DNA of 53,952 bases. It comes from an uncultured Commensalibacter sp. (lineage in GTDB: Bacteria; Pseudomonadota; Alphaproteobacteria; Acetobacterales; Acetobacteraceae). The translations under genes were made by a program, and so were the position numbers. This document shows positions 1 to 53,952 of the stretch, one piece after another. Positions within the stretch are counted from its first letter, which is position 1, and each line of letters opens with the position of its first letter. The notes beneath the pieces are model-generated. The model had not been told where the DNA came from. It did no database searches and saw only the letters and a program-made list of their open reading frames with translations. Where the stretch lies: assembly GCA_946699565.1 (NCBI GenBank), contig CAMPDW010000015.1:1-53952 (forward strand), given 5' to 3'.

Positions 1-1
1 A

Positions 2-271
2 GAAACATACTATCAAGTACTATTAGAATCTAAAGGTGATGATCGTATTCAAGATGATGGCTGGAAAGAGAAAATGCTAGAAAAAATTAACAATAAAGAA
101 TGTATTATTCTTAATGACGATAAAGATATACGTTTAATTGGTATTAAATTCTTTTCAAATAAACAACGCCAAGAATTCATATATGATATGGAAAATAAAC
201 TCTATGATGATCAAAAATTAGAGGATACATCACTATTAGAAAGTATCAATGCCATTATAAAAAAAAGATAG
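2..271 (+). CDS. Hypothetical protein, 3' end only
   Basis: The reading frame is open from the left edge of the window to a TAA at 269-271, so this is the C-terminal ~89 residues of a gene that begins outside. An internal ATG at 74 could act as a start, but the frame stays open upstream of it, so truncation by the window edge is the simpler view. The visible part is charged and rich in Asn, Lys, Asp and Ile, with no signal peptide, membrane segment or recognisable motif. I do not recognise the family. It lies at the left of an accessory region with mobile-element genes. Confidence 0.5.
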   Translation, partial: ETYYQVLLESKGDDRIQDDGWKEKMLEKINNKECIILNDDKDIRLIGIKFFSNKQRQEFIYDMENKLYDDQKLEDTSLLESINAIIKKR

Positions 272-290
272 ACGAGAGGTTATTTACTAT

Positions 291-386
291 ATGAACCAAA
301 ATGTTGTTAATCATTACCCACAAGAAATTAGAGAAAAATCTCAAAAAGAATCACCAAAATTGAGTGTTATTAGCGGAAGATTATAA
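291..386 (+). CDS. Possible 31-residue small protein
   Basis: An ATG at 291 opens a 31-codon frame ending in TAA at 384-386. A purine-rich GAGAGG lies about 10 bases upstream and could be a ribosome binding site. It sits between the unknown gene ending at 271 and the secreted-protein gene at 392, in the same direction and with short gaps, as in an operon. The peptide is polar and has no motif I recognise. Its length alone does not prove coding. Confidence 0.25.
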   Translation: MNQNVVNHYPQEIREKSQKESPKLSVISGRL

Positions 387-391
387 TAATA

Positions 392-823
392 ATGAAATAT
401 TTTTCTGTTATATTAATTGCTTTGTTTAGCTTAAATTTATTTACTTCAATATCTTTTGCAGAAGAAATAACTCTTTTTAATGTTCAGAAAGATGCTATTG
501 CTTACATAGATACAAATGATGAATTAACTATTTATTCATGGGATGGTAAACCATTAGCATATTTAACGGGTAACAATATTTACGGTTTTAATGGTAAACA
601 TTTAGGATGGTTTTTAAGTGATGGAACCGTAAGAGATCATCAAGGATATATTGTTGGTGGTGTACAATCTGTCTTTGGAAATACAAATTTTGAACCATTT
701 AAATCCTTTAAAGAATTCAAACCATTTAAATCCTTTAAAGAATTTGAACCTATGATGCCTATGATGCAAAATTTACTCAGTCCAATGCCCTTGTCACTTT
801 TTTTATACCAAGGGAAAGATTAA
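392..823 (+). CDS. Secreted 4-fold beta flower-like protein
   Basis: This 143-residue protein starts with a clear Sec signal peptide: Lys2, a hydrophobic core at about 5-20, and a likely cleavage after SISFA at residue 23. The mature part carries the short repeated pattern of the 4-fold beta flower family: AYIDTNDELTIYSWDGKP, then GFNGKHLGWF, then DGTVRDHQGYIVGG. Each is a beta hairpin with a Trp or Tyr and a Gly turn. The function of that family is not established. After the domain the C-terminus carries a near-perfect duplicated Phe/Lys/Glu segment (about residues 100-117) and then Met/Pro-rich sequence. It is probably exported to the periplasm or beyond. Assignment to the family is from memory of its pattern. 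Confidence 0.65.
   Translation: MKYFSVILIALFSLNLFTSISFAEEITLFNVQKDAIAYIDTNDELTIYSWDGKPLAYLTGNNIYGFNGKHLGWFLSDGTVRDHQGYIVGGVQSVFGNTNFEPFKSFKEFKPFKSFKEFEPMMPMMQNLLSPMPLSLFLYQGKD
690..745 (+). repeat. 27-base tandem duplication in secreted protein gene
   Basis: Two adjacent copies of a segment starting with gaaccatttaaatccttt or aaaccatttaaatccttt encode the doubled peptide (E/K)PFKSFKEF near the C-terminus of the 392-823 gene. The two copies differ at very few bases, so the duplication is recent or maintained. Reading frame is kept. Confidence 0.7.
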
Positions 824-827
824 AAAA

Positions 828-947
828 TCACAAACTCATTCCTCTATATCTTGAGAATTTTCTTTGCAGTTTTATCTCTACCTGTTTTTGATTTTCTAAA
901 GCTTGCTTTTGAAGTTTTCTTTCAATGCGTCTCTTTGCAGCGGCCAT
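828..947 (-). CDS. Possible 39-residue basic peptide or gene fragment
   Basis: On the minus strand an ATG at 947 opens a 39-codon frame ending in TGA at 828-830. The peptide is strongly basic and helical in character (MAAAKRRIERKL at the start). Its first few codons lie inside the duplicated phage-gene fragment that begins at 932, so the start may have been created by the rearrangement and the rest may be the tail of a lost gene. I do not recognise it. Confidence 0.2.
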   Translation of the reverse strand: MAAAKRRIERKLQKQALENQKQVEIKLQRKFSRYRGMSL

Positions 948-1097
948 GTGCCGCATTTTTTATATCAGGATAAGGGAGATTTTGCCTGATTCCCAAAATG
1001 CAACGGCAATGGCCCAGTATCACAAGAAAAATTACAATATGACGTTGGGTAGACTGGCAACGAAATATAGATCGTTTCCAGCAAGCCATTGATTGTT
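932..1097 (+). pseudogene. Decayed 3' fragment of phage lysozyme-like gene
   Basis: This stretch is nearly identical to 4713-4883, the last third of the intact gene at 4367-4885. Sequence identity is almost complete from tctttgcagcggcc to the tggcccagtatca region. It is then broken by point changes and a 5-base deletion near 1049-1053 that shifts the frame before the ancestral stop. There is no upstream part of the gene here. It is therefore a dead partial copy left by recombination or duplication. It fills most of the gap between the genes ending at 823 and 1136. Confidence 0.85.
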
Positions 1098-1135
1098 AAG
1101 AATTATATGTCTAATAATTACCTATTATAGAGATT

Positions 1136-1810
1136 TTAATCTTTAGATATATAGAATTTTGTTATCATGTCATCAATTAAAAGTAATCCAAGTGTAGACA
1201 TATTATTTACAAAATCATTAGTGTTTACCGTAATACCTGTTAACCCATCATGTTTTATTTTCCAGTTACAATATTTATCTACAAGTTCATGAATAGGTAT
1301 ATTTTTAGTTAAATTGGATGAATTCACAAATTGAATTGCAAGTTGCAATTTAAGTGGAGATTTAGATTGATAGCTTGTTACAAATGAAGCTGAAGATTGA
1401 AATCTTAAAAAGATTTTTTCAATTATCGATTTATCAGAAACTGGGTTATTACTGAATTTAAAACAACTATTATGATCTTCCTTCATTATTTGTCGTAAAA
1501 TATCTGAATGATTTGCAGTTGAATGCATATGAACATTATATTTAAAAAAATCAGAGATTCCATTAAAGATATTTGTAACGATAATGTGGAATGTTTCCTC
1601 ATCAACATCTAAATTTTTTAATAAGGTATTTACAGTGTCACTAGATAAAAGTTTATTATTACTTTCAAGACAAGATCTCATTAAAAGTTTATCAAATATA
1701 TCTAATTTATCCGTTTGAAGATTTGATTTAAACGTGCGTATGCATTTTAATGTAAATAAATTAACTGTATTAAAACTTATTGGTATAGTCGTATCAATAT
1801 TATTGCTCAT
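1136..1810 (-). CDS. Hypothetical protein, 224 residues
   Basis: An ATG start at 1810 is preceded by a purine-rich stretch (aggaataaattcctttctt on the plus strand, giving AAGAAAGG before the start). The protein is 224 residues, soluble in character, rich in Asn, Ser, Asp and Ile, with no signal peptide, transmembrane segment or catalytic motif that I can name. It lies downstream of the DGQHR gene on the same strand with a 182-base gap and could belong to the same transcription unit. That pairing is the only clue to its role. The codon use is AT-rich like the DGQHR gene. Confidence 0.6.
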   Translation of the reverse strand: MSNNIDTTIPISFNTVNLFTLKCIRTFKSNLQTDKLDIFDKLLMRSCLESNNKLLSSDTVNTLLKNLDVDEETFHIIVTNIFNGISDFFKYNVHMHSTANHSDILRQIMKEDHNSCFKFSNNPVSDKSIIEKIFLRFQSSASFVTSYQSKSPLKLQLAIQFVNSSNLTKNIPIHELVDKYCNWKIKHDGLTGITVNTNDFVNNMSTLGLLLIDDMITKFYISKD

Positions 1811-1992
1811 AGGAATAAATTCCTTTCTTAATATTTGATATTTGTCAAAATTCTAATTAGTTAAAAATTGTAGGTTAACATTTATTCTCTGCTAATAAAG
1901 ATACCAGTTGTAAAATTTATAATCTTTATTAGGCTATCCCCATTCAGGTCGTTAACCTTTAACCTGAAGGTTTATTTAAGGAATATTAATAT

Positions 1993-3444
1993 TTATTTAT
2001 TGAGATGCCTATTAGGCAAGCCTAGCTTCCATCTAATCATATCTGCTAGAATTGGATAAATATCATTATGCTTTGCACCAAATCGCATAACAGAATTTTG
2101 ATAAAGACCAATATCTCTATTTTTTTCTGCTAAAATTTTACCTTGATCTGGAAGGAAGTTAGATAAATCTTTGAATTCATTTTTTCGTTCCTCATCAGAT
2201 AATTGATAGTATTGCCACATTTTGTTGTTATGGCTAAAGTCAACATTATTAAGATTAACAATCATTTTGTTAAAAATATCTTCCCCATTTGATGGAGCTC
2301 TGTTGGAAAACATAAGATCGTAAGTAATTTTAGCTAATGCTTTTAGTATGACAGGTTGTGCTGCAACAGTTTTAGTTTTGGCCATATTTTCACCAAAACC
2401 TGGAATATTTTTAATAGCGTACCATAATTTTTCGATAATATTTTTTCTCTCTGTTATAATTTTTGGAGAAACATTTTTTGCATTTGTTTTATTCAAAAAG
2501 GCAATAGCATTAATAGACATCATATCCTTTTTTAATATTTTACCTTGGTCTTTTGACCAATCTTTTATTTCTTTATCTGTTAATTTAATTTCTAATTTTT
2601 TTTCTAATATATCACTTATAAAATTGTTAATAGAGTTTCCACGATCAAATTCTGTCGCTAAAGAAATATTAACTTTTTTCCCTAAATTATTTAAATCATG
2701 GAAAAGTTGTTGTTCTTGTTCAATAGATAATCCAAGATGGAATTCTATTTTAATTGTAGCAAATGTTTTTGCACAATTTAAAGCTGCTTCCCACACCTTA
2801 ATATGTTCTTCTTGAACATTACCTTTAAATTCAGTTAAAGAATCTCTTAATGGATATTTTCTGTGAGTAGTCACATATTTTAGCCATCCTATTACCATTT
2901 CTGCTGCATATCTACGGTGCTGACCATCTATAATCCACCATGTATATGTTTTTGGAAATATAATTCGATATCCAACACAATTTCCATTTGGTGTTCTACC
3001 TTTTTCTCCTGATAGATTTAGTTTATTAGGATCAATTTCTCGTATATTTGCAACTATAGGCTGTAATGCACAATAAGGCTTTTTACCTAAATTATTTAAT
3101 ATTATTTCAAAAACTTCGGAAGGTTCTTTGTTATCTTTGTGTTGTTTTCTTTTTATAGCTGAAGCAACTAAACCTTTTAAAATAAAAAAAGCTAAATTTT
3201 TTGCATGGTTGATATCAAGTTTTCTTTGAGTTATTTCTCCATTATCAGAGTTATTAGCAATGCTAGACCATTCAACAAAATCTGATAAACTAACATCAGA
3301 AACCCAAGTAGGATTTCCTAAATTATACCCCGCAATTATATTAAAAGCTTTATCTTCTGTTCCCATTATAAACATATCATTAATATTTTTATTCTTATCT
3401 TTATCAAACTTCATTTCTGATAAAGTTTCATGGTTTTCAGACAT
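1993..3444 (-). CDS. DGQHR-domain (DndB-like) protein
   Basis: A 483-residue protein carries the signature DGQHR at residues 173-177 within WWIIDGQHRRYAAEM. A family-typical second block follows at about 235-275, with EQEQQLFHDLNN and a following ATEFDRGN. DGQHR proteins include DndB, the repressor-like partner of DNA phosphorothioation genes, and DpdB, which acts with 7-deazaguanine DNA modification. Both work on DNA or nucleotide metabolism. Here no dndC, dndD, dndE or tgt-like dpdA gene is visible, so the gene is an orphan and its role is open. The ATG at 3444 is a plausible start. The upstream region holds a tandem repeat that could be its own operator. Length matches the longer members of the family. 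Confidence 0.8.
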   Translation of the reverse strand: MSENHETLSEMKFDKDKNKNINDMFIMGTEDKAFNIIAGYNLGNPTWVSDVSLSDFVEWSSIANNSDNGEITQRKLDINHAKNLAFFILKGLVASAIKRKQHKDNKEPSEVFEIILNNLGKKPYCALQPIVANIREIDPNKLNLSGEKGRTPNGNCVGYRIIFPKTYTWWIIDGQHRRYAAEMVIGWLKYVTTHRKYPLRDSLTEFKGNVQEEHIKVWEAALNCAKTFATIKIEFHLGLSIEQEQQLFHDLNNLGKKVNISLATEFDRGNSINNFISDILEKKLEIKLTDKEIKDWSKDQGKILKKDMMSINAIAFLNKTNAKNVSPKIITERKNIIEKLWYAIKNIPGFGENMAKTKTVAAQPVILKALAKITYDLMFSNRAPSNGEDIFNKMIVNLNNVDFSHNNKMWQYYQLSDEERKNEFKDLSNFLPDQGKILAEKNRDIGLYQNSVMRFGAKHNDIYPILADMIRWKLGLPNRHLNK

Positions 3445-3506
3445 AATTTCTACCCTATTTAAATATATTAGGCTCGTTTTATATAAAAATTTTTTTGATA
3501 TGTCAA

Positions 3507-3586
3507 TTAAAAAAAGGACCAGGTTATATAAAAAAAAGGACCAGGTTATATAAAAAAAGGACCAGGTTATATAAAAAACACCAGGT
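3507..3586. repeat. Three-and-a-half-copy 21-22 bp direct repeat
   Basis: The unit is an A-run followed by ggaccaggttatat. The core GGACCAGGTTATAT starts at 3516, 3538 and 3559, giving spacings of 22 and 21 bases, and a fourth partial copy (accaggttt without the GG) lies at 3579-3587. Spacing is two helical turns, so a protein binding each ACCAGGT core would sit on one face of the helix. The array lies 60-140 bases upstream of the DGQHR gene start and 180 bases from the broken RepL gene. Operator for the DGQHR gene, or iterons for replication, are the two obvious readings. No spacers are present, so this is not a CRISPR array. Confidence 0.85.
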
Positions 3587-3767
3587 TTGTTTTATAAATA
3601 ATTTTCATTATTTTAAAACTGCTAATTTTTTTCAATTTGTTGTATTGTATTTTTTGATTGTGTTTTATCTGTAATATTATCACTTATAACTTCACGTAAT
3701 ATTTTCTTATTTTTTACAGATATAAAGATGTAATGTTTGACAGCTTTTACCAGTTAAACGAGCAGTT

Positions 3768-4155
3768 TTAGATATTGTTACTATTACCATTATTGTTCGC
3801 ATCAGTTTCTATTAAAGTGGTAAAAGCAATTTTGTCACCATTAAAGATAAAATTAGGGTTTATAAAATAACTATCAGTTCAGATTGACTTAGTTATAATT
3901 TGTACATTCTCTAAATCAACTAATCTTCTTCAAAACATTGCTATATTTAGATTAAAAGGCTTGTTTCTTTGCTTATTATTTTCTAGAAAGTTTTCTAGTA
4001 TCCATTTATTTAAAGGTATTAAATCCTTATCTATAGCTCTTTTTTGTATAACGTATAATAAAATATTAAATGTTTTAACGTTTGCTGCTTTTAAATCAAA
4101 AATAAATGCGATATTTTTTGTAAAGACTTTTATAAATTCAACTTTATTTATTTTT
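3768..4155 (-). pseudogene. RepL-type replication protein, broken by two TGA codons
   Basis: Reading the minus strand in one frame gives about 129 codons, ending in TAA at 3768-3770, interrupted only by two TGA codons. The translation includes EFIKVFTKNIAFIFDL near the start, then RRLVDLENVQIITKS, and then YFINPNFIFNGDKIAFTTL at the end. That layout, with the INPNxxFNGD ending, matches RepL-family plasmid replication and maintenance proteins. Both stops sit where Arg is plausible, so CGA to TGA changes may have made them. No start codon is preserved at the 5' end. Known RepL proteins start rolling-circle or theta-type plasmid replication. This copy is probably dead. A second minus-strand open stretch at 3622-3753 lacks a start and is unassigned. 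Confidence 0.6.
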
Positions 4156-4302
4156 TATAAAAAGAGACTTGTGTTCCTATAACTTTACTTGTTTTTAAAT
4201 TAATATATTTTTATTTTCACCTTAAGATTTATTAAGTTTTTATTTTAGTTGTTTTAACTATAAAATTTTAATTTTAATAAATTAATAATTTTTTAATTTA
4301 TT

Positions 4303-4330
4303 AAACCCACCCTTTGCGGTGGGTTTTTTA
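4303..4330 (+). terminator. Intrinsic terminator before the lysozyme-like gene
   Basis: The stem AAACCCACC (4303-4311) pairs with GGTGGGTTT (4318-4326) around a 6-base loop and is followed by a T-run. The GC core and the T-tract make this a strong rho-independent terminator for plus-strand transcription. It shows that the GTG at 4319, inside the hairpin, is not the start of the following gene. Confidence 0.8.
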
Positions 4331-4366
4331 TTGTCAGCTTCTCCACATGTAAAAGGAAAAATCAAG

Positions 4367-4885
4367 ATGGCCAAAACGACAGGCGGAATTTATCTTAATC
4401 AATTGAAACATGAGGTTATAATGCCAGCCCTGAATTATATAAGTTTGGGTGGACAGAGGGCGGTTAATCAGGTTACGGGAACTTTTCTGGTGGAGGGTTA
4501 TGCTGGGGGGTATACTTATCTAAAACAGCTTGGCAATGGTCCAGCATTGGGACCCTGTCAGATGGAACCAGTAACCTATCACGATATCTGGAACAATTAT
4601 CTTAATAATGCGAGACGGCAACCTTTAAGGAGCCTTTTATTGCATATGGCGGGTGATTTTAATCTGGAAAACAAGGGTATTCCAAAACCTGAAACCCTAA
4701 CAGGTAATCTTTTCTTTGCAGCGGCCATGTGCCGCATTTTTTATATCAGGATAAGGGAGATTTTGCCTGATTCCCAAAATGCAACGGCAATGGCCCAGTA
4801 TCATAAGAAATATTACAATACGGCGTTGGGTAAGGCAGATTGGCAAAAGAATATAGACCGTTTCCAGCAGGCCATTGATTGTTGA
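4367..4885 (+). CDS. Phage-type lysozyme/transglycosylase-like protein
   Basis: This 172-residue protein is taken to start at ATG 4367, which follows AAAGGAAAA by a normal distance. A longer frame to 4319 would begin inside a terminator. A Glu in VEGYAGGY is followed by the block GPALGPCQMEP, which resembles the E...GxxGLFQ...P layout of lysozyme-fold muramidases and of phage lysozyme-like proteins in tailed phages. YHDIWNNYL and a C-terminal MAQYHKKYYN follow. The gene is clearly richer in GC than its neighbours, as expected for recently acquired phage DNA. A decayed copy of its last third lies at 932-1097. Activity is unproven, and it could be a structural tail or virion protein. Confidence 0.6.
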   Translation: MAKTTGGIYLNQLKHEVIMPALNYISLGGQRAVNQVTGTFLVEGYAGGYTYLKQLGNGPALGPCQMEPVTYHDIWNNYLNNARRQPLRSLLLHMAGDFNLENKGIPKPETLTGNLFFAAAMCRIFYIRIREILPDSQNATAMAQYHKKYYNTALGKADWQKNIDRFQQAIDC

Positions 4886-4901
4886 TTAAAAAGGGGTATC
4901 C

Positions 4902-5714
4902 ATGAATAATTTAAAATCAGTTGAACTTTTAGTTGGGTATATTGGCGGAAAAAGAAAATTAGCAAGAACAATAATTAATGTGATTAATCAAATACCACAT
5001 AAACGATATACAGAACCTTTTTTAGGAATGGGTGGTATTTTCTTAAGAAGAAATAAAATTGTTTCAGATGAAATAATTAATGATGTTAATAAGGACATTA
5101 TTGATGTTAATAAGGACATTATTAATTTATTTAGAGTTGTACAACGGCATAGAAATGCTTTGATTGAATTATGCCAATGGCAATTATCATCAAAAGATGA
5201 ATTTTATAGATTAAGAACATTGCCAAGAGAAAGTTTAACAGATATAGAACAAGCCTTTTGTTTTCTATATCTTCAAAAACATTCATTTGGTGGTAAAACT
5301 GATTATAGTGGGTTAGATACAAGTCGATCAAGTTTTAATATTTATTTATTAGAAAAGAAAATACAATTACTTCATAAAAGATTGGCGAAAGTTTTTATAG
5401 AATGCTCCTAATACGATGATTTCATAAAACGACATGACAAACTTGATACATTACATTATTTAGACCCACCGTATTTTAATATAGAGCATTATTATGGGAA
5501 TCAATTTTCTAAAGATGATTTTTATAAACTTGCCAGTATATTAAAAATTGTAAAAGGTAAATTTGTCTTGTCAATTAATAATACAAACGAAACAAGAGAG
5601 ACATTTAAAGATTTTTATTATTATATTGTTCCCATTAAATATTCGTGTAGTGGTAAATCTACAAAGATAAGCGAAGAATTAATTGTAAGTAATTATGCGT
5701 TCGAATATGGATAA
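4902..5714 (+). pseudogene. D12-class adenine DNA methyltransferase, one internal stop
   Basis: The frame from ATG 4902 runs to 5714, giving 270 residues, interrupted by one TAA at 5409-5411. Before the stop are GGKRKL (about 15-20) and the AdoMet-binding block EPFLGMGGIF (about 39-48). After the stop, still in frame, come the catalytic motif DPPY at residues 188-191 and GKFVLSINN. This is the Dam/D12 layout of N6-adenine methylases. Because the DPPY lies beyond the stop, a truncated product would be inactive. A 21-base tandem duplication at 5082-5123 adds seven residues (INDVNKDI repeated) in the first half. Such solitary methylases are common in phages and plasmids. It follows the lysozyme-like gene by 16 bases. 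Confidence 0.85.
5082..5123 (+). repeat. Perfect 21-base tandem duplication in methylase gene
   Basis: The unit gatgttaataaggacattat plus a final t occurs at 5082-5102 and again at 5103-5123 with no change. It inserts seven residues into the conserved segment that normally reads NDVNxDIINLF in this family. The perfect identity suggests a recent slippage event. Confidence 0.95.
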
Positions 5715-5815
5715 TGTGTTTAATAAGACACAAAAAAAGACACATTATTTTTTAAAAAAATATTTTGTAAATTGTGCCAAACTGCTAAATATCATATTGA
5801 TTTTATTGAATTTTA

Positions 5816-5902
5816 TGGTGCCCAAAAGAAGACTCGAACTTCCATAACCTTGCGGTTACAGGTACCTGAAACCTGCGCGTCTACCAATTCCGCCATTTGG
5901 GC
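5816..5902 (-). tRNA. tRNA-Leu(CAG)
   Basis: On the minus strand an 87-base tRNA is seen. The acceptor GCCCAAA pairs with TTTGGGC, followed by discriminator A and an encoded CCA. The anticodon stem CAGGT/ACCTG holds loop TTCAGGT, giving anticodon CAG. A long variable arm is present, as in class II tRNA-Leu. It separates the accessory region at 1-5,714 from core genes, and its 3' end faces the accessory side, which is the usual arrangement for integration at a tRNA. The other att copy, if any, lies outside the window. Confidence 0.95.
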
Positions 5903-6040
5903 TTTTAAAAATATTGATACTTCTTACTTATGTTCTTATAGTTGGTCAATATGTTTCTTACAAATTTTAATTTTAAACGATAAAGTTAAAATAAATCTTA
6001 ATTATTGTATAAAATGAAATAAACGATAAAGGAAAGGATT

Positions 6041-7003
6041 ATGCGTAAAATAGCAACAATTATTGGTGGAAATAATTTTATAGAGAATTATCTTGTTGAA
6101 CGTTTGGTCAAGCAAGATTACATTGTTAGATTGGCTACACCATTTCCTGCTCATACAAGGGATCAGAAGATTTTTGGTTCAGTTGGTCAAGTTGTTCCTT
6201 TATATTGTTCATATTATCAAGAAAATACATTTGTCCGTGCTATAGAAGGAGCAGAACTTGTGATCAATTTGGCAGAAGCTGAAATTGGTAAAGGTAATGC
6301 CAAATTAGAAAAAATAAATGTGAAAATCGTTGAAAAAATAGCTAAATTATGTAGCGCGGCGGGTGTTCAAAAAATTATCCATTTTTCTGCACTAGGTGCT
6401 GATTTACATAGCTCCTCTTCATTTTTAATTAATAAGAAGAAAGGTGAAGAGGTGCTTTTAAAAGTATATCCTTCCGCTAAAATTGTAAGGATAGGTGTAT
6501 GTTTTGGTCCTGAGGATCAATTTTTAAATAAACTTGGGTTGATCGCCAGTTATTTACCAGTAATTCCTGTCTATCAGGTTAATACGCGTTTGCAACCTGT
6601 TTACGTAGGGGATATAGCTGATGCTGTAATAAAAATTGTTAATATGAAATCATTTGATCATGCAATTTATGATTTGGCTGGACCAGAAATTTTATCAAAT
6701 CGAGAATTAATAAAAAAAATAGTAAAAATTGTTCATCGTCACAATGACATAAGTGGTTTATTGCCATCTTTGGTTAAATTGATGGCATTGTTTTTACAAT
6801 TTATGCCTGGATCATTAATGACAACACGTTTATTAAACATGATGAAATATGATTCTATAGCAGATAAAAAACAAAAAGGATTTAGTGATCTAGGTATTGT
6901 TCCTAAATCGATCGAAATGATCGCACCATCTTATTTATATTGTTTTCGACCTGCATGTGACTTTTTTGAATTAAAGAAATTACAAAAAGAATTCTGTAAT
7001 TAA
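6041..7003 (+). CDS. NDUFA9-like NAD-dependent epimerase/SDR family protein
   Basis: A 320-residue protein with an extended-SDR layout related to the bacterial NDUFA9-like (complex I accessory) group, which is often found next to core metabolic genes in alphaproteobacteria. Visible features are an N-terminal beta-alpha-beta segment, INLAEAEIGKG, the strand KIIHFSALGAD, and the downstream QPVYVGDIADAV typical of this group. In the nucleotide-binding loop the usual GGSGFIGR reads GGNNFIENY, so two glycines are missing and cofactor binding may be altered or lost. The start is the ATG at 6041 after AAGGAAAGG. The precise substrate is unknown. NDUFA9 homologues bind NADPH and stabilise complex I or quinone biosynthesis complexes. 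Confidence 0.75.
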   Translation: MRKIATIIGGNNFIENYLVERLVKQDYIVRLATPFPAHTRDQKIFGSVGQVVPLYCSYYQENTFVRAIEGAELVINLAEAEIGKGNAKLEKINVKIVEKIAKLCSAAGVQKIIHFSALGADLHSSSSFLINKKKGEEVLLKVYPSAKIVRIGVCFGPEDQFLNKLGLIASYLPVIPVYQVNTRLQPVYVGDIADAVIKIVNMKSFDHAIYDLAGPEILSNRELIKKIVKIVHRHNDISGLLPSLVKLMALFLQFMPGSLMTTRLLNMMKYDSIADKKQKGFSDLGIVPKSIEMIAPSYLYCFRPACDFFELKKLQKEFCN

Positions 7004-7102
7004 AAATAATCTTCAATGGGTCAATATTACTGTCTTTTTATTAATAACGGAATCATATAGATATTTTAGGTATAATCGGCCTTGCTTTTAAGGAATTTAA
7101 TT

Positions 7103-8563
7103 ATGCCTAATTTGATGCTTAAATTTGTCAACTTGGATCAACAACAACCTCATAAACGCTCTGCTGAAGAACGAAAGCAAGATTTTAAAGAAATTTATCA
7201 ATGCTTTTCAGCAGAACAGGCTGAGGTTCAAGCAAGTCGCTGTTCTCAGTGTGGTGTTCCTTTTTGTACCACAAAATGTCCATTATCGAATTATATTCCT
7301 GATTGGCTTAAATTAACTGCAGAAAATCGTTTGCAGGAAGCCTATGAACTTTCAATCGCCACTAGCAGTTTCCCAGAAATATGCGGGCGTATTTGCCCTC
7401 AGGATCGTTTGTGTGAGGGAAGTTGTGTTATTGAGGAAGATTTTAAAAGCGTGACAATAGGTGCTGTTGAAGCTTTTATAACTGATCATGCTTTTGAGCA
7501 AAATTGGGTCCAGTTAATTAAACCTTTGCGTGAACTTTCTAAATCAGTAGGTATTATTGGGGCTGGACCTTGTGGTTTGGCAGCCGCCGTAGTTTTACGT
7601 AAAAAAGGATATCAGGTTCATGTTTATGATCGGTATGACCGAGCTGGTGGTTTGTTAATCTATGGAATACCAACCTTTAAACTTAATAAAAATATTATTG
7701 TTCGTCGTCAAGAATGGTTGGAAAAATCTGGTGTGATCTTTCATTTTAATACGGATATATCTGCACAGACAGATCATCACTCCTTTTCTTTTGATGATTT
7801 AAGAAAAAAACATGATGCAATTTTAATTTCCACAGGTGTTTATAAAAAGAAAGAAGTTAGTCTTTTTGGTTCTAATTTAAATGGTGTGGTCCAAGCTCTA
7901 GATTATCTGATAGCTTCACAAACCGAGAATGCCAATTCCAAACAGTTTAATGCAAAAGGTAAAAAAGTCGTTGTTATTGGTGGAGGTGATACAGCGATGG
8001 ATTGTTTAAGAACAGCAATTCGTCAAGGTGCGATTTCAGTTCAATGTCTTTATCGGCGTGATAAAGCAAATATGCCCGGTTCGATGCGGGAAGTTAAAAA
8101 TGCTGAAGAAGAAGGTGTTGAATTTATTTGGCAAGCGGTACCTGATGCTTTTATCGGCGAAGAAAAAGTTGAATCTATTCGAGCGGTAAGAACTGAATTA
8201 GGACTTGCGGAAACAGGAGGAAGACAAACAATTAAAATTCTTTCAAACAGTCATTTTACGCTGCAAGCAGATTTGGTTATTAAAGCCTTGGGATTTGACC
8301 CTGAGCCGTTACCAAATATGTGGAATAATGATGAACTACAAATTCATGAGTCAGGGCGGATAAAATTAAATTCTTACAATTATATGACTTCCATACCTGG
8401 TGTTTTTGCAGGCGGAGATATTGTTCGAGGTGCAAGTCTTGTTGTATGGGCGATTAAAGATGGACAGGATGTGGCTGAAAAAATTGCACATTGGCTTGAA
8501 AACAACTTAAAGAAAAGCCTGTATCCACAGGGTAAAAGTTTAAACGACATATCCTTTGAATAG
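7103..8563 (+). CDS. gltD: Glutamate synthase small (beta) subunit
   Basis: This is the NADPH-oxidising subunit of glutamate synthase. It passes electrons through FAD and iron-sulfur clusters to GltB to make glutamate from glutamine and 2-oxoglutarate. Cysteines in two N-terminal groups (Cys47, 50, 55, 59 and Cys94, 98, 104, 108) are the low-potential cluster ligands. GIIGAGPCGLAAA near 150-162 binds FAD, and GGGDTAMD near 290 binds NADPH. Start 7103 is preferred over TTG 7082 because AAGGA lies eight bases ahead of it and the product then has the family length of 486 residues. A TATAAT at 7071-7076 could be the -10 element. It is followed by gltB after 25 bases. Confidence 0.95.
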   Translation: MPNLMLKFVNLDQQQPHKRSAEERKQDFKEIYQCFSAEQAEVQASRCSQCGVPFCTTKCPLSNYIPDWLKLTAENRLQEAYELSIATSSFPEICGRICPQDRLCEGSCVIEEDFKSVTIGAVEAFITDHAFEQNWVQLIKPLRELSKSVGIIGAGPCGLAAAVVLRKKGYQVHVYDRYDRAGGLLIYGIPTFKLNKNIIVRRQEWLEKSGVIFHFNTDISAQTDHHSFSFDDLRKKHDAILISTGVYKKKEVSLFGSNLNGVVQALDYLIASQTENANSKQFNAKGKKVVVIGGGDTAMDCLRTAIRQGAISVQCLYRRDKANMPGSMREVKNAEEEGVEFIWQAVPDAFIGEEKVESIRAVRTELGLAETGGRQTIKILSNSHFTLQADLVIKALGFDPEPLPNMWNNDELQIHESGRIKLNSYNYMTSIPGVFAGGDIVRGASLVVWAIKDGQDVAEKIAHWLENNLKKSLYPQGKSLNDISFE

Positions 8564-8588
8564 AATTCAGTTATGGTAGGTTAAAAAA

Positions 8589-11500
8589 ATGAATAGCAGT
8601 TCTTTTGTCGAACTAAGAAAGAAAAACGAAGTAATTTTAAAAGATGTATATTCCTCAGATCAAGAACATGATGCTTGTGGTGTAGGATTTGTTGTTGCGC
8701 TTGATGGTAAAAAACGCCGTGATGTTGTTGAGGCCGGTTTATCCGCATTAAAAGCTTTATGGCATCGTGGTGCCGTTGATGCTGATGGTAAAACCGGGGA
8801 TGGTGCAGGTATTCACCTTGAAATTCCACAAGATTTTTTTTTGCAATCCATACGCAGCGGCCATCATGCTGTCGAACAAGGACAGCTTGCGGTTGGCATG
8901 ATTTTTTTACCTAAAAATGATTTAGCCAGTCAGGAACGTTGTCGTCAAATTATTGAAACCGAAATTATGGCATTTGGCTATTCAATTTATGGATGGCGAC
9001 AAGTTCCCATTGATACAAATTGTATTGGCGAAAAAGCGAATGCAACTCGTCCAGATATTGAACAAATTCTTATTATTAATACACATCATCATCCTGAAGA
9101 TGTTTTTGAGTGCAATCTTTATATTATCCGCCGTAAAATTGAAAAAAGAGCAATTGAAAGTCATGTAGACTTGTATATTTGCTCAATGTCATGTCGTTCA
9201 ATTATCTACAAGGGAATGTTTTTAGCACAGAATATTTCTGATTTTTATCCTGATCTTTTGGATAAAAGATTTATAAGTCGTTTTGTTATCTATCATCAAC
9301 GTTATTCAACCAATACCTTTCCTACATGGAAGTTGGCCCAACCATTCCGTCGTATTGCCCATAATGGCGAAATCAATACGTTATCAGGAAATATTAACTG
9401 GATGAAAAGTCATGAAACGCGTTTATCTCATCCAGATCTTAACCCTCATATGAATGATTTAAAACCTGTAATTCAGTTTAATGGTTCAGATACCGCAGCG
9501 TTGGATAATGTTTTTGAATTATTAACATATGCTGGAAGAGATGCACCTACTGTTAAGGCGTTAATGATTCCTCCTGCATTGGGTTTACTCCATGATATTA
9601 CCCAAGATGTAAAGGATATGTACAGCTATTCGAATGCGGTGATGGAACCTTGGGACGGACCTGCAGCATTATGCGGAACCGATGGTAAATGGATCATTGC
9701 AGGGTTGGATCGGAATGGTTTACGTCCTTTACGTTATACTATTACGGATAATAACTTAATGATCCTTGGTTCAGAAACGGGAATGGTTCATGTTGCTGAA
9801 GATCAAATTCTTGAAAAAGGTAGGTTGGGACCAGGAGAAACCATTGGTTTTGATATGGATACATGTCAACTTTATCATCCTGCTGATATCACCCAGCTTT
9901 TGGTTAAACGTCACCAATATAGTGATTGGATTAAATATACTCAACAAATAACATCTATCGTAAAGGATCAGGAAAATGAACCTGTTTTCTTTACGGAAGA
10001 TGAATTGCGTAGAAGACAGCTTGCTGTTGGAATGAGTATTGAGGATCTTGAAACTGTTCTTCAGCCTATGGTAGAAAATTCTGCTGAAGCGATTGGTTCA
10101 ATGGGGGATGATACACCGCTTGCTGTTTTAAGCGAACATTATCGTGGGCTTTCACATTATTTTCGCCAACGATTTAGTCAGGTAACAAACCCACCTATTG
10201 ATAGTTTGCGTGAAACTCAAGTAATGACGTTGAGTACGCGTTTAGGAAACTTAGGAAATATTTTAGATCAATCTTCTGAGCAATGTCAATTGTTAAGGTT
10301 GAATAGTCCTGTTTTAACAAGCAGTGAGTTTGCAGCATTGAGGGATTATTGTGGTAAAACAGGGTATAATATTGATTGTCATTATAAAGTTGATGAAGGT
10401 GAAAAAGGATTACGTCAAGCTCTTGCACGAATTTGTAGTGAAGCAGAAGAGGCTGTGCGTTGTGGTTGTACACACATTTTTCTAAGTGATGAAAAACAAA
10501 ATAAAGAATATGCGAATATTCCAATGATTTTGGCTACTGCGGCTGTGCACACTCATCTTGTTCGTCAATCCTTAAGAACTTTTACTTCCGTGAATGTTCA
10601 GGCATCTGACTGTCTTGATGTTCATTCAATTGCTGTATTGATAGGGGTAGGAGCCACAACAATCAATGCTTATTTAGCTCAGGAATGTATTGCTGATCGT
10701 CATAAAAAAGGATTATTTGGTAAAATTACTCTAAGACAGGCAGTGCAAAATTATTGTAAAGCTGTCGATAAAGGACTGTTAAAAATTATGTCCAAGATGG
10801 GTATATCTGTTATATCATCCTATCGTGGTGGATATAATTTTGAAGCTATAGGTTTATCTCGTGCTTTAGTAGCGGAATTTTTCCCTGGTATGTCATCTCG
10901 AATTTCTGGTATAGGTTTATCAGGTATTGCCCAAAATATCAAAAAATTACATCAACTTGCTTGGAATCCTAACGTAAGATTATTACCGATTGGAGGATTC
11001 TATAAATGGCGTCAACAAGGTGAAAAACACGCTTTGAGCAGTACTGTTATAAAACTGATACAACAGGCTGTTGAAAAAGATAGCTGGCCTTTATATGAAC
11101 AATATGTTAATGAAATTCAAAAACAACCCCCCATGGCTTTACGTGATTTATTTGATTTTCAATCTTCAAACAAACCAGTATCAGTAGAATCAGTTGAAAA
11201 TATTACAAAATTAAGAAAACGTCTAATTTCTCCAGGTATTTCTTTAGGTGCCTTAAGTCCAGAAGCGCATGAAACCCTAGCAATTGCAATGAATCGTATT
11301 GGAGCACGTTCAGATTCAGGTGAAGGTGGTGAGGATGCTGTTCGCTATAAACCTCGCGCAAATGGTGATAATGCATCTTCATCTATTAAACAAGTTGCTT
11401 CTGGGCGTTTTGGTGTTACAGCTGAATATTTGAATAATTGTCGTGAAATTGAAATCAAGATTGCCCAAGGGGCAAAACCTGGTGAAGGAGGACAATTACC

Positions 11501-13109
11501 GGGATTTAAAGTAACAGAATTAATTGGAAGATTGCGTCACGCAGTTCCTGGAGTAACCTTAATTTCTCCACCACCGCATCATGATATTTATTCCATTGAG
11601 GATTTGGCACAGCTTATTTATGATTTAAAACAAATAAATCCTGATGCTACAGTAGCGGTTAAATTAGTAGCTGCTTCTGGGATTGGAACGATTGCTGCGG
11701 GTGTTGCAAAAGCAAAAGCTGATACAATTCTTATTTCTGGTCATAATGGTGGAACAGGCGCATCACCCTTAACATCAATTAAATATGGCGGAATTCCTTG
11801 GGAAATGGGGTTGGCAGAAGCTCATCAAGTTTTGATGCTCAATGGTTTGAGGGATCGTATTACCTTACGGGTTGATGGAGGGATTAAGACTGGACGTGAT
11901 GTAATCATTGCTGCGATGTTAGGCGCAGAGGAATTTGGTATTGGTACGCTAAGTTTGATAGCTATGGGCTGTATTATGGTTCGACAATGTCATTCTAACA
12001 CGTGTCCCGTTGGAGTATGTACCCAAGATAAAAGATTACGTAATAAATTCGTTCATGATGGTGCTGAGCGTGTTATTAATTTATTCTCATTTATCGCTGA
12101 GGATGTAAGAAATATTTTGGCTTCATTAGGGTTTACATCTTTGATAGATATTATTGGACGGACTGATCTTTTACGTCAGGTATTACGTGGAGCTTCTTAT
12201 TTGGATGATTTGGATTTAAATCCGTTGTTAGCTCGTGTTGATCCAGGGTTACATGCAGGTTACTGTGTTCGTGAAGGACGTAATGAAGTACCAGAAACCC
12301 TTGATGCACAAATGATTGTCGATGCTCAACCTTTATTTGAGCATGGTGAGAAAATGCAGCTGCGTTATAATGTTTACAATACGTATCGTGCAATTGGTAC
12401 TAAAATTTCTTCAATGATTACACGACGTTTTGGGATGAAGGGTCTTGCCCCAGATCATCTAACCATTCGTTTGAATGGATCAGCAGGTCAATCTTTAGGA
12501 GCATTTGCAGTTCATGGATTAAAACTTGAGGTGTTTGGCGATTCAAATGATTATGTCGGTAAAGGTTTATCAGGAGCAACCATTGTTGTTCGTCCTGTTC
12601 CAGAAACCAAGCTTGTATCAAATCATAATGTAATTATTGGTAATACAGTTCTATATGGTGCAACTGAAGGTTATTTATTTGCTGCCGGTAAGGCTGGAGA
12701 ACGATTTGCTGTTCGTAATTCTGGTGCAATCGCAGTTGTAGAAGGTTGTGGCGCAAATGGTTGTGAATATATGACAGGTGGAACGGTTATTATTTTAGGA
12801 GAAATTGGACCAAATTTTGGCGCTGGTTTTACGGGAGGAATGGCTTTTGTTTATGATCCTAATCGGCAATTTGAATATCGTGTTAATTCAACAACGTTAA
12901 GATGGCAGCGTATTCGTGATGAAAAATGGAAAAATAAAATCAAAATATTAATCGAAAGACATATTGTGGAAACCAAAAGTCAATATGCCGTCCATTTATT
13001 ACATGATTGGCAAAATACGATTAAGAATTTTTGGCATATCGTACCAGTAGAATATGCTCGGATAATTCATTTTGAATTTGATGAAGCTAGTTTAAAAGAA
13101 ATGGCGTAA
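8589..13109 (+). CDS. gltB: Glutamate synthase large (alpha) subunit
   Basis: A 1506-residue protein catalysing glutamine hydrolysis, ammonia channelling and glutamate formation on FMN. The N-terminal Ntn amidotransferase nucleophile is Cys30 in HDACGVGF, so a 29-residue propeptide must be removed. The FMN barrel carries GEGGEDAVRY, QVASGRFGVTAEYL and KPGEGGQLPG. The 3Fe-4S cluster motif with Cys in CIMVRQCHSNTCPVG lies near 1127-1141. The C-terminal beta-helix domain has glycine repeats such as GEIGPNFGAGFTGGMAF. Length and order are typical of the bacterial enzyme. It is transcribed with gltD and ends 27 bases before a strong terminator. No frameshift is seen. Confidence 0.97.
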   Translation: MNSSSFVELRKKNEVILKDVYSSDQEHDACGVGFVVALDGKKRRDVVEAGLSALKALWHRGAVDADGKTGDGAGIHLEIPQDFFLQSIRSGHHAVEQGQLAVGMIFLPKNDLASQERCRQIIETEIMAFGYSIYGWRQVPIDTNCIGEKANATRPDIEQILIINTHHHPEDVFECNLYIIRRKIEKRAIESHVDLYICSMSCRSIIYKGMFLAQNISDFYPDLLDKRFISRFVIYHQRYSTNTFPTWKLAQPFRRIAHNGEINTLSGNINWMKSHETRLSHPDLNPHMNDLKPVIQFNGSDTAALDNVFELLTYAGRDAPTVKALMIPPALGLLHDITQDVKDMYSYSNAVMEPWDGPAALCGTDGKWIIAGLDRNGLRPLRYTITDNNLMILGSETGMVHVAEDQILEKGRLGPGETIGFDMDTCQLYHPADITQLLVKRHQYSDWIKYTQQITSIVKDQENEPVFFTEDELRRRQLAVGMSIEDLETVLQPMVENSAEAIGSMGDDTPLAVLSEHYRGLSHYFRQRFSQVTNPPIDSLRETQVMTLSTRLGNLGNILDQSSEQCQLLRLNSPVLTSSEFAALRDYCGKTGYNIDCHYKVDEGEKGLRQALARICSEAEEAVRCGCTHIFLSDEKQNKEYANIPMILATAAVHTHLVRQSLRTFTSVNVQASDCLDVHSIAVLIGVGATTINAYLAQECIADRHKKGLFGKITLRQAVQNYCKAVDKGLLKIMSKMGISVISSYRGGYNFEAIGLSRALVAEFFPGMSSRISGIGLSGIAQNIKKLHQLAWNPNVRLLPIGGFYKWRQQGEKHALSSTVIKLIQQAVEKDSWPLYEQYVNEIQKQPPMALRDLFDFQSSNKPVSVESVENITKLRKRLISPGISLGALSPEAHETLAIAMNRIGARSDSGEGGEDAVRYKPRANGDNASSSIKQVASGRFGVTAEYLNNCREIEIKIAQGAKPGEGGQLPGFKVTELIGRLRHAVPGVTLISPPPHHDIYSIEDLAQLIYDLKQINPDATVAVKLVAASGIGTIAAGVAKAKADTILISGHNGGTGASPLTSIKYGGIPWEMGLAEAHQVLMLNGLRDRITLRVDGGIKTGRDVIIAAMLGAEEFGIGTLSLIAMGCIMVRQCHSNTCPVGVCTQDKRLRNKFVHDGAERVINLFSFIAEDVRNILASLGFTSLIDIIGRTDLLRQVLRGASYLDDLDLNPLLARVDPGLHAGYCVREGRNEVPETLDAQMIVDAQPLFEHGEKMQLRYNVYNTYRAIGTKISSMITRRFGMKGLAPDHLTIRLNGSAGQSLGAFAVHGLKLEVFGDSNDYVGKGLSGATIVVRPVPETKLVSNHNVIIGNTVLYGATEGYLFAAGKAGERFAVRNSGAIAVVEGCGANGCEYMTGGTVIILGEIGPNFGAGFTGGMAFVYDPNRQFEYRVNSTTLRWQRIRDEKWKNKIKILIERHIVETKSQYAVHLLHDWQNTIKNFWHIVPVEYARIIHFEFDEASLKEMA

Positions 13110-13135
13110 TTTTATTTTAATTTCTATTATTAAAG

Positions 13136-13178
13136 ATAGGGTTGAATATTATTATAAATTTGACCCTATTTTTTTTAT
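13136..13178 (+). terminator. Intrinsic terminator after gltB
   Basis: ATAGGGT (13136-13142) pairs with ACCCTAT (13163-13169), extended by four inner pairs that include two G-T wobbles. A run of eight or nine T follows at once. It ends the gltDB unit. Confidence 0.85.
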
Positions 13179-13262
13179 CGTTTTTTTTTTAATAAAATAT
13201 GGTAATTATAATGCGACAAAGCTTGTATAACGGTCTAAAACGACTTTTAATTGGATTTTAAT

Positions 13263-13301
13263 GGGGAATATCTTTAGTTATATTAACTAAGTTGATATCC
13301 C
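13263..13301 (+). promoter_or_regulatory. 39-base hairpin in leader of antiporter gene
   Basis: TTAGTTA (13274-13280) pairs with TAACTAA (13284-13290) around a three-base loop. After a small internal loop ATATC (13268-13272) pairs with GATAT (13294-13298), and GGG pairs with CCC (13299-13301) across one bulged A. There is no T-run after it, so it does not look like a terminator. It lies 56 bases ahead of the antiporter start, inside the likely 5' leader, where it could control translation or mRNA decay, or could be a dyad operator. Confidence 0.5.
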
Positions 13302-13356
13302 ATCCGTATTCGGCTTGATTTACAAATATTATTTTATATAACGGAGAGACATTAAT

Positions 13357-15990
13357 ATGCCAGTTACAGGTTTGGCCACGGTTTTATTGTCTACAGCTAT
13401 TCTATTAGTTATTGTGAGTACTGTTCAGCCATTGGCTAAACGTTTAGAACTATCTGAAACGGTTATATTGGCGATTGTTGGTATTGTTCTTGGTGGTACT
13501 GCTGATTTAATTTTACATAGTTCTCATATTTACGTATTTGACACGGCTGCCGAAATTTTACTGGATTTCCCCATAAATAGTGAAGGGTTTCTTTTAATCT
13601 TTCTTCCAATTCTTGTTTTTCAGGCAGCCTTGGCAATTGATGTTCGACGATTGGCCCATGAAATAGGAACGGTTCTTTTATTGGCGATTGTTGCCGTTAT
13701 TGTTTCAACGGCAACAATAGGATTGGCTTTATATCCATTTTCTGGAATGCCTTTAACTGTTTGTTTATTAGTGGGTGCCATTGTTGCAACAACTGACCCT
13801 TCTGCAGTTGCAGGAATATTTAAAGAGATTGGTGCTGCTACACGCTTGACACGATTGGTTGAGGGGGAGGCACTTTTAAATGATGCTGCTGCAATTTCAA
13901 TTTTTTCAACGTTAGTTGCGGCTATTATTGCGCATAAAGAAATTCATTTGTTAGGATCAGCATTCTCTATTTTTCTTTCGTTTGTTGGTGCTTTGATTGC
14001 GGGATTTTTCTTTGCACGTTGTGCTTTATGGATGATTGTTACTTTGGGTTCTAATACAGGTCGTTCTGCAGAGATAACATTAACCGTTGCCCTTCCTTAT
14101 ATTTCATATATTGTATGTGATGATATTCTTCATTGTTCAGGTGTTGTTGCCTCTGCTGCTGCAGGTTTAACATTATCAGCTTATGGTCCCTCAACCTTTA
14201 GACCCCAAACATGGCGTTTTCTCAATGAATTATGGCAACAAATCATTTTTTGGGCGGGTTCATTACTTTTTGTTCTAGCCTCTATGTTGGTGCCGCGATT
14301 ATTAATTGGTATGACCAAATGGGATTTTATTCTAATTTTATTAGCTACGATTGCAGGTTTAATAGCGAGGGCTATGGTCATTTTTGGGTTATTACCTGTT
14401 TTAGCGGCAACCAATTTATCTCCATCTGTTCCAACACCTTTTAAAGCGACTATGGTTTGGGGTGGTTTAAGAGGGGCTATTACGTTAGCTCTTGCTTTGG
14501 CAGTGACCGAAAACGAAATGATTCCAACACCTATTTCGCAATTTGTGGGTATTATAGCGACTGGGTTTGTTTTATTTACTCTTTTAGTCAATGGAACTAC
14601 TTTAAGGGCTGTTGTAATTTATTTTCGACTTAATGAGTTGGCACCTATTGATCAGGCTGTTCGACATCAAATACTTGGTATTGGGCTTGGTAATGTAAAG
14701 GATAAAGCCCGTCGTGTTGCAAACGAATTTGGATTTACAAATTCTATAACAAATTATACGCTTGAGGAAATAGACAGGCGTATTAATGAGGAACGCGAAG
14801 CAAACAGTTTTGATACAATGCTGACGGATCGTCAAAGGATTTCTTTGGCTTTGATTACTATTGCTGCACAAGAGCGATCTATTTTATTAGATTTTTTTCG
14901 TATGCAAGGTTTACCGCGTCGGGTAATGGAAACATTATTGCGTTCCGCAGAAGCAACTTTGGACGGTGCGTGGACAGAAGGGCGTTATGGTTATGTTAAG
15001 GCGATGCAAAAACGTTTGCATCCACCTTTTCGTTTTCGGGTGGCTCAATATATTCATCGGAAATTGCATATTGATCGCCCCTTGATGTATTGTATGATGG
15101 AACGATTTGAAATCTTGCTTGTATCCCGTATTGTTTCAATTTCATTAACCCGTTTTATGAAGAGACGCATTGAACCAACATTAGGGATTCGAGTTGCCGA
15201 AATCGTTTCAGAGGTTCTTGATCGTCAAAATCGTATGCTTGATGATGCCATTGATATTATGCGTAATCATTATCAGGGTTATATTGAAGCGTTGGAATCA
15301 AGATTTTTGAAACTGGTAACATTAAGACTAGAAAGTGATGAATATAATAGTCTTTGGACCGAATCGCTTGTGAGTGATGAGCTTTATTTAGAACTTGAAA
15401 AAAATGTTGAAAAACGTTTTGAACGTTATAATCGTCGATTAAAATTTAATCTTAAAAGTGGATTAGAAGAACGAGTAAAAGAACTTCCATGTTTACGTGG
15501 GGTACCTCAAGCCGTTTTATATGATATAAGCATGTCCATGTCGATTTATTTTGTTTTTCCAAGTGAAAGAATATTTTATCGCAAGCAAAAAGTTAAATAT
15601 GTTTATTTTGTTAGTAATGGTTTATTTGAAACGCATTCAAGAAATAAGAGTTTTATTTATGGAACGGGTGATATTCTTGGTGCTAATGAGCTTATTTCTA
15701 ATAAAAGAATTTATGCGAACTATCGTGCAATACGATTTGGTTATTTATTTGCAATGCCAGATGATGTTTTTAAACGATTAATTCATGATTATCCAATTGT
15801 TGTTTATAATCTTACAAAAATAGATGAAGCAAGAGATAGGGGAAATGTTCAAGATAATGGTATGCTAAGACTAGGGCATACGCGAAAAATTTCCAATAAA
15901 AAGAACACGTTACTTTTGGGATATGATCCAAAAAACAAAAATTCTAAAAATAATAATGATTTAGACAATAAAATGTTAGAAGATCAGTAG
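13357..15990 (+). CDS. CPA1 Na+/H+ antiporter with cyclic-nucleotide-binding tail
   Basis: An 877-residue inner-membrane protein. The first ~420 residues hold about twelve hydrophobic segments. They include VFQAALAIDVRRL, TTDPSAVAGIF and EGEALLNDAAAI, whose Asn-Asp pair marks the electroneutral CPA1/NhaP-type cation:proton exchangers. A long cytoplasmic region follows, then a Crp-like nucleotide-binding domain near 720-830 (LPCLRGVPQAVLYDI, then YGTGDILGANEL). Exchange of Na+ or K+ for H+ under control of a bound nucleotide is the likely job. The nucleotide domain is divergent, so ligand binding is uncertain. The ATG at 13357 follows GGAGAG. The gene stands alone between the gltDB terminator and the molybdenum hydroxylase operon. 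Confidence 0.88.
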   Translation: MPVTGLATVLLSTAILLVIVSTVQPLAKRLELSETVILAIVGIVLGGTADLILHSSHIYVFDTAAEILLDFPINSEGFLLIFLPILVFQAALAIDVRRLAHEIGTVLLLAIVAVIVSTATIGLALYPFSGMPLTVCLLVGAIVATTDPSAVAGIFKEIGAATRLTRLVEGEALLNDAAAISIFSTLVAAIIAHKEIHLLGSAFSIFLSFVGALIAGFFFARCALWMIVTLGSNTGRSAEITLTVALPYISYIVCDDILHCSGVVASAAAGLTLSAYGPSTFRPQTWRFLNELWQQIIFWAGSLLFVLASMLVPRLLIGMTKWDFILILLATIAGLIARAMVIFGLLPVLAATNLSPSVPTPFKATMVWGGLRGAITLALALAVTENEMIPTPISQFVGIIATGFVLFTLLVNGTTLRAVVIYFRLNELAPIDQAVRHQILGIGLGNVKDKARRVANEFGFTNSITNYTLEEIDRRINEEREANSFDTMLTDRQRISLALITIAAQERSILLDFFRMQGLPRRVMETLLRSAEATLDGAWTEGRYGYVKAMQKRLHPPFRFRVAQYIHRKLHIDRPLMYCMMERFEILLVSRIVSISLTRFMKRRIEPTLGIRVAEIVSEVLDRQNRMLDDAIDIMRNHYQGYIEALESRFLKLVTLRLESDEYNSLWTESLVSDELYLELEKNVEKRFERYNRRLKFNLKSGLEERVKELPCLRGVPQAVLYDISMSMSIYFVFPSERIFYRKQKVKYVYFVSNGLFETHSRNKSFIYGTGDILGANELISNKRIYANYRAIRFGYLFAMPDDVFKRLIHDYPIVVYNLTKIDEARDRGNVQDNGMLRLGHTRKISNKKNTLLLGYDPKNKNSKNNNDLDNKMLEDQ

Positions 15991-16090
15991 AATACTCCAT
16001 TTCCTGAAGAAAAGGATAAAGATCAGTGATTTATTTATAAAATAAGATAATTCATAAAGTTATTTTATATTGTTCGGATAAACTTGGTTC

Positions 16091-16555
16091 ATGATTGTTT
16101 TAATAGTTAATAAACAAAGAATAGAGCTAGAAGCGCCTGATGATATGCCTTTATTATGGGTATTAAGGGATTTAAGAGGATTAATTGGTACAAAATATGG
16201 GTGTGGTAAGGGGTTATGTGGGTCTTGTACTGTGCTTTTAGATGGAAAGGCTGTTCATTCTTGTATACTGCCCGTTGGGAGTATAGGTAAAAAAGAAATA
16301 ACAACTATTGAAGGTATCGGGGATGATCTAGTAGCACAAAAATTATTAGCTGCCTGGAAAGAAACAGAACCGACACAATGTGGATATTGTCAGCCAGGAC
16401 AAATAATGACGGCTTTGGCATTATTAAAAAACACTAATAAACCTAGTAAAAATGAGATAGTTCAAGTAATGACAGGTCATATTTGTCGATGTGGAACATA
16501 TCAACGTATTTATAAAGCCATTCAAATTGCAGCAGATATTATAGAAGATGAATAA
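16091..16555 (+). CDS. 2Fe-2S small subunit of molybdenum hydroxylase
   Basis: A 154-residue protein of the xanthine dehydrogenase/isoquinoline oxidoreductase small-subunit family. The N-terminal plant-type ferredoxin cluster uses Cys38, 43, 46 and 58 (CGCGKGLCGSC). The C-terminal helical cluster uses Cys97, 100, 132 and 134 (QCGYCQPGQ, HICRCG). It moves electrons from the molybdenum site in the partner subunit to a cytochrome c. There is no signal peptide, as normal for a protein carried by its Tat-exported partner. It overlaps the next gene by eight bases, so translation is coupled. This subunit looks intact even though its partner is broken. Confidence 0.92.
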   Translation: MIVLIVNKQRIELEAPDDMPLLWVLRDLRGLIGTKYGCGKGLCGSCTVLLDGKAVHSCILPVGSIGKKEITTIEGIGDDLVAQKLLAAWKETEPTQCGYCQPGQIMTALALLKNTNKPSKNEIVQVMTGHICRCGTYQRIYKAIQIAADIIEDE

Positions 16556-18704
16556 AAAGCTTTCACGTCGTATTTTTATAAGTAGTACGGGAGCATTGTT
16601 TTTTGGAATTGTTTTGCCAGTAAAAGGTAAAGTTCAAAAAAATCTATTGAAAGTTACTTTGAATCAATCTAGGCTTAAAAACGAAGTTGAACATTATCAA
16701 AATGCCTTCATTCAGATAGATGCAAATAATAATATTACTTTTCTTTTACCTAATATTGAAATAGGACAAGGTATTTCAACGGCCGCATCGATGATATTGG
16801 CGGAAGAATTGGATGTTGATATAAATCAGGTTTCAATTAAAATTTCACCGATTGAAATTGAACATCAAAAAAATTTTAATAATGATTTTTATATAACTTA
16901 TGGTTCTGGATCTATTGCTAAGGACTGGAAACCTTTAAGACAAGCTGCTGCTGTGTTAAGGATGATGTTTATTAAGGCAGCAGCTGAAATTTTCAATATT
17001 AATATTGATCAGTGTCATACTCAACAAGGTCAGGTTATTGGCTTTGATAATTAGATTGCAACTTATGGTGCGTTAATTTCAAAAGTTGCTATATTGGATA
17101 TTCCAACTTCAGCTCATTTTAAAAATAAATCAGATTATAAATTGATTGGAAAATCTCAACACAGGTTTGATACAGATGCAAAAATTAAAGGTAAAGAAAT
17201 TTATGGAATTGATGTTTATCTTCCACAGATGAAAACAGGTTATATTGTTGGCTCATCTTTTCATGATGATAAAATTCTTTATTTAGATGATTGTTTGACA
17301 CTACAAGTCCAAGGTGTTCATCAAGTATTAAAAAAAGAAAACATAATTTGTATTGTTGCTGACAATTATTGGACAGCATTACAGGGTGCAAAACAGCTTA
17401 TAATTAAATGGGAAAGTGATCGCAATTCAAGTATTAATACTGTTAAAATTTATCAAAATTTGAAAGATGCTATTAATAAATCATCTACAATTTTATATCA
17501 TAACAATAATTATTTGGTTCAGAATTCATTAAAAAAATCTAAAAAACATTATCATTGGAATTATTTACAACCAATGCTATTACATGCGGCGTTGGAACCA
17601 ATAAATTGCACAATATTTTTTCATGATAATCAATGTGAATTATGGATAGGTTCTCAAGCTCCTTTAAAGCTTAAGGAACAATTTGCTAATCAATTTCATC
17701 TTGATAAAAACAATATTATTTTACATTTTAATGCTATTGGTGGCAGTTTTGGACGTAGATTAGATCAGCAATATATTTTACAAGCTGCAGAATTTGCCAA
17801 ACATGTTTCACATCCTTTGAAATGTATGTGGTCTAGGGAGACGGATTTTCAAAGTGATACTTTGCGGCCTCCTTATTATGATCAAATAGATATTGGTGTT
17901 GATGATAAATATCATATTCAAGCTGTTCATCATAAAATGGTTACATTTGTTAGTAGTAAAAATAAAAACAATCCATTAAACCCTGATTATCTCCTAGGCT
18001 TAGATACAATGCCTTATCAAATTGAAAATTATCAATTTGAATATGTTGTTTGTGATGATTCTCAATTAACTTTTGGATTAAGTCAAGGCAGAGAGGCAAC
18101 GCGTAACATTTTTGTCTTGGAGAATTCAATAAATAGATTGGCTTTTCACGCACAAAAAGACCCAATTGATTATCGAATATCTTTCTTGTCTGATAATCGT
18201 GCAATAGCAGTTTTAAATCTACTTATTCAAAACCTTGAATGGGGTAAAATCAAATCAAAAAACATTCGGCAAGGTTTTGCTATGGCTCATATATTTGGAA
18301 GCCATATCGCAATGGTTATAGAAGCTGAAATTACGACAACTTTTATTATTCGTTTACACCGCGTTGATGTTGCTATTGATTGTGGTTTAATTATCAATCC
18401 TGATCAAGTGAGAGCACAGATTGAAAGTTCTGTTATCTTTGGATTAAGTGATGCTTTATATGGCGAGGTTCAAATTGAAAAAGGGCAAGTTCAGCAACGT
18501 AATTATAATCAATATCGAGTGTTAAGAATGAATGACATCCCGAAAATTAATATTCATTTTATTAAAAGTAATGAACCTCCATCCGCTGTTGGAGAATTAG
18601 GAACTGTTGTTGCCGCACCAGCATTAGCTCATGCTTTAGAGTTGATCCAAGGTAAATTTTTAGAATCTTTACCTTTAGCTAAACAAATATTTCAGCATAA
18701 ATAA
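16548..18704 (+). pseudogene. Molybdopterin-binding hydroxylase subunit, amber stop inside
   Basis: From ATG 16548 the frame runs 718 residues to 18704 with one TAG at 17052-17054 (between GFDN and IATYGAL). Both halves join in the same frame, so a single change (AAG or CAG to TAG) explains the break. The N-terminus has a Tat signal with SRRIFISSTG. EIGQGISTAASMILAEELD, IGGSFGRRLDQQ and the C-terminal GELGTVVAAPALAHAL follow the IorB/aldehyde oxidoreductase family, in which the last Glu is catalytic. In acetic acid bacteria such enzymes oxidise aldehydes or N-heterocycles in the periplasm. The first 168 residues alone would be inactive unless the codon is suppressed. Confidence 0.88.
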
Positions 18705-18713
18705 AGATTTTTT

Positions 18714-20006
18714 ATGATTCAATTTATTAACCATTTTTATCGTTTTACGAAGAAAAATTATTATCAATATCTTTTTTTAAGTCCTGTTTTTATGGGGCTT
18801 CAATTTTATGTTTTAATTAGCATGGCGGCTGATAAACAGGAACATTCAATGAATAAGGGGGAATATCTTTTTCATGCCTCTGGGTGTGAGTATTGTCATA
18901 CGGCTGATCAAGGTCAAAGATTGGCAGGGGGAAGACCTTTTTATATTTCCAGACAAGGAGTTGTTTATTCATCTAATATTACACCTGATGTCCAAACTGG
19001 GATTCAACGATATACCGATGATGAATTTGTAAGAGCCTTACAAAAAGGTATCGGTCATAAGGGTAAGCGTTTATATCCTGTAATGCCTTATACTGCTTAT
19101 CGTTCCATGAAGCGTGAAGATATTATAGCAATAAAACATTATCTTGATAAACAACCATCTATTAATCATAAGGTTCCTGATAAAAATATGGTTTTTCCTT
19201 ATAATATGCGTTGGGCTATACGTTTTTGGAATTTTATTAATTATACAGGTGAAAATTTTCAGGAAGACCCAAAAAAATCAAAGTTATGGAACAGAGGCAA
19301 ATTTTTAACAGAAGGTCCAGAACATTGTTCATATTGCCATACTCCTGTAAACTGGTCAAATGGTCGATCTATTATCATGGATTATTCAGGTGGAAGTTTT
19401 CAAGGGTGGACAGCTTATAATATTACTACAGATGAAGATACTGGTATTGGTGCATGGAGTGATATAGATTTGGAACAATATCTATCTAAAGGTTATGTTG
19501 CCGGTCATGGAGCTGTATCAGGTCCAATGGCTGAAATTGTTAATACAAGTCTATCTTATCTAACACTTAAAGATATTCATGCCATTGTGATTTATTTGCG
19601 TTCTTTGAGATCTGTGGAAAAGGAACAAGGTGCTGCAAAAATTTCTGTTAAAGAATTGGAAGTGGTCGAACCAAGTCATAGTCATGGAAGTCATTTATTT
19701 TCATCAGCCTGCACAAATTGTCATTTAGAAAATGGTGAGGGAAAACAAGGGGAATATGAAAGTTTATGGGGATCTAGAACGGCAACCGTAACGTGTGGTA
19801 ATAATTTAGTAAAAGTTATTTTGGAAGGTGCAACTATAAAAGATTCGCGACTGGGAAGTTTTGAAATGCCGTCTTTTAAAGACGGATATAATGACCAGGA
19901 TATTGCTGATATTGCAAATTATATTATCTCGCATTTTGGTGGACGAAATGGACATGTCACAGCTGAACAGGTAAAAATAGAACGGAATGCATTAGAGAAA
20001 AAGTAA
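18714..20006 (+). CDS. Triheme cytochrome c, electron acceptor subunit
   Basis: A 430-residue protein with an N-terminal hydrophobic segment (about 18-38) for export or anchoring and three heme-binding CxxCH sites: CEYCH near 58, CSYCH near 205 and CTNCH near 333. This is the domain plan of the cytochrome subunits of membrane-bound alcohol and aldehyde dehydrogenases in acetic acid bacteria, which pass electrons to ubiquinone or a terminal oxidase. It follows the molybdopterin subunit by nine bases, so it was the electron outlet of that enzyme. It remains intact and could serve other dehydrogenases. No intrinsic terminator is seen after it. Confidence 0.92.
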   Translation: MIQFINHFYRFTKKNYYQYLFLSPVFMGLQFYVLISMAADKQEHSMNKGEYLFHASGCEYCHTADQGQRLAGGRPFYISRQGVVYSSNITPDVQTGIQRYTDDEFVRALQKGIGHKGKRLYPVMPYTAYRSMKREDIIAIKHYLDKQPSINHKVPDKNMVFPYNMRWAIRFWNFINYTGENFQEDPKKSKLWNRGKFLTEGPEHCSYCHTPVNWSNGRSIIMDYSGGSFQGWTAYNITTDEDTGIGAWSDIDLEQYLSKGYVAGHGAVSGPMAEIVNTSLSYLTLKDIHAIVIYLRSLRSVEKEQGAAKISVKELEVVEPSHSHGSHLFSSACTNCHLENGEGKQGEYESLWGSRTATVTCGNNLVKVILEGATIKDSRLGSFEMPSFKDGYNDQDIADIANYIISHFGGRNGHVTAEQVKIERNALEKK

Positions 20007-20209
20007 GTTATATAATTCTGTTTGGGTGATGAGAAAATTGTTTAAATAAATTAATTAATAGATAAAAACAAAAAGACATAAAATAGTTATAATTAAATAA
20101 AGGGGAGTATAAAAGATTGTATCTAATCAATTAAAACTATTATTAATTTTCTTTTTGAATAAACTAAAAACTTTTAAAATCTTCTATAACTCTTATGAAG
20201 AAACATATA

Positions 20210-20940
20210 TTATACTGTTAGTCCACCATCAATAAAAAAATTCCTGACCCGTTACATATCTACTTTTTTTAGATAAAAAATATTCAATAAGGTAATAAAT
20301 TTCGATAGGATTATCAAATCTACGTAGGGATATGGATTTTAAAAGTTCCTTTTTTGATCGGCAAGAATGTCAGTCATATCAGTCTCAACAAATCCTGAAA
20401 GAATAGCATTAACCGTAATTTTGAATCGACTTAATTTTCGTGTTAATAATCGTTAAAATCCTAATAAGGCAGCTTTGCTAGACGAATAAATTGGTTTGTC
20501 CAATCATACCTTTGATTGTAGTTATAGAGAAAATAAAAACAATAGAACCACATTTTTTATTAATAAGGTTGGAAACTATATGATGAACCACTTCAAAAGC
20601 GCCATTTAAATTTGTATTTATCATGTCATACCAATTTTCTGGATTCATTTTTAAAAAATTTCATCATGTATAATACCGGTATTGCTTATAACTCCATAGA
20701 GATGGCTAAGATTTTTAATAAGGTTATTGCAAAGATCTTTCGTTAAGTTAAAATACTTAACATCATATTTTTAGCAATTACATTACCATATTCTGTCAAT
20801 TCATTGATTTTTTTAGATAAATCATGTTCTTTTTCATTTGAATATACATAGGTAAATACCACGTCATATTCATATGAAAGATTTTCAACCAAAGTCTTAC
20901 CAATTTTTCGACTGCTATCAGTAATTAAAATCTATTTATC
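20210..20940 (-). pseudogene. FabG-like ketoreductase (SDR), decayed
   Basis: The minus strand reads as a ketoacyl-ACP reductase with several frameshifts and stops. It opens with ILITDSSRKIG, a decayed form of the SDR cofactor motif TGxxxGIG. NTNLNGAFEVVHHI and GSIVFIFSITTIKGMIGQT follow, where the catalytic Ser and following Tyr region lie. A stop codon interrupts the sequence at the expected YxxxK site. Pieces resembling TVNAILSGFVETDMTD and the closing FIDGGL appear in other frames. It is the last gene of the fossil minus-strand cluster. FabG-type enzymes reduce beta-keto thioesters on a carrier protein. This copy cannot make a full protein. Confidence 0.8.
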
Positions 20941-20959
20941 TTTTTTTTATTTTCATCAC

Positions 20960-22449
20960 TCCATTTTGGAAAACATATGTCTAAAACAGATGGTTATTTC
21001 ATATCCACTGCCAGAAACCTTAATGGTTTATAAGGTTTAAGTTTTTGCAAAGTTTCAAAGGTATTTTTGAGTTATTGCCAGAAACAAGTAGCTATAACTA
21101 GATCCAGTTGTATTATTAGTATATTTTACATAGGTTCTAAGTGAAGCATCTTCAACATATTTGATTGCATTATAAATTTGTAGGAATTTTATTTAAACGA
21201 TTAAAAAGTATATTTTGAACTTGCAATTTTTTTTCTTTATATAATTGTGTTTTACGTTTTGACCAATGTTTAATTCTGTCAAGAATGTTAAGAACAATTA
21301 CTTTTCCATGTTTAGGTGCTAATAAATGATAATTCGTAATTTCAATAATGGATGATTCCCAATAAGCCTTTTCATTAATTATTTCATCATATGGGTTTGC
21401 CTTAGCAAGATCTTTATAATCTTTTGTTTTATCACTATTGGAAGGAAGAATAATTGTTTCCTTGATATTAAAGTCCGAGTTTTTTTAGAATTTTCAAATA
21501 ATACAATGTAAAATGTTGTTATTGAATTTGCAGGTTGTGGAAGAGTATTTGGTTTAAAGTTAATAAAGTTTTATTTTTGCTGATCAATTAACGATGCAAT
21601 ATATTTATGTGAAGTATTAAAGATATAATTTTTTGCTGTGTAAAAAACTTTGTAGATTTCTAATTTTTCGCATTTTATACCGTCAGGACTAAGATAAATT
21701 TTCTTGACTTCTTTGTTAACTTTGAAAGTTCCCCCTAATTTTTTGATTTTTTCACGGAGAAAATCAAAAATGTCTTGGAATCTATTGACTGGGTAAGCTG
21801 TTTCTACAAAAAAATAAGTATACCAAATGTGAAGAAAATATAAATAATTTATTTGCTCTAGAAAAGCTCCTATATAAATTGTGGGAATAGTAACTATTTT
21901 ATAGAACCAGTTATTTTTAATTTTTTTCCATTAATTTTTCATATATAATATAGTTTTAAGTTTTTTTGAACAAAAACGTAAACGTTTAAAATTAGGTTCA
22001 TGATTACTCATCATAACATAATGTTGCATATATGAATCATAATCATAAATTAATACACTAGGAAAAATCTTTTAATAATAAGATATCATTTTCATCATAA
22101 CATTTTTTATTTCTTGAAAAAGAGCATTTTGTTTATGATAAAAAAGATATGATTCTTATCTGTACATGCCATATAGAATATATGAGGAAAAACCATTCGT
22201 AGTTCAGATAACATTCTACATTTTTCAAGAACCTTTCGAAGATTTCCTTCTTTTCCCATCCCTGATAATTTATGTAGGATGACATCAAAGATAGATTTTT
22301 AGTTGGGTCTGACAAAACATGTTGAATATCCTCCATGCTATCTATGTTTCTCAAGAATAAGTATTTTTTTCTGGTCTTATTTTTAAAAGACTCAAAACAT
22401 AACTTAATACTGCTACTTCTGAGTCTATGCATATTAAATTAAAATCCAT
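20960..22449 (-). pseudogene. Phytoene-desaturase-like FAD oxidoreductase, decayed
   Basis: Minus-strand fragments in several frames follow the CrtI/RetSat-type FAD oxidoreductase order. The N-terminus from ATG 22449 reads MDFNLICIDSEVAVLSYVLS, in the place of the dinucleotide-binding GSGxxGL. A middle block reads AYPVNRFQDIFDFLREKI then KLGGTFKVNKEVKKIYL. Later blocks read NPYDEIINEKAYWESS and YVEDASLRTYVKYTNNTTGS, which is the usual region before the C-terminal FAD loop. At least six stops or frameshifts occur. The cofactor glycines are also mutated, so decay is old. Such enzymes desaturate or isomerise polyenes and saturate retinol-type bonds. Its place among carrier-protein genes suggests it acted on a polyene chain. 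Confidence 0.7.
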
Positions 22450-22469
22450 ATTTAAAAATAAATTCTTAA

Positions 22470-23370
22470 TTATTTGTACCATTCAACTTGTTCAGCAAAA
22501 CGAATAATATTAATTTTTTGATTATTTTAGGAATTTCTTATGTCTTGAAGAATTGTTTTAGCCCTATTATCAAAAGGTAATTTAAAATTTATTTTGGTAA
22601 ATCATTATTGTATGTCCTCATTGCAAGAAGAGCTTTGAGATTACCAGCAAAAATTTTTCTTATTACTTTTTTTATGCTTAGGAGCTGTGGTAAACTAGTT
22701 ATTAATAATTTTTCTACCAAACGTGATATGTTTTATTTTTTCTTTATGATGTTCAAAAAATATTTTTGTTATAACTGGTTCTACTTTAGGATCCTGCGTT
22801 GTAAAGATTGCATTTGATTCAGCTGTCTATTCCATTGTAAGAGTTATAAAGAACACCAACAACAGGATGAAGTTCTGGAAGTTTTTCCAATAAATTTGCA
22901 TAGCTTAATGAAGGTGCTGGCCAAATTTTTTTATTTGAAAGTGCAAGTCATTTTCTAAAAGTAAGCGTATAAACAATTTCTTTTTCGAAAAAATTATGAA
23001 ATTTTTATAAATTTTTTTCGGTAAGTCCAGTTCTATACCGATTAATAAAGCCTACATAAAGAGATGGAAGAAGTTGCTAAAGATAGATGAACATAGAAAA
23101 ATCTCGGGCAACTTTTGCCTATAAAAAATTCATGTTGTTGTTATTTATCCAACATGTCCCAATATTTTGTACCATATAACTATGCAATAATTATGCACAA
23201 TTTTCTTTTTTAGGGAGCATTTGTTTATTAATCTTAGTGTTATGATCAATTATGGAATTAAGTGTTAAGTTTTTCTCATTTGAAAGATTGATTAATTTTT
23301 CTACGGCTTTTGTATCAGATTGCATGAAATCAAAAACTCTATTGGCATTAATTTTAATTTGTTTTAGCAT
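22470..23370 (-). pseudogene. Unassigned decayed gene between ACP and oxidoreductase
   Basis: An ATG at 23370, seven bases after the acyl carrier protein stop, opens about 50 codons that include AVEKLINLSNEKNLTLNSI and then meet a stop. Further fragments in changing frames include LLPSLYVGFINRYRTGL, LLEKLPELHPVVGVLYNSY, FTTQDPKVEPVITKIFFEH and a final RFAEQVEWYK ending at TAA 22470-22472. The order and spacing show one former gene of about 300 codons. The first part faintly recalls condensation-type acyltransferases, where a helix is followed by a TLNDLL motif, but the rest does not fit well. I do not assign a function. Confidence 0.5.
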
Positions 23371-23377
23371 TGCAATT

Positions 23378-23611
23378 TTAATCTTTGTTATTTATATAAT
23401 TACACATTTCGATGAAAGTTGTTTTATCATTAAAAAAAGTGTTATTAAGCGATAAGTTATAATTTTTCTTTACAGTTACTTGCAATTCTACAAAATCAAG
23501 ACTGTCAAAATCGAAATCTTTTATTAAAGTATTTGGTTTGATGTCTTCAACTTCGATATCCTTAGTATTAGCAACGTTCTGAGTCATTTGAGTAAATGTA
23601 TTATTCGACAC
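23378..23611 (-). CDS. Acyl carrier protein of the fossil cluster
   Basis: A 77-residue frame from GTG 23611 to TAA 23378. DFDFDSLDFVELQV places the phosphopantetheine Ser at residue 37 at the start of helix 2, preceded by IEVEDIKPNTLI. Helix 3 and 4 are recognisable. It is the only gene of the cluster still fully open. It resembles carriers of polyketide-like and aryl-polyene-type systems rather than the housekeeping AcpP, whose loop reads DSLDTVELV. The usual neighbours KS and dehydratase lie upstream as pseudogenes. Whether it is still expressed is unknown. Survival of such a short gene by chance is possible. Confidence 0.8.
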   Translation of the reverse strand: MSNNTFTQMTQNVANTKDIEVEDIKPNTLIKDFDFDSLDFVELQVTVKKNYNLSLNNTFFNDKTTFIEMCNYINNKD

Positions 23612-23614
23612 GAT

Positions 23615-24370
23615 TTATTTCCATTTGAGCAGAATTGTTGATTTATTTGCAAGTAAAAAACGAGTTTTCACGATAGGACATAGCACTAAATTCTATAATT
23701 AATTCTGGTTATTATGAAAAACTACGATAGAATCATCTTTATGAATATAAATATCTTTAAATTCTTTAATTGATGATAGGTGAAACGCTCGTTTACTTAT
23801 ATTGATTTCATGGCTGATTTGGACAGTAAAACTGAGAGACATTAGATTATTTATATTATTCTAAAGTTTTAGTGTTCAGAAGATTTGATAGAAAAATCAA
23901 AAAACTTTTAGAATATGTTGTTTTAAATAATGCTCTAAATAAAAAGGCATCTAATATAGAACAATATTCATCTCTTTTATTCTTTGATAATATTCGATAA
24001 TTAGCAAAAAAATTCAAAACATGTATGTCATAGTCATTGGACCGGAATGATAAATATACTTTTTATGTTATTTTCAAACGTAAATAAAGAAAATTTACTG
24101 TTTATTGGATATTTTTTCCAAAAAAGATTACTTTCTTACTAACCGTAATTATTTCATAGTCTTTTTGAGGATAGATATAATCTCTGAAAGTTATTTTAAC
24201 AGAAAAGGATTGGTTGGATTTAATTTTATTGATATAGTTTCTAATATTCATTGCATCTAACATGCTATGAACAACAAGTTCATCCATAAAAAAGAGTTTT
24301 TTGAATATCAAAATTATAAGGATTATAATCCTCTGAAAAATTCGCTCAGGCTTTAATATCCTGTTGCGAA
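23615..24370 (-). pseudogene. MaoC-like (hotdog) dehydratase, decayed
   Basis: Right after the ketosynthase, minus-strand frames give NYSQQDIKA, a stop, then ANFSEDYNPYNFDIQKTLF. After a further shift comes VVHSMLDAMNIRNYI and then FSVKITFRDYIYPQKDYEI. This follows MaoC-family (R)-specific hydratases/dehydratases, which have A(L/F)SxDxNPxHxD, a downstream HGM and a hotdog strand (RxxYPGDxxE). The second catalytic His (HGM) reads HSM. Three or more breaks occur. A later piece includes IEFSAMSYRENSFF. Dehydration of 3-hydroxyacyl-ACP would be the expected role in polyene building. Confidence 0.65.
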
Positions 24371-24379
24371 TAGTTTAAA

Positions 24380-25560
24380 TTATATATCTAACTTTCTTAT
24401 GATAAGAGCAGAGTTTGAATCACCAAACCCAAATGAGAGGTTTAATGTCATATCAATGTCCTTATGAAGATGATTATTAGGTGTATAATTTAAATCACAT
24501 TTTGGATCAAGATCATTTAAATTAATCGTGACAGGAACAAAGAGATCTTTAACTGCACGCAAACAAATAATAGTTTCAAAAGATTTAGATGCAGCGATTA
24601 AATGTCTTATATAAGATTTAGTAATTGAAATAGATATGTTATAAGCTTGCTTACCAAAGACTTTTTTTTTAATTGTTTCTATTTTGTTTAAATCATTAAG
24701 TGGGGTAAATGTGCTACGTGCATTTATATAATATTGATAATCCTTTAAAAAATATTAGCTTCTTCTATTGCACGTGTAATTGATTGTGCGCATGCTTTAA
24801 GATCTTCTTCTACTGGTGCCGTGAAATCTTTGGCCTCAGAATAGTTTACACAACCAATAATCTCTCCAAGAATTTTCATGCCTCTACGTTTGACGTGTTT
24901 ATGTTTTTCAAAGAAAATTACGGCAGCACCTTCTAATAGAATAAATCCTGAATGTTTGAGATCAAAAGGACAACATGCATTTTCAGCGATATTTTTACTT
25001 TTTACTTAAAGCAGCAAGTATATCAGCATTTCAAATATTTGTGTTTGAAAGAAGAGATTCAGAGGCTCTCGCAAGTATCATTTTAGTACGTCCTTAGCGG
25101 ATTTTATGATAAGTTTCATCGATAGCTAAATTTTTGTTGTGTAAGCTTCAACCATTGTATTTTGGTAGCCACAAAAACTTCAAAATATGCTACAAGCCGC
25201 TGTTGTAACATTAGGCATGGTTTCAAGACTTCCAAAGGGATGTCCTATTCCATATTCTTTAAGTTGGTCATAAAACTTAAAACTTTCATCTAATCTACCT
25301 CATCTTGTATCGATAATAACGCAGCAATCAAATGGATTATGATGATTTTGTAAATTTCTTTCTGTGAAAACTTCATCAATTGCTTCCATCGCAGCAAGAA
25401 AGGCGTTTTTTGCAAATCTAGGCAAAGCTCTTCTAAGATTAATAGAAATTTTTTGAAATTTTTTTCATCTGTTTTTGATTTTTTATTCCATCCCATGTTT
25501 CTTTTATATTATTGCTCAATGATGTAATATAACCTTTGCTAGTTATATAACTCTGTTAAT
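24380..25560 (-). pseudogene. Beta-ketoacyl-ACP synthase (KS), decayed
   Basis: Minus-strand frames rebuild a FabF-type ketosynthase. They give ITSKGYITSLSNNIKETWDG, RFAKNAFLAAMEAIDEVF, a stop, and LDESFKFYDQLKEYGIGHPF with TMPNVTTAACSIF. The catalytic-Cys region reads MVEAYTT, with Tyr in the place expected for Cys. ASESLLSNTNI, AENACCPFDLKHSGFILLEG and INARSTFTPLND (normally INAHGTSTPLND) follow. The closing NLNDLDPKCDLNYTPNN and LNLSFGFGDSNSALI are well kept. Cys is replaced, the first His is replaced, and the second (GHLLGAAG) reads RHLIAASK. Several stops and frameshifts occur. It was the first gene of the cluster. Inactivity is certain from the broken frame. Confidence 0.88.
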
Positions 25561-25781
25561 ATTTATAATGAAAATCTTTCTATAAACAAAATTTGATTTA
25601 AATGAAATTTATGGATTTTTTTAGAGATATTATTTTTATTTTTTTTAATCATTAAAATAGTGTAAAATCGAATAAGAGATTTTAATTAAAAGATAAGAAA
25701 TCTTAATATTTCATTTTCGAAATAGAAAATTGGAAGACTATTTAACAAAGTTTTTTTGATAAATTTTTTTTATGTTGTAAA

Positions 25782-26942
25782 TTAAATTAATTTTAAAATT
25801 TCTTCGGCTGCTTCATATGAAGGTGGTTGATGATGAGGAGCTTGAAGAGCATTTATAATTTCACTAAATGCATTTTTTTGTGCTTGATTTTTTTGTGTAT
25901 TATGTAAAAAATCTAAAACAGTATTTGCTAATGTTTGAGGATTACAATTCTCTTGTAAAAGTTCAGGAACAATTTCCCTTTTAGCTAATAAATTTACCAT
26001 TGAGACAAAAGGTACCCGGATCATACGTCTGGCAATCATAGCGGTTAAAGGATTAAATTTGTAGGTCACGATCATTGGAATATTTGCTAAGGCTAGTTCT
26101 AAGTTCGTAGTTCCTGATTTTGTCAGGGCAATTTGGGATGCAGCATAAGCGTTATATTTATCTTGTCGTTTATGAATAATTATAGGTTTTATAGGCCAGT
26201 TATGAATAACTTGCTCAACATGATGTTTTACTAAAGGTGAAGTAGGCAACACTGCAATAAGGTCTGGCTTTTTCTTTTTTAATAAAATTAATGTGTTTTT
26301 AAAAACAGGCATTAGCTTCGGAAGTTCAGAACGACGGCTACCGGGCATTAAAAGTAAGATGGGTTGCACAGGTGATATATGATATTCAGATCTAAAATTA
26401 TTTGCATTTCCATGATGGACTTCAGTTTCAAGGATTGGATTGCCGACAAATTGGGCTTGTAATCCATGTTTAGAAAAAAAAGTTTTTTCAAATGGAAATA
26501 GACAAAGAAGTTTTTCCCATAAACCGGGAAATTTTTTTACCCTGTTTTCATGCCATGCCCAAACTTGTGGTGCGACATAATGTACTCTTGGTATTGAAAA
26601 ATTTCTAACTTTTTTTAATAATCGTAAAGAGAAACTTGGACTGTCAATTGTAACAATAATATTAGGGTGAATTTCTTTAATGTGGTTAACCGCTTGATGC
26701 AATCGTTTAGATAGCATCCATAATTTTGGCAGAACTTCAACCAATCCCATTACCGCTAGATCTTGCATTGGAAAAAGGATTTTCATTCCTTGTTCTTGCA
26801 TTCTGGGGCCACCAATACCATGAAATTTTAAATTAGGATTAAAATGGCGTAAAGCTTTTATTAATCTTGCTCCAAGTTCATCGCCACTGGTTTCTCCAGC
26901 TAAAAGCCAGATAATAGGTGATTTTTCAGATTTATTCATCAT
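25782..26942 (-). CDS. lpxB: Lipid-A-disaccharide synthase
   Basis: A 386-residue GT19 enzyme that joins UDP-2,3-diacylglucosamine and lipid X at the inner membrane in lipid A synthesis. Family blocks are GETSGDELGARLIKAL near 16-31, GIGGPRMQEQGM, MGLVEVLPKL, HYVAPQVWAWHENRV, FVGNPILE, LMPGSRRSEL and TKSGTTNLELALANIPM. Length is standard. The frame begins two codons ahead of MNKSEK at ATG 26942 or ATG 26939, both after purine-rich sequence. It follows hisI by three bases, so the two are co-transcribed. It is unrelated to his genes functionally. Confidence 0.96.
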   Translation of the reverse strand: MMNKSEKSPIIWLLAGETSGDELGARLIKALRHFNPNLKFHGIGGPRMQEQGMKILFPMQDLAVMGLVEVLPKLWMLSKRLHQAVNHIKEIHPNIIVTIDSPSFSLRLLKKVRNFSIPRVHYVAPQVWAWHENRVKKFPGLWEKLLCLFPFEKTFFSKHGLQAQFVGNPILETEVHHGNANNFRSEYHISPVQPILLLMPGSRRSELPKLMPVFKNTLILLKKKKPDLIAVLPTSPLVKHHVEQVIHNWPIKPIIIHKRQDKYNAYAASQIALTKSGTTNLELALANIPMIVTYKFNPLTAMIARRMIRVPFVSMVNLLAKREIVPELLQENCNPQTLANTVLDFLHNTQKNQAQKNAFSEIINALQAPHHQPPSYEAAEEILKLI

Positions 26943-26945
26943 ACT

Positions 26946-27350
26946 TTAAGAATTTTTAGTATATAATATTTTAGGGTCAACAAGAGGGGTATTTACTTCT
27001 TCAATTATACCCATTTTCCAAGTATTAAAAAAACAACTTTTACGTCCTGTATGACAGGCTACGCCTTTTTGGTCAACGAAAAGTAATAACGTGTCTCCAT
27101 CACAATCAAAAAGAAATTGTATTAATTTTTGAGTCTGACCAGAACTTTCCCCTTTACGCCATAATTTTTGACGGCTTCGAGAATAATAACAAACTTGGTT
27201 AAATGTAAGGGTTTCAATGATTGCATCACGGTTCATCCATGCCATCATAAGCACTTCTTTAGTATCATATTGTTGAGCAATTGCAGGAATTAACCCATCT
27301 TGGTTAAATTTTATTTTGGCAAACAGAATGTTCAGATTAAAATTATTCAT
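26946..27350 (-). CDS. hisI: Phosphoribosyl-AMP cyclohydrolase
   Basis: A 134-residue cytosolic enzyme for the third step of histidine synthesis, opening the adenine ring of PR-AMP. Zinc ligands are probably Cys83, Cys99 and Cys106, with metal-binding Asp82, 84 and 86, seen in FDCDGDTLLLF and ACHTGRKSCF. The SRSRQKLWRKGESSGQ block contacts phosphate and ribose. There is no fused HisE pyrophosphohydrolase domain. It lies apart from other his genes and shares a unit with lpxB. The start at ATG 27350 fits the family. The 176-base divergent region upstream separates it from the glycosyltransferase gene. Confidence 0.95.
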   Translation of the reverse strand: MNNFNLNILFAKIKFNQDGLIPAIAQQYDTKEVLMMAWMNRDAIIETLTFNQVCYYSRSRQKLWRKGESSGQTQKLIQFLFDCDGDTLLLFVDQKGVACHTGRKSCFFNTWKMGIIEEVNTPLVDPKILYTKNS

Positions 27351-27526
27351 TATCTATATTTCAGTTGTTATAGAATCATATTTTTTACAATACAATTTGG
27401 AAAATAAGGTTTCTAGCTTTATTTATAAAATAATAATTTAAATAAAAAGGTGTTTGAATTTAATTATTTTTAATTATACGTTGATGCGTTAATAACTATT
27501 TATTCAATAAATAAGAACAGAATTAT

Positions 27527-28462
27527 ATGAGGACTTCTTCAATTAAAAAAATTCTATTTATTACGTCCACGCGATTAGGTGATGCCGTAATTTCAACAGG
27601 GTTACTTGACTATTTTTTGAAAACTTGTCCTGAAGCTAGATTTACGATAGCGTGTGGACCTATTGCTGCGAGTTTGTTTGATTCAATGCCAAGACGTGAT
27701 GAAACCTTGATTGTAAATAAATATCGTTTTGATTTTCACTGGCTTGTATTATGGGCAGAATGTGTAAAACAATCTTGGGATTTGGTGATTGATCTTCGTG
27801 GTTCTGGTTTAAGTTATTTTTTACGATCAAAGAAAAAAGTGGTTGTCAGGGGAGGAAGAATAAAAGAACATCGTGTTCAATATCTGGCTAAATCTTTGTC
27901 CTTACCTTATACGCCTTTACCTGTAATGTGGATAGAAGAAAAAGAGAAACAAAATGCTGCAAAAATATTACCAGATCATCATTATATAGCTTTGGCACCT
28001 ACTGCAAATTGGGTGGGAAAGATTTGGTCTATAAAACGTTTTATACAAGTTGCTGAAAAATTGCTGAAATTGGATCAAAAAAATAAATTTGTTCTTTTTT
28101 ACGGACCTGAAGAACAAGAAAAACGTATTGTAGAACCCTTGATAAAAGCAGGTTTGCCAATTATTGACTGTGGGGGTCACAATCAATTAACCGAAGTTGC
28201 TGCCTTATTATCACGTTGTAAAGGGTTTATAGGGAATGATTCAGGTTTGATGCATTTGGCAACCGCTTGTCAGATACCAGTCTTGGGTTTATTTGGACCA
28301 AGCAAATTATCGGAATATGCTCCTGCTGGTAAATATGCTCAAGGTTTGACAGCTTTAGGTAAAAATGAAACAGCTAGTATGGAAGATTTAACAGTCGAGG
28401 AAGTTTATGACGCTTTTGAAAATCTGTTAAAACGTTGGAAGCAAGATCATCATAATGGATAG
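27527..28462 (+). CDS. GT9-family heptosyltransferase-like glycosyltransferase
   Basis: A 311-residue member of the GT9 (ADP-heptose:LPS heptosyltransferase) family. FITSTRLGDAVISTGLLDYF lies at the N-terminus, LVIDLRGSGLSYF near 86, a central FVLFYGPEEQEK, and the donor-site block GNDSGLMHLATACQIPV with LFGPSK near 245. It should add heptose or a related sugar to core lipopolysaccharide at the cytoplasmic face of the inner membrane. It leads a plus-strand set with a GT4 enzyme and an asparagine synthase-like gene. The exact sugar cannot be told from sequence alone. ATG 27527 is the only reasonable start. Confidence 0.85.
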   Translation: MRTSSIKKILFITSTRLGDAVISTGLLDYFLKTCPEARFTIACGPIAASLFDSMPRRDETLIVNKYRFDFHWLVLWAECVKQSWDLVIDLRGSGLSYFLRSKKKVVVRGGRIKEHRVQYLAKSLSLPYTPLPVMWIEEKEKQNAAKILPDHHYIALAPTANWVGKIWSIKRFIQVAEKLLKLDQKNKFVLFYGPEEQEKRIVEPLIKAGLPIIDCGGHNQLTEVAALLSRCKGFIGNDSGLMHLATACQIPVLGLFGPSKLSEYAPAGKYAQGLTALGKNETASMEDLTVEEVYDAFENLLKRWKQDHHNG

Positions 28463-28492
28463 TAAATTTATAATGAAATTGAATTAAATAAT

Positions 28493-29532
28493 ATGAATAA
28501 CCAAAACAATTTGCGTATAGCTCATATTATGGCTGGTGCTGTTAATGGTGGCGCAGAATTATTTTTCGAAAGGTTATGTATTGCACAATATCTTCAAAAT
28601 TTGTCTATATTGCCCATAATACGAAAAAATTTTGAGCGAAAAAAAAAATTAATTAATGCAGGTTTAAAGCCGCTTGAATTAAAATTTGGTAGTCTATTAG
28701 ATTGGTCAACGAGGTATGAATTAAATAAGGCTTTAAAGGAATTTTCTCCAAAAGTAGCCGTGGCTTGGATGAATAGGGCAGCCTCTTTTATGCCAAAAGG
28801 TGCTTGGATAAATGTAGGACGTCTTGGTGGTTTTTATGATTTAAAATATTATAGACAATGTGATCATTTAGTTGGTAATACCAAAAAAATTGTAGAGTGG
28901 ATTAAAAATCAGGGATGGCCGGGAGACCGAGTTCATTATATTCCTAATTTTTCAAGAATATTTCACTCTTCGATTGCAATACGTCCATCTTATATCCCTA
29001 ATAAAGTTCCATTCTTATTAGCATTGGGCAGATTGCACGTTAATAAAGGATTTGATATTCTCATAAAAGCTATGCCTTATCTGAAAAACGTTCATTTGCT
29101 TATTGCAGGTGAGGGAGAAGAACGTCAAAAGTTGGAAAATTTAGCTAAAACTTTAAAAATTCATGATCGTGTTCATATGCCTGGATGGATCAAGGATATA
29201 TCCAACGTTATTATGGCTTGTGATATTCTTGTATGTTCTTCTCGTCATGAACCTTTGGGTAATATTGTTTTAGAAGGATTTTCGGCAACTAAACCAGTAG
29301 TTGCATTAGCTGCACAAGGACCTATGGAATTAATTGTTCATGGTATCAATGGGTTACTCACCCCTTTGGAAGATGAAAAAGCTTTGGCAAATGCTATTAC
29401 ATTTCTTATAGATAATCCAAGTTTATCCTATGAAATTGCAATTGCGGGTCATCAAAAACTTGAGAATGAATTTAGTCAAGAAATTGTTCTGCAAAAATGG
29501 TATGATTTTTTAACGAAAATTGAGAAAACGTG
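28493..29532 (+). CDS. GT4-family glycosyltransferase
   Basis: A 346-residue GT-B enzyme. The N-terminal domain reads IAHIMAGAVNGGAELFFERL, the linker has LLALGRLHVNKGFDILIKAM, and the retaining-GT4 donor block is SSRHEPLGNIVLEGFSATKP with an E-x7-E spacing near 258-266. It should add a sugar to a lipopolysaccharide or exopolysaccharide precursor. The stop TGA (29531-29533) overlaps the ATG of the next gene by one base, showing translational coupling. It follows the GT9 gene by 30 bases. Substrate is unknown. Confidence 0.85.
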
Positions 29533-31311
29533 ATGTGCGGCATAGCAGGAATTGCATTAAAAGAAGGCCATAGTATTTCTGAATATCAAAAACAGACCTT
29601 ATTACAGGCCTTGCGTCATCGAGGACCCGATGGAGATGGGGCATGGGAAAATCGATATATGGTTCTTTTACATACACGTCTTTCCATTATTGATGTAGAA
29701 GGAGGTATGCAACCTTTATCGAATGAAAGTTATCAGGTTCTTGTTGCTAATGGTGAAATTTATAATAGCCCAGAATTACGTGCATTTTTTAAAAATTATG
29801 ATTTTAAAACAGGAAGTGATTGTGAGGTAATTCTTCCTTTATGGCAAAAATTTCATGCAGATTATATCAATTCATTACGCGGCATGTATGGAATTGCACT
29901 TGTTAATATAGATGAAAAAACCCTCATTTTGACTCGTGACCCTTTTGGAATTAAACCTTTGTATTATACTTGTGTTGATCAGGGTGTTGTTTTTGCTTCT
30001 GAGGCGCAGGCGATTATTAAGGCAGGTTTTGTTAAACAAAAGGTTGTAAATCAATCAGTTGTTGACGCATTGTTACAATTGCAATTTACTCCTGGCCATG
30101 AAACAATTTATAAAAACATATATCGAATTTTACCTGGAGAAACTTTAATAATTCAAAATGGTGAAATTATTCAACGACATTCCATTTCATATCTTCAAAA
30201 TAAACAAGTAAGAATTGTAGACGAAAAGACGGCATTACACCAGCTTGATCAAGTATTGGAAAATTCGATTCGTATACATGAGCGTTCTGATGTGCCTTTT
30301 GGACTTTTTTTATCAAGTGGTATTGATAGCTCAATATTATTAAAGATGATGCAACGTCTTGGACGGATTGAACGCCTTCATGCATGGACAGCACATTTTG
30401 AAATAAATAATAATACTGGTTATGTGAAAGATGAAATAAAACAGGCAGCATTAATGGCAAAAGAAATTGGTATTACGCATCATTGTGTTACTATAAAACA
30501 GCAAGAAGTTTTCGAATATTTACCTCAAATTATTGCATGTATAGATGATCCTGTTGCTGATTATGCAATTATTCCAACTTGGTTTCTCGCAAAAGAAGCC
30601 AGATCTACTGTTAAAGTTATTTTGTCTGGCGAAGGTGGTGACGAATTATTTGCTGGTTATGGTCGATATCGTAAGGCAGCAAGATCTTCTTGGTTGGGTG
30701 GTAAAAAACTTTATTGCAAAGGTATTTTTGATAAGGAAAAAATTTTCCCCCACTCTATTTTAAGTGAATGGGAAAATTATTTCAAGTCACAATACAGATT
30801 ACTGGATAAAAAAAATTCTCGCTTGGAGAATGCTCAAAAAATAGATTTGCAAGATTGGGTGCCTAATGATCTCTTAATTAAGCTTGACCGTTGTCTTATG
30901 GCGCATTCAATTGAGGGAAGAGTTCCTTTTTTGGATAAAAAAGTAGCTGAATTTGCATTTAGTCTTGATGATCATCTGAAAATAAGAAATGGGCAAGGAA
31001 AATGGATATTACGTAAATGGCTTGAATGGCAATTCCCTCATGCGCAACCTTTTGCTAAAAAAACTGGATTTAACGTTCCGATTGGTTTGTGGATTGAACA
31101 AAAAGCTCATGAATTAGCCAAAGTAGTAGCTTGTCAGTCAGATATTAGAAAAAAAATTTCCCAGTCAAATATTGTATCTTTATTTGAAAAAGCATCTGGA
31201 CGTAAAGAAAAATTTATGGCTTGGAATATTTTATTTTATTCACTTTGGCATCAGGTGCATATTGTTGGGAAAAATCCACGGGGAAATGTTTTTGAAGTAT
31301 TAATGGATTGA
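29533..31311 (+). CDS. asnB: Asparagine synthase (glutamine-hydrolysing)
   Basis: A class II amidotransferase of 592 residues. The start must be ATG 29533 so that Cys2 becomes the N-terminal nucleophile (MCGIAGI). A GTG at 29530 would bury it. Glutaminase-domain blocks are RHRGPDGDGAW, HTRLSIID and VANGEIYNS. The synthetase domain has the pyrophosphate loop FLSSGIDSSIL near 255 and GEGGDELFAGYGRY near 365. It amidates aspartate or, when found in glycan clusters as here, may amidate a sugar acid. The tight coupling to glycosyltransferases favours an envelope role, but plain asparagine synthesis is also possible. Confidence 0.9.
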   Translation: MCGIAGIALKEGHSISEYQKQTLLQALRHRGPDGDGAWENRYMVLLHTRLSIIDVEGGMQPLSNESYQVLVANGEIYNSPELRAFFKNYDFKTGSDCEVILPLWQKFHADYINSLRGMYGIALVNIDEKTLILTRDPFGIKPLYYTCVDQGVVFASEAQAIIKAGFVKQKVVNQSVVDALLQLQFTPGHETIYKNIYRILPGETLIIQNGEIIQRHSISYLQNKQVRIVDEKTALHQLDQVLENSIRIHERSDVPFGLFLSSGIDSSILLKMMQRLGRIERLHAWTAHFEINNNTGYVKDEIKQAALMAKEIGITHHCVTIKQQEVFEYLPQIIACIDDPVADYAIIPTWFLAKEARSTVKVILSGEGGDELFAGYGRYRKAARSSWLGGKKLYCKGIFDKEKIFPHSILSEWENYFKSQYRLLDKKNSRLENAQKIDLQDWVPNDLLIKLDRCLMAHSIEGRVPFLDKKVAEFAFSLDDHLKIRNGQGKWILRKWLEWQFPHAQPFAKKTGFNVPIGLWIEQKAHELAKVVACQSDIRKKISQSNIVSLFEKASGRKEKFMAWNILFYSLWHQVHIVGKNPRGNVFEVLMD

Positions 31312-31326
31312 TAAAGGATTCGATTT

Positions 31327-32646
31327 GTGCATTACGATATGATTATTAAAAACGGTGTCTGTGTTTTACCTTGGGGTCAATATAAAGCTGATATTGGTAT
31401 CATTGGAGGACGTATTGAATCCTTGTCAGTTCATGCAGGCGATGAAGCTGGCAAATTTATTGATGCAAAAGATCTTTATGTTTTACCAGGCTTGATGGAT
31501 TGTCATGTACATTTCCGTGAACCAGGAAATTCTTTGGTTGAAACGATTGAAACAGGGACTAAGGCTGCTGCAATGGGTGGTTTGACCACTGTTTTTGATA
31601 TGCCGAATACTAATCCTCCTATGGTTGATAAAGAAATGGTTGTCTGGAAACAAAAAAGAGCTCAAGAAACAAGCTGGGTTAATTTTGGATTTTATGTTGG
31701 TGCTACAAGAGAAAATACAAAAGATCTTGCTGAGCTTGAAATATTAAAAGGTGTTTGTGGTATAAAGGTTTATTCGGGTTCTTCAACTGGTTCTTTAATT
31801 GTTGAAGATGATAAAAGTCTTGAAAAAATTATGCGACAAGGTCATCGTCGTATTTGTTATCATGCAGAGGATGAATATCGCTTACAAGCACGTAAAAAAT
31901 TATTCTGTGAAGGCATGCCTTATGAAAATCATCGTTTATGGCGGGATGAGGAATGTGCATTTCTTGGGACGCGACGTATTGTTAAATTAGCTCGTAAAAC
32001 GGGTCGCCCAGCGCATATTTTACATACTACGACTCAAGAAGAATTGGAATGGTTGGTTGATTATAAAGATATAGCAACGATTGAAGTGTTAGGAAACCAT
32101 TTAACCCAAATTGCGCCAGAATGTTATGAACGATTAAAAGGGTTAGCAGTGATGAATCCACCCATTCGGGATAAAAGACATTATGATGCATGTTGGAAAG
32201 CAATTGAAAATGGTGTGGTTGATGTTGTTTCTTCAGATCATGCTCCTCATGATCTAGAAACTAAGGCAAAACCATGGTTATGCTGTCCATCAGGTATGTT
32301 GGGTGTACAGACTCTTGTGCCCCTTATGTTGAATCATGTGAATGAGGGACGATTATCACTTAGTCGTTTGGTTGATGTAATGGCAGCCAATCCAGCAAGA
32401 ATATATGGCATGTCTACAAAAGGACGGATTCAGGTTGGTTATGATGCTGATTTTACTTTGGTAGATATGAAGGTTATACGTCAAATTACCAATGATTGGA
32501 TTGTATCACCTGCAGGTTGGACACCTTATGATCAAATGGAAATCAAAGGATGGCCTGTTGCAACCATAGTAAAAGGTAAAATTGTCATGCAGGATGATGA
32601 AATTTGTGGGCAACCTAATGGAGATTTGGTAGATTTTTTACCATAA
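31327..32646 (+). CDS. pyrC: Dihydroorotase (type I)
   Basis: A 439-residue amidohydrolase closing carbamoyl aspartate to dihydroorotate in pyrimidine synthesis. Zinc ligands are in DCHVHFREPG near 58-67, the lysine of GIKVYSGSSTGSL near 145, HAED near 178, HILHTTT near 230 and the Asp of SSDHAPH near 303. The chosen start is GTG 31327, with AAGGA about ten bases ahead. ATG 31339 is an alternative. It follows asnB by 15 bases and may share a transcript with it, though the roles differ. Family members without dihydroorotase activity exist, but all metal ligands are present. Confidence 0.9.
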   Translation: MHYDMIIKNGVCVLPWGQYKADIGIIGGRIESLSVHAGDEAGKFIDAKDLYVLPGLMDCHVHFREPGNSLVETIETGTKAAAMGGLTTVFDMPNTNPPMVDKEMVVWKQKRAQETSWVNFGFYVGATRENTKDLAELEILKGVCGIKVYSGSSTGSLIVEDDKSLEKIMRQGHRRICYHAEDEYRLQARKKLFCEGMPYENHRLWRDEECAFLGTRRIVKLARKTGRPAHILHTTTQEELEWLVDYKDIATIEVLGNHLTQIAPECYERLKGLAVMNPPIRDKRHYDACWKAIENGVVDVVSSDHAPHDLETKAKPWLCCPSGMLGVQTLVPLMLNHVNEGRLSLSRLVDVMAANPARIYGMSTKGRIQVGYDADFTLVDMKVIRQITNDWIVSPAGWTPYDQMEIKGWPVATIVKGKIVMQDDEICGQPNGDLVDFLP

Positions 32647-32687
32647 AACTGCTTCTCATAGAATCTTTTAAAGTAAAGGAACATCCA

Positions 32688-33068
32688 ATGAAAAAGATTA
32701 TTCTATCAACCTTAATTGGACTGGGGACGACGATCATAGTATCCTCAACATATGCTCAAGATTGGGCGAATTCTTGTGGTAATGAACCAAAATTACCAGT
32801 CATTAATGTAAGTAATGTTACAAAATATAACGCTAGTGTTGAACAGTTTAACACATATAATAAAACTGTACGTACTTATTATGCTTGTTTTTCAAAACAA
32901 GCCCATGCAAAACAGCTCGCGATTAGTCAAAAAGCTAAAACTGAAATGGAATCGATACAAAAAGTAAGTTCCGAAATGAATACACGTATTACAGCAAATC
33001 TGACTAAATTACGTGCAGTTATTGTCGCGGGAGGTAAAAAATTAAACGCTGGTTCAAATTCAAAATAA
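32688..33068 (+). CDS. Small secreted protein, 126 residues
   Basis: The protein starts with a signal peptide (Lys2-Lys3, hydrophobic 4-20, cleavage after STYAQ near 24). The mature part of about 100 residues is mostly helical in character, rich in Ala, Lys, Asn and Thr, with two Cys (one in SCGNEPK and one in YYACFSKQ) that may form a disulfide. AGGAACATCC precedes the ATG. I do not know the family. A small periplasmic protein of this kind is common next to envelope genes in acetic acid bacteria. Confidence 0.75.
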   Translation: MKKIILSTLIGLGTTIIVSSTYAQDWANSCGNEPKLPVINVSNVTKYNASVEQFNTYNKTVRTYYACFSKQAHAKQLAISQKAKTEMESIQKVSSEMNTRITANLTKLRAVIVAGGKKLNAGSNSK

Positions 33069-33124
33069 AAAAATAAAATTTTTTCATTTGAAATTATAGT
33101 TATTATTAAAAGGAGAAGCTGTAA

Positions 33125-33811
33125 GTGTCAGAAGACTTGTACAAAGAAATTGATGCAGATATACGTATGGAAAAATTGCATTTTTTTTTGCAACGTTACG
33201 CAAAGGTGGCAATTATTATTATCGTTGTTGGTTTAATTGTGTTTGGATTGGTTCAATTTAAACAATGGCAACATCGCAAGACCATTATAAATGCATCAAC
33301 ATCTTATTTACAGGTTTTGCAGCAGATATCAATGCTTCCTCCAGATTCAAAAAATAATAAAGATCTGGATCAAATTATTGAACAGCTTAATCAGTTATCT
33401 AATCATGCACCTCAATCTGTTCGGGCATTAGCTCAGTTGAAGCAAGCTTCTTTGCTTGTTGATCAAAAGAAGATTGAGGAAGCATCAGCAATTTGGGAAT
33501 CTTTAAGGTTTGACAAAACGGCTTTACCTGACTTTAGAAATCTTGCAAATTTATTGTGGATTGAAAACCATCTTGATAGTGCTAATGTAAAGGTTTTATA
33601 CAATCGGATTAAGGAGTTAACAAATCAAAAAACACCTTGGTATGTACTGGCAAGTGAATGTGAAGCTATGTTAGATTTAAAAACAGGCAAACTTATTGAG
33701 GCAAAACAAATTTTTGGACGTTTGTCAGCCGATGTTAATGCAAGCCCAGAAATCAGGAAAAGAGCAGGGATGATGTTGCAAATTATTGCTGTAAATAAAA
33801 AGGGGTCATGA
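33125..33811 (+). CDS. Membrane-anchored TPR protein (YfgM-like)
   Basis: A 228-residue protein with a short cytoplasmic start, one transmembrane helix near 27-47 (VAIIIIVVGLIVFGLVQF), and a periplasmic helical domain with TPR-like repeats (LAQLKQASLLVDQKKIEEA and later). It matches the YfgM/TPR_21 group that lies directly before bamB in many proteobacteria and helps outer-membrane protein delivery. GTG 33125 is chosen because AAAGGAGAA lies just upstream. The next gene overlaps its end by four bases. The operon order TPR, bamB, der is widely kept. Confidence 0.88.
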   Translation: MSEDLYKEIDADIRMEKLHFFLQRYAKVAIIIIVVGLIVFGLVQFKQWQHRKTIINASTSYLQVLQQISMLPPDSKNNKDLDQIIEQLNQLSNHAPQSVRALAQLKQASLLVDQKKIEEASAIWESLRFDKTALPDFRNLANLLWIENHLDSANVKVLYNRIKELTNQKTPWYVLASECEAMLDLKTGKLIEAKQIFGRLSADVNASPEIRKRAGMMLQIIAVNKKGS

Positions 33812-35187
33812 TGGATAACGTTATATCTCAACAAGGAAGATTTTCACGTCGTTCGGTTCTTTTGACTGCAGTAAGCAGTATGGTGGTTGCTGCCTGTGGG
33901 CATAAAGATAATAAACCCATAATTATTGGTAAGCGTATCGATGTATTTAGCTCAGGTGCAGGGTTAATGGTTGATCATAGTGATAAAACACCAATTATCA
34001 TCCCACCACCGCTTATAGATCAAAAATGGATGCAAGAAGGGAGAACCCCAGATCATGCTTCAGTTCATAGTGCAGTAGGTGGAGTTCGTAAAATGTGGAG
34101 TTGTAGCATTGGTGCTGGTAATTCAGAACCAAGTCCTTTGGCATTTATGGCGCTTGGTCCAAAAGGAAGAGGAATTATTAATACAACACCCGTTGTTGAT
34201 GGAAATAATTTTTTTACAGCTGATGCTTTTGGAAGGGTAACGGCTTTTGATTGGCAATCGCAAAAATTACTTTGGCGATTAAATCCTAAAAAAAAGAAAT
34301 CCAGATCTAGTAATCTTGGTGGCGGAATAGGTCTGACTGACGATGCAGTATATATTGTTGATGGTGAAGCAGAGACATTAAAGGTTGACCGTCAAACTGG
34401 GAAAATCAAATGGCGTGTTAATTTGGGAACACCAGGTCGCTCCGCGCCTACGATCGTAAATCATTCATTACTTTTTGGAACAATTGATGGGCGATTATTT
34501 TGTTTAGATTCAAAAACAGGTAATCAGCTATGGTCTTATAACTCTGGTAGTGTTCAGACCAAATTATTTGGACAACCAGCGCCAGCTTATTCCGAAGGTA
34601 TAGTTATAGCTGGATTTGGATCAGGCGATTTAGTTGCATTACGTGCTAACACAGGTGAACAAATATGGACTGATACACTTGGACGAAATGGACGTAATGC
34701 ACTTGTTGATTTTTCGGCAATTAGTGCATTACCTGTTATCGTCAATGGAACCGTATATGCCATTAGTGTTGGTTCTATCTTGGTTGCCTTGGATTTAAGG
34801 TCAGGTCGTCGCATATGGGAACGAGAGGTATCAGGTCAAAATTCAATGGTTGTAGTTGGAGATTGGTTATTTGTATTATCTCTTGACCAACAATTGGCTT
34901 GCCTTGATCGAATAACTGGACGTGTGCGGTGGGTAACTCAATTACGTCGCTTCAAAAATATGCAAAAATACAAAGATCCAATTGCATGGTACGGTCCTGT
35001 ATTGGCGGGTGGTCAACTTATATGTATAAGTGATTTTAATGATATAGGATTAGTAACTTTTAACCCAGCAAATGGTAAAATTACCAAGATTATTAAAACG
35101 GGAATAACGCCAGCTTTTGCCCCTTTGGTTGTTAAGGAACGTTTATTAATTGTTGGGCAAGATGGTAAATTAACTGCTTTTGGTTAG
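33808..35187 (+). CDS. bamB: Outer membrane assembly lipoprotein (PQQ-like propeller)
   Basis: A 459-residue lipoprotein with a lipobox ending VVAAC near residue 29, so it is anchored to the outer membrane by an acylated Cys. The rest is an eight-bladed propeller with repeats such as GRVTAFDWQSQKLLWRL, GKIKWRVNLG, TGNQLWSYNSGS, TGEQIWTDTLG and SGRRIWEREVSG. BamB helps the BAM complex insert beta-barrels. The RRS at the start is not a convincing Tat motif. It lies between the TPR gene and der, the order seen in gamma- and alphaproteobacteria. ATG 33808 or 33811 both work. Confidence 0.9.
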   Translation: MMDNVISQQGRFSRRSVLLTAVSSMVVAACGHKDNKPIIIGKRIDVFSSGAGLMVDHSDKTPIIIPPPLIDQKWMQEGRTPDHASVHSAVGGVRKMWSCSIGAGNSEPSPLAFMALGPKGRGIINTTPVVDGNNFFTADAFGRVTAFDWQSQKLLWRLNPKKKKSRSSNLGGGIGLTDDAVYIVDGEAETLKVDRQTGKIKWRVNLGTPGRSAPTIVNHSLLFGTIDGRLFCLDSKTGNQLWSYNSGSVQTKLFGQPAPAYSEGIVIAGFGSGDLVALRANTGEQIWTDTLGRNGRNALVDFSAISALPVIVNGTVYAISVGSILVALDLRSGRRIWEREVSGQNSMVVVGDWLFVLSLDQQLACLDRITGRVRWVTQLRRFKNMQKYKDPIAWYGPVLAGGQLICISDFNDIGLVTFNPANGKITKIIKTGITPAFAPLVVKERLLIVGQDGKLTAFG

Positions 35188-35199
35188 GAATAAATATAC

Positions 35200-36588
35200 G
35201 TGACGTTGGTTAAAAAAAATCCTATTATTGTAATTGCAGGTCGACCTAATGTCGGAAAATCTACTTTGTTTAATCGATTGGCGGGAAGACGTTATGCAAT
35301 CGTAAGTGATCAACCAGGAGTGACTCGGGACCGGAAATCAATTGAAGTTCAACTCAATAAACGTGCAGTTACGTTAATTGATACTGCTGGATGGGAAGCG
35401 AGCGATCCTAAAACGATTCATGGGCGGATGCGAATTTCTTCTGAACGGGCGATAGATTTAGCTGATATTATATTGTTTTGCGTTGATGCAAGAATAGGTA
35501 TAACGCCGGTTGATGAACATTTTGCTCAATGGTTAAGAAAACAAGGGCATAAAATTTTACTGGTTGTTAATAAAGCTGAAGGAAATGTAGGTAATGTTGC
35601 AGCCCTAGAAATGTATAAATTTGGTTTGGGTGAACCTGTCTCTGTTTCAGCTGAACATGGTGAAGGAATTCTTGATCTCATCGACCGAATTGATGCAATG
35701 CTTCCTCCTCAACAATTTCAAGAAGATCAGCATGGTGATTTAGAAATTGGGGATGAATATAGGCCTTTAAAATTGGCGATTGTTGGTCGTCCAAATGCAG
35801 GTAAATCGACCTTAGTTAATCAATTACTTGGTGAACAGCGTGTAATTACAGGACCCGAAGCTGGTTTAACCCGAGATTCAATTACAGTCATATTACATGA
35901 TGAACAAGGTGAAATTGAACTAGTTGATACTGCTGGATTAAAACGGAAAGCTAGAATTGACGAGAATCTAGAAAAAATGTCTGTTTTAGCCAGTATAAAA
36001 GCACTTAAGATGGCCGAAGTCATTGTTCTGGTCATAGATGCTGAATCAGGTGTTCATGAACAGGATTTACAAATTGCCCGTCTTGTAGAAAGAGAGGGAC
36101 GATGTTGTGTTCTTGCATTGAATAAGTGGGATATTTTAAAAGATAAGGCAATAATTCGTCAGAAAATAGCTGATAGAATTGAAATTTCACTTTCGCAAAT
36201 GCATGGTATTTCTGTTGTTGCCTTTTCCGCTTTGACTGGACGAGGAGTAAATAAACTTATTCCAGTTGTTCGTCGTGCTTATGAAGTATGGAATAAACGT
36301 ATTGCAACATGGGAGCTAAATCGCTGGTTTGAAACTGCAATTTTGCGGCATGCACCTCCTATGGTTGATGGACGCAGATTAAAACTAAGATATATTACGC
36401 AAGCAAAAGCTCGCCCTCCAACTTTTATATTATTTGGAACTAGAACCTCAAAATTACCATTGGATTATCAAAGATATTTAATCAATGGATTGCGAGAAAC
36501 ATTTGATATGTTTGGCACTCCTATTCGTTTACAGTTTAGAGATAGTAAAAATCCATACGTAAATGAAAAAGTAATGAAGCTTAAATAA
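35200..36588 (+). CDS. der: Ribosome biogenesis GTPase Der
   Basis: A 462-residue tandem GTPase for 50S subunit maturation. First domain: GRPNVGKST (14-22), DTAGWE near 66-71, NKAE near 124-127. Second domain: GRPNAGKST near 196-204, DTAGLK near 243-248, NKWD near 310-313. The C-terminal KH-like domain (RRLKLRYITQAKARPPTF) contacts rRNA. The start is GTG 35200, 12 bases after bamB, with TAGGAAT ahead. Length is standard. It is probably co-transcribed with bamB. Confidence 0.97.
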   Translation: MTLVKKNPIIVIAGRPNVGKSTLFNRLAGRRYAIVSDQPGVTRDRKSIEVQLNKRAVTLIDTAGWEASDPKTIHGRMRISSERAIDLADIILFCVDARIGITPVDEHFAQWLRKQGHKILLVVNKAEGNVGNVAALEMYKFGLGEPVSVSAEHGEGILDLIDRIDAMLPPQQFQEDQHGDLEIGDEYRPLKLAIVGRPNAGKSTLVNQLLGEQRVITGPEAGLTRDSITVILHDEQGEIELVDTAGLKRKARIDENLEKMSVLASIKALKMAEVIVLVIDAESGVHEQDLQIARLVEREGRCCVLALNKWDILKDKAIIRQKIADRIEISLSQMHGISVVAFSALTGRGVNKLIPVVRRAYEVWNKRIATWELNRWFETAILRHAPPMVDGRRLKLRYITQAKARPPTFILFGTRTSKLPLDYQRYLINGLRETFDMFGTPIRLQFRDSKNPYVNEKVMKLK

Positions 36589-36667
36589 CACATTTTTATA
36601 ATTATTTTGATATAAATGTAAAAATTTATCATACTTTTGCCTTAAATTTTGATAAAATCGAAACAGT

Positions 36668-36700
36668 AATAAAAGAGTCCAAACCTTTTATTGCTTTTTC
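36668..36700 (+). terminator. Weak AU-rich hairpin after der
   Basis: AATAAAAG (36668-36675) pairs with CTTTTATT (36685-36692) over a 9-base loop and is followed by gctttttc. The stem has one GC pair only, so it is a weak terminator candidate. It lies 79 bases after der and 22 before the next gene start. Confidence 0.35.
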
Positions 36701-36722
36701 AATAAAGAAAGGATTGCTTTTT

Positions 36723-37274
36723 ATGTTTAATAAAAAAATGTTAACGTCTTTGGTGCTTGCTAGTGGTTTAAGCCTTGGTAGCATAGTATCTACAATGGCT
36801 CAACCTATGGGTATGGCACCTCCTCCTCCTCCTCCAGGAGGTATATTTGGTCCAGCTGTTGGTCCTTTGGGGTATATGTTTGAAAACCTTAACCTCAGCG
36901 CTGAACAACAAGCGAAAGCCAAGGTTATCGTTGACAGTGCAAGATTAAAAGAAGAAACGACGCGTCAACAAGTTGAAGCTGTACATAGAGATATGGCAAA
37001 TGCCCTATTGGCACCTGGTAAAGTTACACAAGGTAATCTTGACCCATATGTTGATAAATTAGAAAAACTTCATAGAGAGACGGCTGAAAATCACACTAAA
37101 ACATTGCTTGCTCTTCGTAATATTTTGACACCTGATCAATTGGTTCAATTAAAAGCACGTTTGATCAAAATGAAAGGCCTTCATGGTCAAATGCAATTGT
37201 TGCGTGGTCAAATGCGACAAACCGCAACAAACGGGACTGCTGCTCCAATGGTTGCACCTAATCAAGATCAATAA
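36723..37274 (+). CDS. Spy/CpxP-like periplasmic protein
   Basis: A 183-residue secreted protein. ATG 36723 is preferred over TTG 36714 because AAAGGA at 36706-36711 would touch the TTG but is well placed for the ATG. A signal peptide (MFNKKMLTSLVLASGLSLGS, cleavage after TMAQ near 27) leads into a Met/Pro-rich start (MGMAPPPPPPGG). A helical domain of about 110 residues follows, with NLSAEQQAKAKVI and NILTPDQLVQLKARL, the pair of LTxxQ-like motifs of Spy, CpxP and related periplasmic chaperones or metal-stress sensors. Gln/Met-rich tail. The role is probably periplasmic stress protection, with family level only certain. Confidence 0.75.
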   Translation: MFNKKMLTSLVLASGLSLGSIVSTMAQPMGMAPPPPPPGGIFGPAVGPLGYMFENLNLSAEQQAKAKVIVDSARLKEETTRQQVEAVHRDMANALLAPGKVTQGNLDPYVDKLEKLHRETAENHTKTLLALRNILTPDQLVQLKARLIKMKGLHGQMQLLRGQMRQTATNGTAAPMVAPNQDQ

Positions 37275-37298
37275 TCTAATATATCATTGAAATTCTTT

Positions 37299-37344
37299 AT
37301 AAGAGGTATATTGTTTAATGAAAATTAAACAATATACCTCTTAT
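37299..37344. terminator. 21-bp perfect hairpin with GAAA loop
   Basis: ATAAGAGGTATATTGTTTAA plus T (37299-37319) is repeated as its exact complement at 37324-37344 around a GAAA tetraloop. A T/A-rich tail follows (ttattattatttaatt). It is 25 bases after the Spy-like gene, so a terminator is the natural reading. A perfect stem this long is unusual. Confidence 0.8.
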
Positions 37345-37408
37345 TTATTATTATTTAATTGACATTTATTTAAAAATCAGGTTAATTAATATTTCTTAAA
37401 TTAAGAAA

Positions 37409-37438
37409 CGTTACCTCACGAAGGCTCGTGCAGTAACG
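37409..37438 (+). promoter_or_regulatory. GC-richer two-tier hairpin in ffh leader
   Basis: CGTTAC (37409-37414) pairs with GTAACG (37433-37438). Inside it, separated by CT and CA, CACGA (37417-37421) pairs with TCGTG (37426-37430) around loop AGGC. It lies 33 bases before the ffh start and stands out from AT-rich flanks. There is no T-run. It is a candidate structured leader, or possibly an operator dyad. Confidence 0.5.
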
Positions 37439-37470
37439 CATTATGTATTGTGTAAATGTAAGGAAAAAAC

Positions 37471-38859
37471 GTGTTTAATCGTTTATCTGGAAAACTATCT
37501 AGTGTCTTTGATGGACTTTCAAAACGAGGGACTTTATCCCAAGAAGACATTAATGAGGCTATGCGTGAAATCCGTTTAGCAATGCTTGATGCTGATGTTG
37601 CTTTGCCTGTTGTAAAGGATTTCGTTAAAAAAGTTCAGGAAAAGTCTGTTGGTCAGGAAGTTTTACACAATATTTCACCTGGACAGGCAATTGCTAAAAT
37701 TGTTAATGACGCACTTGTAGAAGCATTGGGTGGGGAAGGTGTTGTTCCTTTAACCTTAAATGCTATACCTCCAATTCCTTATTTAATGATTGGTTTGCAA
37801 GGGTCGGGTAAAACAACAACTTCAGCAAAAATTGCTTATTTTCTTAATCGTCGTGAACGGAAAAAAATATTACTCGCAAGTTTAGATACATATCGTCCTG
37901 CTGCTCAGTTGCAATTGCAACAATTGGCAAATCAGATACAGGTAGCATCTTTACCTATTATTGATGGACAAGATCCTTTGCAAATAGCCAAACGTGCCAT
38001 GGAAATAGGTCGTTTAGAAGGATACGATATTGTTATCCTGGATACAGCGGGTCGTTTGGCAATCGATGATGTCCTGATGCAAGAAGTTCAGAATATTAGA
38101 GATACAGTACATCCTGTTGAAAACCTTCTTGTTGTTGATGCGATGACAGGACAAGATGCGGTTAATACTGCCAAGCATTTTAATGAAAAAGTAGGAATCA
38201 CGGGTGTTGTGATGACCCGTATGGATGGTGATGCACGGGGTGGTGCGGCTTTATCAATGCGTGCAATTACAGGTGCCCCTATCAAATTGATTGGGATGGG
38301 CGAGAAAGTTGATGCGTTACAGGAATTTTATCCTGAACGTGTTGCCAGCCGTATTCTTGGATTAGGGGATATTGCGGGATTGGTAGAGAAAGCTTCAAAA
38401 ACCCTTGATACAGAAGAGAATGAACGTCTTGCCAAGAAGATGCTCAAAGGGAAATTTGATTTAAACGATTACTCTGCTCAAATTTCACAAATCAATAAAA
38501 TGGGATCTATTTCCAATATCATGGATATGATTCCTGGTATGGGAAAAATTAAAGAAAAACTTGGCAATAAAGAAATAGATACTTTGATCTTGAAACGCCA
38601 TCAAGTCATTATTTCTTCAATGACTAAGGCTGAGCGTAAAAAGCCTGATATTATTAAGGCGTCCCGAAAAAAAAGAATTGCGGCAGGATCGGGGACAACA
38701 GTTCAGGAAGTCAATCGTTTATTGAAACAGTATGATCAGATGGCTTCCATGATGAAGCGGTTTAACAAGCTGGGCGTTAAAGGTTTAATGCGTCAGGGGT
38801 TATCTGCTCTTTTATCTAAAGGAATGACATCTCCACCTGGTGGTGGAATGATGCGTTAA
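37471..38859 (+). CDS. ffh: Signal recognition particle protein Ffh (SRP54)
   Basis: A 462-residue GTPase that binds signal sequences and SRP RNA to target membrane proteins. The N domain is followed by the G domain with GLQGSGKTTTSAK near 109, DTYRPAA, DTAGR, TRMDGDARGG. A methionine-rich M domain follows from about 330 and ends in MKRFNKLGVKGLMRQG and MTSPPGGGMMR. GTG 37471 starts it after TAAGGAAAA. It heads the ffh-rpsP-rimM-trmD-rplS series, classic in proteobacteria. Intact and standard in length. Confidence 0.97.
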   Translation: MFNRLSGKLSSVFDGLSKRGTLSQEDINEAMREIRLAMLDADVALPVVKDFVKKVQEKSVGQEVLHNISPGQAIAKIVNDALVEALGGEGVVPLTLNAIPPIPYLMIGLQGSGKTTTSAKIAYFLNRRERKKILLASLDTYRPAAQLQLQQLANQIQVASLPIIDGQDPLQIAKRAMEIGRLEGYDIVILDTAGRLAIDDVLMQEVQNIRDTVHPVENLLVVDAMTGQDAVNTAKHFNEKVGITGVVMTRMDGDARGGAALSMRAITGAPIKLIGMGEKVDALQEFYPERVASRILGLGDIAGLVEKASKTLDTEENERLAKKMLKGKFDLNDYSAQISQINKMGSISNIMDMIPGMGKIKEKLGNKEIDTLILKRHQVIISSMTKAERKKPDIIKASRKKRIAAGSGTTVQEVNRLLKQYDQMASMMKRFNKLGVKGLMRQGLSALLSKGMTSPPGGGMMR

Positions 38860-38899
38860 TTTCTTTCATTAATGGCTAGAATCTGGAGAAAAAGAATCA

Positions 38900-39253
38900 A
38901 TGAGCCTTAAAATTCGTTTATCCCGTTCAGGGTCAAAAAAACGTCCATACTATCATATTGTTATTGCTGATAGTCGTTCACCTCGGGATGGACGTTTTAT
39001 TGAAAAAGTGGGTTCTTATAACCCTATGCTACCTTCTGACCATGCTGAAAGGGTTCGTTTATTTAATGAACGAATCAGCTATTGGTTATCCAAAGGTGCA
39101 TTGGCAACGGATCGTGTTGCACGCTTTTTAGTACATGCTGGTTTGGCAGAAAAATTCGTCTATAATGAACAGCCTAAAAAATCCGCGCCGAAGAAAAAGG
39201 CTCAGGAGCGTGCTGAAGCAGCAGCTAAGAAAAAAGAAGAAATTGAAGCTTAA
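38900..39253 (+). CDS. rpsP: 30S ribosomal protein S16
   Basis: A 117-residue protein with the family start [20 protein letters not shown], then [19 protein letters not shown]. The C-terminal tail is extended by about 30 residues of Lys, Ala and Glu ([14 protein letters not shown]), as in many alphaproteobacteria. It binds 16S rRNA early in 30S assembly. Start ATG 38900 follows GGAGAAAAAG. It lies 40 bases after ffh. Confidence 0.97.
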
Positions 39254-39284
39254 TTGATGATTATTGGATAAAGTTGTCTCTTTG

Positions 39285-39842
39285 ATGAAAAAACAATTGG
39301 TTCATGTTGCGACGATTGGAAAACCTCATGGTGTTCATGGTTTGATTCGTGTTCATTCGTATCTTGAAAATGCAATGGATTTGGAAAGTTGTAACGAGCT
39401 AATTGATGATCATGGGGAGCACTGGACACTGATTTGGAAAAATAAGCCTATTGCTATTCTATATGATGGTAATAACAAGCCTGTTGATTCCAGAATGAAT
39501 GTTGAATTACTAACCAATCGTAAATTATATGTAACAAGAGATTTTTTTTCAGATTTGGAAGAAGATGAATTTTATTTGGTTGATTTAATTGGATTGCAGG
39601 CTCGTGTTGTGGAAAATGATCAACAAAAAGCTGCTATGGGTATCATTAGTCAAGTTCATGATTATGGTGCAGGCACAAGTCTTGAGATTAAATTAAATTC
39701 AAAAGAAATCATTCTTGTTCCTTTTACAAAGCAATATGTTCCAGAAATTAATCTTGAAGCGGAATGGGTAAAGATATATTTACCTCAGTTTGTTGAGGTG
39801 TCTCCTAATGAAGGAAATAAGGGAAATGTGTTGGCAGGTTGA
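39285..39842 (+). CDS. rimM: 16S rRNA processing protein RimM
   Basis: A 185-residue 30S maturation factor that binds S19. The RimM N-domain starts [20 protein letters not shown], with the PRC-barrel part near 95-165 ([26 protein letters not shown]). I take ATG 39285 as the start because the homologous N-terminus begins only a few residues before VATIGKPHG. The frame also allows TTG 39264. No strong ribosome binding site supports either, so translation may be coupled to rpsP, which ends 31 bases earlier. The 3' end overlaps trmD by 17 bases. Confidence 0.93.
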
Positions 39843-40536
39843 ATTGTTAACCTTATTCCCTGAAATGTTTCCCGGCTTTTTGGAGTATTCCTTGGCTGGT
39901 AAAGCTTTGAAAGAGGAAAAATGGACTTTTAAAACACATAATTTGCGTCAATTTGGTCGTGGGAAACATAAAGCGGTTGATGATACGCCATTCGGTGGTG
40001 GAGCGGGGATGGTTATTCGAGCGGATATACTTGATGCAGCATTGCGAGCTACATTACCACACGATGATCGCCCGATTATTTATTTCTCGCCACGGGGACG
40101 TGTATTACAACAGAAAGATGTTCTGCAATTAGCATTAGGGATTGGTTTGTACTGTATTTGTGGTCGTTATGAGGGGATAGATGATCGAATATTTCAAAAA
40201 TATGAAATAGAAGAAATTTCTATTGGAGATTATATTCTTTCTGGCGGAGAACCTGCTGCATTGGTTCTAATGGATGCTTGTATTCGCTTATTGCCAGGTG
40301 TCATGGGGTCTGAAATTAGTAGAGATGAGGAAAGTTTTTCTGAAGGTCTTTTGGAATATCCGCATTATACAAAACCCTCAAATTGGCAAGGATATGAAGT
40401 TCCTGAAATTTTACTTTCAGGACACCATGTAGCAATCGCAGCATGGCGTCAAAAACAGGCTGAAAGAGTGACAATGAAACGCAGACCGGATTTATGGGAA
40501 AATTATCAGCGTAATAGTAACCTTAAAAATAATTAA
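39826..40536 (+). CDS. trmD: tRNA (guanine37-N1)-methyltransferase
   Basis: A 236-residue knotted SPOUT methylase that makes m1G37 in tRNAs reading CNN and GGG-type codons. ATG 39826 ([15 protein letters not shown]) is chosen. It matches the family start and has AAGGG a few bases upstream. A longer frame to 39790 would overlap rimM by 53 bases. Motifs: [13 protein letters not shown] near 60, [10 protein letters not shown] near 115, [18 protein letters not shown] near 135, and [12 protein letters not shown] near 185. The gene overlaps rimM and precedes rplS. Confidence 0.95.
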
Positions 40537-40568
40537 CTAAATTTATATATTGTTAGAGGAAAAGATTG

Positions 40569-40955
40569 ATGAATATTATTCAAAAATATGAGGCTGACGA
40601 AATTGCTCGTTTAACAGCAGATCGTGCCATTCCTAACTTTTTCCCTGGGGATACAGTACGAGTTGATGTTCGTGTTGTTGAAGGGGAACGTAAACGTGTT
40701 CAGGCTTATGAAGGTGTTGTAATTGCACGTTCAAATAAAGGTTTAAACAGTAATTTTACTGTTCGTAAAATTTCAAATGGTGAAGGTGTGGAACGTGTGT
40801 TCCCTTTATTCTCTCCTACTATTTCTGCCATTACGGTCATTCGTCATGGTCATGTTCGTCGTGCAAAATTATATTATTTGCGTGGACGTAGTGGTAAATC
40901 AGCACGTATTGCTGAACGTAATCGTGACGTAAATAAAAAAGTTGGATCGGTTTAA
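40569..40955 (+). CDS. rplS: 50S ribosomal protein L19
   Basis: A 128-residue protein at the 30S-50S interface. ATG 40569 is used because AGAGGA ends eight bases ahead. A TTG three bases earlier is less likely. Family blocks are [32 protein letters not shown] and [33 protein letters not shown] near the end is standard. It closes the block that starts at ffh and is followed by a hairpin. Confidence 0.97.
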
Positions 40956-40982
40956 TTTATTAAATTTATTTTAATATTGTCT

Positions 40983-41015
40983 TCTGATAATTTTTTACAA
41001 AATTATCAGAATAAA
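40983..41015. terminator. 12-bp perfect hairpin after rplS
   Basis: TCTGATAATTTT (40983-40994) pairs with AAAATTATCAGA (40999-41010) around loop TTAC. A short A/T-rich tail follows without a strong T-run. The place, 28 bases after rplS and 74 before leuC, fits the end of the ribosomal operon. Confidence 0.6.
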
Positions 41016-41083
41016 TGATTTTAGTGTTTTGAAATTTTGGATATACAAGATTATTAGATATATAATTTTAAAAGGATAAAAAA

Positions 41084-42487
41084 ATGAAAGCGCGTACTTT
41101 GTTTGATAAGTTGTGGGATAGTCACGTAGTAAAACAACTTCCAAATGGTACAGCACTTCTTTATATTGACCGTCACCTTATTCATGAAGTTACTAGCCCA
41201 CAGGCGTTTGACGGGTTGCGGTTAGCTGGACGTAAAATTCATAGTCCAGAAGCGATGATGGCAGTTATTGATCATAATGTTCCTACAACGGATCGGAATC
41301 AACCAATAGAAGAGGGGGAAAGTCGTCATCAGATTGAAGTATTAGAAAAAAATGTTAAAGAATTTGGTGTTCCATTTATTCCTTTAAAATCCGAGCGTCA
41401 AGGTATTGTGCATGTGGTAGGTCCCGAGGAAGGAATCACTTTGCCAGGAATGACCATTGTTTGTGGTGATAGTCATACCTCTACACATGGTGCTTTTGGT
41501 TCTTTAGCTTTTGGTATTGGGACGTCAGAGGTTGAGCATGTTATGGCTACTCAAACCTTACTTCAGAAACCTGCTAAAAATTTAAAAATTAATATTGAAG
41601 GTAATTTAAAACCTGGTGTTAGCGCAAAAGATATTATACTTGCTGTGATTGGTAAAATTGGTACGGCTGGTGGAACGGAATATGTTATTGAATTTATAGG
41701 ATCAGTAGTAAGAAATCTTGATATGGCGGGTCGTATGACTTTATGTAACATGGCTATTGAAGCGGGGGCTAGGGCTGGCATCATTGCTCCAGATGAAGTC
41801 ACGTTTGAATATGTTAAAGGGCGCCCTTTTTCTCCTAAGGGAAAGGATTTTGATGAGGCTGTGGTATACTGGAAAAGCTTGGCTTCTGATGAAGGGGCGT
41901 ATTATGATAAAATTATTGAAATAAATGTTAATAATTTGGAACCTATGGTTACGTGGGGAACTAGTCCAGAGGATGTTATTTCTATTCAAGGTAAAGTTCC
42001 TGATCCTGAAAATTTAAAAGATGAATCTCAACGTAAACGTAAAAAACGTATGTTGGATTATATGGATCTTAAGGCCGGGCAGCCTATTGCTGGTACAAAA
42101 ATTGACGCTGTTTTTATTGGTTCATGTACGAATAGTCGCATAGAAGATTTTCGGGCTGCTGCGCATATTTTGAAAGGCCAAAAAATAGCAGATCATATTT
42201 GGGGGTTAGCTGTTCCTGGATCAGGTTTAGTCAAAAAACAGGCTGAATCTGAAGGATTGGATAAAATCTTTAAAGATGCTGGTTTTGAATGGCGTGAATC
42301 AGGTTGTTCTATGTGTTTGGCGATGAATCCAGATCGTTTGGAACCTGGCCAAAGATGTGCTTCGACGTCCAATCGTAATTTTGAAGGGCGACAGGGGCCA
42401 GGAAGCAGAACGCATTTGGTATCCCCAGCTATGGCTGCAGCAGCTGCAATTAAAGGTGAATTAACAGATGTAAGGGAGATGATTTAA
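41084..42487 (+). CDS. leuC: 3-isopropylmalate dehydratase large subunit
   Basis: A 467-residue aconitase-family subunit that, with LeuD, isomerises 2- to 3-isopropylmalate in leucine synthesis. Family signatures are [14 protein letters not shown] near 125, the first cluster Cys in [13 protein letters not shown] near 345, and two further 4Fe-4S Cys in [12 protein letters not shown] near 405-410. AAAAGGATAAAAAA precedes the ATG. Its stop TAA is followed directly by the leuD start ATG, so the subunits are translated together. Nothing resembling a leucine-rich leader peptide was found ahead of it. Confidence 0.97.
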
Positions 42488-43123
42488 ATGAGAAAATTCG
42501 ATAGCTTGACAGCAATTGCCGCTTCTTTACCAGAAGAAAATATAGATACGGATAAAATTATTCCTGCGCGCTTTCTTAAAACAATTAAAAGAAGTGGATT
42601 GGGAAAATTTGCTTTTTATTCATGGCGTTATGATGATGCCGGTAATGAACGGAAAGATTTTGTTCTTAATCGTGAACCGTATCGGAAAGCTGAAATTTTG
42701 ATCAGTTATGAAAATTTTGGTTGTGGTTCTTCCCGGGAACATGCACCGTGGGCGTTGCTTGATTTTGGAATTCGATGTGTAATTGCTCCATCTTTTGCTG
42801 ATATATTTTACAATAATGCGTTTAAAAATGGAATATTGCCTATTAAATTGTCCAGAGAAATTTGTGAGCAATTGGTTGAAGATACAAAAATGGGAGCTAA
42901 TGCTCGGATAACAGTTGATTTGGTTCATCAAGAAATTACACGACCTGATGGTGAAAAAATTGAATTTGAAATTGATCTATTACGTCGTCAATTATTGCTT
43001 GAAGGATTGGATGATATTGGGCAAACAATGCAATATGTCCATTCTATAGAAAATTTTGAAAAGAAAAGAAAAGAAAAACAACCCTGGTTTCCTGAAATTA
43101 AGATCGAGAAATTATTATCTTAA
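42488..43123 (+). CDS. leuD: 3-isopropylmalate dehydratase small subunit
   Basis: A 211-residue swivelling-domain subunit. DTDKIIPARFLKTIKRSGLG near 19-38 and FGCGSSREHAPWALLDFG near 78-95 are the family blocks for substrate and partner contacts. IAPSFADIFYNNAFKNGILP follows. A charged Lys/Glu tail (KKRKEKQPW) ends it. It abuts leuC with no gap. The next gene in the pathway, leuB, lies after a 354-base gap, so it probably has its own promoter. Confidence 0.96.
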   Translation: MRKFDSLTAIAASLPEENIDTDKIIPARFLKTIKRSGLGKFAFYSWRYDDAGNERKDFVLNREPYRKAEILISYENFGCGSSREHAPWALLDFGIRCVIAPSFADIFYNNAFKNGILPIKLSREICEQLVEDTKMGANARITVDLVHQEITRPDGEKIEFEIDLLRRQLLLEGLDDIGQTMQYVHSIENFEKKRKEKQPWFPEIKIEKLLS

Positions 43124-43477
43124 TGAATAATTATAAAATTATGGTTATTTTATCAAAAATGAACTTATAATTTCATCATGAGAATTAAATAAATTTTATT
43201 AAATATTTTTATAATTTAGATTGAACTGTTTTAAATAAAAAAATATTTGATTCTATTATTAAATTGATTGTTTCGTTAAGTATTAATAATTAAAAAAAAT
43301 TACTATTTTTATAATAATTAGTTACTTTTAATAATTTTAACTATTAGTATAATATTTTTCGATAACAAAGCTAATTTAAGAGAATTGTGTAATAGATAAT
43401 TAAAATTACTTATTAAATATAATAAAGTTTAAAAACATAATATTTTAAATGATTTTGTTTATAGTTAAGGTATTGGA
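43124..43477. other. AT-rich gap between leuD and leuB, nothing found
   Basis: A 354-base stretch of very low GC. I see no open frame of useful length, no strong hairpin with a T-run, no repeat and no remnant of a gene. It probably holds the leuB promoter. Confidence 0.5.
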
Positions 43478-44587
43478 ATGACAAAAGAGAAAAATATATT
43501 GATTTTGCCAGGGGATGGTATTGGCCCAGAAATCATGGAGCAAGCAGTCAAAATGCTTGAATGGGTAGAAGAAAATTCAGCATTAACTTTTAACATTGAT
43601 CATGATGTTGTGGGAGGGGCTTCTATTGATAAACATGGTATTCCATTGACAAAAGGGGTTATTGAAAAGGCAAAAAAAGCTGATGCTGTTCTTTTTGGAG
43701 CTGTTGGTGGACCAAAATGGAGTAATGTGGATTTTAATAATCGCCCTGAAATTGGTATAATCGGTTTACGTAAAGAGCTTGGCTTATTTGCCAACCTTCG
43801 TTCCGCAATTGTATTTGATTCTTTGATTCAGGCGAGTTCATTAAAACCAGAAATCATTAAAGGTTTGGATCTGATGATTGTTCGTGAAAGTACGGGAGGT
43901 GTTTATTTTGGTTCACCAAGAGGTATTGAAACTCTTCCTGATGGAACGCGTAAAGGGATCAATACGGAAGTTTATACCAGTAAAGAAATTGAAAGAATTG
44001 CCCGTGTCGCTTTTGAGTTGGCACGTCAACGTCAAAATCGTGTCTGTTCGGTTGATAAATGTAATGTAATGGAAAGTGGACTCTTATGGAAAGATGTTGT
44101 TACGGAAATTCATCAAAAGGAATATTCTGACGTTGAATTATCTCATATGTTAGCGGATAATTGTGCAATGCAATTGGTGCGTCAACCTTTACAATTTGAT
44201 GTTATCCTAACCAGTAATCTTTTTGGTGATATTTTATCGGATTTAGCAGCAATGTTGACAGGAAGTTTAGGAATGTTGCCATCAGCAACTTTGGGGGTTA
44301 AACAGTCAAATGATGTTATTCCGGCATTATATGAACCTATTCATGGAAGTGCACCTGATATAGCTGGACAAGGAAAGGCAAATCCATTAGCGCAGATTTT
44401 ATCCTTGGCAATGATGTTAAAATATTCATTTAATGAGCGACAAATTTCCGAGAAAATTGTTAATGCATGTAAATCTGTATTAGATCAGAATTATCGTACA
44501 TTAGATGTTATGAGTAAAGGTATGAAAGAGGTAAATACTCAACAGATGGGACAATTTATTTTAGATCAATTAAAAAATGTAAATTAG
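43478..44587 (+). CDS. leuB: 3-isopropylmalate dehydrogenase
   Basis: A 369-residue NAD-dependent enzyme that oxidatively decarboxylates 3-isopropylmalate. ILPGDGIGPEIMEQAV near 8-23, FANLRSAIVF, the signature IVRESTGGVYFG near 132-143, and the metal-binding NLFGDILSDLAAML near 245 are all present, as is the NAD-binding EPIHGSAPDIAGQGKANP near 290. ATG 43478 follows AAGGTATTGGA. Length is standard. No intrinsic terminator specific to it is seen until the shared hairpin at 44806. Confidence 0.97.
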   Translation: MTKEKNILILPGDGIGPEIMEQAVKMLEWVEENSALTFNIDHDVVGGASIDKHGIPLTKGVIEKAKKADAVLFGAVGGPKWSNVDFNNRPEIGIIGLRKELGLFANLRSAIVFDSLIQASSLKPEIIKGLDLMIVRESTGGVYFGSPRGIETLPDGTRKGINTEVYTSKEIERIARVAFELARQRQNRVCSVDKCNVMESGLLWKDVVTEIHQKEYSDVELSHMLADNCAMQLVRQPLQFDVILTSNLFGDILSDLAAMLTGSLGMLPSATLGVKQSNDVIPALYEPIHGSAPDIAGQGKANPLAQILSLAMMLKYSFNERQISEKIVNACKSVLDQNYRTLDVMSKGMKEVNTQQMGQFILDQLKNVN

Positions 44588-44805
44588 GTATGGTAATTTG
44601 ATAAAAGATATTTAATCAATAAAAATTATTTTTTGTTAAGTTCATAAAATAATGATTGGAATTGTAATAAATTATAAAACAAAAATTTTACGAATATATT
44701 TAAAAAAGATTTTTTAAGAATCGAACCAAATTAAGTTTATAATTGATCTTTTATTTTAAAAAATATAAATTATTATTGTGTTTTATAGCTTAATAAAATT
44801 GAAGA

Positions 44806-44845
44806 CTATAAAAGAAAAAAATTAATAAAACATTTTCTTTTATAG
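44806..44845. terminator. Shared hairpin between leuB and rpsU
   Basis: CTATAAAAGAAAA (44806-44818) pairs exactly with TTTTCTTTTATAG (44833-44845) around a 14-base loop. It lies in the 278-base gap between convergent leuB and rpsU, 20 bases from the rpsU stop, so it can end transcription from both sides. The rest of the gap is AT-rich with no gene. Confidence 0.65.
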
Positions 44846-44865
44846 TAGAGTAGGTAAGGCTAACT

Positions 44866-45069
44866 TTAAAAGCCTTCACGTTCCAAACGTTTACGTTCCA
44901 TTTTACGAGCACGCCTTACAGCTTCAGCTGCTTCGCGAGCACGGCGTTCAGAAGGTTTTTCATAATGACGGCGAAGCTTCATTTCACGGAAAATTCCTTC
45001 GCGTTGCATTTTTTTCTTTAAAGCTTTTAAAGCTTGATCAACGTTGTTGTCTCTAACCAATACCTGCAC
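44866..45069 (-). CDS. rpsU: 30S ribosomal protein S21
   Basis: A 67-residue basic protein, beginning [20 protein letters not shown], that helps mRNA binding in initiation. The start is the GTG at 45069, with AGGAG 12 bases upstream. An ATG closer to this site is in another frame. [17 protein letters not shown] and the Arg/Lys-rich tail are typical. It stands alone and converges with leuB. Confidence 0.95.
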
Positions 45070-45232
45070 TTGGTCATTATCTCCTGTAAATATAAAGTAA
45101 CATATGATTATAAGTTACATGTTAAAAATACAATTATTTTAAGTTTATCGAAAACATACTCTATTTTAATTAAAAAGAAAATAGATTATTCTTAATTCAT
45201 GTTTTTTCTGCCTTTTATAAAAGGTTTTATTC

Positions 45233-45766
45233 TTGTCTCATTCTTTAAATTATGATTTACCTAACTATAAGGCCGGTGAAGAGTTATTATTTCTTCATGA
45301 AGATAAAATTCGTTTTATGCAGGATATTCTTTTCTTTATTCAAAGTGAGGCTTTACATCTTATTAAACCAGTATTGCAAGAATATCAAATAGGATTTGCC
45401 CACTATCGATTAATGCAATTTGTTTGTCATTATCCAGGTATTTCGGTTAGAGAATTATGTTCATCTCTTAATGTTACTAAACAAAGTCTTAATCGTGTTT
45501 TAAGAGAGGTCATTGAATTGGAATTAATTTGTTATCAACAATCTTTAAAAGATCGAAGAAGAAAAAATCTGTTTCTAACCGAAAAGGGTAAAAAACTTGA
45601 TGAAGAATTGTTTAATTTACAACGCAAACAATATGTAAGAGCTTTTCGGGAGGTTTCAAACAATACGTATATTGAGGGTTTCCAGAAAATTATTTATAGT
45701 ATGATGAGTAAGAAATCCAGAAAATTGTTAGAACATTTAACAGCCCAAAAAATCATAAAGATATAG
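45233..45766 (+). CDS. MarR-family regulator (PetP-like)
   Basis: A 177-residue winged-helix regulator. The recognition part is GISVRELCSSLNVTKQSLNR near 79-98 and the wing is DRRRKNLFLTEKGKKL near 117-132. A PetP-type MarR gene directly before an OmpR-type response regulator is known from Rhodobacter (petP-petR), where they affect cytochrome bc1 expression. The TTG at 45233 is used as start because AAAGG lies ten bases upstream. An internal ATG is possible but would remove a conserved leading helix. Three bases separate it from the next gene. Target genes unknown. Confidence 0.85.
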   Translation: MSHSLNYDLPNYKAGEELLFLHEDKIRFMQDILFFIQSEALHLIKPVLQEYQIGFAHYRLMQFVCHYPGISVRELCSSLNVTKQSLNRVLREVIELELICYQQSLKDRRRKNLFLTEKGKKLDEELFNLQRKQYVRAFREVSNNTYIEGFQKIIYSMMSKKSRKLLEHLTAQKIIKI

Positions 45767-45769
45767 ATA

Positions 45770-46492
45770 ATGTCAGAAAATGATAAATTTCAAAAAGAAT
45801 CAGAGAAATTACATATTCTAGTAATTGATGATGATCCTCGGTTACGCCGGTTATTACAACGTTATTTAAGTGAAAATGGTTTTAGAATAAGTGGGGCTGA
45901 TTCAGCACAAGAAGCAAGACGGATGTTGGAATTCTTACAACCTGATGCATTGGTATTAGATGTAACGATGCCAGGTGAAGATGGCTTGCAACTAACTCAT
46001 TCTTTACGTGAAGAAGGTAAAGATATGCCAATTATTTTATTGACGGCAAGGGGTGAGCCAGAAGATCGTATTGCTGGATTAGAAGCCGGTGCTGATGATT
46101 ACCTTGGAAAACCTTTTGAGCCCAAGGAACTTTTATTAAGATTAAAAATTCAATTACGTCGCTTAATCCAACCCATTATTGTTGATAACATAAGATTAAT
46201 TCGGTTAGGAAATATGGAATTTGATCCTGTTCGAAATTTATTGAGTGATAAAAATGGTATTATTCATCTTACGGGAGGTGAGATTGCATTATTACGTATA
46301 TTAGCTGCTCAACCTAATGAAATTTTATCTCGGGAAGAAATTGTTCAGAAAATAGGGATGGAAGAAATTGGTGAACGTGCGGTTGATGTGCAAATCACTC
46401 GCTTACGGAGGCGTATAGAAGTGGATCCTAAACAACCTCAATTCTTGCATACAGTACGGGGTAAAGGATATGTTTTGAAACCAAGTAATTAA
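45770..46492 (+). CDS. OmpR-family response regulator (PetR-like)
   Basis: A 240-residue two-component regulator. The receiver has the acidic pair in VIDDDPRLRR, the phosphorylated Asp64 in LVLDVTMPGEDG, Thr in LLTARG and the Lys in YLGKPFEPKE near 114. The C-terminal winged helix (LTGGEIALLRILAAQPNEIL, RAVDVQITRLRRRIEVDPKQ) binds DNA. It is flanked by the MarR gene and the kinase gene, with small gaps. It is most like the PetR/OmpR group of alphaproteobacteria. Signal and targets cannot be read from sequence. Confidence 0.93.
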   Translation: MSENDKFQKESEKLHILVIDDDPRLRRLLQRYLSENGFRISGADSAQEARRMLEFLQPDALVLDVTMPGEDGLQLTHSLREEGKDMPIILLTARGEPEDRIAGLEAGADDYLGKPFEPKELLLRLKIQLRRLIQPIIVDNIRLIRLGNMEFDPVRNLLSDKNGIIHLTGGEIALLRILAAQPNEILSREEIVQKIGMEEIGERAVDVQITRLRRRIEVDPKQPQFLHTVRGKGYVLKPSN

Positions 46493-46522
46493 CAGATTAA
46501 ATAAAAAATAAGTAATTCTATT

Positions 46523-47923
46523 GTGAAACCTTTTTATACAAATTTAAAATTACCTTATTTTTTCATAAATCACAAACGCTTTGTTGATCGAACAATTCGA
46601 CGTATTTTGCCTCGTTCTTTATTCAGCCGATCTTTATTAATGATCTTGATTCCTCTTGTGATTACCCAGATGATTTCATTGGAATTATTTTATGGCAATT
46701 ATTTAAGTATTGTATCACGGAGATTAACAGATACTGTAGGTAATGAAGTTGAATATTTACACTATCAGTTAAAACAAGCTAATTCAAGTGTTAAATATAG
46801 ACAAATCATACGAGATGCACAAAGATATTTTCAATATTCAGTTTATGTTTATAATGGAAAACTTAATTTAGCAAAGAAACATAAAAAAGCAAATATTATT
46901 GGGCCAGTTGATGAATTGCTTAATCAAACAATTGCTGATCGAATTGAAGAACCATTTATTATTGATTGGTTTAGCATTAAAGATCAGGTTAAAATTTCGA
47001 TTGAATTGAAACAAAATGTTATTGAAATTTTAGTTCCTAAAAAAAAACTAACAGCAGGTAGTTTTTGGCTTTTTATTTTTTGGATTGTTGGAAGTGCATT
47101 AGTTTTATTTGTTATGACTTCGGTTTTTGCATGGGTGCAGTTTAGGGCGATACGACGTTTATCAAAATCTGTTGAAAAATTTGGAAAAGGTATAGATCCC
47201 GGGGATTTACGTCCGAATGGATCGCGTGAATTACGTAATGCGGCAATTGCATTTAATGGAATGCGTGAAAGAATATTACGATATGTAAAACAACGTACCG
47301 TCATATTGGCAAGTGTATCTCATGACTTACGAACACCGTTAACGCGATTAAGGCTTTCTTTGGCGATGTTACCTCAAACAGGTAAAATAAATGCAGAAGA
47401 TCAAGTGCAAGATATTTTGGAAATGATAACTGATATTGAAGAAATGGAACAAATGATATCAGCATATTTATCTTTTGCACGAGGAGAGGGAACAGAGGAA
47501 CCAATTTTAACAGATATTTTACAATTGATTAAAGATTCTATTGCAGCAGCTTCACGTGCAGGAACCCGCTTTAAATCTATAAATATTTCACCTAATCTTC
47601 CAGATTTAGTTTTGAGACCGCACAGTATTCGTCGTGTTATTACAAATATCTTTGATAATTCCAAGCGCTATGGTGGTGAAGTTGAAATCAAGGTTATTGT
47701 AAAAAATAAAGGAATAGAATTTATTATTGACGATGACGGCCCAGGAATTCCTTTAGAAAAAAGAGAAAGTGTTTTTACGCCTTTTGAGACGGGAAATACA
47801 CAAAAAGGAACTGGATTGGGTTTATCCATTGCTAAAAATATAATTCAAGGACATGGTGGAGATATTCAACTGCATACCAGCCCTTTAGGAGGATTAAGAG
47901 TAATTATTTATATTCCAAAATAA
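46523..47923 (+). CDS. Sensor histidine kinase (EnvZ/PetS-like)
   Basis: A 466-residue membrane kinase. Transmembrane helices near 36-56 and 179-204 flank a periplasmic sensor domain of about 120 residues. A HAMP linker follows, then the phosphoacceptor His267 in SHDLRTPLTRLRL, the N box ITNIFDNSKRYG, DDDGPGIP and GTGLGLSIAKNIIQGHGG. GTG 46523 is the start. It should phosphorylate the regulator just upstream. The gene ends two bases from the convergent bamE stop, with no terminator between them. Confidence 0.93.
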   Translation: MKPFYTNLKLPYFFINHKRFVDRTIRRILPRSLFSRSLLMILIPLVITQMISLELFYGNYLSIVSRRLTDTVGNEVEYLHYQLKQANSSVKYRQIIRDAQRYFQYSVYVYNGKLNLAKKHKKANIIGPVDELLNQTIADRIEEPFIIDWFSIKDQVKISIELKQNVIEILVPKKKLTAGSFWLFIFWIVGSALVLFVMTSVFAWVQFRAIRRLSKSVEKFGKGIDPGDLRPNGSRELRNAAIAFNGMRERILRYVKQRTVILASVSHDLRTPLTRLRLSLAMLPQTGKINAEDQVQDILEMITDIEEMEQMISAYLSFARGEGTEEPILTDILQLIKDSIAAASRAGTRFKSINISPNLPDLVLRPHSIRRVITNIFDNSKRYGGEVEIKVIVKNKGIEFIIDDDGPGIPLEKRESVFTPFETGNTQKGTGLGLSIAKNIIQGHGGDIQLHTSPLGGLRVIIYIPK

Positions 47924-47925
47924 AA

Positions 47926-48552
47926 TTAGGGTAATGTATTGCCCGAGCTACCTGGACCGCCATTTGTAAGCGGATTACTTGAGAAAGGACCACCATTATT
48001 ATTAGGTCCAAATGTGCTTCCTAGCCCCATTGCACTTAATGGAGAATATTTTCCAATATTACCCAATAATTGTTGGAAAAAATTAGTTTTTGTTCCTGGT
48101 GTGGGTGTAACTTCTGATACCATCGATATTTTTCTAGCATCTTTTTTACCTAATTCTTGGATTTTGGTTAAAGTTCCAGTATTATTAAAATATAACGAAA
48201 GAACTTTTTGTTTTTTAATACCAGGATAAGAAAGAGGAACCAAATTCGTCATCATGGATATATAAATCCAGTTATTACTGTCAAAGGTAGCGTAAGCGGT
48301 TGGTGAACCTAAAATATCAATAACGTCTGTTTTACTTGTGCTTCCTATTTTCAAAGCTTTTAAATCCCCTTTTTCGATGATTGTTCCTCTTGGTAAAGGA
48401 GCTGGAGATAAAACAGAACAAGCGGACATAAGTAAACTATAGGTAACAAAAGAGCTTAAAAGAATTTTTTTGCTTATTTCTTGTTTAAATTGAGAATAAG
48501 ATTTTTTTTGAACAAAAGAATCACGAGGTTTTTTATTAAAGTATGATGGCAT
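47926..48552 (-). CDS. bamE: Outer membrane assembly lipoprotein BamE
   Basis: A 208-residue lipoprotein with lipobox LLMSAC near residue 45. The SmpA/OmlA domain follows: RGTIIEKGDLKALKIGSTSK, DVIDILGSPTAYATFDSNNW and YISMMTN, which matches BamE. BamE supports beta-barrel assembly by the BAM complex. The C-terminal 60 residues are Gly-, Asn- and Pro-rich, a tail common in acetic acid bacteria but absent in E. coli. The long pre-lipobox N-terminus suggests a later start is possible. It converges with the histidine kinase. Confidence 0.88.
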   Translation of the reverse strand: MPSYFNKKPRDSFVQKKSYSQFKQEISKKILLSSFVTYSLLMSACSVLSPAPLPRGTIIEKGDLKALKIGSTSKTDVIDILGSPTAYATFDSNNWIYISMMTNLVPLSYPGIKKQKVLSLYFNNTGTLTKIQELGKKDARKISMVSEVTPTPGTKTNFFQQLLGNIGKYSPLSAMGLGSTFGPNNNGGPFSSNPLTNGGPGSSGNTLP

Positions 48553-48658
48553 AGTGAATATATAATCCTCAAATTAAACATCAACAATAACTATATCTTT
48601 AAAGAGGTATTGCAGTTTATATTAAACTGCAACAAAAAAAAACATAAGAAAGAAAAAA

Positions 48659-49189
48659 ATGGATGCATGTTGCGAGTTTTCAAGAAAAATATATGTCTAT
48701 CAAATTCAGAAAAAAAAATTTGAGACAGAGATTGAAGCCAATGAAGAGGAAAAAGAAGCATTAACAAAGCGGTTTTCAATTCCCAAGATTTTATCCTTGG
48801 TTTGCTTTTATAAATTATCTTATTTTTATAAAGGACATATTCGAGCTCAAGGGTTGATAAAAGCATCAATTATTCATAATTGTGTTATATCTTTGGAAGA
48901 TTTTCCTGTTGAAATAGAGGAAAATTTTGAACTTATATTTATTCCTGCTTTTCAAATCAGTCAAGAGCTTGAAGGATTGGATGATCCAGATGTTATTTCT
49001 TATGAAAACGATTATATTGATATTGGTGAAGTGACTGCACAACAGTTTGCTTTAATCCTTGATCCTTATCCTCATAAACCGAATATTGACAATGATTTGA
49101 TTTTAAAAGAGGAAGATTTAGATATTATAAATATAACATCCAAAAGGGATAACCCTTTTAAAATTTTAGAAAAATTAAAAAAAGTATAG
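48659..49189 (+). CDS. DUF177/YceD-family protein
   Basis: A 176-residue protein of the DUF177 (YceD) family, whose gene precedes rpmF across bacteria and which has been linked to 23S rRNA accumulation or processing. The family core is SYFYKGHIRAQGLIKAS, NCVISLEDFPVEIEENFELI and the later acidic DYIDIGEVTAQQFALILDPYPHKPN. The usual CxRCL-type Cys reads NCVISLED, so one Cys remains. No strong ribosome binding site (AAGAAAG only). It diverges from bamE. rpmF follows after 191 bases. Confidence 0.85.
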   Translation: MDACCEFSRKIYVYQIQKKKFETEIEANEEEKEALTKRFSIPKILSLVCFYKLSYFYKGHIRAQGLIKASIIHNCVISLEDFPVEIEENFELIFIPAFQISQELEGLDDPDVISYENDYIDIGEVTAQQFALILDPYPHKPNIDNDLILKEEDLDIINITSKRDNPFKILEKLKKV

Positions 49190-49380
49190 CTGTTGGTTAT
49201 ATATTCTTGAATATTTTTGTTACTTTAACTAATTATGGATTTCATGTTTGATTTTACATTAAAAGAAATGTTAAGTTAATTTCAAGCTTGCTTAATAACG
49301 TATATTCTGTTAGATAAATTGTTTAAATTTAAGATAACAGAGCAAAAAATAATCTATATATTAAACTTAGGAAGGATCCC

Positions 49381-49584
49381 ATGGCAGTTCCAAAGAAGAA
49401 AACCTCACCATCTCGTCGTGGAATGCGTCGTAGTCATCATGCGTTACGTACAGAAGCGTATGGAGAATGCCAAAATTGTGGTGAATTAAAACGCCCCCAT
49501 CATGTTTGCAGCCATTGTGGTTATTATGATGGTCGAGAAGTAGCAGCGGCTGGTGATGCTTTAAACGCTGCAGTGTATCAGTAA
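49381..49584 (+). CDS. rpmF: 50S ribosomal protein L32
   Basis: A 67-residue protein: [20 protein letters not shown] at the start, then a four-Cys zinc-binding site ([18 protein letters not shown]). AGGAAGGATCCC lies just ahead of ATG 49381. It is part of the large ribosomal subunit. The next gene is plsX, as in most bacteria. Confidence 0.97.
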
Positions 49585-49685
49585 GAATGGAAGCGTAATT
49601 TTAAAATACCTTTTTAACATCATCAATGTGTTGAAGCAATCATTATGTTAAAGTAAATGGTTTTTTAAAAATTGTAACTGAATTT

Positions 49686-50726
49686 ATGACTGCACAATCA
49701 GATATTCAAAATCAAAATCAATATGATCTGGCGATTGACGCAATGGGTGGAGATTATGCTCCTGAAATTGTTGTTAAAGGTCTTGAGATTACTGCCATAA
49801 GACATCCAGGAATAAAAATATTGTTAATTGGAGATGAAAAAAAATTATCTCCTTTGTTAGAATCATATTCTAGAGCTGCTGGAATCTGTCAAATTCAGCA
49901 TACAGATATTTTTATCCCAATGGAAATGAAACCTACAGTAGCTTTAAAATTAAAAAATTCTTCAATGCGGATGGCTATGGAAAGTGTGGCATCAAAACAA
50001 TCCAAGGGGGTTGTTTCTGCTGGAAATAGTGGTGCAATGTTAGCATTGGCACAGGTTATTATTAAAACGATGCCAGGGATAGCCCGTCCAGCAATGGCAG
50101 CAATTGCTCCTACAGCAAAAGGGGATGCTGTTATGCTTGATCTTGGTGCTAATGTGTCTTGTGATAGTCGTAATCTAGTTGATTTTGCAATTATGGGAAA
50201 TGCTTTTGCAAAAGCTGTTTTAGGACTTCCTAAACCTACCATTGGATTGTTAAATGTAGGCTCTGAAGAGCTGAAAGGCGATGAACGTCTAAGAGGTGCT
50301 GCTGAAGTTTTACGCAATAGTTCTCTATCGGATCAATTTTATGGTTTTGTAGAAGGACATGATATTACGGCTGGAACAACGAACGTCGTTGTGACTGATG
50401 GATTTACAGGGAATATCGCGCTTAAAACAGGAGAAGGTGCTTTTAAACTTGTCTTTAAGCTTTTAAAACAGATTTATGGTTCTGGTATTCGTGGAAAATT
50501 AGGATATTTGTTTGTCCGTCCTGGTTTAGAGCGTATGCGTGAATGGTTGGATCCTGGACGTTATAATGGTGCTACATTTATCGGACTTAACGGGGTTGTT
50601 GTAAAATCGCATGGAAGTGCTGATGAAGAAAGCTTTGCTTACGCTATAGATGTGGCAATGGATATGATTAAATTTGGATTTTACGAAGAAATTCTTACTG
50701 GGTTGTCTCAGGTTAATCGGCAATAA
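49686..50726 (+). CDS. plsX: Phosphate acyltransferase PlsX
   Basis: A 346-residue enzyme making acyl-phosphate from acyl-ACP, the first step of phospholipid synthesis in the PlsX/PlsY route. Starts with DLAIDAMGGDYAPEIVVKGL and contains MRMAMESVASKQSKGVVSAG, GNSGAMLALAQ, LDLGANVSC, and GHDITAGTTNVVVTDGFTGN near 215-240. The family length is 340-350. ATG 49686 is the start. It is followed by fabH after 43 bases, joining phospholipid and fatty acid supply. Confidence 0.96.
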   Translation: MTAQSDIQNQNQYDLAIDAMGGDYAPEIVVKGLEITAIRHPGIKILLIGDEKKLSPLLESYSRAAGICQIQHTDIFIPMEMKPTVALKLKNSSMRMAMESVASKQSKGVVSAGNSGAMLALAQVIIKTMPGIARPAMAAIAPTAKGDAVMLDLGANVSCDSRNLVDFAIMGNAFAKAVLGLPKPTIGLLNVGSEELKGDERLRGAAEVLRNSSLSDQFYGFVEGHDITAGTTNVVVTDGFTGNIALKTGEGAFKLVFKLLKQIYGSGIRGKLGYLFVRPGLERMREWLDPGRYNGATFIGLNGVVVKSHGSADEESFAYAIDVAMDMIKFGFYEEILTGLSQVNRQ

Positions 50727-50769
50727 TACTATTACTATTAATTGAATTATAATAAAGGTTCCTGGGAAT

Positions 50770-51735
50770 ATGGTTTATCGTTCACAGTTTGTGGGTTTTG
50801 GTGGATATTTACCTAAACGTATAATAACAAATGATGAATTATCATTAACTGTTGATACTTCTGATGCATGGATTCGTGAACGTACTGGTATTAAACAACG
50901 TCATATTGTTTCAGAAGGTGAAACTTGTGTTTCAATGGCAGTAGAAGCGGCAAAACAGGCTATTCTTTATGCTAGGTTAGATGTTCAAGATATTGATGCT
51001 ATTGTTGTAGCAACATGTACTCCTGATAAAGTTTTCCCAAGCACTGCAGTGGAAGTTCAAAAAGAACTTCATATTAAAAATGCTTTTGGTTTTGACGTTT
51101 CTTCAGCGTGTTCGGGTTTTGTTTTTGGTTTATCAGTGGCAAATAATTTTATTCGATGCGGGCAAGCTAAAAATGTTTTATTGATTGGTAGCGAAGTCTA
51201 TTCAAGAATTTTGGATTGGAATGATCGCAGAACTTGTGTTCTTTTTGGGGATGGAGCTGGTGCCGTTGTGTTGAGTCGTATTAATACTGAAGCTGAAAAC
51301 GGTATTCTTGATGTTTATCTTCATACAGATGGTCAATATTCTGATTTATTATATGTAAAAGGAATACCTTCACAAGCAAAGGATAAATATAGCATTCATA
51401 TGAATGGTCCAGAAGTTTTTCGCCATGCAGTTTCAAAGCTATCTGAGGTTGTAGAAGAGGCGTTAAAAGATCATCATATGACCTATCGTGACATTGATTG
51501 GTTAGTACCTCATCAGGCGAATTTAAGAATTATTTTACGGATGGGTGCAAAGGTTAAATTACCTCCTGAACGCGTTATCATGACGGTTGATCGGCATGCT
51601 AATACATCAGCTGCATCAATACCTTTGGCTTTAAACGAAGCAGTAAGGGATAATCGTATTAAAAAGGGTGATTTAATGGTTATTGAAGCTTTTGGTGGTG
51701 GTTTAAGTTGGGGGTCAGCACTCGTGAGATTATAA
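50770..51735 (+). CDS. fabH: Beta-ketoacyl-ACP synthase III
   Basis: A 321-residue enzyme that starts fatty acid chains from acetyl-CoA and malonyl-ACP. Active-site Cys114 lies in SSACSGF, His in VPHQANLRI near 247 and Asn in HANTSAASIPLAL near 277. The N-terminal RTGIKQRHIV and late GGGLSWGSALVRL are standard. ATG 50770 follows AAGGTTCC. It lies in the plsX-fabH-ihfA-merR series. It is intact, in contrast to the decayed ketosynthase at 24380-25560. Confidence 0.96.
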   Translation: MVYRSQFVGFGGYLPKRIITNDELSLTVDTSDAWIRERTGIKQRHIVSEGETCVSMAVEAAKQAILYARLDVQDIDAIVVATCTPDKVFPSTAVEVQKELHIKNAFGFDVSSACSGFVFGLSVANNFIRCGQAKNVLLIGSEVYSRILDWNDRRTCVLFGDGAGAVVLSRINTEAENGILDVYLHTDGQYSDLLYVKGIPSQAKDKYSIHMNGPEVFRHAVSKLSEVVEEALKDHHMTYRDIDWLVPHQANLRIILRMGAKVKLPPERVIMTVDRHANTSAASIPLALNEAVRDNRIKKGDLMVIEAFGGGLSWGSALVRL

Positions 51736-51778
51736 AAAATTAATAATTTTAAAATTAAAAAGAATATATTTATTAGGT

Positions 51779-51801
51779 AACACTATTAATAAAATAGTGT
51801 T
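51779..51801 (+). terminator. Small hairpin between fabH and ihfA
   Basis: AACACTATT (51779-51787) pairs with AATAGTGTT (51793-51801) around AATAA. No T-run follows, so termination is weak or absent. It may be a dyad operator for ihfA. It lies 40 bases ahead of the ihfA start. Confidence 0.35.
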
Positions 51802-51841
51802 AAACTTGTCATTTAATAAACTGATTATATTTACTTAAATT

Positions 51842-52147
51842 ATGCAAACATTGACTCGTGCAGGATTAATAGAAAAACTTTATAGTCGAATAGGACTTTC
51901 TCGTAGTGAATCAGCTGTAATATTGGAAACAGTATTGGAGAAAATTGTTACGACGTTAGAAAATGGTGATTCGGTTAAAATTAGCGGATTTGGGACTTTT
52001 TCTGTTCGTCGTAAGGGAAATAGAATTGGTCGTAATCCTAAAACAGGGGTTGAGGTCGAAATTGAACCTAGGTTTGTTTTAAGTTTTCGTTCAAGTCAAA
52101 AATTGAAAAAAAATGTTAATGAAGGTATGATTAATAAGTATTCGTGA
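51842..52147 (+). CDS. ihfA: Integration host factor alpha subunit
   Basis: A 101-residue DNA-bending protein that pairs with IhfB. Typical blocks are LTRAGLIEKLYSRIGLSRSE, then VKISGFGTFSVRRKGNRIGR and NPKTGVEVEIEPRFVLSFRS, holding the beta-ribbon arm with its Pro. It serves in recombination, replication and transcription. It precedes the MerR gene by 11 bases. Confidence 0.96.
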   Translation: MQTLTRAGLIEKLYSRIGLSRSESAVILETVLEKIVTTLENGDSVKISGFGTFSVRRKGNRIGRNPKTGVEVEIEPRFVLSFRSSQKLKKNVNEGMINKYS

Positions 52148-52158
52148 AAGGATAAATA

Positions 52159-52701
52159 ATGACTCAAAGTAACTCTGCCCAGATTATTGATCAACCGGAT
52201 GATAATAAAAATTTTGATTTGGATGATAATGGAGTTACTAAAAAAGAACCTGATGCGTTTCTTACAATTAGTGAAGTAGCTAATGAAATACATGTTCCGC
52301 AACATGTATTACGTTTTTGGGAAACTCGCTTTCCTCAGCTTCAGCCGATTAAACGCAGTGGTGGACGTCGTTATTATCGTGTTGAAGATGTAAATCTTTT
52401 GAAATATATTTCTGAATTACTTTATACGCAGGGCTATACAATTAAGGGAGTTCAGCGTCTTCTTAAAAAGGATTTTTCAAAATTAAAACAAGATGATAAG
52501 GTTAATGGTGAAGTTCAAATTGACTCTTCATTAAATGAATTACCGGAAACAACTGTAACATTATCTTCAATAGAAAATGCGTCAATTGAACAGAATCAGG
52601 AATTAGAAAATTTACGTAAAGAAAATGCTATGTTAATTGATTCGTTAAAAGGCGTATTGGTTGAATTGCAAGAATTAAGAAAAATTATCGCAGATATTTA
52701 A
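52159..52701 (+). CDS. MerR-family transcriptional regulator
   Basis: A 180-residue regulator with the MerR HTH at about 34-100 ([20 protein letters not shown], then [20 protein letters not shown] and [12 protein letters not shown]). A C-terminal coiled coil ([20 protein letters not shown]) should make the dimer. There are no effector-binding Cys as in metal sensors. In alphaproteobacteria a MerR gene of this kind follows ihfA and precedes tRNA-Pro, as here. Target unknown. AAAGGATAAATA precedes the ATG. Confidence 0.93.
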
Positions 52702-52754
52702 TTATAGGTTGAATAATTTTATAGAGATTGCTATATGGCTTTTTATAAATTATA

Positions 52755-52828
52755 CGGGCAGTAGCGCAGTCTGGTAGCGCATCAGTCTGGGGGACTGGAG
52801 GTCGTGGGTTCGAATCCCGCTTGCCCGA
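52755..52828 (+). tRNA. tRNA-Pro(GGG)
   Basis: A 74-base cloverleaf is seen. CGGGCAG pairs with TTGCCCG, the D arm is AGCGCAGTCTGGTAGCGC, the anticodon stem is TCAGT/ACTGG around CTGGGGG (anticodon GGG), and the T arm is GTGGGTTCGAATCCCGC. The CCA end is not encoded and must be added after transcription, unlike the tRNA-Leu in this window. It ends six bases before the convergent transporter gene stop. Confidence 0.97.
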
Positions 52829-52834
52829 TATTTA

Positions 52835-53944
52835 TCAATATTTTCTTTTTTCTGATGTCCAATTATTCCATAACATAATGATTGCGGCCATAATGGCTGG
52901 TCCAATAAATATTCCTATCATTCCCCAAGATTCTAATCCGCCTAATATTCCTATTAAAACCCAAATAAAAGGTAATTTTGTCGATCCACCTATCAGAGCG
53001 GGACGAATAAAATGATCTGCAACAAAAATAATGATACATCCAATAATGAGAATGGTAATCGCAACAATAGAAGAAACTTGAATAAATGCTATAAATGCAA
53101 CTAATGTAATTGCAATAAGTGGACAAAATGGAATCATTGCTGCTAAAGCAGTAATAATGCCAAGTAATGCTGCATGGGGAATATCTAGAAAATAATACAA
53201 AGTTCCAAGAATAATTCCTTGTCCCAGACCGACTAAAATTAATCCTGAGACAGTTCCATGGACTGATGAGATCATTTGTTGAGCTATGGTTTCGCCTTGT
53301 TTTCCAAATAAGCGTCTTGAACCACATTTGCATTGATGAATAATGGACTCACCATTTTTAAAAATAAAGAATAAAGTTAGAATAGAAAAAAAGAAGAGTA
53401 ATCCGCGATGAAGAATTTGAGTACCAATTTTTTGAGTAACATATATGCCGTGGCTTAGATGTAGATTTGATATAAGTGCTGATGAAGATGAAGAGTCCGC
53501 AAGATTTTTGTTCCACCAATGGATAATATTAGCACTGACCACAGGTATCTGATTTAGCCATTCAGGAGGGGGCAATCCTTCACGACTGACTTTAATAATC
53601 CAGCTAATTCCAGTTTGTAAATCTTTTGATGCTTCGATAATAATAAATGTTAAAGGAAGTAAAAAAACTAACGTAATGAAACAGGAAAAAATTAAAGGTA
53701 AAATAAAATTAAATCGTTTATATGGCCATTTTTTTTCAGCTTCCATATAAAAAGGCCAACAAGCAATAGCAAAAATAACTCCCCATATTAAGGAAAATAA
53801 AAAAGCTTTGATCGTGTAAAGTCCAAACAAAATTAAAACAATACTTAAACAAGTATGGGCTTTAGTTTGATTGTGAATTTGCTCGGCAAGAGATAATTGT
53901 CGAGAAATTTTACGATTAATTATGCGATCATTATGGGACATCAT
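52835..53944 (-). CDS. AI-2E family transporter (membrane permease)
   Basis: A 369-residue polytopic protein with about eight hydrophobic segments. The family pattern includes a pair of helices near 45-85, a soluble stretch to about 190, and a C-terminal group with VHGTVSGLILVGLGQGIILG and FIRPALIGGSTKLPFIWVLI GILGGL at the end (two blocks). Members move small molecules or Na+/H+. The name comes from the autoinducer-2 exporter, and the substrate here cannot be told. Starts at ATG 53944 or 53941. GGAA at 53949-53952 fits the second slightly better. Only eight bases of upstream sequence are visible. Confidence 0.88.
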   Translation of the reverse strand: MMSHNDRIINRKISRQLSLAEQIHNQTKAHTCLSIVLILFGLYTIKAFLFSLIWGVIFAIACWPFYMEAEKKWPYKRFNFILPLIFSCFITLVFLLPLTFIIIEASKDLQTGISWIIKVSREGLPPPEWLNQIPVVSANIIHWWNKNLADSSSSSALISNLHLSHGIYVTQKIGTQILHRGLLFFFSILTLFFIFKNGESIIHQCKCGSRRLFGKQGETIAQQMISSVHGTVSGLILVGLGQGIILGTLYYFLDIPHAALLGIITALAAMIPFCPLIAITLVAFIAFIQVSSIVAITILIIGCIIIFVADHFIRPALIGGSTKLPFIWVLIGILGGLESWGMIGIFIGPAIMAAIIMLWNNWTSEKRKY

Positions 53945-53952
53945 AAAATTCC

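Follow-up and report, generated by a model that had tools for sequence, protein, structure and literature searches.

Decayed genes between the cytochrome c and lpxB genes

The window analyzed here, a stretch of 53,952 nucleotides from an uncultured Commensalibacter sp., harbors seven decayed genes in operon order on the minus strand (positions 20028 to 25566), as established by frameshift-aware alignment. In order, these correspond to a ketosynthase (KS), a MaoC-like dehydratase, an acyl carrier protein (ACP), an AurF-like diiron oxygenase, a CrtI-like FAD oxidoreductase, a ketoreductase (KR), and the remnant of a DUF3995 protein. Fourteen proteins were used as alignment queries, seven from the Commensalibacter MAG G001 and seven from the isolate ESL0709 (G449), each being controlled with the opposite strand and three mononucleotide shuffles. 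Scores against the G001 proteins ranged from 147 to 1388, compared with 30 to 52 for the controls. A first-pass annotation had named the first six genes in this order, on this strand, and within very similar limits, a reconstruction which the alignments confirmed; neither an origin of the fragments in unrelated genes nor background-level matching is compatible with these scores.

The FabF-type KS pseudogene (24383..25566, minus strand; score 1170, 64% identity to G001; tblastn E value of 2.5e-113) contains 5 in-frame stops and 6 frameshift steps, and motif read-out indicates that its active-site Cys has become Tyr and its first catalytic His Arg, while one fragment matches Ketoacyl-synt_C (2.2e-8). 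It is followed, on the same strand, by the MaoC/hot-dog dehydratase pseudogene (23618..24378; score 557, 52% identity to G001; 2 stops and 7 frameshift steps) and by the ACP gene (23378..23611; score 254 and 58% identity to G001 over 23381..23611; PF00550, 1.5e-6), the latter with a GTG start and the DSL phosphopantetheine motif. The AurF-family diiron oxygenase pseudogene (22461..23367, minus strand; score 805 and 60% identity to G001 over 22473..23367; tblastn E values of 1.5e-48 and 7e-38) has accumulated 6 stops and 7 frameshift steps and has kept four of its seven putative ligands, the other three being lost. The CrtI/phytoene-desaturase-like FAD oxidoreductase pseudogene (20959..22449, minus strand; score 1388, 58% identity to G001; tblastn E value of 2.5e-99) has 3 stops, 11 frameshift steps, and a GxG motif devoid of either glycine. 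The FabG-like SDR ketoreductase pseudogene (20213..20946, minus strand; score 730, 61% identity to G001; adh_short, 1e-9, for one fragment) exhibits 2 stops, 5 frameshift steps, and a changed glycine-rich motif.

The limits originally proposed (20210 to 25560) were close but excluded the seventh gene, of which only the C-terminal half of a DUF3995 membrane protein persists (20028..20208, minus strand; score 147 versus 40 to 52 for its controls; tblastn E value of 1.2e-9; 1 stop and 1 frameshift step); its intact relative matches PF13160 (1.3e-10). While all six genes first described are present, the ACP gene is not broken, being the sole open gene among the seven (77 codons). Retention of the ACP by selection was considered and is not supported: at alignable positions where G001 and G449 share the same residue, the fossil retains it in 34 of 47 cases in the ACP and in 729 of 1022 cases across the remaining six genes (Fisher p = 1.0). 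By hand arithmetic, 56 events in 5246 bp would place 2.5 in its 231 bp, with a chance of approximately 0.085 of none.

Across the seven genes, alignment to the G001 proteins required 37 frameshift steps, numerous enough to raise the possibility of an assembly or sequencing artefact through which an intact operon reads as broken. Such an artefact is, however, extremely improbable, given the 19 in-frame stops that accompany the frameshifts, the absence of the KS cysteine and of residues for diiron and nucleotide binding, the truncation of the seventh gene, and the open frames of the flanking cytochrome c and lpxB genes. The stretch is a pseudogenised Commensalibacter operon lying between convergent cytochrome c and lpxB genes, and it can yield nothing in this genome because its KS lacks the catalytic Cys. 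No convincing flanking direct repeat was found to mark boundaries of an insertion, the pairs detected being AT-rich and 78 to 94% identical, and no tRNA was found at the site or in the scanned stretches of five relatives.

Operon copies and enzyme families in relatives

All seven genes are intact and in the same order in G001. The same seven genes, with their order kept, are present in the stingless-bee isolate Acetobacteraceae bacterium ESL0709, in which the KS is shortened (lacking residues 1 to 53); DUF3995 is the seventh gene in both operons. As the intact same-genus copy derives from a MAG and the ESL0709 KS lacks these residues, no fully intact copy was seen in an isolate. The shared content and order support the earlier view of the fossil as that of one carrier-bound chain-building operon, and G001 supplies the intact counterpart which that view had anticipated. 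The further expectation of an intact syntenic cluster at the cytochrome c/lpxB junction was rejected, since none of the eight other genus genomes compared contains one. This junction is empty in three of the eight (an 18 bp gap in G005 and G008 and a 4 bp overlap in G001) and occupied by other genes in two (G006 and G007), while the best matches of the two flanking genes lie far apart in the remaining three (G002, G003, and G004). Neither the G001 nor the ESL0709 copy is syntenic with the fossil site, at which the operon was either inserted or retained while relatives lost it.

The intact diiron protein P0004 passed the curated cut-off of Pfam AurF (PF11583; 3.4e-14; 53.1 versus 29.6 bits). 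Seven residues that ligate the diiron centre (E, E-x2-H, E, H-x3-E-x2-H) characterize the AurF family, and all seven ligand columns are invariant in six of six homologues. On this sequence basis, the fourth gene of the operon is an AurF-family diiron oxygenase; it had been left unassigned in the first-pass annotation. The solved AurF and CmlI structures share 11 to 13% identity with the operon's diiron protein. The best match of P0004 in a PDB sequence search had an E value of 0.14, and the diiron profile A4 retrieved aldehyde decarbonylases and R2-like oxidases, with E values starting at 0.012; neither an AurF nor a CmlI chain appeared at E<=1. While the AurF/CmlI arylamine oxygenases belong to an arylamine pathway context, the diiron gene described here is situated in that of a fatty-acid-like operon.

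The FAD protein (P0005) did not reach the cut-off of the CrtI phytoene desaturase family TIGR02734 (39.8 versus 238.1 bits) and had no PDB match by sequence at 0.01, whereas its profile A5 matched 4rep (7e-14) and 4dgk (5e-10). The best fold match of its model was the gamma-carotenoid desaturase 4rep (E value of 2.2e-20), the model itself being weak (mean pLDDT of 66). Phytoene-desaturase-like proteins are combined with FabF, FabG, and FabZ in candidate ladderane clusters, according to PMC2649909 and PMC4790861, and the operon may be likened to these anammox FAS clusters by enzyme types only. A ladderane-like pathway is nonetheless highly implausible: the same papers describe radical SAM enzymes in ladderane clusters, none of which was detected among the seven operon genes with Pfam or NCBIfam, and a diiron oxygenase would imply an oxygen-dependent step, unlike anammox.

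The ketoreductase P0006 scored above the cut-off of NF009466 (3-oxoacyl-ACP reductase FabG; 237.1 versus 222 bits), while the intact dehydratase relative scored 20.2 versus 27 bits for MaoC (PF01575) and 17.4 versus 22 for FAS1_DH_region. The KS fell below the cut-off of the FabF equivalog TIGR03150 (407.3 versus 493.75 bits) and above that of the broader subfamily NF005589 (405.7 versus 387 bits), and it forms a clade separate from five housekeeping FabF proteins; its sequence is that of a KASII-like enzyme in the wide sense. Against PRK09185, which we take to be the model covering aryl polyene (APE) ketosynthases, the KS (P0001) attained 194.8 bits, compared with a cut-off of 407.

This last score bears on the possibility that the fossil is the relic of an APE or xanthomonadin-type cluster. 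KS, KR, dehydratase, and ACP are common to APE clusters and the operon, conjugated double bonds are expected of both, and APE clusters are reported in Acetobacteraceae in PMC8776678. APE clusters, as described in PMC8358021, possess a KS-chain-length-factor pair with a second KS and two ACPs, whereas the operon in G001 and G449 has one KS, no chain-length factor, and one ACP, together with AurF and CrtI-like genes. With one KS and no chain-length factor the operon is not an aryl polyene cluster, a distinction already drawn in the first-pass annotation, and this gene content largely refutes an APE origin, which we regard as very unlikely.

Related modules in other bacteria

The operon KS groups with plasmid-encoded KSs of Enterobacterales (clade support of 100/100), and 34 plasmid records carry a KS of this clade (46.7 to 57.5% identity; E<=1e-95). 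Like the Acetobacteraceae operon, Chimaeribacter p353 and Serratia marcescens pE41 display the order KS, dehydratase, ACP, SDR, with respective matches for the dehydratase (E values of 2e-12 and 1.5e-5), ACP (4e-9 and 4e-14), and SDR (45% and 37%), as does E. coli p0A3_5, judged from annotation alone. In the Kosakonia plasmid module the ACP precedes the KS, unlike in the operon, and the E. cancerogenus stretch lacks an SDR after the ACP. No AurF match (E<=1e-4) or FAD match (E<=1e-10) was found on enterobacterial plasmids among 72,556 plasmid records. The operon looks mosaic on sequence comparison, with diiron and FAD genes apparently placed between the ACP and reductase of a plasmid-type KS module. 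We know of no product of the Enterobacterales plasmid KS modules, and none was found in the literature searched for those of E. coli, Serratia, and others.

Exporters adjoin several of the plasmid modules and are missing from the Acetobacteraceae operon. As KS-ACP-SDR modules are located beside a C39-peptidase exporter in Chimaeribacter and E. coli and beside a pair of MacB-type transporters in pE41, and pE41 encodes a peptide of 53 aa whose leader is of the GG type (L092:4302-4463), the KS module might generate the acyl group with which a small secreted peptide is modified, a role conceivable also for the plasmid relatives beside C39-peptidase exporters. Another such peptide, of 63 aa, adjoins the G001 cluster (L011:5581-5772), although it may be unrelated, and a loose leader-motif scan, performed without a control and missing the pE41 peptide, returned nothing in positions 17000 to 28000 of the window and, in the stretch from ESL0709, only four frames, none of them leader-like; we consider a role in peptide acylation improbable. 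The pE41 peptide was itself located from its annotated gene. Pantoea cluster 675 comprises KS, ACP, SDR, and efflux functions; according to PMC7744662, eight listed strains were no longer inhibited once its KS had been disrupted, while E. coli C31C4 and HB101 still were. Its KS could not be placed in the operon KS clade, and the cluster serves as an analogue only.

Larger clusters in which FAD and AurF genes are neighbours occur in Photobacterium sp. GJ3, two gammaproteobacterial MAGs, and Arcicella aurantiaca (L018, L021, L022, and L023), with 28 to 29% (FAD), 24 to 29% (diiron), 39 to 44% (KR), and 30 to 33% (KS) identity to the operon. These clusters differ from the operon in adding an AMP ligase, two KASIII-type proteins, a third unassigned protein, SCP2, a metallo-beta-lactamase-fold protein, a KS-like protein at the chain-length-factor position, and a FabA-type dehydratase, and their KSs belong to a different clade; a DUF3995 gene lies near two of them (L021 and L018). 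AurF-type genes lacking an adjacent FAD homologue were observed at L017, L057, and L058, those of Agrobacterium vitis (L017) being without other operon genes. Conversely, FAD family matches occurred in 16 of 398 phylum genomes (E<=1e-15, the window's own genome included), and among 19 FAD loci (L060 to L078) an AurF gene was present within approximately 1.5 kb on each side only at the window's own (L075). The two genes thus need not belong together, and the FAD family is a weak marker of the operon. A profile search of named genomes with the FAD alignment yielded 5 loci from 38 pattern matches, the pattern step limiting its reach. Two further candidates were rejected as the same operon on neighbouring gene content: in G995 a 43% diiron relative adjoins an AMP-ligase relative (E value of 8e-23) and, by eye, an enoyl-CoA hydratase, with KS, ACP, and KR further along resembling, by eye, the housekeeping fab set, while the G766 match is a distant AurF in a different cluster.

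Proposed pathway and product

The ancestral seven-gene operon probably assembled a chain resembling a fatty acid and oxidised it. We propose that the intact operon represents a compact type II FAS/PKS-like line, in which the KS would extend an ACP-bound chain with malonyl-ACP supplied by housekeeping metabolism, and each beta-keto group would be reduced by the SDR and dehydrated by the MaoC-like protein. As the operon encodes no enoyl reductase, the chain would be expected to stay unsaturated. Desaturation, isomerisation, or oxygenation of the chain by the CrtI-like FAD enzyme and AurF-type diiron oxygenase may follow, in an order and on substrates which we infer only provisionally, and the DUF3995 protein may act at a membrane step. 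Taken as a whole, the explanation of a pseudogenised operon whose relatives perform iterative carrier-bound polyene synthesis followed by oxidation is, in our judgment, likely to be correct, and a pigment or modified lipid may be the product. Counting against it are the sub-threshold MaoC score, the weak FAD model, the missing AurF and CmlI chains in the profile search, the separate occurrence of AurF and FAD genes elsewhere, the want of a fully intact copy from an isolate, and an operon without a priming ligase, thioesterase, acyltransferase, or exporter to start or release the chain.

It is conceivable, though rather unlikely, that the operon instead supplies a specialised membrane fatty acid, such as an unusual acyl chain of lipid A or a phospholipid, and not a secreted or pigment metabolite. 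The FAS-like enzyme set, the DUF3995 membrane protein as seventh gene in G001 and G449, and the lack of an exporter would agree with such a role, whereas lpxB adjoins only the fossil copy, the other two being located elsewhere, several of the nearest KS relatives adjoin exporters on plasmids, and the operon has no acyltransferase.

Returning to the oxidised polyene, the operon's gene combination matches no described product pathway found, and a cluster of KS, AurF, and phytoene-desaturase-like genes was not encountered in the literature searched, which comprised the accessible text of open-licence papers. We tentatively suggest, at somewhat less than even confidence, that the operon belongs to a family of compact natural-product clusters, not described before, among the Acetobacteraceae of insect guts. 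In this family, an Enterobacterales-plasmid-type KS-dehydratase-ACP-reductase module joined to a diiron oxygenase (AurF) and a flavoenzyme resembling CrtI would make an oxygenated polyene, perhaps membrane-bound or on a secreted peptide, and more than one lineage of the bee gut would be losing it.

The fossil directs attention to a compact type of cluster without a curated name, combining a carrier-bound chain builder, a diiron oxygenase, and a carotenoid-desaturase-like enzyme, and its chemistry can be tested since cultured ESL0709 and a Commensalibacter MAG hold the operon. It links an operon on the chromosomes of insect symbionts with KS modules that E. coli, Serratia, and others carry on plasmids, and its decay illustrates how a metabolite is lost from a symbiont with a small genome.

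Identity and decay of the fossil operon

The fossil operon (minus strand, approximately positions 20028 to 25566) comprises remnants of genes for a ketosynthase (KS), a MaoC-like dehydratase, an acyl carrier protein (ACP), an AurF-like diiron protein, a CrtI-like FAD oxidoreductase, an SDR ketoreductase and a DUF3995 membrane protein. The first six, proposed in the first-pass annotation, are real: in a tblastn search of the whole window, the proteins of G001, a Commensalibacter metagenome-assembled genome (MAG) with an intact operon, each matched the minus strand at the proposed place (E values of 2.5e-113 to 8e-28, and of 1.2e-9 for the seventh gene). A Pfam scan of window fragments returned, in the correct order, the KS C-terminal domain (2.2e-8), the phosphopantetheine site (1.5e-6) and the short-chain dehydrogenase family (1e-9). 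Seven of the 10 fragments scanned yielded nothing better than 0.02, with neither a dehydratase nor a FAD family, and the remaining genes were thus identified via relatives; the ACP fragment has a 60% relative in G001. Frameshift-aware alignment also gave scores above background, 147 to 1388 against G001 proteins and 78 to 1190 against those of Acetobacteraceae bacterium ESL0709 (G449), compared with 30 to 52 for the controls (for each protein, the opposite strand plus three mononucleotide shuffles).

Alignment with the G001 proteins revealed five stops and six frameshift steps in the KS, two and seven in the dehydratase, six and seven in the diiron protein, three and 11 in the FAD protein, two and five in the ketoreductase, one and one in the membrane protein (counted over its C-terminal half only) and none of either in the ACP. 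In the aligned motifs, the nucleophilic Cys of the fossil KS is replaced by Tyr and its first His by Arg, the second His being retained; of the seven putative ligands of the diiron protein, three (E83, H131 and E208) are lost, both glycines of the FAD protein GxG are gone, the ketoreductase retains the Tyr-Lys motif but not the glycine-rich one, and the ACP retains DSL. Codon periodicity persists among substitutions between the fossil and G001 (ratio of the mean for positions 1 and 2 to the value at position 3, 0.37 to 0.55; for G001 versus ESL0709, 0.28 to 0.62 in six genes), suggesting that a large share of the divergence arose before the decay. The AT-richness of the cluster (26.6% G+C, versus 33.8% in the remaining window) is as expected for decaying DNA. 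A second broken gene lies nearby, what appears by eye to be a molybdopterin aldehyde-dehydrogenase-type large subunit occupying two frames (16548 to 17054 and 17094 to 18704, plus strand), whose counterpart in genome G005 is a single 721-aa frame (L096:895-3060).

Copies in relatives and their chromosomal location

The G001 neighborhood (L011), which derives from a metagenome assembly, harbors the fully intact copy, an open operon specifying the KS (415 aa), dehydratase (253 aa), ACP (77 aa), diiron protein (306 aa), FAD oxidoreductase (500 aa), ketoreductase (247 aa) and small membrane protein (110 aa). Its first six genes are packed, the KS and dehydratase frames sharing 4 bases and the others lying at most 5 bases apart. 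An ABC transporter, recognized by eye in overlapping frames nearby (L011:1099-3537, minus strand), suggests a frameshifted transporter in G001, and a 63-aa peptide with a double-glycine-type leader, ELTTTEVKDIAGG, is encoded beside the operon (L011:5581-5772, plus strand). ESL0709, listed among stingless-bee gut isolates (PMC10128065), carries the same seven genes in the same order. Its KS (L016:7624-8661, plus strand) aligns with that of G001 from residue 54 onward, residues 1 to 53 being missing, and the 1 kb searched contained no N-terminal remnant; operon decay may therefore have started there too.

The flanking frames place the three copies at three different chromosomal sites. The intact relative sought between the cytochrome c gene and lpxB was found in gene content and order, in G001, but not in place, as the genes flanking the fossil adjoin each other in G001, G005 and G008. 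In two further genomes the lpxB-cytochrome c interval is occupied by other genes (L047 and L048; approximately 6.4 kb in G006 and 3.6 kb in G007), and this junction may thus be a site of gene turnover; the G006 cytochrome c protein bears a long DQKPS repeat near its N terminus. The diiron protein, used as a marker, matched two of nine genus genomes, three of 299 family genomes and one of 385 in the class sample, namely the window's own, these frequencies being estimates from samples drawn evenly from larger groups. The differing locations and the adjoining flanking genes in relatives are compatible either with independent gains by separate lineages or with loss from most of them.

Predicted pathway and relation to known systems

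The operon is predicted to work like a highly reducing type II polyketide synthase (PKS) or a specialized fatty acid synthase. The combination of KS, SDR and dehydratase with one ACP and no enoyl reductase suggests, by analogy with aryl polyene synthesis, for which the general logic has been outlined (PMC8358021), an iterative line leaving double bonds, whose chain the FAD and diiron enzymes would modify afterwards. The KS is presumably a homodimer, because Cys-His-His is retained in G001 and no chain-length factor is present. As previously claimed, the operon differs from aryl polyene clusters, its gene content ruling out that type; ladderane synthesis was likewise rejected, since the operon, unlike ladderane candidates, is devoid of a radical SAM gene. 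The KS scores above the cut-off of one broad NCBIfam subfamily (NF005589) and the ketoreductase above that of another (NF009466), but among the matches listed (the best 25 of 40 for the KS and 25 of 234 for the ketoreductase) none of the KS, FAD protein, ketoreductase and ACP attained the cut-off of an equivalog model. A type II PKS cluster catalogue is described as built from KS-CLF sequences, and the operon would therefore not be expected in it.

Plasmid modules and the two redox genes

The KS did not arise by recent copying of housekeeping FabF, sharing 39 to 40% identity with the FabF-like proteins encoded in G000, G001, G005 and ESL0709. Its plasmid relatives form a discrete set of 34 records (46.7 to 57.5% identity; Serratia, 17; Escherichia, 10; Salmonella and Vibrio, two each; Chimaeribacter, Enterobacter and Kosakonia, one each), the next plasmid KSs reaching at most 41% in a looser search (best 60 of 146 records). 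In a 16-row tree, for which the program warned that long branches meet, the two Acetobacteraceae KSs and five plasmid KSs formed one group (support, 100/100) that excluded both five housekeeping FabF proteins and four KSs of the larger FAD- and AurF-containing clusters.

KS, dehydratase, ACP and SDR genes occur in the operon's order in Chimaeribacter and Serratia marcescens pE41, the dehydratase likeness being weak in both (E values of 2e-12, and of 1.5e-5 over 26 residues, respectively), and, by annotation only, in Escherichia coli p0A3_5. The Enterobacter cancerogenus stretch contains a KS, a dehydratase-like stretch and an ACP, with no match for the SDR, and the ACP stands first in the Kosakonia module. 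Exporters precede the KS, of the C39-peptidase type in Chimaeribacter and E. coli and as a MacB-type pair in pE41. Four plasmid stretches (L091, L092, L094 and L095) combine a clade KS with ACP and SDR genes, three of them with exporter genes alongside, and a 53-aa peptide with a GG-type leader lies ahead of the pE41 module (L092:4302-4463). The literature searched reported no product for these modules.

The FAD protein reached the cut-off of none of the NCBIfam models listed, the best being CrtD, carotenoid isomerase and CrtI models, and both its profile (7e-14) and its predicted model (mean pLDDT, 66) matched gamma-carotene desaturase 4rep; the label "phytoene-desaturase-like" is fair for the superfamily but not for function. 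Distant FAD and AurF homologs neighbor each other in Photobacterium GJ3, two gammaproteobacterial MAGs and Arcicella, a pairing based on loci retrieved with one of the two as the query, the context of FAD relatives being checked over short flanks. In another proteobacterium, a 43%-identical AurF-type protein (L057:9435-10367, minus strand) adjoins a relative of the AMP ligases and what looks by eye like an enoyl-CoA hydratase, a context that hints at acyl thioesters as possible substrates of this AurF branch.

Enterobacterial plasmids yielded no homolog of AurF (E ≤ 1e-4) or of the FAD protein (E ≤ 1e-10). With neither found there at these thresholds and both paired elsewhere, the Acetobacteraceae operon looks, within a KS clade search that covered plasmids only, like a plasmid-type module with two redox genes lying between the ACP and the reductase.
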